Positions 1 to 32,756 of a stretch of DNA of 32,756 nucleotides are shown piece by piece. The stretch spans positions 1 to 32,756 of the forward strand of contig CAIQEI010000092.1 in assembly GCA_903870815.1 (NCBI GenBank). Reading direction: 5' to 3'. The translations under genes and the position numbers were made by a program. Source of the stretch: an uncultured Verrucomicrobia subdivision 3 bacterium (GTDB lineage Bacteria; Verrucomicrobiota; Verrucomicrobiia; Limisphaerales; UBA11358). Below the pieces are notes generated by a model, which was not told the DNA's origin, searched no databases, and saw nothing but the letters and a program-made list of their open reading frames with translations. How positions within the stretch are numbered: the first letter of the stretch is position 1; the number at the start of each line of letters is the position of its first letter.

Positions 1-200
1 CATCCACACTTTATCAGCACCAGCCTTTTGTCGCTGGTAAGTCGGCACAGTTTGTGGCAGGTCATTGGCTTTGGGTTGCGCGCCAAGGATTCGGGCGCGG
101 AGACATTCAGGCTACAGTCGAGGTTGCGATGGATGGTTCTACAAATCGTGTTGTTCTACAGTTATTGGATAGCCAAAACCCACCACCCCAAGGGTTCTAG
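1..200 (+). CDS. 3' end of a small secreted protein, paralogue of the next gene
   Basis: The frame starting at base 3 is open to a TAG at 198-200, and the gene is cut by the window edge. The visible C-terminus contains FVAGHWLWVARQGFGRGDIQ and ATVEVAMDGSTNRVVLQLLD. These align almost residue for residue with FVAGRWSWRQLGNGDIEATV and DLAADGSTNQVVLNRL of the gene at 321-614. That match shows this frame is the real one, although another frame is also open here. Function is unknown; by analogy with the paralogue it is probably a small lipoprotein. It ends about 40 bases before a hairpin element that recurs after the following genes. Confidence 0.75.
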   Translation, partial: STLYQHQPFVAGKSAQFVAGHWLWVARQGFGRGDIQATVEVAMDGSTNRVVLQLLDSQNPPPQGF

Positions 201-240
201 ATATATTTATGACGTTGCCTAATAATTACCAGGAATCCCC

Positions 241-295
241 TTGACGCTGGCAATTCCGATTTCGCGGTTCACGCCACGAATTGATGGTGGCTACT
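241..295 (+). repeat. attC-like hairpin element, copy 1
   Basis: TTCGCGG at 261-267 faces CCACGAA at 274-280 across the loop TTCACG, giving a 7-bp stem with one mismatch, followed by TGATGGTGGCT. The same core recurs at 1029-1104, 1491-1554 and 2384-2453, each time between a gene end and the next gene start. GCCTAAT at 217-223 could be a decayed integron R'' box (RYYYAAC). No convincing GTTRRRY box follows this copy. Confidence 0.6.
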
Positions 296-320
296 TTCGG
301 AGGCGGATCGCAGACACATT

Positions 321-614
321 ATGAAAACATCACGAATCATTCTTTTCGCGCTCCTGCTAGTTAGTTGCACAAGCACGCACCAGCACGCATCGCTGACCGA
401 AGATCAAGCCAAGGCAGTCGCTATACACCTGGCAAACGAGAAGGCTGCCACGGTATATCAATGCGAGCCCTTTCATGATGGACAGCCACCCAAGTTTGTG
501 GCGGGTCGCTGGTCTTGGAGACAGCTAGGCAATGGCGATATCGAGGCCACTGTCGACTTGGCAGCGGATGGTTCGACAAATCAAGTAGTCCTAAACCGAT
601 TGACAGGATTATGA
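321..614 (+). CDS. small putative lipoprotein of unknown function
   Basis: This is a 97-residue protein. The N-terminus MKTSRIILFALLLVSCTS is a lipoprotein signal, with positive residues, a hydrophobic run and a Cys at position 16 after LLVS, so a lipid anchor in an envelope membrane is expected. The mature part holds the block FVAGRWSWRQLGNGDIEATV that is shared with the truncated gene ending at 200. The stop TGA (612-614) overlaps the ATG of the next gene as ATGA, so the two are probably translationally coupled. No family was recognised. The gene lies between two copies of the attC-like hairpin, as the first gene of a two-gene cassette-like unit. Confidence 0.75.
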   Translation: MKTSRIILFALLLVSCTSTHQHASLTEDQAKAVAIHLANEKAATVYQCEPFHDGQPPKFVAGRWSWRQLGNGDIEATVDLAADGSTNQVVLNRLTGL

Positions 615-1012
615 AAACTATCGCCATTATTATTTTTGTCGCCGTTGGGTTGTTGGCTCAAGCAGCCGACAAAATGTTTGATGACGAGTTGGCTAGAAAA
701 GCAGTGGCAGTCCTTCGCGTCCGTTTGATCGACAATCCTTGGCCGTTGCCAAGGTATCCTTTCACACAGTATAGAGTGAATGTCTCCCAGGTGATCAAAA
801 ACGAGTCAGATCAGAATCTAAATCAAACCATTACGGTTTCAGCATACAAGGGCCAGGAGGGAGTGCCGGCGGAAGAATGCGCGATTTACATCGAGCGCTA
901 TAATGTAGCAAACCGGGAATTCAACAATACGAACGGGACGATTTGGATGCTTGTCGGCGGGAATGCCACCAACGGTGTCAGCCATATTGGCGGAAAGGCA
1001 GCATTGCGATGA
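611..1012 (+). CDS. small secreted protein of unknown function
   Basis: The protein has 133 residues if it starts at the ATG at 611, which overlaps the previous stop as ATGA. An upstream in-frame ATG at 515 would overlap the preceding gene by 100 bases and lacks a signal peptide directly behind it. MKTIAIIIFVAVGLLAQAAD is a clear signal peptide with likely cleavage after the Ala residues near position 19, so export is predicted. The mature part is mixed alpha/beta in appearance, with NVSQVIKNESDQNLNQTITV and a glycine-rich end (VGGNATNGVSHIGG). No family was recognised. An attC-like hairpin begins 16 bases after the stop. Confidence 0.7.
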   Translation: MKTIAIIIFVAVGLLAQAADKMFDDELARKAVAVLRVRLIDNPWPLPRYPFTQYRVNVSQVIKNESDQNLNQTITVSAYKGQEGVPAEECAIYIERYNVANREFNNTNGTIWMLVGGNATNGVSHIGGKAALR

Positions 1013-1028
1013 CGTGGAGTTTCAAGTT

Positions 1029-1104
1029 GCCACCCGCTGATGGCTCGGGGTGTCCGCTTTCGCGGTTCTCGCCACGTGTCGGCGGTGGCTCAGCTAAGTT
1101 AGGC
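1029..1104 (+). repeat. attC-like hairpin element, copy 2 (ends in GTTAGGC)
   Basis: The outer arms GCCACC (1029-1034) and GGTGGC (1084-1089) pair, and the pairing extends inward with one extra-helical C. The inner core is TCGCGG/CCACG. Eight bases after the outer arm comes GTTAGGC (1098-1104), a match to the integron R' consensus GTTRRRY. The next gene starts 16 bases later. Bulged bases, a terminal GTTRRRY and a short distance to the next ORF are properties of attC sites. The matching left box (GCCTAAC) is not visible, so this copy may be degenerate. Confidence 0.6.
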
Positions 1105-1120
1105 ATCGTTTCACACTTTA

Positions 1121-1467
1121 TGCGAATATTACATATCACTACGGCAGCTATGATGGCCGTATTTATCATCGGTTGCTCGAAGCAGCACTCGGCACACAAG
1201 CTTTCCATTACGAAAGATTTGGGTGTCGTGGAGCTTGTGGAAGGGACACCACAGCACTTCACCCTCGGAGGTCAAGGAAGCTGCACACTCACCGGCAAAC
1301 ACCTTACCGATGGCATCGAGATTGATTTCGTGATTGAGCTGACCCACCAAAACGGGGCAGTTGACACCTTGAGCAGACCCACGATTACTACCGCACCCGG
1401 CCAGCATTGCGTGGTCGAAACTGCCAATGGAAATATTGGTCTGACGCCTACATGGAAGACACCATGA
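1121..1467 (+). CDS. small putative lipoprotein of unknown function
   Basis: The protein has 115 residues from the ATG at 1121, 16 bases after the GTTAGGC box. The upstream start at 943 would run through the preceding gene and the repeat, so it was rejected. The N-terminus ITTAAMMAVFIIGCSKQHS carries a lipobox-like IIGC with Cys 19, so a lipid-anchored envelope protein is expected. The rest looks like a beta-rich domain (HFTLGGQGSCTLTGKHLTDG, IDFVIELTHQNGAVDTLSRP) with two further Cys that could form a disulfide. No family was recognised. It is the only gene between attC-like copies 2 and 3. Confidence 0.7.
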
Positions 1468-1490
1468 CGATGACAAACCGGCCGGAGCAG

Positions 1491-1554
1491 TTGGCGCTTG
1501 CCGCTCCGAAATCGCGGTTCAAGCCGCGAGTCGGCGGTGGCTGGTACGTTAAGA
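1491..1554 (+). repeat. attC-like hairpin element, copy 3
   Basis: TCGCGG (1512-1517) and CCGCGA (1524-1529) form a perfect 6-bp stem with loop TTCAAG. The flanks GCCGCTCCG and CGGCGGTGGC extend it imperfectly. GTTAAGA (1548-1554) lies 12 bases after the start of GGTGG and fits GTTRRRY except for the last base. This is the most symmetrical copy of the family. Confidence 0.6.
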
Positions 1555-1601
1555 CGCAGCGCGCGCAACTTTATCGTGAGTTGGTTGTTTGACAGGAGAG
1601 C

Positions 1602-2378
1602 ATGAAAAATCGCACCTCACTTATTATTTTAGCATCACTGACATTGGCTTTGGCTGGTTGTTCCACGTCGACTCCAAAAGTTGCGAGCAGCCGCCCACCG
1701 GATGTCACGATAGCGACGCCTCCTCAATACAAGGTTTACACTGACAGCCAGCGCGAACCCAAGGGTAGCATTACTACCTGGTCGGCGAAAAATTCCGAAG
1801 CCAGCGTGGTTTTCAACTTTCATAACGAAACGTCCGGGTCGAACTGGTTGGTAAATCTCCGGCTGGCCGATGGGTACGAAATCCAGGCCAACAAACCGGA
1901 TGAGCGTGAGCCGAAAGGCAGCCACAATCATTATTGGGATTCGGTGGGCACCAATGGCGCCTACAACCCGAACATCTACGTTTACCTCCACAATAGCATC
2001 TCAGGTTCAAACTGGATAGCTTCCATATCCGCCTATAAAACTATCACGCTTCCCTATATACTCAGGGACGTTGATACAGGAGTCACTTTTGAAGTCGAAG
2101 CGGACGGGCGGCACGTTAGTGCAACCGACATCTATGGCGCATTACTTTGGTATCGTGATCCATTTGCCGATGCGCACATGGAGTATTACCGGACGGATAA
2201 ACCGAAAATAGTCGATTTTTATATCTGTAAGCGCAAGCCGTCAGAAGACTGGACAATTGTTGAGCAGGTATTGGGCAAAAAAGGAGTCAGCGTATGGATT
2301 GCCATTCGCTATAATTCTTCTCAAGCTGGTTTTATGGACCCTGCCACCGGTGATTTCTATTTTACGGGACAATTATGA
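1602..2378 (+). CDS. putative lipoprotein with an internal duplication
   Basis: The protein has 258 residues. A good ribosome binding site, AGGAG, lies seven bases before the ATG. MKNRTSLIILASLTLALAGC is a textbook lipoprotein signal with LAGC and Cys 20. The mature protein holds two related segments. One carries SQREPKGSITTW then NFHNETSGSNWLVNL. The other carries DEREPKGSHNHYW then YLHNSISGSNWIASI. A REPKGS...SGSNW unit therefore occurs twice, about 60 residues apart. The C-terminal half (YYRTDKPKIVDFYICKRKPS and onward) looks like a globular domain. No family was recognised. It is the last gene before the fourth attC-like copy. Confidence 0.75.
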   Translation: MKNRTSLIILASLTLALAGCSTSTPKVASSRPPDVTIATPPQYKVYTDSQREPKGSITTWSAKNSEASVVFNFHNETSGSNWLVNLRLADGYEIQANKPDEREPKGSHNHYWDSVGTNGAYNPNIYVYLHNSISGSNWIASISAYKTITLPYILRDVDTGVTFEVEADGRHVSATDIYGALLWYRDPFADAHMEYYRTDKPKIVDFYICKRKPSEDWTIVEQVLGKKGVSVWIAIRYNSSQAGFMDPATGDFYFTGQL

Positions 2379-2383
2379 CCCGG

Positions 2384-2453
2384 GGCCACAGTTTGGAGTG
2401 GCAGTCCCGCAATCGCGGTTTACATCGCGAGCCGGCGGTGGAATTCTGTCTGG
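2384..2453 (+). repeat. attC-like hairpin element, copy 4
   Basis: CCAC (2386-2389) can pair with GTGG (2438-2441), and inside it TCGCG (2413-2417) pairs with CGCGA (2426-2430). The CCGGCGGTGG block of the other copies is kept. GTCTGGGC follows where copy 2 has GTTAGGC, so the presumed right box has decayed. It separates the last small lipoprotein gene from the prepilin gene. Confidence 0.5.
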
Positions 2454-2501
2454 GCGGTAATCCCAGTTGAAACAAATGTGAAACTACGGTGTCATAAAGA
2501 C

Positions 2502-3242
2502 ATGAACCTGCGCCGCGCGTTCACGCTCATCGAGCTGCTCGTGGTCATCGCCATAATCGCGATTCTGGCGGCGCTGCTGCTCCCGGCTTTGGCTGCCGCC
2601 AAGAAGAAGGCCAAAGCCGTCAATTGCCTTTCCAACCTGAAGCAGTTCGGCCTCGCGCAGAGCTTATACGCAGGCGACTTTCAAGATTGTTTCCCTCAGT
2701 CGGGCAATAATTTCTGGGTGATGCCGCTGATTGACCTGCCCAATCTGTTGCAACCCTACCTGAAAAACACCACCCCGGCCATCTTCCAGTGTCCACTCGA
2801 AACAGGGACGGCTTTCAGCGTGCTGGAGGCGCAGTGGTTCGGGCCAATGAACGGCAAATCGGCCAGCGACATCACGGTGCCGACTTCGTATTACTATTAT
2901 CTGGCGTTTTACGGCTCGCTGGCTCAGCCGAGCGGTTCGCCGCCAGTGCCCGCCTCCCCGACCCGGCATCGAACCACCGAGGTTCAATATTCATCAGGGA
3001 AAATCCTGCAAGCCTGTTATACCAGCAGCCAGGCGGGGAATCGGTTCTTCTTGAGCGATCTTCCGCCATATACGGATAATGCCCACAGCCCATCGGGTAT
3101 GAATCTGCTGCTGGTGGATGGTCATGCTCAGTTCGCCAACTACGACAATTTTAACCCCATTGAGGATCCCTATTTGACCTATACCGATGGTCACGCCTAC
3201 AATTACGACTGGTCGCCGCTGACGGATCGAAACGTGCAATAA
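2502..3242 (+). CDS. prepilin-type N-terminal cleavage/methylation protein
   Basis: The protein has 246 residues from the ATG at 2502. An upstream GTG at 2478 adds eight residues and is possible, but it would give an unusually long leader. [20 protein letters not shown] is a type IV prepilin signal that would be cut before Phe 7, with Glu 11 as the conserved pseudopilin residue. The hydrophobic helix continues with [16 protein letters not shown]. The C-terminal part holds [17 protein letters not shown], close to the H-X9-DG motif typical of the many such proteins in Verrucomicrobia and Planctomycetes, but here with ten residues between His and DG. It is probably an envelope or extracellular pseudopilin-like protein whose individual role is unknown. 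Confidence 0.9.
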
Positions 3243-3309
3243 GGAAAAAGGGTTCTTAACTTTGCAAACACTCTGCCGTAGTTTTGAGGCATGGCTCCCA
3301 TAAACTCGT

Positions 3310-3376
3310 GTGGGATACGAAGGCAGATATCCCACGCGGTTGCGCGATTGACGCTGTCTTGACAAACTTGTATCAA
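3310..3376 (+). promoter_or_regulatory. inverted repeat plus sigma70-like promoter before the 3384 gene
   Basis: GTGGGATA (3310-3317) and TATCCCAC (3328-3335) form a perfect 8-bp inverted repeat with a 10-base spacer. Just behind it lie TTGACG (3348-3353), 17 bases, then TATCAA (3371-3376). The ATG follows seven bases after this -10 candidate, which would make the transcript leaderless or nearly so. The repeat could be an operator, or a weak end signal for the prepilin gene. Confidence 0.35.
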
Positions 3377-3383
3377 ACATCAC

Positions 3384-4739
3384 ATGAAAACCTTTCTTCG
3401 GTGGTTGCTGTTTATTTTTCTGGGGTTGGGGTTGTTGGCGACGCTATTTTATGCCGAAGAAGATTGGCGCGGCTGGCACGCGTGGAACAAATGCAAACGC
3501 GAATTCAAAGCCAAAGGGACGGAGATGGATTGGAACGCCTATATTCCGCCGCCCGTGTCGGATGATGAGAATTTTTTCGAGGCACCGAAGATGGCCGATT
3601 GGTTTATCCGGGGACATCATGGCGAACAATTGCAAGATCCCTTTAAAAATCCAGACACGACCAGTGAGATTAAGACCGAATCTGCGGCGCGCAATTACCT
3701 GGCTTGGAGCGACCAGTTTCGCACGAACTTCAACTTGATTCGCGAGGCGCTCAAACGTCCTTATGCGCGAATGGGCGGGGACTATTCCAAGCTAGCTGAA
3801 CAACCGGTTCCGAACTTCGTGAGCGTTCGGATTGTTGCCCAGACGCTCGCGCAGCGTGCCAAATGTGATTTACTGCTGGGCCAGCCAGACCAGGCGTTGG
3901 AGGAATTGACGTTGATGCATGACATGTGTCGTTTGCTGGAAGCCGCGCCGACGGGCAAACCAATGATCTTAGTGTCGGCGATGATCAACGTCGCCGTCAG
4001 CAGACTTTTTGTGGACACCGTCGCGAACGGTTTCCAGATTCACGCCTGGCAGGCGCCGCAACTGGCCACATTGCAAAAACAACTCGCAGACATCAACCTG
4101 ACGCCGTTCGTGTTTGAAGCATTCAAAGACGAAGCGGCAGGTTTAAGCCGCACCGCTCAAATCGACTGGATCCCAAGCCTGTTCAATATCAATAATTCGG
4201 TGAAAGCAAAGTGGACGACCAAAATTATCTCGTGGTTCTGGCCACGCGGCTGGACCTATCAAAACATGGTTAACGTCGCCACGCTTGAACAGAAGCCGCT
4301 GGCAGGCTTTGACATCGCGGACGACACGATTGTGCCGCGCAAATGTGAAGCAGCATCCCGCGAAGTTGACCGGTTTTTAAAGCATAAATCGCCCTTCAAG
4401 CTTCTGGCCGCCATTGCCATTCCCAATTTTACCAAGGCAGAACAATCCCTGGCATTTAACCAAACCCTGGCCAACGAAGCCCAGATCGTATGTGCGCTGG
4501 AGCGTTACCGCCTTGCGTTTGGATATTATCCGGCAACCTTGGGTGCGCTGGTGCCGAGGTTCATCGAGGAACTGCCGCACGACATCATCGGCGGGGAGCC
4601 ATTGCATTATCGGCGCACGGAGGGCGGGAAGTTTCTGCTCTACTCCGTCGGCTGGAATGAAAGGGATGACGATGGCCAGCCCGGAACTCTCGCGAATGTC
4701 AAACATGGCGACTGGGTCTGGGGATATCCCAAGCCGTAA
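3384..4739 (+). CDS. membrane-anchored protein with pseudopilin-like C-terminus
   Basis: The protein has 451 residues. An N-terminal membrane helix (FLRWLLFIFLGLGLLATLFY, about residues 4-23) is followed by a large, mostly helical exported domain. A short hydrophobic stretch at about 337-345 (LLAAIAIPNF) comes before the C-terminal block YRLAFGYYPATLGALVPRFI and LLYSVGWNERDDDGQPGT. That block resembles the C-terminal part of type II secretion major pseudopilins. Related proteins are common in Verrucomicrobia genomes without an assigned role. The anchor suggests a periplasmic orientation. The gene stands alone behind a promoter-like sequence, with no visible partner besides the prepilin gene upstream. 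Confidence 0.8.
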   Translation: MKTFLRWLLFIFLGLGLLATLFYAEEDWRGWHAWNKCKREFKAKGTEMDWNAYIPPPVSDDENFFEAPKMADWFIRGHHGEQLQDPFKNPDTTSEIKTESAARNYLAWSDQFRTNFNLIREALKRPYARMGGDYSKLAEQPVPNFVSVRIVAQTLAQRAKCDLLLGQPDQALEELTLMHDMCRLLEAAPTGKPMILVSAMINVAVSRLFVDTVANGFQIHAWQAPQLATLQKQLADINLTPFVFEAFKDEAAGLSRTAQIDWIPSLFNINNSVKAKWTTKIISWFWPRGWTYQNMVNVATLEQKPLAGFDIADDTIVPRKCEAASREVDRFLKHKSPFKLLAAIAIPNFTKAEQSLAFNQTLANEAQIVCALERYRLAFGYYPATLGALVPRFIEELPHDIIGGEPLHYRRTEGGKFLLYSVGWNERDDDGQPGTLANVKHGDWVWGYPKP

Positions 4740-4794
4740 GCAAACCTGCAGCGGAATTAATAAGCGCAGGGTCAAGTACCATCCGCTTCGGCAA

Positions 4795-4868
4795 AATTAT
4801 CACAAGCCCCGGCCGAGGCCGCTCCACCCGAAAATCTTCCTTCGGATTTTCGTCCCGTCCGGGCAGAG
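4795..4868 (-). repeat. dispersed intergenic repeat, inverted copy
   Basis: Read on the minus strand this has GGACGGGACGAAAA at one end and TTTTCGGGTGGAGCGGCCT...TGTGATAAT at the other. Both ends recur around 7668-7755 on the plus strand. Inside, CGAAAATC (4829-4836) and GATTTTCG (4845-4852) form a perfect hairpin without a T tract, so this is a repeat element and not a clear terminator. Confidence 0.65.
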
Positions 4869-5012
4869 GCGTGTTCAATGGGGCTTTCGACTGCCAGTAA
4901 AACTGCAAGTAAATCTAGCTGGATAGTCGGTTCTGGTTAACCCCCGTTACCCGAAGTTTTTTGAAAATAACCTTGAAACCCCAATGAAATTGGCAGATAA
5001 TTGGCTTGTCGG

Positions 5013-5048
5013 CAAAAAAAAGAGGCCGGACACTACTCCGGGCTTTTT
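5013..5048. terminator. bidirectional rho-independent terminator candidate
   Basis: AGGCCGG and CCGGGCT pair with one mismatch around an eight-base loop. A run of eight A precedes the stem and a run of five T follows it, so either strand would give a hairpin with a U tract. On the plus strand it lies about 280 bases after the gene ending at 4739. On the minus strand it lies about 150 bases after the tiny candidate gene ending at 5202. Confidence 0.55.
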
Positions 5049-5125
5049 CAACAACACTTTAAATCTTTTCGGTTGGAGTCACTACTTCCAACGTCTTTAG
5101 ATTAACAGAATGGGGATTTTCGTCT

Positions 5126-5145
5126 TGTCACCAGAGCTGGTGACA
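5126..5145. repeat. short palindrome, possible operator
   Basis: TGTCACCA and TGGTGACA are perfect 8-bp arms around GAGC. The element sits in a non-coding stretch with no T tract nearby. It could be a protein binding site, but nothing in the sequence identifies a regulator. Confidence 0.3.
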
Positions 5146-5201
5146 GTGCATGCCGCACGGGCCATTTTCCGGCGGGGCAGCGGCAGGACGGCCATCACTG
5201 A

Positions 5202-5327
5202 TCAACCCTCGTCATTGGCTGAGCCTTCGTAAAGGACCCGGCCGGTGCGTTTGCAAATCACCACCACGCTCGATGATTTTGCCGGCTTGCGCGCGGTTTT
5301 TTGTATTTTTTTGCGGGCCTTGAGCAT
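5202..5327 (-). CDS. tiny basic protein candidate (41 residues)
   Basis: This is an ATG-started frame of 41 residues. It has a Lys/Arg-rich N-terminus (MLKARKKIQKTARKPAKSSS) followed by VVVICKRTGRVLYEGSANDE, whose alternating hydrophobic pattern looks like a short beta hairpin. It is in the same orientation as the DUF488 gene and lies between it and the bidirectional terminator. There is no strong ribosome binding site and no recognised family. The protein-like composition is the only positive sign. Confidence 0.35.
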   Translation of the reverse strand: MLKARKKIQKTARKPAKSSSVVVICKRTGRVLYEGSANDEG

Positions 5328-5352
5328 GACGCCTGAATTTAACTCTTAGGCT

Positions 5353-5400
5353 ACCCGGACGGGACGAAAAGTGCGAGCCGGTGGCAGCGCCACGGGCAAT
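5353..5400 (+). repeat. dispersed intergenic repeat with GTGGC/GCCAC palindrome
   Basis: CCGGACGGGACGAAAAGTGC followed by GAGCCGGTGGCAGCGCCACG is nearly identical to 6712-6760, and its first part also matches 7668-7690. GTGGC and GCCAC form a small hairpin over AGC. It is part of the same repeat family as 4795-4868. Confidence 0.65.
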
Positions 5401-5416
5401 CAAGCCAGCTTCACCT

Positions 5417-5457
5417 CATCCGGCCCGCGGCCACCTTCTCCCCCCGGGCGGAGAAGG
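5417..5457. repeat. palindromic element with CCTTCTCC/GGAGAAGG arms
   Basis: CCTTCTCC (5434-5441) and GGAGAAGG (5450-5457) are perfect arms, preceded by CATCCGGCCCGCGGCCA. This form (CATCCGGCC...CCTTCTCCCC...GGGGAGAAGG) resembles a palindromic spacer element seen in many bacterial genomes. ATTTTTT follows on the plus strand, so it could also end plus-strand transcripts, but no plus-strand gene lies nearby. Confidence 0.5.
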
Positions 5458-5510
5458 ATTTTTTCGGTTGGACAGGCGTTCCCGAGGCTACTAATGGCTC
5501 GCGATCGCGT

Positions 5511-5963
5511 TTAGACGATGTGCTGGATGGAGAGGTTGCCCCAGCGTTTTTGGAGGTAATCCACGACCAGGCGGCGGTGACAATGATGCGGCGTGTCCTC
5601 GCTGCATAGCAGGCAGCCGCCGGACAGAAGCAACGGGTCAATTTTGTCCTCAATGTGGCGCTCGGCCATCAAGCCGAGAAAATCATGTTCGTAGGCGTCC
5701 CAACTGCCGTTGCCCTTTTTATAGGCGTCGAACATCGGTCGGGAGGGCGCGAGCAACGGTGCTTCGACGTATTCCACATCGAGGATCTCCTTCAAAAAAT
5801 ATTTCAGGTCGTCCCTTTTGCTGAAACCGGCAAGCTGCGAAACCTTGTTGAGCCGGACATCCACCACGCGCTTGACGCCGGCGGCGCGCAATTTCTCAAA
5901 AAATTGACCGGCGGTTTTTTTGGTGAAACCGACGGTGAAAACATTGATGCGTTCGGTTGGCAT
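5511..5963 (-). CDS. DUF488 family protein
   Basis: The protein has 150 residues from the ATG at 5963. Longer starts upstream give no recognisable sequence. The N-terminal NVFTVGFTKKTAGQFFEKLR and VDVRLN match the start of DUF488 domains. The C-terminal LLCSEDTPHHCHRRLVVDYL is the family's Cys/His signature (LLC-E-----CHR). Length is typical for the family. The biochemical role of DUF488 is unknown. It is a small cytoplasmic protein, and the conserved Cys-His motif suggests metal or nucleotide chemistry, which is inference. It is surrounded by minus-strand small genes and repeats. Confidence 0.9.
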   Translation of the reverse strand: MPTERINVFTVGFTKKTAGQFFEKLRAAGVKRVVDVRLNKVSQLAGFSKRDDLKYFLKEILDVEYVEAPLLAPSRPMFDAYKKGNGSWDAYEHDFLGLMAERHIEDKIDPLLLSGGCLLCSEDTPHHCHRRLVVDYLQKRWGNLSIQHIV

Positions 5964-6094
5964 AAAATCAGGGATGCACCGCATGCTCGCCGCACTCGTG
6001 ATAGGCGATTTTGGTACCGCGCCGGTCTTAAGCCTACGCAAACAATTCCTCGCGCGGCGTGAACAAATCGACACCGGCAGGAAATCGCACCAAG

Positions 6095-6172
6095 TTAACG
6101 GCGCCGGTTGTAGTAGTAGCCGCCGCCGCCCCCGAGCAATAACACAACCAGTACGATAAGGAGAATTGACAT
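6095..6172 (-). CDS. tiny one-helix membrane protein candidate (25 residues)
   Basis: ATG at 6170-6172 (minus strand) opens a 25-residue frame that ends in TAA at 6095. Residues 2-13 (SILLIVLVVLLL) are a hydrophobic helix, followed by five Gly, three Tyr, Asn and three Arg. The pattern recalls the very small DUF3309-like membrane proteins (hydrophobic stretch, then Gly/Tyr-rich part) found beside stress genes in many bacteria, but it is shorter than that family. AAGG lies about ten bases upstream as a weak ribosome binding site. It may be complete or a truncated relic. Confidence 0.45.
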   Translation of the reverse strand: MSILLIVLVVLLLGGGGGYYYNRRR

Positions 6173-6269
6173 GTTTGAACCTTAAGACTGGCTATGGCTT
6201 CGCGCCATGGGGTGTTTCCCTACCGGATCCGCAAAGGTTTTCAGCGGATGCACCGGTGTACGCGATGGC

Positions 6270-6506
6270 TTACGCTACGGTTAACTGGGCTTCAGCGCGA
6301 AGCCAATGCTCCACATCATGTCCGGGAATGGATCCACTCGCGGAGAACAGATGGTATGCCCGACGGGCGATGTCAGCATGGGAAGGTTTTACAACGGCAT
6401 GCCGTTGGTTGTGGTTGGGTGTCTTAACCGGCGCTGGGACATGAATTGACCCCAAATGGGCTGAATCTTCAGATTTCTGACTTTGGAAATAATGTTGTTG
6501 GTTCAT
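6270..6506 (-). CDS. DUF2934 domain protein
   Basis: The protein has 78 residues from the ATG at 6506. The frame is open further upstream, but that part runs into a dispersed repeat. DIARRAYHLFSASGSIPGHD and VEHWLRAEAQL near the C-terminus fit the DUF2934 pattern (I--RAY-----G---G----HWL-AE--L), a short helical domain of unknown function often found in small stress-related proteins. The N-terminal 40 residues are polar with several His and Asn and have no recognisable fold. There is no strong ribosome binding site, so the start is uncertain. Confidence 0.65.
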   Translation of the reverse strand: MNQQHYFQSQKSEDSAHLGSIHVPAPVKTPNHNQRHAVVKPSHADIARRAYHLFSASGSIPGHDVEHWLRAEAQLTVA

Positions 6507-6541
6507 GCAGTGAGAATAGTTCAGGACCTGACACCGGGCCA

Positions 6542-6736
6542 TGGGGTGAACACCCCATAGCATCCGCAGGTGCCGGCAGGACGGTAACCACGCATCACCT
6601 CCAGTCACACGCTGAGGCTGCGGAAAGCATCCGGTGGGTGGAGATGCCGCCGTTGCTAGCGAGGATTGAGGATCGCGAATGGCGAAATATCAGATTGAAC
6701 ACGCCGGGCGCCCGGACAGGACGAAAAGTGCGGGCC
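6542..6736 (+). repeat. 200-bp direct repeat, copy A
   Basis: It begins GGGTGAACACCCCAT and contains CATCCGCAGGTGCCGGCAG, ATCACCTCCAGTCACACGCT, GCGAGGATTGAGGATCG and GCGAATGGCGAAATATCAGA. It ends in the GGACAGGACGAAAAGTGC repeat. Copy B at 7489-7690 keeps the same order of blocks. GGGGTGAACACCCC at its start is a small palindrome. Confidence 0.8.
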
Positions 6737-6840
6737 GGTGGCAGCGCCACTGGCAACCCGCCAGCGAGAAATTACTTTCGAGTGGGGGGGGTGAACCGCA
6801 AACGATGCCAATTGCCCGAAAGGATCTCACCGCCTTCAGA

Positions 6841-6875
6841 GAAAAAAATCCGGGCCAATCGCTTGGCCCGGATTT
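6841..6875 (-). terminator. rho-independent terminator of the 6901-7320 gene
   Basis: AAATCCGGGCCAA (6846-6858) and TTGGCCCGGATTT (6863-6875) are perfect 13-bp arms around a four-base loop. Read on the minus strand, the stem is followed by a run of seven T. It lies 26 bases after the stop of the minus-strand gene. Confidence 0.9.
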
Positions 6876-6900
6876 CATTTTAGTAACGGTGATTTGAAAG

Positions 6901-7320
6901 TTACTTGTCGGCGGTCTCGACAACGTCTTCTTCCTCATAGTCCCACCCGCGACGGATGGCGTCGCGGTCTTGCATCCAGGTTTGCCTGCTGGCCGGAGCA
7001 ATTTCTTCCCATTCGCCTTTTAGCCGGGTTTCCAGTTGATAATCCCAGGCAGGAAATTCAGCGCCGTATTTCGAACGGGCGCCGAAACCGTAGCGATAGG
7101 CAGGCTCCACCTCTTCATAGGTCGGCACGCCGCGCGGCGGGATGGCTTCCTTCCCGGAGGCCTGCCGGGTGGTATTGCCGATTTTTTGATCCGTGTCCGG
7201 CTGGTGGCCGCCCATGTCATGCTTGGTCTGGTCCCAATCCCGCTTGAAGGCGGCCTTGGTTCGTTCCCATGCGGAGTCGTTATCCTGGTTCCACCAGTTT
7301 GGATTTTTGTATTGGTTCAT
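6901..7320 (-). CDS. acidic Trp/Tyr-rich stress-type protein of unknown function
   Basis: The protein has 139 residues with no signal peptide or membrane segment. It is hydrophilic, with many Trp, Asp, Glu and Lys. The N-terminal WWNQDNDSAWERTKAAFKRD resembles the amphipathic helix of CsbD/YtxH-like general stress proteins. The middle block PTYEEVEPAYRYGFGARSKY is a motif recalled from uncharacterised small proteins in several phyla. It ends with RDAIRRGWDYEEEDVVETAD. A role in stress protection is inference. A strong terminator follows the stop. A repeat-filled region lies upstream, so the gene is probably transcribed alone. Confidence 0.75.
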   Translation of the reverse strand: MNQYKNPNWWNQDNDSAWERTKAAFKRDWDQTKHDMGGHQPDTDQKIGNTTRQASGKEAIPPRGVPTYEEVEPAYRYGFGARSKYGAEFPAWDYQLETRLKGEWEEIAPASRQTWMQDRDAIRRGWDYEEEDVVETADK

Positions 7321-7488
7321 ATGATTGCAGTGTTTGTGGTTGACCGCTCGTTATTTTTCTTCAGCTTTTCAAGGCCATGACAATTTCCATGAAACATTCC
7401 TGGAAATCTCATCGCTACTTGCAATGAAACGTCTTGCTTCGTGCAAGGGTTCATCAATGAGGTTAATTTGGTTCACTGGTCTCGCAAG

Positions 7489-7755
7489 TGGGGTGAACAC
7501 CCCACATCATCCGCAGGTGCCGGCAGTAGGGTCACCACGGATCACCTCCAGTCACACGCTGGTTCTTCGGAAAGTATCCGATTGTTGGGGATTCGGCCGT
7601 TGCCAGCGAGGATTGAGGATCGAGAATAGCGAATGGCGAAATATCAGATTGAACACGCCGGGTGACCGGATGGGACGAAAAGTGCGAGCCACACCGGCAA
7701 AAAAGAAGAATTTTCGGGTGGAGCGGCCTGATCCAGGGCGTGTGATAATCTGATG
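7489..7755 (+). repeat. 200-bp direct repeat copy B joined to the dispersed element
   Basis: Bases 7489-7690 repeat 6542-6736 block by block. From about 7668 the GGATGGGACGAAAAGTGCGA element continues into TTTTCGGGTGGAGCGGCCTG and TGTGATAAT, which is the reverse complement of 4795-4868. The two repeat families are thus nested or joined here. Confidence 0.75.
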
Positions 7756-7844
7756 GCCGGTCTCCCTGGTGAAGTCGTGTGGGGCGAGGGCCAGTGGCGG
7801 ATGGCAGATGGCACCACAGGGAGTGGCGGGCACTTTAATAAACA

Positions 7845-7990
7845 TCGAACAATGAACATTGAACTTCGAACATCGAATGAGGGGCCAGGGGCGAGTGCGA
7901 GGGGCGAGTGGCGGATGGAAGATGGAAGATGGCCAGTGCGAGTGGCGAAAAAATGTTGAATTGTTGAAGCGTTGAAGGGGGGCTGAAAAT
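7845..7990. repeat. low-complexity intergenic phrase repeats
   Basis: Short phrases recur: GAACAATGAACATTGAAC, TTCGAACATCGAATG, GGGGCGAGTGCGAGGGGCGA, GGATGGAAGATGGAAGATGG and TTGAATTGTTGAAGCGTTGA. Similar phrases fill the spacers at 8626-8700, 9035-9075, 10838-10912 and 21013-21125. Confidence 0.7.
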
Positions 7991-8028
7991 GACATCCAGG
8001 TCGAGCCGCCGGTCGGACGCGGCCCGGG

Positions 8029-8625
8029 TCAGTGCATTTCGCGGCGGCCCTCGAGCGCGCGGTTGAGCGTGAGGTCGTCCGCAAATTCCAGTCCGCTCCC
8101 GGCGGGCAGGCCGAAGCCGATGCGGGAAATTTTCAGGCCGGGGCGCGCGAGGCGTTTCGCCAGATAATTGCTCGTGGCGTCGCCCTCCACATCCGTTCCC
8201 AGCGCGATGATGAGTTCGCGGACCGGCTCGAGGGTCAGCCGCTTTTCCAGGTCGCCAATCCGGAGATCGTCGGGTTCCACGCCGTCGAGCGGCGAGATTT
8301 TTCCGCCCAGGACATGGAATTTGCCCCGGTACGTCCCCGACCTTTCGATGCTCAAAATATCCACGGCTCTTTCCACGACGCAGACGAGGGTGGCGTCGCG
8401 CCGCGAATCGGCGCAGGTGGGGCAGGGGGAGGTTTCCGTGAGCGCGCCGCAAGTTTCGCAGAAGCGGATGCGTTCGCGCGCGGTCAGCATGGTGTCCGCC
8501 AGCTGCTTCACCGCGGCCGCCTCCGCCTGCACCAGATGCAGCGCAATGCGCTCGGCCGAACGCGGCCCGATGCCGGGCAGCTTGGCGAGCGCAGCGGTCA
8601 GCGCGATGATGGGGGAGGGGAGCAT
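8029..8625 (-). CDS. recR: recombination mediator protein RecR
   Basis: The protein has 198 residues from the ATG at 8625. A longer frame exists, but its first 20 residues are translated from the intergenic phrase repeat. LPGIGPRSAERIALHL (16-31) is the helix-hairpin-helix. Cys 56, 59, 68 and 71 (CETC...CPTC) form the zinc finger. The following VCVVERAVDILSIERSG is the start of the Toprim domain. RecR works with RecF/RecO to load RecA onto single-stranded gaps in the cytoplasm. It is the last gene of the dnaX-ybaB-recR group. The length is typical. Confidence 0.97.
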   Translation of the reverse strand: MLPSPIIALTAALAKLPGIGPRSAERIALHLVQAEAAAVKQLADTMLTARERIRFCETCGALTETSPCPTCADSRRDATLVCVVERAVDILSIERSGTYRGKFHVLGGKISPLDGVEPDDLRIGDLEKRLTLEPVRELIIALGTDVEGDATSNYLAKRLARPGLKISRIGFGLPAGSGLEFADDLTLNRALEGRREMH

Positions 8626-8638
8626 TCGTTGAATCGTT

Positions 8639-8695
8639 AAAGCGTTGAAAAGTTGAAACGTTGAAACGTGAACTTTCTGAACCAATTCAACGCTT
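8639..8695. repeat. inverted repeat in the ybaB-recR spacer
   Basis: AAGCGTTGAA (8640-8649) and TTCAACGCTT (8686-8695) are perfect 10-bp arms. The 36-base loop is made of GTTGAAACG phrases. No T tract follows on the minus strand, so this looks like a member of the phrase-repeat family and not a terminator. Confidence 0.55.
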
Positions 8696-8719
8696 AAACG
8701 CTTCTCGCTGAAACGCGCT

Positions 8720-9031
8720 TCACATCAGTCCCGGCAGATTGAATCCGGCCGTGGCCTTGCCCATCTCGGTGTTGGAGATTTCCTTGGCCTGGCTGAGCGC
8801 CTGGTTCGCGGCGGTGAGGATCATGTCCTCGACGAGCTGCGCGTCGGAGGGATTCAGCGCCTGCGGATCAATCTTGATGGACGCGAGCGAGCCGTCGCAT
8901 TTGGCGACGACCTTCACCGCGCCGCCGCCGCTGGTGGTCTCGACGGTGCGCGCGGCGAGCTGCGCCTGGATCTGTTCCATTTGCTGCTGCATTTTCGCAG
9001 CCTGCTTCATGAGTTTACCGATGCTGGACAT
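8720..9031 (-). CDS. ybaB: nucleoid-associated protein, YbaB/EbfC family
   Basis: The protein has 103 residues, the usual length. The N-terminal helix IGKLMKQAAKMQQQMEQIQA and the central block VKVVAKCDGSLASIKIDPQA followed by DMILTAANQALSQAKEI match the family. YbaB/EbfC proteins are dimeric cytoplasmic DNA-binding proteins. The gene lies between dnaX and recR, its conserved place in many bacteria, which supports the call. The spacers on both sides are filled with short phrase repeats. Confidence 0.95.
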   Translation of the reverse strand: MSSIGKLMKQAAKMQQQMEQIQAQLAARTVETTSGGGAVKVVAKCDGSLASIKIDPQALNPSDAQLVEDMILTAANQALSQAKEISNTEMGKATAGFNLPGLM

Positions 9032-9075
9032 AAGTTTAGGGGCTGTGAGTTGGGAGTTCGAAGTTGGGGATTAAA

Positions 9076-10833
9076 TCAGGCGCGCACTTCCACGATGGTG
9101 CCTTTGAAAATCTCCAGCGCCTTCTGGATGAGCGGATCGTTTTTGAATTCGTCCTTGTTGAAGGCGACGGGCGCGGATTTTTTCTCGGCCGGCGCGGCCG
9201 TTGCGGCTTCGCCCGGTTTGGCCGTGGCGGTCGCTGCTTTGGTCGCAACCGGAGCGGAGGCGGTCACGGCGGCGGGCTTGCGCTCCCAGCCGGTGGGCGC
9301 CTCAGCCTTGATGAATTTGATCATCGCTTGGGCGTGGCCGAGCTCGGCCAGCTTGGCGGCCAGTAGCGTATGGTTCCGCGCGTTGTCGACCAGGCCAAGG
9401 TGATCCTCAAATTCAGGATCGAAGCCGATGACGAAAACACCTTTCACAAATGAAACCGGATGCGCGTCAATCAGGTAGCCGCGGGTGAACGGACTCGCGC
9501 GGCCGACGGCGTCCACCAAGCTGTGCCAGAGTCCGCTCAAATCGCCGGCAAAGGGGATGGGAGCGCCGGGCTGGGTGACCGGCGCGGGCGCCGGGGCGGG
9601 GACTGCGGTTTTGTGAATGGGCGCCGGAGCCGGCGGCGGGGAAACGGTTCTGGCCGGGGTTATGGCGGGAACGGGCGGCGCGGTCGCGCCGCCGGCTCCG
9701 CGCAACTGGTTGAGCTGGCGCAGCACGGCGTCGAGCGGCAGGGCATTGCGTGCCTCGATGGCGCGGAGCAGCGAGACTTCCAGGAGAATTTTTTTCGACG
9801 CGGCATCGCGCAGGCGCAGTTCGGCGTCGGCCAAGACTTCGAGGATGCGGGTGAAGGCGCCGGTATCCGCCAGCGCGGACTGTTCTTTCAGCGCGGCGAC
9901 CTCGGCTTCGGATGCTTCGAGCAGGTTTAAATCGCCCTTGGAAACCTGGTAAATCAGCAGATTGCGAAAATGGTTCAGCAGGTCGCCCAGCAGCCGGCCG
10001 AGATCCTTGCCGCCGCGCGCGAGCTCGTCGAGCTGGGTCAGGGCGATGGAAATTTCCCCGGCGAGAACGGCGTGGCTCAATTTCAAGATCTGGTTTTGCG
10101 CCGCCAGGCCGAACATGGAGAGCACGTCGGCCTCCTCGATTTTGTCGCCGCAAAAGCTGATGAGCTGGTCCAGCGTGGATTCGGCGTCGCGCATGCCGCC
10201 GTCGGCCCCGCGCGCGATGGCGTGCAGCGCGGCGGCGTCAATGGTGACCTTTTCCTTGCCGGCGATTTCCGCGAGGTGCTTGGTGATGAGCGCGGATGGA
10301 ATCCGGCGCAGATCAAAGCGCTGGCAGCGGGACAGGATCGTGGCCAGGACTTTCTCCGGATCGGTCGTCGCGAACATGAACTTCACATGGGCAGGCGGCT
10401 CTTCCAGGGTTTTCAGCAGCGCGTTGAAGGCCGCCGTGGAGAGCATGTGAACTTCGTCGATGATGTAGATTTTGAACGGCGAATTGGCCGGCGCGTATTT
10501 GCAGGTCTCGCGCAGCTCGCGCACTTGTTCGACGCCGTTGTTGCTGGCGCCGTCAATTTCCAGCACGTCGAGTGAGCGACCTTCGGTGATCTCCTGGACC
10601 CGCGTGTCCTGGTCATTGAAATCAATTTTCGGCCCGCCGGTGCAGTTCAGGCATTTGGCGAAGATGCGCGCGATGGTGGTCTTGCCCGTTCCGCGCGGGC
10701 CGCAAAAAAGGTACGCGTGGGCGATGCGCTTCTGGGTGATGGCGTTGGCCAGTGTCTGCGTGACGTGCTCCTGCCCGACCACGTCGGCGAAACGCTGGGG
10801 CCGGTATTTGCGGGCGATGACCTGATATGACAC
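9076..10833 (-). CDS. dnaX: DNA polymerase III subunit gamma/tau
   Basis: The protein has 585 residues. The start codon is GTG at 10831-10833, and no ATG occurs in frame before an upstream stop. VIARKYRPQRFADVVGQEHV is the classic N-terminus. Walker A GPRGTGKT lies at 45-52, Walker B/DEVH in IYIIDEVHML, and the SRC motif in ILSRCQRFDLRR. After CLNC the usual further zinc-binding Cys pair is absent and replaced by TGGPKIDFNDQDTRVQEITE. A Pro/Ala-rich linker at about 390-435 leads to a tau-like C-terminal domain. It loads the beta clamp at the replication fork. The SRP RNA lies directly upstream, and ybaB and recR follow. Confidence 0.97.
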   Translation of the reverse strand: MSYQVIARKYRPQRFADVVGQEHVTQTLANAITQKRIAHAYLFCGPRGTGKTTIARIFAKCLNCTGGPKIDFNDQDTRVQEITEGRSLDVLEIDGASNNGVEQVRELRETCKYAPANSPFKIYIIDEVHMLSTAAFNALLKTLEEPPAHVKFMFATTDPEKVLATILSRCQRFDLRRIPSALITKHLAEIAGKEKVTIDAAALHAIARGADGGMRDAESTLDQLISFCGDKIEEADVLSMFGLAAQNQILKLSHAVLAGEISIALTQLDELARGGKDLGRLLGDLLNHFRNLLIYQVSKGDLNLLEASEAEVAALKEQSALADTGAFTRILEVLADAELRLRDAASKKILLEVSLLRAIEARNALPLDAVLRQLNQLRGAGGATAPPVPAITPARTVSPPPAPAPIHKTAVPAPAPAPVTQPGAPIPFAGDLSGLWHSLVDAVGRASPFTRGYLIDAHPVSFVKGVFVIGFDPEFEDHLGLVDNARNHTLLAAKLAELGHAQAMIKFIKAEAPTGWERKPAAVTASAPVATKAATATAKPGEAATAAPAEKKSAPVAFNKDEFKNDPLIQKALEIFKGTIVEVRA

Positions 10834-10837
10834 AGAG

Positions 10838-10912
10838 TTTTTAGTTTTAAATTCTTAATTTTCAGTTGTGATAGTCCGGAACTTAAAACTAAAAATTCAC
10901 AATTAAAAATTG
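10838..10912. repeat. AT-rich inverted repeat between SRP RNA and dnaX
   Basis: TTTTTAGTTTTAA (10838-10850) and TTAAAACTAAAAA (10883-10895) are perfect 13-bp arms. They lie just 5' of the dnaX GTG and just 3' of the SRP RNA on the minus strand. The U-rich RNA beyond the SRP RNA could help to end it. The composition also fits the phrase-repeat family. Confidence 0.5.
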
Positions 10913-10918
10913 AAGAGG

Positions 10919-11012
10919 TGCCAGGGTGACTGCGGCAATTGCAAAGCAAACTACCGTTGCTGCCTTCCGGCCCTGGCGGGATTTGTAAGTCCACACTCCA
11001 CAGGCCCTGGCA
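10919..11012 (-). ncRNA. ffs: signal recognition particle RNA, small bacterial type
   Basis: On the minus strand, TGCCAGGG at the 5' end pairs perfectly with CCCTGGCA at the 3' end, closing a 94-base rod. The conserved domain IV hairpin is present as GCCAGGGCCGGAAGGCAGC, with the GGAA tetraloop and the AGCA side of the SRP54-binding loop. The RNA binds Ffh and targets nascent inner-membrane and exported proteins. The gene stands directly before dnaX, as the SRP RNA gene does in Bacillus subtilis. The exact ends are inferred from the pairing. Confidence 0.93.
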
Positions 11013-11049
11013 AAGAAATACTGCGGCACGCCCAAGGCGGTTACAAGCA

Positions 11050-11072
11050 GAAACGCCGCAATGGATGCGGCG
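11050..11072 (-). terminator. weak terminator candidate after skp
   Basis: On the minus strand CGCCGC and GCGGCG pair around a seven-base loop and are followed by TTTCTGCTT. It lies six bases after the skp stop. The T tract is short, so read-through into the SRP RNA is possible. Confidence 0.45.
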
Positions 11073-11077
11073 GGCGG

Positions 11078-11689
11078 TTAGAAATTAGTGCTGATGTTCA
11101 GGGGCACCCCGGTGCTCGGGGTGGACACGTCAATCGGGGCCCCGGCGTTGAGTTGGGCGAGGACGCTGGCGGTCAGGTCGTTGTCGCCATTGGCGAAGAC
11201 CACGACTTCGCTGGCACCGGAGTTTAAAACCATGGAGTAGCCGCCGGCCTTGGCCTTGTCGGTCACGGCCTTCTGAATTTCATTGACCAGGTTGCTGCTC
11301 ATGCGCTGGCTCTGGTCGGCTAGCTGGGCTTCGGCCTGACGCTGGAATTGCTCGATGGCGTTGCGGGAATTGTTGATCTCCTTCGCCTTGTCCATGCTGG
11401 CCAGTTTGCGCTTGCTCCGTTCATCGTCGGAAATGGCCTGATCGTTGGCCTGGTCGAGCAGCGATTTGTAATCGGCTTGGGCCTTGTCCAGGCCGTCGGC
11501 CATGTCCTTGATTTCCTTCTTCAATTCCACTTTCCGGCTTTCCAGGGATGACTGGGCCAGCCGGGTTTTGTAATAGCCGTTGAACAGTTTTTTCATGTCC
11601 ACGGTGGCCACCTTTGTTTGGGCATTCGCGGAGGCAACCGGCACGGCCAGCAGGGCAACGGTCAAAATCGTATAAAGCAATTTTTTCAT
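11078..11689 (-). CDS. skp: periplasmic chaperone, Skp/OmpH family
   Basis: The protein has 203 residues. MKKLLYTILTVALLAVPVAS followed by ANAQ is a signal peptide cut after Ala 23 or so. TKVATVDMKKLFNGYYKTRL is the family's strand and first helix. The middle (about 50-140) is a long charged helical hairpin (LESRKVELKKEIKDMADGLD and onward) that forms Skp's tentacles. VLNSGASEVVVFANGDNDLT is the typical end of the beta part. Skp holds unfolded outer-membrane proteins in the periplasm for BamA. A Thr/Pro-rich tail of about 20 residues extends beyond the core. It lies 50 bases after the SBBP gene, two genes behind bamA. Confidence 0.92.
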   Translation of the reverse strand: MKKLLYTILTVALLAVPVASANAQTKVATVDMKKLFNGYYKTRLAQSSLESRKVELKKEIKDMADGLDKAQADYKSLLDQANDQAISDDERSKRKLASMDKAKEINNSRNAIEQFQRQAEAQLADQSQRMSSNLVNEIQKAVTDKAKAGGYSMVLNSGASEVVVFANGDNDLTASVLAQLNAGAPIDVSTPSTGVPLNISTNF

Positions 11690-11739
11690 GGGCGCATAGC
11701 AAATCAGAATTCCGGCGGGATGCCAGCAAAAAATGGAGT

Positions 11740-14208
11740 TTAGTGCTTTTTGAGCCGGAAAAATTGGGCGGGATTGGTCGGCGGGAAGCTATAGAAATAA
11801 GCGCCGTTGGTCAGCGTCGGCGATTGCGTGGTGAAAACCCAGTTGGTGTTCAGGAGGTTGGTGCTGGTTTGCAGGCCCAGGAAATTGGTGGTGACCTGCC
11901 CGGCCGGCGGCCAATAAACCAGCACGTTCGTGCCCGAAAGCGCGGCGGTCAGTACGGGCGCGGTCAGCGGCCCGATCTGCGCCATAAACATGTCGCTGGG
12001 GCCATTCAGGGCGGTCTGGCGGGCGGCGAAGGTGGGAAAATTGACGGAGAACGTCTGGCCGACAATGTCAGCGTTGCCCGCCGGATCAATCGCAATGCCA
12101 TAACCCACATCGTTGCCGGAGCCGCCCAGATAAGCGGAATAAAGCAGCGCGGAGAAATCCGCGGCAAAGGCGGTGACAAACACATCGCTCAAGCCGGCGT
12201 TGGTGGGGGTGAGTGAGCCGATCAGGTTCGCGCCGGTGGTCGGGAAATTCGTCGAGGTGGCGGCGCCGACCACATAAACGTTCCCGGCCGCATCCAGCGT
12301 CACCCCGTAGGCAACATCACCGCCCTGTTGTCCAAACATCGTGGAATACCCGATGGAGGGGTTGGTTCCATCCCACTTGACCTGGGTCATAAACGAGTTG
12401 GTCACCCCGTAAAAGTAATATCCATTGGTCCGGACAAACGAGGGCAGACCGAAGCCTTCGCTCGGGAAGTTCGTTGAAATCGTTGCGCCGGTCACGTAGG
12501 CATCGCCGGCGGCATCCGCCGCGATGCCCGTGGCGGCGTCATTGTTGTTTCCGCCGAGAAAAGTCGAGTAGAGCAGGGACACGTTCGTGCCCGCCCCGGA
12601 AACGGAAAAAGCGGTGACAAAAGCATCGTAGGGGCCGACCACACTGTTGGTCAAACCGTTCAGATGCTGGCCACTGAAAAAGTTGGTCGAGACTACCGCG
12701 TTGGTGCCAACCCGGTTTGTCTCAATCAAGAACTGGCTGATAAAATTAGTGGCTGGGAAATTGGTCGAGCCCGTGTAGCCGGCGACGAAGAGCCGGTTGT
12801 TGTTGAAGGCGATGGCGCGACCGGTATCAAAATTGGTTCCACCCAGGTAGGTGGAATAATTCAGGTTGCTCCCGCCGGCGGCAATCTCGGCCACAAAAGC
12901 GTTGGCATTGACATAAAATGTGTTGGGACACATCAAGTGCGGTTGAAATGCATTCGGCGTTACGGGAAAATTTGTAGAGTAGGTGAATCCGGTTATGAAG
13001 GTGTTGCCGGCTGGATCCAGGGTGATGCCATATGCCGCCTCGGAACTTTTGCCGCCAATATAAGTGGAATAAACCAGATTTGAACCACTGGAATCCAGCT
13101 CGGCAACGAAGGCGTCGGTAGGATGTTGGCCGGTATTCGGGTCAATCGGCCCGATGTGGTTTCCTCCCGGAATCGAATTGGTGACGGGGAAGTTAGCTGA
13201 AGTCGTCGCCCCGGCCACAAAGGCATGGCCGGCGACGTCTACGGCGATGGCGTAGGCGGCATCATCGGCGCTGCCACCCAGATAGGTGGCGTAGATTAGA
13301 TTCGTTCCAGTATGATCAAATCGCACCACATATGCGTCGCCCGCCTGGCTGCCGCCGGCAAAGTTGGTCTGATAGGCGCCAGACGTTGAAAAAGGCACAT
13401 GGTTGGAAAACTGGGTGGATAATGTTTGTCCGGCCACATAAATGGAACCGTCGGCAGGATTGACGGCGATCGCCCAGCCGGTGTCGCCATTGTTGCCGCC
13501 GTAATAGGTGGAAAAATTCAACACCGGATCAATCACCAGCGGTTCGCTGCGGTCATAATTGCCGAGGGCAAAGCTGGCCGTGTGCGCATCCATGATCTGG
13601 TAGCCGGCGGCGATTTCCTGGCGCGCGCCGCGGAGAGTCTGGTAAGCCACCGGGGCGTGCTGGATGACCTCGCCGGAGCTGAAGCGAATGACCAGTTCGC
13701 CCTGCGGATTGAGGGAAATCTTTTCCGCTCCGTCGAAATGCAGTTGGATGATCGAGGGATTGATGCCGGTGGCGAGGTTGAAATCGTATTCCAGTTTCTG
13801 CCGGCTGCCGTAATAGACCAGATTGACCCCCGGATAAATGTCTTCCACTTGCACCCGCGCGTAGGTCGGGACATTCACCTGCCATTGTTTGGGATTGCTC
13901 CCGACCAGGTAATTAACTTTTCCGGCCAGTGGCTGGTCGCCGGAAATGCGGGCGGCGGAATTGGCGCCGGCGAACTGGAGCCGGCCACCGGCCGCTGCGC
14001 CGCCGTTTTTGGCGAGGGTGAACTCCGCGCCGGCGGACGAGATCACGAATTCCGAGTCGCCGGCGTGGGCGGTGAACCGGGCCGGCGTCTTGGCCTCAAA
14101 CCACAGGGGCAGGTTGCCGAATTGGGCGGCGCCGTGGGCGCCCAGACTCAGCAGGGCCAGACCGAGGGTGAAACCGGTTCCGATAATTTTTTTGGCGGAA
14201 AGTTTCAT
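11740..14208 (-). CDS. secreted SBBP-repeat beta-propeller protein
   Basis: The protein has 822 residues from the ATG at 14208, one base after the bamA stop. The longer frame would overlap bamA. A signal peptide (KIIGTGFTLGLALLSLGAHG) is followed by an N-terminal domain with DIYPGVNLVYYGSRQKLEYD, typical of proteins that precede SBBP repeats. Seven SBBP units follow, each with YST-LGG, an AIA-D-AGN-YV-G core and S-NFP, consistent with a seven-bladed propeller. The C-terminal 75 residues (ending YFYSFPPTNPAQFFRLKKH) resemble the end of the GH3 protein of this window. SBBP proteins are surface or secreted proteins of unknown role. Its place between bamA and skp is striking. Confidence 0.88.
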   Translation of the reverse strand: MKLSAKKIIGTGFTLGLALLSLGAHGAAQFGNLPLWFEAKTPARFTAHAGDSEFVISSAGAEFTLAKNGGAAAGGRLQFAGANSAARISGDQPLAGKVNYLVGSNPKQWQVNVPTYARVQVEDIYPGVNLVYYGSRQKLEYDFNLATGINPSIIQLHFDGAEKISLNPQGELVIRFSSGEVIQHAPVAYQTLRGARQEIAAGYQIMDAHTASFALGNYDRSEPLVIDPVLNFSTYYGGNNGDTGWAIAVNPADGSIYVAGQTLSTQFSNHVPFSTSGAYQTNFAGGSQAGDAYVVRFDHTGTNLIYATYLGGSADDAAYAIAVDVAGHAFVAGATTSANFPVTNSIPGGNHIGPIDPNTGQHPTDAFVAELDSSGSNLVYSTYIGGKSSEAAYGITLDPAGNTFITGFTYSTNFPVTPNAFQPHLMCPNTFYVNANAFVAEIAAGGSNLNYSTYLGGTNFDTGRAIAFNNNRLFVAGYTGSTNFPATNFISQFLIETNRVGTNAVVSTNFFSGQHLNGLTNSVVGPYDAFVTAFSVSGAGTNVSLLYSTFLGGNNNDAATGIAADAAGDAYVTGATISTNFPSEGFGLPSFVRTNGYYFYGVTNSFMTQVKWDGTNPSIGYSTMFGQQGGDVAYGVTLDAAGNVYVVGAATSTNFPTTGANLIGSLTPTNAGLSDVFVTAFAADFSALLYSAYLGGSGNDVGYGIAIDPAGNADIVGQTFSVNFPTFAARQTALNGPSDMFMAQIGPLTAPVLTAALSGTNVLVYWPPAGQVTTNFLGLQTSTNLLNTNWVFTTQSPTLTNGAYFYSFPPTNPAQFFRLKKH

Positions 14209-14209
14209 C

Positions 14210-16681
14210 TTAAAATTCGCGGGTGTAGCCAACGCCAAACTGAAACTGGCCGGAGCCGTTGTTGAACTGGTCCCGCTTCAGCGGGATGCCGTAGTCCAGC
14301 CGCAAGGGGCCGAGGTGCGGAATGTTCAGCCGGATGCCCATGCCCCAGTCGTCCAGATAGTTCAATGAGTAGGAATACGACGCGGCGTCCACGCAGCCGA
14401 TGTCATAGAACAGGGCGTAGCGCAGGCTCACGCCGCCTTCCTTTTCCAGGATCGGGATGCTGTATTCGCACGAACCGAACCAGTAGGTATCGCCGCCGAT
14501 TGGCTCGTTCGACATGTTGGGATAGGACGGGTTGCCATAGTTCGGATCGCGCGGGGCGATGTTGCGGAATTTGAAGCCGCGCAGCGAGTAGAGTCCGCCG
14601 AGATAATAGCGGTCATAGAACGGAACGTCGCCGCCGGACAAACTGTCGGCGACGCCGGTGCGCCCCACCATTTCGATCACATGGCCCTTGAGCAGGCCGG
14701 GAAAATACCAGGCGGTGTGCAATTCCACTTTGTAAAAATCGGTGTCGCCCACGCTGACTTCGGTGGATAATTCGGTGCGCTGGCCGTGATTGGGCAGTTG
14801 CGTGCTATTGCGCGTGTCGTAGGCAATCGAGCTTCCTAACCGCTGGTAAAAACTGTTCCCGACTTGCTGAAGGATGGCATTAGGCACGTTGGGCGTGGTG
14901 GGTGGATTGGGGAAATTGTTATTTTCGAACCCGTTCCACCCGCTGTTCAAGGTGATCCCGATCTCTTCCGCCGTGTAGCTGACCGTGCCGATGAGGAAAT
15001 CGCTGCCGAGCGCGCGCGTTAGGCTCACTTTGCCGCCGGTGCGGGTTTCATCATAGATATTGTTCGGGCTTTCAAAATTGAGCTGATGGCGGAAGAGGTC
15101 AACGCCGAGCGAAAGTTTCCGGTTCAGGAACCACGGTTCGACAAATGAAAGTTCATAGTCCTGACGCTGCGTGCCGAGCTGGACGCGCAGGCGTAGTTTC
15201 TCGCCGCCGCCGGTGAAGTAGGGTGGGTGGAACAGGTCAAAGTTGCCTTGGGAAACCTCCGCGTAGCCGACCAGCGAGTCCACGGAACTGAACCCGGCCC
15301 CGACGCTCAAATTGCCGGTGTTCTGTTCCTCGACGCTGACGATGAGATTTTTGCGGCCGGCGATTACCGGGTCCGTGGGTTCGGGGCGCATGTCCACCTT
15401 GTCAAAATATTGCAGCCCCTCCAGGCGCTGCTTGCTGATCTTCACCTGCACCATGTTGAAAACATCGCCGGGGCTGATGGCCAGTTCGCGGCGGATGACC
15501 TTGTCCTTGGTCTTGAGGTTCCCATGGATCTCGATCTTTTGGACGTACGATTTCTGGCTCTCGCCGATCTGGAAATCCAGATCCATGGTGCCTTGCTGGA
15601 TGTTCGGCACCGTCACCACGTGCAGCGCCTGGCCCTGGGCGATTTCAATGTAGCCCTTGCTCCCGTAAAAATCCTGGACCGCCTCGGTGTCCTTTGCCAG
15701 CCCTTGCGGGGTGAAAGTGTTGGTCACATCCATCGGCAGGTTGTTCGGGCCAAGCTTCGCCTTGGAGCCTTGATACTTTTGTATGGCCTTGAGGCCGGTG
15801 ATGATTTCCGCGTCGGTGAACATTTTTGTGCCGCTGAACTTAACGGAGCCGACCTTGTATTGGTGGCCTTCATAAAGATAATACTTCACGATCATCGAAT
15901 TCGTCGTCGGATGCTCGAGCTGGACATCCTTCACTTCGAAATCAAGGTAGCCATGGCTGTGGTAAAATTCGACGAGCCGGTCGGAGTCGCCGTCAAATTC
16001 CTCCTGCTGGAAGAACCCGCTGCCGGTCAGCCAGGACCACATCCAGTGCGCGCGCGTCTTGAGCTCCTTGCGCAGCACCTTTTGGGAAAACGCCTCCGCG
16101 CCGAGGAAGGTCACCAGGATGATTTTCACCTTCGGGCTTTCCTGGATCTGGTACGTCACGGTGCCGTGGCCGGTGGGCTCGTCAATGCTCAGCACGTATT
16201 TCACCTTGGTGTCGGAGTAGCCCTGTTTCTCATACAGCTTTTTTATCTCCTGCACATCGGTGAACGCTTTCTGCTCGTCCAGCGCGTCGCCCACCTTGAT
16301 CGTGACTTTCTTCTTGATCTTGGATTCCTTCAGCTTCTGGTTGCCCTCGATCTTGACTTCGGTGACGCGCGGGCGCACCTGGACAATGTAGGTCAGGATT
16401 ACCCCGCCGTCGTCCGCCTCTTCCACGGAAACGCGGATGTTGTAGAACTGGCCGGTGGCGTAGAGGGAATGAACGTCGTCCTGCGTGCAGCCGGGAATGT
16501 AGGTGCTGCCGTCCTTGAGCTTGATGTTGTCGCGGATGAGGGCCTCGCTCACCGACGCCGGGCCGATGAACTTGATGCCCACATGATTGATTTTGACCCC
16601 GATGTTTTGCGCCCGGGCGACCGGGATGACCCCCACCAAAAGCACCATGAAAATGCCCAGGGCCCGGAACATGGCTTTCAT
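14210..16681 (-). CDS. bamA: outer membrane protein assembly factor BamA
   Basis: The protein has 823 residues with signal peptide FRALGIFMVLLVGVIPVARA. About five POTRA domains fill 29-455 (for example VTEVKIEGNQKLKESKIKKK at the start of the second and VQKIEIHGNLKTKDKVIRRE at the start of the fifth). The barrel runs from about 460 to the terminal Phe. FVEPWFLNRKLSLGVDLFRH and SLRGFKF (the conserved RGF of loop 6) are diagnostic, and GVGYTREF is a C-terminal beta-signal. It folds and inserts outer-membrane proteins, so the organism has an outer membrane. It starts three bases after dnaB, and the SBBP gene starts one base after its stop. Confidence 0.97.
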   Translation of the reverse strand: MKAMFRALGIFMVLLVGVIPVARAQNIGVKINHVGIKFIGPASVSEALIRDNIKLKDGSTYIPGCTQDDVHSLYATGQFYNIRVSVEEADDGGVILTYIVQVRPRVTEVKIEGNQKLKESKIKKKVTIKVGDALDEQKAFTDVQEIKKLYEKQGYSDTKVKYVLSIDEPTGHGTVTYQIQESPKVKIILVTFLGAEAFSQKVLRKELKTRAHWMWSWLTGSGFFQQEEFDGDSDRLVEFYHSHGYLDFEVKDVQLEHPTTNSMIVKYYLYEGHQYKVGSVKFSGTKMFTDAEIITGLKAIQKYQGSKAKLGPNNLPMDVTNTFTPQGLAKDTEAVQDFYGSKGYIEIAQGQALHVVTVPNIQQGTMDLDFQIGESQKSYVQKIEIHGNLKTKDKVIRRELAISPGDVFNMVQVKISKQRLEGLQYFDKVDMRPEPTDPVIAGRKNLIVSVEEQNTGNLSVGAGFSSVDSLVGYAEVSQGNFDLFHPPYFTGGGEKLRLRVQLGTQRQDYELSFVEPWFLNRKLSLGVDLFRHQLNFESPNNIYDETRTGGKVSLTRALGSDFLIGTVSYTAEEIGITLNSGWNGFENNNFPNPPTTPNVPNAILQQVGNSFYQRLGSSIAYDTRNSTQLPNHGQRTELSTEVSVGDTDFYKVELHTAWYFPGLLKGHVIEMVGRTGVADSLSGGDVPFYDRYYLGGLYSLRGFKFRNIAPRDPNYGNPSYPNMSNEPIGGDTYWFGSCEYSIPILEKEGGVSLRYALFYDIGCVDAASYSYSLNYLDDWGMGIRLNIPHLGPLRLDYGIPLKRDQFNNGSGQFQFGVGYTREF

Positions 16682-16684
16682 GCT

Positions 16685-18178
16685 TTACCGGCCGCCGGGC
16701 ACGTCGTCGTCGCTGAATTTGGTTGCGGTTTCAAATCGTGTATATGGTTTCAAGAACGTCAAATGGACGTCGCCCGTCGGGCCGTTGCGCTGCTTCGCGA
16801 TCAAAAAATTCACTGGAATCCCGTCGTTCTCTTCCGCCGCCGCGCCGTCTTCGTCGTCGCCGGCGTTCGGCTTGTACAGCAGCCCGACCAGGTCCGCGTC
16901 CTGCTCGATGGATCCGGATTCGCGCAAATCGCTCAAGCGCGGTTTCCGGCTCTTGTCCTTCTCGAGCTCGCGGTTCAACTGGGACAGCACAATCACCGGC
17001 ACGTTCAATTCCTTAGCCAGCGCCTTGATGCCGCTGGAAATGTCAGCAATCTCTTGCTGCCGGTTTTCTTGCGCTCGCCGCGCAGTAGAGTTTAATAGCT
17101 GCAAATAGTCAATCACGAACAGCTTGATGCCGTGCTGTTGCGCCATGCGGCGCGCCCGCGCCCGCAGTTGCAAAATCGAGAGCCCCGCCGTGTCGTCGAT
17201 GTACAGTTTCGAACCCGATAGCCGCCCCGCGGCGTTCGTCAATTTCGGGAAATCCGACTCGCTCATGAAGCCTTCGCGGATGCTCCGCAAGTTCACCCGC
17301 GCCAGCGAGCACATCATGCGCAGGATTAGCGAGGCCGCGCTCATTTCCAGGCTGAACACGCACACCGGCAGCTTTGATTCCAGGGCGACGTGTTCCGCGA
17401 TGTTCATCGCCAGCGACGTCTTGCCCATCGAGGGCCGGGCCGCGATGATGATCATTTCCCCGCCGTGCAGGCCGTCCGTCATCTTGTCCAGGTCCACAAA
17501 GCCCGTCGCCATGCCGCCGAGCTGCCCCTGCCGGCCGAAATAATTTTCAATCGTCGCAATCGCGTCGTGCACCAGGGTGTTGATCGGCAGCACGCCGCTC
17601 TGCGCGCGCGACTCGTTGACACGCAATATCTCCTTCTCCACCTCGTCCAGCAGCGCCTCCACCTCGCCCTCGTAGTCGTAAACTTTGCCCACCACGCCGG
17701 AGCAGGTCGCGATGAGTTTCCGCAGCAGGTATTTTTCCCGGACGATGTCCAGGTAATAGCTCAAGTTGGCCGCGCTCGGCACTGCGTCCTGCAACTGGCT
17801 CAAATACGCGATGCCGCCGACTTGTTCCAACAGCTGCCGGTCCTTCAAATTCTGCTGCACCGTGATCAAGTCCACCGGCAGGCGCTGGTTGAACATCTCC
17901 GCCAGCGTCTCGTAAATTGTCTGGTGCCGCAGGTCGTAGAACGCCGACTTCCCGTCGTCCTTGAGTTTCTCCACGCATTCGCCGATGCACTGGTTCGGGT
18001 CCAGCAGCGCGCAGCCCAGCACGCCTTGCTCCGCCTCGGTGGAATGCGGCGGCAGCCGGTCTATGGAACCTCCCGCCGGCGACTGGCGGTCGCTTTTCTG
18101 GCGGCGCGTCTTCTTCAAATCAGCGCTCGTCGCGGTGCTGGTGGTGCCCTGCAACGGGTCGGAAACGGAATCAATCAT
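16685..18178 (-). CDS. dnaB: replicative DNA helicase DnaB
   Basis: The protein has 497 residues from the ATG at 18178; an upstream TTG would add 13 residues. A polar N-terminal extension of about 40 residues precedes LPPHSTEAEQGVLGCALLDP, the start of the DnaB N-terminal domain. Walker A is ARPSMGKTSLA, Walker B is LFVIDYLQLL, and DLRESGSIEQDADLVGLLYK and AKQRNGPTGDVHLTFLKPYT are typical C-terminal motifs. It unwinds DNA ahead of the replisome as a hexamer. No intein is present. The gene heads the minus-strand block and is divergent from the MFS gene, with 137 bases between the start codons. Confidence 0.97.
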   Translation of the reverse strand: MIDSVSDPLQGTTSTATSADLKKTRRQKSDRQSPAGGSIDRLPPHSTEAEQGVLGCALLDPNQCIGECVEKLKDDGKSAFYDLRHQTIYETLAEMFNQRLPVDLITVQQNLKDRQLLEQVGGIAYLSQLQDAVPSAANLSYYLDIVREKYLLRKLIATCSGVVGKVYDYEGEVEALLDEVEKEILRVNESRAQSGVLPINTLVHDAIATIENYFGRQGQLGGMATGFVDLDKMTDGLHGGEMIIIAARPSMGKTSLAMNIAEHVALESKLPVCVFSLEMSAASLILRMMCSLARVNLRSIREGFMSESDFPKLTNAAGRLSGSKLYIDDTAGLSILQLRARARRMAQQHGIKLFVIDYLQLLNSTARRAQENRQQEIADISSGIKALAKELNVPVIVLSQLNRELEKDKSRKPRLSDLRESGSIEQDADLVGLLYKPNAGDDEDGAAAEENDGIPVNFLIAKQRNGPTGDVHLTFLKPYTRFETATKFSDDDVPGGR

Positions 18179-18315
18179 GCGCACAGAATCGCTGCTGGGA
18201 AAACTGCGGCAAGACAAAGTTGTTTTTCTTGTTCACAAAATTATTCGCCGGCAAACTTGGTTCTGAAAAATCTGTCAATTCTGCCGGCCGCAATTAGACT
18301 TCGCCCGTTGCAAAT

Positions 18316-19575
18316 ATGAATCGCAAACCGTCCATGCTCGTGGTTTTCCTCACGGTCTTCATCGACCTCATCGGCTTCGGCATCGTTGTGCCGCTCGTGC
18401 CGATGTATAGCCGGCATTACGGCGCCAGCGGCTGGATGATTGGCGTCATCATCGCCTCGTTCTCGGCCATGCAGTTCATCTTCTCGCCCATCTGGGGCAA
18501 ACTTTCGGACCGCCACGGTCGCCGCCCGATCCTGCTCATTAGCACCGCCGGCGCGGCGTGTTCGTACGTGCTGTTTGCCATTGGGTCGGGTTTTGAAAAT
18601 CACGCGCTCGCCCTCGGTGCGCTGCTCGTCTCGCGCCTCTTCGCCGGCGCGTGCGGTGGCAATATCACCGTGGCCCAGGCTTACATCGCCGACATCACCC
18701 CGCCGGAAAACCGCTCGAAACGGATGGGCCTCATCGGCATGGCGTTCGGCCTCGGCTTCATCTTCGGCCCGGCCATCAGCGGCGTGGCGCTGAAATTCGG
18801 CGGGGCCACCGCGCCCGGCTGGACGGCGGCGGCGCTGTGCGCGCTGAATTTTCTCCTCGCCTATTTCATTCTCGCCGAAAGCTTGCAGCCCAGTTCCGGC
18901 CACGCCAACCGCCGTCCGCATTTTGATCAGTGGCGGCATATGCTGGCCCAGCCGAAAATCGGTCTGCTCATCGTGATCTTCTTCCTGGCCACGTTCGCCT
19001 TCAGTTGCTTTGAAAGCACCCTGCCGCTGCTCATCAATGACAATTTCAAGCTCGGCCTCGCTGTGGATGTCGCCGCGCCGGCTACGACCGTGATCTGGCT
19101 TTTTGTTTTTTGCGGCCTGATTTCCGCCTTCGTCCAGGGCGGCCTGATCGGCCGGCTCGTGAAACTGTTGGGTGAACCAAAATTGATTTGCCTCAGCCTC
19201 GTGATGACCGGCGCCAGCCTGGTGCTGCTGCCGTTGATCCAAGGTGACGGCCCGTTGCGCTGGTCGGCGGTGCTGCATCTCACGGACAAACCCTGGATCG
19301 CCATGCTGGGCGCGCTGGTGCTGCTTTCAATCGGATCCAGTTTGTCGCGCGCGCCTTTGTTCGGGCTGCTCTCCAATCTGACGCCCGCCACCGAGCAGGG
19401 CGCGACCATCGGCGTGGCGCAAAGTGCCGGCGCGCTGGCGCGCATTGTCGGCCCGATTTTTGCCGGCACGCTCTACGGGCTGAATGATTCCACCCGCGCG
19501 CTGCCGTATCTCATCTGCGGCACCATCGCCATCCTGGCCGGTCTGCTCACGGTTCGCCGGCTGCTGGCGAAATGA
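18316..19575 (+). CDS. MFS transporter, TetA-like drug exporter family
   Basis: The protein has 419 residues, with about 12 hydrophobic helices. VFLTVFIDLIGFGIVVPLVP is the first helix and closely resembles TetA-type exporters. GKLSDRHGRR (61-70) is MFS motif A in the loop between helices 2 and 3. GLIGMAFGLGFIFGPAISGV is the motif C-like helix 5 of antiporters. It is an inner-membrane transporter that probably exports a small compound using the proton gradient. The substrate cannot be read from the sequence, and a resistance role is not established. It is transcribed alone and divergent from dnaB. Confidence 0.9.
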   Translation: MNRKPSMLVVFLTVFIDLIGFGIVVPLVPMYSRHYGASGWMIGVIIASFSAMQFIFSPIWGKLSDRHGRRPILLISTAGAACSYVLFAIGSGFENHALALGALLVSRLFAGACGGNITVAQAYIADITPPENRSKRMGLIGMAFGLGFIFGPAISGVALKFGGATAPGWTAAALCALNFLLAYFILAESLQPSSGHANRRPHFDQWRHMLAQPKIGLLIVIFFLATFAFSCFESTLPLLINDNFKLGLAVDVAAPATTVIWLFVFCGLISAFVQGGLIGRLVKLLGEPKLICLSLVMTGASLVLLPLIQGDGPLRWSAVLHLTDKPWIAMLGALVLLSIGSSLSRAPLFGLLSNLTPATEQGATIGVAQSAGALARIVGPIFAGTLYGLNDSTRALPYLICGTIAILAGLLTVRRLLAK

Positions 19576-19611
19576 TTTTCCGCGCGTCCGTCTCGCCGCC
19601 TTCAGCTTTCA

Positions 19612-19665
19612 ACAAAATAAAAGCGGCGGACTGACATTCACACCCGGATTTTGTCAGCCCGCCGC
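19612..19665 (-). terminator. terminator of the Spy-like gene, shared hairpin with the MFS 3' end
   Basis: GCGGCGGACTGACA (19623-19636) and TGTCAGCCCGCCGC (19652-19665) pair over 14 positions with one G-T type mismatch. On the minus strand TTTTATTTTGTTG follows the stem, giving a good terminator 27 bases after the Spy-like stop. The same hairpin could slow plus-strand transcripts of the MFS gene. Confidence 0.8.
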
Positions 19666-19691
19666 CTGCCGTTCACCAGAACGGAAGTTTT

Positions 19692-20153
19692 TCAGTTTTC
19701 GCCCGGCGGTGGGCCGGACGGTGCACTGTTGCCATTGCCGTCACCGGGCGGAGGGCCCGATGGCATGTTGTTGTCATCGCCACCCGGCGGCGGTCCGGAC
19801 GGCGGGGTGCTGTCATCGCCGCCGGGATTGCCGCGCATGCGGCCTCCAGCCGGAGGCATCGGCGGACGCATGTTCTTCAACTGCGTGAGTTGTTCGGGCG
19901 TGAGGATCTTCTCCAGCTTGGCTTTCGTCTCGGCTTCGAGCGCGGCCACCTGTTGCTTTTGATCATCGGTCAGTTTGAGTCGTTCTTCTGCGCGGGGTGG
20001 CAGCAGGTGAAATCCGCCGCGACCGCCGGGGCCGGCTTGGTGTTGCGAAGACTGGGGGTTGCCGGCGGACGGCGGTGGATTGTCTTGCGCGGTGAGGAGG
20101 CACGTTGAGGCGCCGAGCGCCAGCGCGAGGAGGATGATGTTATTTTTTTTCAT
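19692..20153 (-). CDS. Spy/CpxP-like periplasmic protein with Pro-Gly repeat tail
   Basis: The protein has 153 residues. MKKNNIILLALALGASTCLL followed by TAQD is a signal peptide. Residues 60-90 (RLKLTDDQKQQVAALEAETK and LTPEQLTQLKN) contain two LT--Q motifs, the mark of the Spy/CpxP/ZraP group of periplasmic stress chaperones and sensors. The C-terminal 45 residues are a low-complexity tail with three PSGPPPG units. The gene is divergent from a response regulator/sensor kinase pair, as cpxP is from cpxRA in Escherichia coli. A role as feedback inhibitor or chaperone of that system is inference. Confidence 0.75.
   Translation of the reverse strand: MKKNNIILLALALGASTCLLTAQDNPPPSAGNPQSSQHQAGPGGRGGFHLLPPRAEERLKLTDDQKQQVAALEAETKAKLEKILTPEQLTQLKNMRPPMPPAGGRMRGNPGGDDSTPPSGPPPGGDDNNMPSGPPPGDGNGNSAPSGPPPGEN
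19702..19828 (-). repeat. 39-42 bp tandem repeat inside the Spy-like gene
   Basis: Unit starts at 19702, 19744, 19783 and 19822 carry CCCGGCGG or close variants, 42, 39 and 39 bases apart. Spacing in multiples of three keeps the frame, and each unit encodes PSGPPPG plus an Asp/Asn/Gly-rich linker. Confidence 0.75.
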
Positions 20154-20209
20154 GGTTTTGGCTTTCGTTCTGGGTGTGATTTATTCTTACGCCACCAATC
20201 TACTAAACC

Positions 20210-20296
20210 CAACCTTAAGGGAAAATGAAGGGGATATTTTTTCCAAAGAATCTTTCCCCGGGTTTGCTTCCAAAACTTAATCTTCCCTTAAGGTTG
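20210..20296. promoter_or_regulatory. paired inverted boxes in the divergent promoter region
   Basis: CAACCTTAAGGGAA (20210-20223) and TTCCCTTAAGGTTG (20283-20296) are perfect 14-bp inverted copies 59 bases apart. Each contains the palindrome CCTTAAGG. They lie between the start codons of the Spy-like gene (20153) and the response regulator (20362). Two identical boxes in a shared control region suggest binding sites, most likely for the adjacent response regulator, which is inference. Confidence 0.55.
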
Positions 20297-20361
20297 AGTT
20301 TGCCAGGATTCACGCGCTGGCGGTTTCGCGGTGTCCGTGTTAAAACACCGCCGGCCCGAAC

Positions 20362-21012
20362 ATGAGAATTCTCGTTGTCGAAGACGAACCGGATCTGCTC
20401 GCGAGCCTCGCCCAAGCGCTGCGCGAGGAGGGCTACGCCGTGGACACCGCCGCCAACGGCGACGACGGTCTCTTCAATGCCGAAGGCACCGACTACGATG
20501 CCATCGTCCTCGACGTGATGCTGCCGGGCCTGGACGGCTGGGAAATTCTCAAGCGCCTGCGCCAAACCAAAAAGACGCCCGTGCTCATGCTCACTGCGCG
20601 TGACCAGACCCGCGATCGCGTGAAGGGACTCGATACCGGCGCGGATGATTATGTCGTGAAGCCGTTCGACCTCGAGGAACTGTTCGCCCGGCTCCGCGCC
20701 ATCATCCGGCGCAGCGCGAACAAAACCACGAACGTGATCGAAATCGGCGAGGTGAAGATCGACACCGCCGCACGACATGTTTTCTTAAAAAACAAAATCA
20801 TCGAGCTGACCGCCCGCGAATATGCGCTGGTGGAATTCATGGCTTTGCACCGGGGCGAAGTGGTTACGCGCACGCAGCTTTACGAGCATTTGTTTGACGA
20901 GAATGAAAGTTCGCTTTCCAACCTGCTCGATGTCCACGTTTCCAACGTGCGCAAAAAAATTGGCTCGGATTTAATTGTCACTCGGCGCGGCCACGGCTAT
21001 TGCATCGAGTAA
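20362..21012 (+). CDS. OmpR/CpxR-type response regulator
   Basis: The protein has 216 residues. The receiver domain (1-115) has acidic residues Glu 7, Asp 8 and Glu 9, phospho-acceptor Asp 51 in VLDVMLPGLDG, Thr in MLTARD, and Lys 100 in VVKPF. The C-terminal winged helix (about 125-216) has the OmpR-type ending SNVRKKIGSDLIVTRRGHGY. It is a DNA-binding transcription factor controlled by the downstream kinase. It is divergent from the Spy-like gene, and paired 14-bp boxes lie upstream. The kinase gene follows after a repeat-filled 113-base spacer. Confidence 0.93.
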   Translation: MRILVVEDEPDLLASLAQALREEGYAVDTAANGDDGLFNAEGTDYDAIVLDVMLPGLDGWEILKRLRQTKKTPVLMLTARDQTRDRVKGLDTGADDYVVKPFDLEELFARLRAIIRRSANKTTNVIEIGEVKIDTAARHVFLKNKIIELTAREYALVEFMALHRGEVVTRTQLYEHLFDENESSLSNLLDVHVSNVRKKIGSDLIVTRRGHGYCIE

Positions 21013-21125
21013 ATGAAAACATTCAACGCTCAACGATCAACCTTGAACGCCCAAGCCGTCTGTCGCGGATGTCGGGTTGTTCGATGTTCGGCGTTGAATG
21101 TTGAATGTTGAATGTTTTCCAAAAA
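21013..21125. repeat. phrase-repeat spacer with inverted ends between regulator and kinase genes
   Basis: GAAAACATTCAACGC near 21016-21030 is the reverse complement of GCGTTGAATGTTTTC, whose parts appear at 21091-21119 in GCGTTGAATG, TTGAATG, TTGAATGTTTTC. The spacer can fold into a long hairpin inside the operon. Its phrases (TTGAATG, TCAACGATCAACCTTGAACG) match other spacers of this window. Confidence 0.7.
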
Positions 21126-22622
21126 ATGTTTCCCAAATCCATCAAATGGCGACTGCAGCTCTGGTATGGCCTGATTCTCGTGGCCGTGCTCGCGGGTTTT
21201 GGTTTAACCGCCTATCACCTTGAGAGCAATCGTCAGTTTCGCCGGATTGATGATGAATTATATCGCCGCTTCGCCATTCTCGTTGATGCAATGCGACCAC
21301 CTCCGCCCGGTCCGAATGGCAGGGGACGTCCGTTCGATGGACCACCAGACCAAAGACCGGATGATTTGCCCGGACATAATCGGCGACCTCCAAACGAATT
21401 TCATTTGCCGCCTTGGGTTGTCGATAGTTTATTTGGCACGAATCAACCGAATAATTTTTACTTTATAATCCAATCGCGGTTCGGCAACGAAATTGCCCGA
21501 GCGGGCATTGTGCCAAAGCATTTGGCGCTTGCGGTTCCTTGGCGGGGCGATTTGGGGCAAATCAATCGGATGCCGGAATTGAATAGTCCCAATCCGCCAC
21601 CGGCGTATACAGAAGGTAGCTATCGTGAAGTTTCTAATCTATTCGGCGTTTCTACTGAAGATGATTCCGAGCACATCCTGGTTGGCTGTTCCATCGCCCT
21701 GGAATTGAAGGAACTGCATCGCACGGCTTTGAATCTAACTGCGGTTGGTGGTCTGATTTTATTCATCGGTCTGGCGGTCGGCGCCCGGCTGGTTTCCCGC
21801 GCGCTCAAGCCGATTACCGCCATCAGCGCGACGGCGATAAAAATTTCCGCCGGCGATTTAGCGCAGCGTATCAACGTCGCCGAGGCCGAGAGTGAACTGG
21901 GCCAGCTCGCCGCCGTTTTGAATTCCACTTTCGCGCGCCTGGAATCCGCGTTCGCGCAGCAGAAACAATTCGCCGCCGATGCCGCGCATGAATTGCGAAC
22001 GCCCGTGGCGGTGATGCTCACCCAGACGCAGACGGCGTTGAATCGAGATCGCACCGCGCCGGAATACCGCGAGACCGTCGCGGTCTGCCAGCGCGCCGCG
22101 CAGCGGATGCGGAAACTGATCGAATCGCTGCTGGCGCTCGCGCGCTTCGATGCCGGACAGGAGATTTTGAACCGGCAGCCGTTCGACCTGGCCCAAACCA
22201 TCGCCGAATGCGCCGACTTGGTGCAGCCGCTGGCCGCCGAGCGGGAGGTGAAAGTTTCGGTTGATTCCGGCCCGCTCCAAATCACCGGCGACGCCGAACG
22301 GCTGGCGCAGGTCGTCACCAATCTGCTGACCAATGGGATTCAATTCAACGGTCCCGGCGGCGAAGTGCGGGTAAAGCTGGCGGCCCAAAACGGCCTCGCC
22401 GTGCTGACGGTGTCCGACACGGGGCAGGGGATCGCCGCCGAAAATCTGCCGCGCGTTTTCGGGCGATTTTTCCGCGCCGAACCGTCGCGCACCGGGGCCG
22501 GCAATTCCGGGCTGGGCCTGGCCATTTGCAAAGCCATTGTCGAAGCGCACGGCGGCACGATTGATGTGGCCAGTGAAGCGGGTGCTGGCACCACCTTCAC
22601 CGTCCGCCTGCCAATAGCTTGA
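21126..22622 (+). CDS. sensor histidine kinase with proline-rich sensor domain
   Basis: The protein has 498 residues from the ATG at 21126. The earlier ATG at 21105 lies in the repeat and would add seven residues. There are two membrane helices, about 11-30 (YGLILVAVLAGFGLTAYHLE) and about 205-225 (LTAVGGLILFIGLAVGARLV). The extracytoplasmic part between them has a Pro/Gly/Arg/Asp-rich stretch (MRPPPPGPNGRGRPF, then GPPDQRPDDLPGHNRRPP). A HAMP domain follows, then the phospho-acceptor His 288 in AADAAHELRTPVAVM. The ATPase domain has N box TNLLTNGIQFN, G1 DTGQGIA and G2 GNSGLGLAI. It pairs with the regulator upstream. The stimulus is unknown; envelope stress is likely by context. Confidence 0.93.
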   Translation: MFPKSIKWRLQLWYGLILVAVLAGFGLTAYHLESNRQFRRIDDELYRRFAILVDAMRPPPPGPNGRGRPFDGPPDQRPDDLPGHNRRPPNEFHLPPWVVDSLFGTNQPNNFYFIIQSRFGNEIARAGIVPKHLALAVPWRGDLGQINRMPELNSPNPPPAYTEGSYREVSNLFGVSTEDDSEHILVGCSIALELKELHRTALNLTAVGGLILFIGLAVGARLVSRALKPITAISATAIKISAGDLAQRINVAEAESELGQLAAVLNSTFARLESAFAQQKQFAADAAHELRTPVAVMLTQTQTALNRDRTAPEYRETVAVCQRAAQRMRKLIESLLALARFDAGQEILNRQPFDLAQTIAECADLVQPLAAEREVKVSVDSGPLQITGDAERLAQVVTNLLTNGIQFNGPGGEVRVKLAAQNGLAVLTVSDTGQGIAAENLPRVFGRFFRAEPSRTGAGNSGLGLAICKAIVEAHGGTIDVASEAGAGTTFTVRLPIA

Positions 22623-22629
22623 AAACATT

Positions 22630-22692
22630 GGTTGGCGAGCGTCCTCGCGAGCCGTTTAGAAAACTTGCAGCTCGCGGGGAAGCTCGCCTCAC
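22630..22692. repeat. palindromic repeat between convergent genes
   Basis: TTGGCGAGCGTCCTCGCGAG at the left faces GCAGCTCGCGGGGAAGCTCG and CCTCACC at the right, so GGCGAGC pairs with GCTCGCC and CTCGCGAG is itself palindromic. The element lies in the 80-base gap between the ends of the kinase gene and hemW. It may be a dispersed repeat that also ends transcription from both sides. Confidence 0.6.
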
Positions 22693-22702
22693 CATCTTCA
22701 TT

Positions 22703-23875
22703 TTAGCGCAAAAACATCTCCGCCGCGGCATCCGCGAAGCGCAGACCCTGATGGGTGAGCTGAAACCGGTCTGATTGCCGTGTCGCCCAGCCGCGTTCTG
22801 CAAGCTGGTTCATTTCGGAATCCCACTCCTTCCGCAGATCATACTGGGTGGTGCTCTGAAATTCATCAAACGGCCAGCCGGCATTCATGCGCAGACCGAA
22901 TGCCGCGATCTCGCCGGCGCGTCGCAGCGGCGGTAGCTCCTCGCTGGATTCAATGGCGCGTTTGCCTTTTTCCAACTGGTCGCAATAAAGCGGTGTGTTC
23001 GACCAGTTTTTCGTCCGCACGCCGCGCACATATCCGGTGGCGCTGGGGCCAACGCCGTAATAGGAGCCGCCGCGCCAGTAATTGACGTTGTGCCGGCAGG
23101 CGAGCGAGGGAATTGCGGATTGCGGATTCCGGATTGCGGATTTGTTGCGGGCGAAATTTGCGATTTCGTATTGGTGGTAGCCGGCGGCCGTGGCGCGGGC
23201 GATCAATTCCTCATACATTTCGCAGGCCAGGTTCTCGTCCACGGCAAATTCGCCGGCCTGGAGCTGTTCATAGAGCGGTGTGTCATCCTCGTAGATAACT
23301 TCGTAGCTGGAAAGATGCTCGCTTTGCATCGCCATCGCCTCGTTCAGGGTCGCGCGCCAGATCTCCATGGTCTGGCCGGGGATGGCGAACATCAAATCGA
23401 GATTGAGATTCTCAAAACCGGAGCGGCGCAGGGTGTCGAAGGACTTGAAAACCATCTCGCGCGAGTGGACCCGGCCCAGCCGGTCGAGCAATTGCTCGTC
23501 GAGCGACTGGACGCCCATGGAAATGCGGTTCACGCCGAAGTCGCGGAGCAGCTTGGATTTGTCGGCCGAGACCGTGGCCGGGTTGCATTCGATGGTGAAC
23601 TCTTCCGCACCCAGCAGGTTCAACCTTTCCATCGTGCGGAGGATTTGTTCCCACTGGCGCAGGTTCAGGATGGACGGTGTTCCGCCGCCAAAGAAGATGG
23701 TTTTTGGCTTGAGGTCGTCGGCGACCAGTTCGAGCTCCCGAACGAGCGCGGCGGTGTACCGGTTGATGAGTTCGCCTGACGAGGCTTCGGAATAAAAAGC
23801 GCAATATTCACATTTCTGCGCGCAGAAAGGAACGTGGACGTAAAGGCTGGCGATCGGCGATGACAATTCCGGCAT
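22703..23875 (-). CDS. hemW: radical SAM protein HemW (CPO III oxidase-like)
   Basis: The protein has 390 residues. LYVHVPFCAQKCEYCAFYSE carries the radical SAM cluster cysteines 18, 22 and 25. IFFGGGTPSIL binds SAM, and the block NLDLMFAIPGQTMEIWRATL is typical. The lack of a Cys two residues after Cys 25 and the CAFYS form fit HemW and not coproporphyrinogen dehydrogenase HemN. HemW is a heme-binding protein thought to transfer heme. Residues about 244-256 (NKSAIRNPQSAIP), between YEIANFAR and CRHNVNYW, are an in-frame insertion encoded by a short DNA repeat. The C-terminal HemN domain ends FADAAAEMFLR. It lies 50 bases after the cold-shock gene. Confidence 0.93.
   Translation of the reverse strand: MPELSSPIASLYVHVPFCAQKCEYCAFYSEASSGELINRYTAALVRELELVADDLKPKTIFFGGGTPSILNLRQWEQILRTMERLNLLGAEEFTIECNPATVSADKSKLLRDFGVNRISMGVQSLDEQLLDRLGRVHSREMVFKSFDTLRRSGFENLNLDLMFAIPGQTMEIWRATLNEAMAMQSEHLSSYEVIYEDDTPLYEQLQAGEFAVDENLACEMYEELIARATAAGYHQYEIANFARNKSAIRNPQSAIPSLACRHNVNYWRGGSYYGVGPSATGYVRGVRTKNWSNTPLYCDQLEKGKRAIESSEELPPLRRAGEIAAFGLRMNAGWPFDEFQSTTQYDLRKEWDSEMNQLAERGWATRQSDRFQLTHQGLRFADAAAEMFLR
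23110..23145 (-). repeat. GGATTGC repeat inserted in hemW
   Basis: On the plus strand the stretch reads GAATTGCGGATTGCGGATTC, then CGGATTGCGGATTTG. The unit GCGGATT or close forms occurs four times. On the coding strand it gives SAIRNPQSAI, a peptide that does not belong to the conserved HemW fold. The length keeps the reading frame. Confidence 0.75.
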
Positions 23876-23925
23876 GGCTTCAGTTTAGCGAAGCTACGCG
23901 CGGGGCGAAGGTAATTCGCCGCCGG

Positions 23926-24135
23926 TCAAGCTGGGTTGCCACGCTGGACGTTTTGCGCTTTCAAACCCCGGTCGCTGGGAATGGCTTCAAAGGTCACCGG
24001 TTCCCCTTCGTTCAATGTTTTGTAGCCCAAACCCGCTATGGAGGAATGATGCACGAAGACATCCTGTCCCGTGTCGTCGGCGATGAAGCCAAACCCCTTC
24101 TTGTTGTCGAACCATTTTACTTTGCCGCTGGCCAT
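23926..24135 (-). CDS. cold-shock domain protein, CspA family
   Basis: The protein has 69 residues, the full length of a single cold-shock domain. KGFGFI (13-18) is RNP1 and DVFVHHSSI (25-33) is RNP2, and the N-terminal [20 protein letters not shown] is canonical. It is an RNA/single-stranded DNA binding protein and a likely RNA chaperone. A strong ribosome binding site (AGGAG, seven bases before the ATG) is present. The transcript should begin near 24240 from a sigma70-like promoter, giving a leader of about 105 bases with a stable hairpin, as in cold-regulated csp genes. No evidence tells whether this copy is cold-induced. Confidence 0.95.
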
Positions 24136-24161
24136 GACTGCTCCTGATTTGCGAGGCCGCG

Positions 24162-24199
24162 AAAAACGAAAACGGACACAGCTGGTTCAGCTGTATCCG
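24162..24199 (-). promoter_or_regulatory. leader hairpin with U-rich tail (attenuator-like)
   Basis: On the minus strand CGGATACAGCTG and CAGCTGTGTCCG pair over 12 positions with one mismatch around AAC. TTTTCGTTTTT follows. The structure lies within the cold-shock gene leader, 38 bases before the start codon, and looks like an intrinsic terminator. No other minus-strand gene upstream needs it, so attenuation or temperature-dependent folding is possible. Confidence 0.6.
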
Positions 24200-24247
24200 T
24201 GAAACATCATTTTTCCCCAATGCTCATGCCTCAGTGTTGTAGGGACC

Positions 24248-24276
24248 ACTATGAAAACAAATTATCCGTTTGTCAA
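24248..24276 (-). promoter_or_regulatory. sigma70-like promoter of the cold-shock gene
   Basis: On the minus strand TTGACA (plus-strand 24271-24276) is followed by exactly 17 bases and CATAGT (24248-24253, four of six consensus bases). Transcription should start near 24240, about 105 bases before the ATG at 24135. Confidence 0.65.
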
Positions 24277-25131
24277 GGGAAAGTTTTCCTGAGCCGCCCA
24301 AAAGCGGCGCAGCTTGACTCCGTTCAGCCAGTCTTTCGACAACAACCTCCGGTGGTGGAGACGCCGCAACCCACCTGTTGGCTGGCATGGTATGGCTTTC
24401 GGGCACTTAGGCGTTGCGCATTAACATTCCCTACTCGGAGGTCCCATTTCAGTTTCTGCTCATATTTTGCAGCCCGGGAATTCAAAAAAATTTATTGTTG
24501 CCAGGAATTGTTTCCTATATATGATATACAAGTCATTGGCGGGTCTGTGATGTGCGCCTTCCCGCCGCAATCGTCCTTTGGCATATCGGTTTTAAATTGC
24601 GGCCCTATGATGCCGTTATGTCGGTCGTTACGCGTGCCTCATCGTCCGCACTGGCTGGCTAAGTTGGAGTTCAACCTTCAGTCTGGTAGCATTTGCCCGG
24701 AGCCGGGCCGGTGCCGGATGGATCCGTACAGCGAATTTTTTGGTCCTGGTTGGAGTTCAAGCTTCAGCTTGTGCCGAATTCCGGTCCCGTTCGCGACCAC
24801 GGTTCCGGTTGTTTTCTTGAAACTTTACCTTCCAAAACTTTTTTTTGGTAAAGAAAAGGTAAAGTTCCGGATGCTCTATCAACCACTTACAAATGTTGTC
24901 ATGCCGCTTGGTAAAGTTTTGGTAAAGTTTTTGGTACCGTCGTGTCCCAGCCTCGGATCGCGTTGCCGGCGGAATTGTACCCGTTTGTTGGATGGTACAG
25001 GGAGTGTGCCAATATGGCTCAAGTGAATTTCTGAATCGCCGTGCGCACATGGAAATTTCGCCCCGGTTGTTTAGAAAAAGTGTGGCGATGCGAGCTCCGC
25101 CCAAACTCTCTCGAATTTATCTAACAGCTCC
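24277..25131. other. gene-free region with short repeats
   Basis: A plus-strand frame of 275 codons and a minus-strand frame of 115 codons are open here, but both read as Cys/Pro/Ser-rich or basic sequence without domains and with changing composition. The region holds TTGGAGTTCAACCTTCAG (24664-24681) and TTGGAGTTCAAGCTTCAG (24750-24767) as near-identical copies. It also holds five GGTAAAG or CTTTACC boxes between 24821 and 24936. It separates the minus-strand cold-shock gene from the plus-strand GH3 gene. Confidence 0.6.
24821..24936. repeat. cluster of GGTAAAG boxes
   Basis: AACTTTACC (24821-24829), GGTAAAG (24847), GGTAAAGTT (24858), GGTAAAGTTTT (24910) and GGTAAAGTTTTTGG (24921) make five copies in 116 bases, the first inverted and the last two adjacent with an 11-base period. 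Their function is unknown; they could be binding sites or a relic of a repeat. Confidence 0.55.
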
Positions 25132-25217
25132 TTGAATATTTCCAATTCATCTGTTAAATTGGAAAAACTCACTGATGATTCGAAACCACGTTTTCGGCAA
25201 TTAAATCGCCAAAAACG
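25132..25217 (+). promoter_or_regulatory. promoter-like sequence and two inverted repeats before the GH3 gene
   Basis: TTGAAT (25132-25137), 17 bases, then TAAATT (25155-25160) resembles a sigma70 promoter with four of six matches in each box. TTTCCAATT (25139-25147) and AATTGGAAA (25157-25165) form a perfect inverted repeat over the spacer and -10. CGTTTTCGGC (25189-25198) and GCCAAAAACG (25208-25217) form a second, one-mismatch hairpin in the predicted leader. This would suit operator control of a catabolic gene. Confidence 0.35.
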
Positions 25218-25250
25218 AAGTTATTTTCTGCATCGGTAACACCAATTTAA

Positions 25251-28200
25251 ATGATTACTCGCACTCCTCGGCGACTTCAGCGCCTGTTTCGCGTCCGCAC
25301 CGTCCGTTGGATTTGTCTTACCGTTTGTGGCCTCGGTCTGGCCGCCCGCCTGCCGGCCCAAACCTGGATGAACACCTCCCTGTCCGCTTCGCAGCGCGCC
25401 AGTTTGCTCGTGGCGTCGATGACCCAGGCTGAGCAGCTCGCCATGGTGAGCGGGAACCCCAATGGATACATCGGCAACCTGCCCGGGAATGGCCGGCTGG
25501 GGATTCCCTCGCTGAATTTTCAGGACGGCCCGGCCGGGGCGGGCGACGGTCATACGGGGGCGACGGCACTTCCGGCGCCGGTCTGTCTGGCGGCAACCTG
25601 GGATGTGGCCCTGGCCCGGCAATACGGCACTTGTGTCGGCCAGGAGCAGCGCGGTAAAGGAGCTCAAGTCACGCTGGGGCCGACGATGAACATGGCGCGG
25701 GCTTACCAGAACGGACGCAATTGCGAAAGCTTTGGTGAGGATCCGTATCTGGCGGCCATCATCGCGGCGACCGACATCCAGGGCATCCAGAGCCAGGGCG
25801 TCATCGCCAATTCAAAGCATCTGGCTTGTAATGACCAGGAAACCGACCGGTTCCTGATCAGCGCCGATGTGGACGAGCGAACCCGCCAGGAAATCTATTA
25901 TCCGCCCTTCCGCGCCTGCGTCCAGTCCGGCCTCGGTTCATTCATGGCTTCCTACAACCGCATCAACGGCCTGCATGCCTCCGAACATCCGTTTCTCAAT
26001 GCCACGGTGAAAAAACTCTGGGGCTTCGACGGGTTCATTGAAAGTGACTGGGCGGCGTATTTGGGCACGGTCACGGCGGCGGACAACGGTTTGGACATTG
26101 ACATGTATAACGGCGCTTTTAGTGGCACGCCGCTGGGCAACGCCATCGGGGCCGGCCTTGTCCCCGGCGCCGAACTCAGCGACAAGGTGCATCGCATCCT
26201 GACGTCGATGTTTCAAAATGGCGACTTTGATAATCCTTCCACCGGCAACATCAATGCGACCGTGACCACCACGGCCAACCAGGTGGTCTCCCGCAATTGC
26301 GCGGCGGCGGGCACCGTCCTGCTCCAGAACAACCACTCCGTCCTCCCGTTGAAGACGAATTTGGTTCATTCCATCGCGGTGATCGGCTCGGTCGCCAACG
26401 CGTCGGCCATCTACACCGCATTGGGTTCCAGCGGCGTGGAATTGGTTTATAGCGTCACCCCCTTGACTGGAATCTCCAGTCGGGCCGGCGGAGCCGTCAC
26501 TGTGAATTATTCACAGGGTGATGGCGGAAACATTCCGGCGGCGGTGGCGCTCGCCCAGTCTTCCAGCGTCGCAATCATTTGTGTGGGCCAGCGGACGGGT
26601 GAGGGGGCGGATCGCACCAGCCTCTCGCTGCCCGGCGACCAGGACGCGCTGATCAGCGCGGTGGCCGCCGTCAACACCAACACCATCGTGGTGGTCTATT
26701 GTTCGTCGTCCACCCTAATGCCTTGGTCCACTAACATCGCCGCCTCGCTCGTGGCCTGGTTTCCGGGACTGGAAAACGGCAACGCCCTCGCCCAGGTGTT
26801 GTTTGGCGACGTGAACCCTTCCGGCCGTTTGCCGGTCACCATTCCCGCCACGGCCAGTCAGGTGCCGGCAAACACCACCGCGCAATTTCCGGGAATCAAC
26901 GGCCATGTCACCTATTCCGAAGGCTTGAACATGGGCTATCGTTGGTATGACGCCAGTAATGTCCCGCCGCAATTTCCCTTCGGCCACGGGCTGTCCTACA
27001 CGACCTTCGGTTACAGCAATCTCGTGGTCGGCGCGGTCAGCCCCTCCGGCCAGGTGCAGATCGGCTTCGACCTGAAGAACACCGGTTCGCTCACCGGCGC
27101 GGAAGTGTCGCAGCTTTACCTCGGTTTTCCCGCCGCCGCCGGTGAGCCGCCGAAACTGCTGAAAGGATTCACCAAAGTCCCCCTCGCTCCGGGCCAGACG
27201 CAGCATGTGACCTTCAACCTGGACTGGCAGGATCTGGCGAATTGGGATGCCACCGCCCGCGGCTGGCTGGTGACGCCGGGGACGTTTCAGGTTTATGTCG
27301 GCGCCTCGTCCCGCGACTTGCGGTTGACAAATTCGTTTTCCGTCACTTCCGTTCCATCGAGCGACCTGGCCAACGCGGCGCTGCATCAAATCGCCACGGC
27401 TTCTTCCGGCACCAACTTTGGCGCACCCGTGGTCGCGCCGGTGTACGGCGCCAATTTTGGTGCGATGGTGGATGGCAACCCCGCCACCGGCTGGAGATCC
27501 GCGGTGAGCGATCCGCAATGGTGCATGGTGGATCTCGGCCTCATTAAGGATTTGTCGCGCGTCCGCCTGCAATGGAACACCAATTACGCCTCGGCCTTCT
27601 CGATTCAACTTTCCACCAATGCGTCAACCTGGACGACAATTTTCACCACCAACGGCGATCAGGGTGGGGTGGAAGACATTTTGGTTTCCGGCCAGGGCCG
27701 CTACGTGCGGATGCTGGGCGCAACTCAAGGCCTGCCCGGCGCTGGCTATGGAATTCAGGAGTTTGAGGTGTATTCGCCACAGCAGGCGCCCTATGGCGGT
27801 TCGGTTCCCGTCCTCCCGGCCCAGGTGGAGGCGGAAAATTTTGACAACGGCGGCGAGGGCGTGGGTTACTACAACACCACGGTGGGAAACGCCGGCGGGG
27901 TTTATCGGACGAATGTGGATGTCGGCATTGAACCCTGCACGGACACCGGCGGCGGCTATGATGTCGGCTATGTCCAACCCGGCGAGTGGCTGGAATACAC
28001 GGTGAACGCGCCCGACCCCGAGGCGGTTTACAGCGTCAACGTCCGGGTGGCCTCGGGCAGCGGCGGCGGCCAGTTGCGGGTGCGCCTGGACGGCACACTG
28101 CTGGGCACGGTGAACATTCCCAACACGGGCGGCTGGCAAACTTGGCAGACGATCACACTGCCGAATGTGCCGATTGCCGGCGGCACGGGCAGCCGGGCCT

Positions 28201-31200
28201 TGCGCGTGGAAGTGATCAATGGCGGCTTTAATTTCAACTGGATTCAACTGAACCAGGTGCAGATTTGCAGCACCACCAATATCACGCTCAAGCAGCCGGC
28301 TTGGTCGTCCTCCGGCGGTTCGGCATCGCCGGCGTTTGATGGTGATTGCCGGTCATACTGGTCATCGTCGGCCAGCGACCCGCAATGGCTGGTCGTGGAT
28401 CTGGGGGCTATTGTAAATGTTGCGCGCATCCGGCTCGACTGGGTCACGCAAAACTGGAACAACAATGGCTATGGCCAAGCGGAGTTCAGCCAGAGCTTTA
28501 GTCTGCAGTTTTCGTCGGATGGTAACAGTTGGACCAATGCTTATTCCACCACGAATGGATTCGGCAGCCTTAACGACTTGGCCGTGGCGGGCAACGCGCG
28601 CTACGTGCGCCTGTATTCCACCCAGCGGATCAATGGCCTTGGCATCGGCCTTTATGAATTCGAGGTTTATCCGGGTTCGCCCGTGCAGACTTTCCCCAAT
28701 ACCTCCACCAATGGGGTTGCCAATCCTTCCTTCGAGGCCCAGGTTGTGACGGACGGAAGCTTTATAAGCGGCGATCCGTTGTTTTGGCATTCGGCGCTTT
28801 TTGGTGGAGCCGTTGATGCCGTCATCAACCCCGGCGTTTCCGATGGCCGTGGTTTTGGAAGCACCCCGGTCGGTCTGGATGGCACCAATATTTGCCAGAT
28901 TTTCGCGGGTACTTCTGGCGGCGGCGGCATGGTTTATCAGGACTCGGGCATTAAGTTTCAGGCGGGTACGACCTACCAGTTGACGGCGGCGTTCGGCCTG
29001 CAAACCAGCCAGACTTTTGATGCCGGCAGCACCATGGGGCTTTACAATTCTTCGCTCACCGCCGTTACCAACAAAACCATCAGCCCGGCCAATCTCATTG
29101 CCGGCGCGTTCACCAACCAAAATCTGCTCTACACTGCCACGGGCACCGAAGGTGGCAACGGCGACATCATTGTCGGCTTTTATGCGCCACCCGCGGCCTC
29201 GGTCAATTCCTATTTTGACTTCGATAACGTCCAGTTGGCCGTGTTCACTACCAACACCTTGATCATTATCATTCCGCCGGTTTCGCAAATGACCATTGCC
29301 GGGAACACCGCCTCGTTCAGTGTAGTTGCCGCCGGGGCGGCGCCCTTCAGTTACCAATGGCAGGCGACGAATAGTGCCGCTGGCGGCTTCACCAATCTGG
29401 TGAACGGCGGCCAGGTTTCGGGCGCAACCAGCAACATCCTGACCATCGCCAACGCGTCCACCAACTGGACTCTGGCCTACCAGGTGATTGTGACCAACAG
29501 TGTCGGGTCGGTCACGAGTGCGCCGCCGGTCACCCTCACCGTGGTCACCAGCCCCGTGATCACGAGCGGGCCGGTCTCCCAATCGGCGCTCGCCGGCAGC
29601 CCGGTTTCATTCAGCGTATCTGCCTTGGGGGTGGCACTGGTGAGCTACCAATGGCAGACCAACGGCGGAAGCGGATGGGGTAATTTGGTGAATGGCGGCA
29701 TCATCACGGGTGCCACTAGCAACGTTTTGAGCTTCGCCAGTGTGACTACCAATTGGGCGCTTTCGTATCAGGTGATTGTGTCCAATAGCTACGGCTCCGT
29801 CACCAGTACGCCGGCGGCCACCCTGACGGTCGTATCCATTCCAGTTATCACCACCCAGCCTGTTTCGCAAACGGTGCTCCCGGGCCAGACGGTTTCTTTG
29901 AGTGCCGCCGCCATCGGGCCGGCACCTTTGAGCTATCAATGGCAGGCCCAGCCTCTCGGCGGCGGAACCTTCACCAACCTGGTGAACGGCGGCAGTATCT
30001 CGGGAGCTGCCAGCAATGTTTTGACATTCGCCAATGTGACCACCAATTGGAACCTGTCCTACCAGTTAATTGTGGCTAACAGTTACGGCTCCGTGACCAG
30101 TTCGGTGGTTTTCCTGTCGGTGTTGACCTCCACCGTGCTGATTGACGGCGACTTTGGCTCCGGCGCGACCCAGTCCGGCGCGGCGGTATTGGGTTCAGCG
30201 GGTGATGCTTGGAACGCGATCACCGTCTCGACCGGTACCTTGCGCAATTCCGCGGGCACCACCGTGAGTGGGGTGGGGCTCACCTTGTCCGACCAGGGCG
30301 TCTTCACCGATGCCAGTGGTGACGCCATGGATTCCGGCACTTCCGCGTTGATGCAGGATTATGCCTATGGCAACACCACTCCGGCCACGGTCACGGTGAC
30401 TTTCACCGGGTTATCGAAGTACACAAATAGTCTCTTTGCCTTGGTGGTTTATGCAGCGGGGGACGCGGCCGGCCAGGGCGGGAGCCTGACCTTGACGGGA
30501 GGTACAGGAGGCAACACGGCCACAACTCTGACCACCACCGCCGCCTCGCGGCAGGTTTCCGCAGGGCCTGGTGTGGCCTACAATACCTTCTCGGGCACTC
30601 TGGCCAGCGGCACGCTGACCCTGGTTGTCAGCGCCAATGGGTCGGTTTATAGCATTGTGAACGGATTCCAGCTTCTGTTGTCCGGGCAGCTGCCCCCGGT
30701 CATCACGACCGAGCCCGTTTCACAAACCAACAACGTTGGCAGCGCAGTCTCTTTCAACGTAATCGCGACGGGGGCTACCCCGTTGGGCTACCAATGGCAG
30801 GCGCGACCGGTGGCTGGGGGCACCTTTACCAATGTGGTGAATGGTGGCCCGGTTTCTGGTGTGACCAGTAATATTTTGTCGTTCGCCAACGTGACCACCA
30901 ACTGGGCGCTGGCCTATCAGGTGATTGTGACCAATAGCGTGGGCTCCGTCACCAGCTCGCCGGTGGCTACGCTGACATTGTTGGACTCCCCGGTCATCAC
31001 GACCCAGCCCGTCTCGCAAACAAACAGTGTTGGCAGCGCAGTCGCCTTCAATGTGGTTGCGTTGGGAGCCTCCCCGTTGACCTACCAGTGGCAGGCACGG
31101 TCGGTGGGTGGCGGGACGTTCACCAATCTGGTGAATGGCGTCCCTGTATCCGGTGCTACTAGCAACGTCCTGACCCTCTCTCAAGTGGCCACGAATTGGA

Positions 31201-32402
31201 CGCTGGCTTATCAGGTGATCGTGACTAACCGCTATGGTGCTGTCACCAGTTCGCCGGCAGCCACCTTGACGGTGGCGCCGGTCTCAAATTTGCTGAGCAA
31301 TTCTATCGCCATCCAGAATTTTTCCTTTGAGGCCCAAACGGTTGCGTCGAACAACTTTGTCGTCGAAAATCCGACGAGTTGGACGGTGGCCAACCAGTCG
31401 GGTGGAGCGTTGGTTGCCATTGTCCATCCCGGCGCAGGTGATGGCAGATTTGGCCTTGGCAATATTCCTGCGGGCTTTGACGGCAGCAATTATTGCCAAC
31501 TTTATATGAACGGCTCCAGTGGCTCAGTCACAGTCTATCAGGATACTGGCATCAAATATCAGGCGGGGTCGACCTACACTTTGACCGCGGCGTTTGGATT
31601 GGAGAAGAAAGGTTTTCCCACCGGCGCCCTGGTATTGTACAACTCGTCACTGGTGGCCATCGCCTCCAACGTGATCACCTCGGCGATGCTCACAGCCAAT
31701 GCTTTCACGAGCTTCAGCGTGATCTACACCGGCACCGGCACCGAGGGTGGCAACGGTGACATCGTGGTCGGGTTTAATACCACGAATGCGGCGGCGAGCA
31801 GTTCCTTTGACATTGATAATCTGCGGTTGGTGGCGGTCTCGACCCCGCCGGTCAGCAGCAATGCGTATTTGACATCTTTGATGTTGAGTCCGGCTGGGAT
31901 ATTGTCCCCGGCATTTGTTTCCAACACGTTTACCTATTATGCGACCAACGCCTACGGTAGCGCGCCGACGGTGACGGTGACCAACGCCGATCTGACCGCA
32001 ACCAACCAGTTGATCTACAATGGGACGACCAACGGGCTGAGCTCGGGGTCAACCAGTGGGGGGGTGGCGCTGACCTTGGGCGCAACCAACGTGGTGCAGG
32101 TGCAGGTGACGGCCCAGGACGGCGTCACGGTGCAAACTTACACGGTGAACGTGACGGAGTTGCCGAACCAGGCGACCCCGCCCCTGCTGACGAACAGCGT
32201 GAACGGCGGGACGTTGAACCTGACTTGGGGGCTGGATCGTCTGGGCTACCGGCTGCTGATGCAGACGAGCAACCTGAACCTGGGTGTAAGCGGGAGCGCG
32301 AATGATTGGACGATGGTCCCCGGTTCAACCACGACCAATGCCGCCGCCATCTCCATCGTCACCACCAACCTCAATGAATATTTCCGGCTGGTGTACCCTT
32401 AA
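25251..32402 (+). CDS. giant secreted GH3 glycosidase with CBM and Ig-like modules
   Basis: The protein has 2383 residues. The signal peptide ends near LPAQ (36-37). The GH3 barrel (about 40-330) has KHLACNDQE (Lys 189, His 190) and nucleophile Asp 266 in GFIESDWAA. The GH3 C-terminal domain (341-590) has GEGADR with Glu 451 as likely acid/base and PFGHGLSYT, followed by an Fn3-like domain to 700. Then come an F5/8 (CBM32-like) domain 710-842, a CBM6-like domain 853-1003 and a second F5/8 domain 1009-1140. After these are an NPSFEAQ lectin-like domain 1154-1332, three Ig-like repeats 1337-1625, a GAAVLGSAGDAWN module 1627-1813 and two more Ig-like repeats to 2010. It ends with a second lectin-like domain 2014-2197, a cadherin-like domain 2204-2305 and a C-terminal domain shared with the SBBP protein. 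A beta-glucosidase or similar exo-activity outside the cell is likely; the substrate is unknown. Confidence 0.92.
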   Translation: MITRTPRRLQRLFRVRTVRWICLTVCGLGLAARLPAQTWMNTSLSASQRASLLVASMTQAEQLAMVSGNPNGYIGNLPGNGRLGIPSLNFQDGPAGAGDGHTGATALPAPVCLAATWDVALARQYGTCVGQEQRGKGAQVTLGPTMNMARAYQNGRNCESFGEDPYLAAIIAATDIQGIQSQGVIANSKHLACNDQETDRFLISADVDERTRQEIYYPPFRACVQSGLGSFMASYNRINGLHASEHPFLNATVKKLWGFDGFIESDWAAYLGTVTAADNGLDIDMYNGAFSGTPLGNAIGAGLVPGAELSDKVHRILTSMFQNGDFDNPSTGNINATVTTTANQVVSRNCAAAGTVLLQNNHSVLPLKTNLVHSIAVIGSVANASAIYTALGSSGVELVYSVTPLTGISSRAGGAVTVNYSQGDGGNIPAAVALAQSSSVAIICVGQRTGEGADRTSLSLPGDQDALISAVAAVNTNTIVVVYCSSSTLMPWSTNIAASLVAWFPGLENGNALAQVLFGDVNPSGRLPVTIPATASQVPANTTAQFPGINGHVTYSEGLNMGYRWYDASNVPPQFPFGHGLSYTTFGYSNLVVGAVSPSGQVQIGFDLKNTGSLTGAEVSQLYLGFPAAAGEPPKLLKGFTKVPLAPGQTQHVTFNLDWQDLANWDATARGWLVTPGTFQVYVGASSRDLRLTNSFSVTSVPSSDLANAALHQIATASSGTNFGAPVVAPVYGANFGAMVDGNPATGWRSAVSDPQWCMVDLGLIKDLSRVRLQWNTNYASAFSIQLSTNASTWTTIFTTNGDQGGVEDILVSGQGRYVRMLGATQGLPGAGYGIQEFEVYSPQQAPYGGSVPVLPAQVEAENFDNGGEGVGYYNTTVGNAGGVYRTNVDVGIEPCTDTGGGYDVGYVQPGEWLEYTVNAPDPEAVYSVNVRVASGSGGGQLRVRLDGTLLGTVNIPNTGGWQTWQTITLPNVPIAGGTGSRALRVEVINGGFNFNWIQLNQVQICSTTNITLKQPAWSSSGGSASPAFDGDCRSYWSSSASDPQWLVVDLGAIVNVARIRLDWVTQNWNNNGYGQAEFSQSFSLQFSSDGNSWTNAYSTTNGFGSLNDLAVAGNARYVRLYSTQRINGLGIGLYEFEVYPGSPVQTFPNTSTNGVANPSFEAQVVTDGSFISGDPLFWHSALFGGAVDAVINPGVSDGRGFGSTPVGLDGTNICQIFAGTSGGGGMVYQDSGIKFQAGTTYQLTAAFGLQTSQTFDAGSTMGLYNSSLTAVTNKTISPANLIAGAFTNQNLLYTATGTEGGNGDIIVGFYAPPAASVNSYFDFDNVQLAVFTTNTLIIIIPPVSQMTIAGNTASFSVVAAGAAPFSYQWQATNSAAGGFTNLVNGGQVSGATSNILTIANASTNWTLAYQVIVTNSVGSVTSAPPVTLTVVTSPVITSGPVSQSALAGSPVSFSVSALGVALVSYQWQTNGGSGWGNLVNGGIITGATSNVLSFASVTTNWALSYQVIVSNSYGSVTSTPAATLTVVSIPVITTQPVSQTVLPGQTVSLSAAAIGPAPLSYQWQAQPLGGGTFTNLVNGGSISGAASNVLTFANVTTNWNLSYQLIVANSYGSVTSSVVFLSVLTSTVLIDGDFGSGATQSGAAVLGSAGDAWNAITVSTGTLRNSAGTTVSGVGLTLSDQGVFTDASGDAMDSGTSALMQDYAYGNTTPATVTVTFTGLSKYTNSLFALVVYAAGDAAGQGGSLTLTGGTGGNTATTLTTTAASRQVSAGPGVAYNTFSGTLASGTLTLVVSANGSVYSIVNGFQLLLSGQLPPVITTEPVSQTNNVGSAVSFNVIATGATPLGYQWQARPVAGGTFTNVVNGGPVSGVTSNILSFANVTTNWALAYQVIVTNSVGSVTSSPVATLTLLDSPVITTQPVSQTNSVGSAVAFNVVALGASPLTYQWQARSVGGGTFTNLVNGVPVSGATSNVLTLSQVATNWTLAYQVIVTNRYGAVTSSPAATLTVAPVSNLLSNSIAIQNFSFEAQTVASNNFVVENPTSWTVANQSGGALVAIVHPGAGDGRFGLGNIPAGFDGSNYCQLYMNGSSGSVTVYQDTGIKYQAGSTYTLTAAFGLEKKGFPTGALVLYNSSLVAIASNVITSAMLTANAFTSFSVIYTGTGTEGGNGDIVVGFNTTNAAASSSFDIDNLRLVAVSTPPVSSNAYLTSLMLSPAGILSPAFVSNTFTYYATNAYGSAPTVTVTNADLTATNQLIYNGTTNGLSSGSTSGGVALTLGATNVVQVQVTAQDGVTVQTYTVNVTELPNQATPPLLTNSVNGGTLNLTWGLDRLGYRLLMQTSNLNLGVSGSANDWTMVPGSTTTNAAAISIVTTNLNEYFRLVYP

Positions 32403-32468
32403 GCCGATAAATGAATAATTTTAATTTCCAAATCTTTTGAGTAATATGACAACCGATTTCCAGACTAA

Positions 32469-32756
32469 ATGAGACTCAATTTTCAAATTCTTGCGCTGGG
32501 TGTTTCCCTGCTGCTGGCAGGTGCCGGGCCGGTATTCGGCGGCACGACTACGAACCTCATCAACGTGCAATACCGCGGCAGCGGTACCAATCCGCACGGC
32601 ACCTATGGCCTCGGCCAGGGCGCCACGTACACCGGGGCGGCGGTTTTGGGTTCCGGGGGCGACACTTGGAATCAGGAGCAGATTGGATATTATTATCAAT
32701 CCCCCAATCCCTACTTCAACACGGTATCTCTCGTTAATTCGGCGAACACCGCGAGC
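32469..32756 (+). CDS. 5' part of a secreted protein sharing a module with the GH3 protein
   Basis: The ATG at 32469 opens a frame that runs off the window, with 96 codons visible. MRLNFQILALGVSLLLAGAG followed by PVFGG is a signal peptide. The mature start NVQYRGSGTN, then YTGAAVLGSGGDTWNQEQIG, closely resembles the internal module GAAVLGSAGDAWN of the GH3 protein (near residue 1640). The gene begins 66 bases after the GH3 stop in the same orientation, so both may be co-transcribed. The rest of the protein and its enzyme class, if any, are outside the window. Confidence 0.85.
   Translation, partial: MRLNFQILALGVSLLLAGAGPVFGGTTTNLINVQYRGSGTNPHGTYGLGQGATYTGAAVLGSGGDTWNQEQIGYYYQSPNPYFNTVSLVNSANTAS

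Follow-up and report, generated by a model that had tools for sequence, protein, structure and literature searches.

The window, that is, the whole 32,756-nucleotide stretch of DNA analyzed here, is contig C92 of a 3.17-Mb draft genome (176 contigs, 96% complete) from an uncultured bacterium in Verrucomicrobia subdivision 3 (Limisphaerales/Pedosphaera group), and its base 1 is base 1 of that contig. Its left end is occupied by small genes and related noncoding elements that alternate on the plus strand. The contig opens inside a truncated gene (positions 1 to 200), of which the 3' part with 65 codons is visible and whose product is 56% identical to that of the next gene and 58 to 71% identical to homologues in three related genomes (G045, G024, and G025). 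After the first element (217 to 304) follow a gene for a 97-amino-acid (aa) predicted lipoprotein with the lipobox LVSC (321 to 614) and, with its start overlapping the stop of the former (ATGA), a gene for a 133-aa protein with an apparent signal peptide (611 to 1012). Element 2 (1012 to 1109) is followed by a gene for a 115-aa predicted lipoprotein (lipobox IIGC; 1120 to 1467), element 3 (1487 to 1554) by one for a 258-aa predicted lipoprotein (lipobox LAGC; 1602 to 2378), and element 4 (2386 to 2453) ends the series. The next gene on the same strand (2502 to 3242) encodes a prepilin-type N-methylation/DUF1559-like protein (Pfam N_methyl, PF07963, above cut-off) and presumably is not part of a cassette; no attC site was detected after it by the model described below in the rest of the 32.7-kb window. 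A first-pass annotation, made from the letters and an open reading frame (ORF) list, had noted that these small genes carry signal or lipobox sequences and lack recognizable families, and indeed none of the cassette proteins matched a Pfam family. As read from the sequence, a cassette comprises an attC site and either a single small gene or a pair of them, most of which encode predicted lipoproteins here.

Farther to the right, the window contains a gene for a 451-aa protein without a Pfam family (3384 to 4739), whose relatives were found in 55 of 59 related genomes, frequently as several copies in one genome. It proved unusable as a marker of the empty site, since its orthologue belongs to a multicopy family. 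A small SRP RNA above the Rfam gathering score lies at 10916 to 11012 on the minus strand, and a single ORF of 2,383 aa (25251 to 32402) apparently encodes a secreted, family 3-like glycoside hydrolase with predicted carbohydrate-binding and immunoglobulin-like repeats.

The first-pass annotation had placed four related hairpins at the boundaries between successive small gene units, with all genes on one strand. Both the positions and the mutual relatedness (repeat families D1/D2 and alignment) held up, with the extents redrawn, from the model and the boxes, to those given above. Conservation is concentrated in the core and the 3' arm. Twelve copies of the 29-base core TCGCGGTTNNNNNNRCGANNYGRYGGTGG were found in the own genome at no more than 2 mismatches (0 for the pattern read backwards), and the further copies of the element likewise lie between small same-strand genes. 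Intact copies in related genomes have the form GCCTAACAAGTCGCCGGAGCC...CGGCGGTGGCTCAGCTTTTTTCGTTAGGC and measure 99 nucleotides (nt), with end boxes that fit GTTRRRY/RYYYAAC perfectly. Within the window, the near-fit left box GCCTAAT (217 to 223; R''-like) of element 1 precedes a core at 262 to 290 and an R'-like CGGAGGC at 298 to 304. Element 2 has lost its left box and, alone among the window sites, has kept a perfect right box, the GTTAGGC already pointed out in the first pass (1098 to 1104; core, 1060 to 1088); the GTTAAGA reported for element 3 was likewise read from the sequence at 1548 to 1554 (core, 1512 to 1540), and the right box of element 4 has decayed to CTGGGC (core, 2413 to 2441). 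Outer boxes are thus poor in three of the four sites. The term "hairpin" is apt for the intact relatives but not for the window copies, whose single-strand folds were no better than those of dinucleotide shuffles (z of +0.8 to −1.6). An attC site consists of an R helix, a spacer, an L helix with a bulged (extrahelical) base, and a terminal part. The bottom strand of an intact site of a congener (G034) folded in this way, its terminal R helix separated by unpaired spacer bases from an L helix in which a single base bulges out, followed by a terminal loop. RNAalifold run on the own-genome copies returned a weak 9-pair structure because these sites are decayed, and an Rfam search yielded nothing relevant for the elements.

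For detection we used a clade-specific attC covariance model built here (R1) instead of the IntegronFinder default model; it was derived from 13 intact sites of other genomes, none of them from the own genome. Throughout the 32.7 kb, R1 matched exactly the four elements and nothing else (E values of 3e-10 to 4e-6): element 1 at 27.4 bits (E, 1.3e-6), element 2 at 38.1 bits (E, 3.2e-10), element 3 over 1487 to 1535 at 34.5 bits (E, 5.1e-9), and element 4 over 2386 to 2438 at 26.1 bits (E, 3.6e-6). Over 90 sites of relatives, the attC helices retained 88.5% standard pairs, and two-sided changes occurred in 21 of 24 pairs, with 124 such cells versus 27 expected from shuffles; the alignment had been fitted to the model and hence leans somewhat toward the expected structure. 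The covariation signal was gone when partners were slid by 1 to 3 columns.

An integron integrase above the TIGR02249 cut-off was present in 19 of 59 genomes (the own genome and 58 relatives), the own genome not being among them. In three congeners (G026, G034, and G001), an intI gene scoring 390 to 441 bits, above that cut-off, is oriented divergently from a plus-strand array whose beginning is marked by an attI-like TACTGTTAG. Past this motif, at a distance of about 1 kb from intI, lies the element, as the end of the first cassette in G026 and G001 and of the second in G034; its core equals the window core at 0 mismatches. The intI-linked element is 99 nt long and runs GCCTAAC...GTTAGGC in two of the three; in G001 the right box itself is damaged (GTTGATATGGC). 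Since the same element occupies the attC position beside an intact intI in three congeners, we identify it as attC: the window sites are homologous to attC sites that lie beside an integron integrase gene and, judged by this homology, are attC sites of a chromosomal integron.

The gene content of the array also behaves like that of cassettes. It is patchy among the relatives rather than fixed, with homologues of the 97-aa gene in 4 of 58 and a partial homologue of the 258-aa gene in 1 of 58. One homologue of the 97-aa gene is found in a genome of another family (G045, contig C128), where it lies between an attC site ending in GTTAGGC and one running from GCCTAAG to GTTAGAC (90 and 47 bits). 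Gene plus site therefore moves as a unit and occurs in different arrays. Across the own and related genomes, 48 genes directly downstream of attC sites had a median length of 110 aa and a median distance between site and start codon of 13.5 nt; a simple lipobox pattern was present in 10 and a strongly hydrophobic stretch in 37. These figures come from a crude script that used no background set. Integron cassettes commonly encode secreted and membrane proteins (PMC9668308).

The own genome as a whole has about 25 attC matches on at least 15 contigs, many of them single sites or short runs. Further arrays lie on C112 (five small genes and four elements up to the contig end), C145 (with the good right boxes GTTAGAC and GTTAGGT), C109, and C82, and those on C112, C145, C109, and C103 are broken at contig ends. 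The array at the start of C145 also includes another attC subtype (944 to 1432), whose core differs (CATCACCGGCTGACACTTTGAAGTCCGCGGGCGCGGGCGGCATCACAGGC...GTGGCTCAGTAT). On C121 (6990 to 11170), about ten small same-strand genes are separated by spacers that mostly were not matched by the attC model, and another element (CATGCCTGCCATG.TTAA) recurs there. The window sites score 26 to 38 bits, the best own-genome site scores 65, and the intact sites of relatives score 100 to 128. No intact intI was detected in the own genome with the TIGR02249 profile, only Xer-like recombinases and weak relics. None of four own-genome tyrosine recombinases reached the cut-off: those on C66 and C94 matched only in parts, as would any Xer-like recombinase, and that on C86 is split over two frames with a weak IntI match. 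One IntI-like piece lies on C85 (37599 to 37808; 40% identity, three stops, E of 0.0014). Another on C82 (7075 to 7185; 35% identity, E of 0.14) is divergent and situated just before the small-gene array, and it is mainly this position that suggests a relic. With low scores, lost outer boxes, and an assembly without an intact intI, the "decayed remnant" that the first pass had considered is borne out.

The array probably continues upstream on contig C168, which ends 34 codons into a homologue of the truncated first gene. Because this end aligns to the missing start of the gene, with about 21 nt absent between it and base 1 of the window in the alignment to the G045 homologue, C168 and C92 are probably adjacent, and the first 34 codons of the truncated gene itself probably stand at the end of C168. 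The contig holds an additional gene for a small lipoprotein, accompanied by a degenerate site that was read by eye and is unscored by the attC model, and farther upstream ordinary genes, including a sigma-factor-like gene. No intI was found on C168, nor, consistent with the first-pass annotation, was any integrase found in the window.

Taken together, bases 1 to 2453 are almost certainly the right-hand end of a decayed cluster of attC sites lacking an integron integrase (CALIN), made up of small-gene cassettes and drifted attC sites. There are four model matches within 2.2 kb, compared with the at least two attC sites less than 4 kb apart and without a neighboring intI that define a CALIN. Direct support comes from the homology of the sites to intI-linked attC, their cassette position, the covariation in relatives, the gene-plus-attC unit in another family, and the lack of an intact intI in the assembly. 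None of the three findings that the first pass had named as refuting a CALIN was made: an attC model did match the elements, the elements of relatives occupy cassette positions, and the gene content varies among relatives. Weighing against the reading are the poor outer boxes of three sites, the lack of a significant fold in the window copies, and the reliance on an attC model built here. We infer a history in which an integron integrase would have recognized attC by its folded bottom strand and linked cassettes together through attC × attI or attC × attC recombination, and in which the cassettes would have been expressed. The integrase gene may then have been lost, or an integrase active at another place may have inserted the cassettes here; later, the attC sites would have drifted until most outer boxes no longer paired, probably leaving the cassettes frozen.

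The second of these routes, in which the cassettes never lay beside intI at this locus and reached it, as a secondary site, through an integrase encoded elsewhere or belonging to an earlier host, is a real if tentative possibility. The scatter of sites over many contigs, often singly or in short runs, fits it, as does the lack of an intI match in the right flank and in the probable left flank on C168, and CALINs have been described as arising, among other ways, by off-target insertion (PMC8618304). However, the weak intI-like relic on C82 favors loss of intI for at least the array on that contig. That the window instead belongs to a complete, active integron, with intI and attI upstream of base 1 in unassembled sequence, is improbable. 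The contig does start inside a cassette, other own-genome arrays also end at contig ends, and CALIN counts are inflated in draft assemblies (PMC9024848), but on the probable upstream contig a single additional cassette gene gives way to ordinary genes, the window sites are degenerate, and the assembly yielded no TIGR02249 match above the cut-off and hence no intact intI with an attI. Given its 96% completeness, its 176 contigs, and the arrays broken at contig ends, an intact intI could be absent from the assembly though present in the organism. The other reading offered by the first pass, a genome-specific palindromic spacer repeat, here taken to include a MITE-like spacer unrelated to integrons, might have explained the scattered copies and the weak outer boxes of the window copies but is already contradicted, and left with hardly any probability, by the element at the attC position beside intI in three congeners, the GCCTAAC/GTTAGGC boxes, the attC-type covariation, and the same-strand gene before each element.

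The exact core with a 3' CT occurred in 58 stretches of a species-level genome collection, most of them assigned to uncultured Verrucomicrobia subdivision 3; a few exact core matches were in Spartobacteria and in bins otherwise labeled, the latter of which may be misbinned. No match to this attC type was found among 72,556 plasmids. The core is also present without mismatch on nine IMG/VR viral contigs, which may represent either misassigned chromosomal arrays or real phage-borne cassettes. Another copy lies at 4259 to 4289 of a stretch on a contig binned as Candidatus Micrarchaeota (CAIXYX010000139.1), a placement that is probably a binning error; archaeal integrons are on record (PMC9668308). 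For Verrucomicrobia subdivision 3 as a whole, it is plausible, if somewhat short of probable, that one attC type spans several families with a shared pool of small lipoprotein and membrane-protein cassettes, from which integrase-less genomes are supplied via integrase-bearing relatives. Our results add an integrase-linked, well-defined attC family for this group, which is known mostly from draft metagenome assemblies, and show unannotated small-gene arrays of its genomes to be integron cassettes. The clade-specific model can be used to recover the cassette pool, and the gradation between perfect sites adjacent to intI and degraded sites in genomes that lack it offers a stepwise view of integron loss.

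Earlier work has described integrons of Verrucomicrobiota, CALINs, and cassettes for secreted proteins, while this clade is little described for such elements; in open-access papers we found no description of the present attC type or its cassettes. CALINs are clusters of attC sites that lack an integron integrase, as defined for IntegronFinder (PMC9024848), and intI loss, off-target insertion, and rearrangement have been proposed as their origins (PMC8618304, PMC9024848); arrays are also split at contig ends in draft assemblies (PMC9024848). The window array resembles CALINs (PMC9024848) in having several attC sites within 4 kb, in one orientation and with no intI nearby. Unlike in a typical CALIN, its sites are degenerate and were recognized by a clade-specific model. 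The three intI-bearing congeners resemble sedentary chromosomal integrons (PMC8618304), with a divergent intI, an attI-like site, cassettes of unknown function, and near-identical attC sites within the clade. The own genome differs in that its arrays are short and dispersed and that it lacks an intact intI, and a further difference is the clade, Verrucomicrobia subdivision 3. Verrucomicrobiota are already listed as integron carriers (PMC8618304), and the window array comes from that same phylum.
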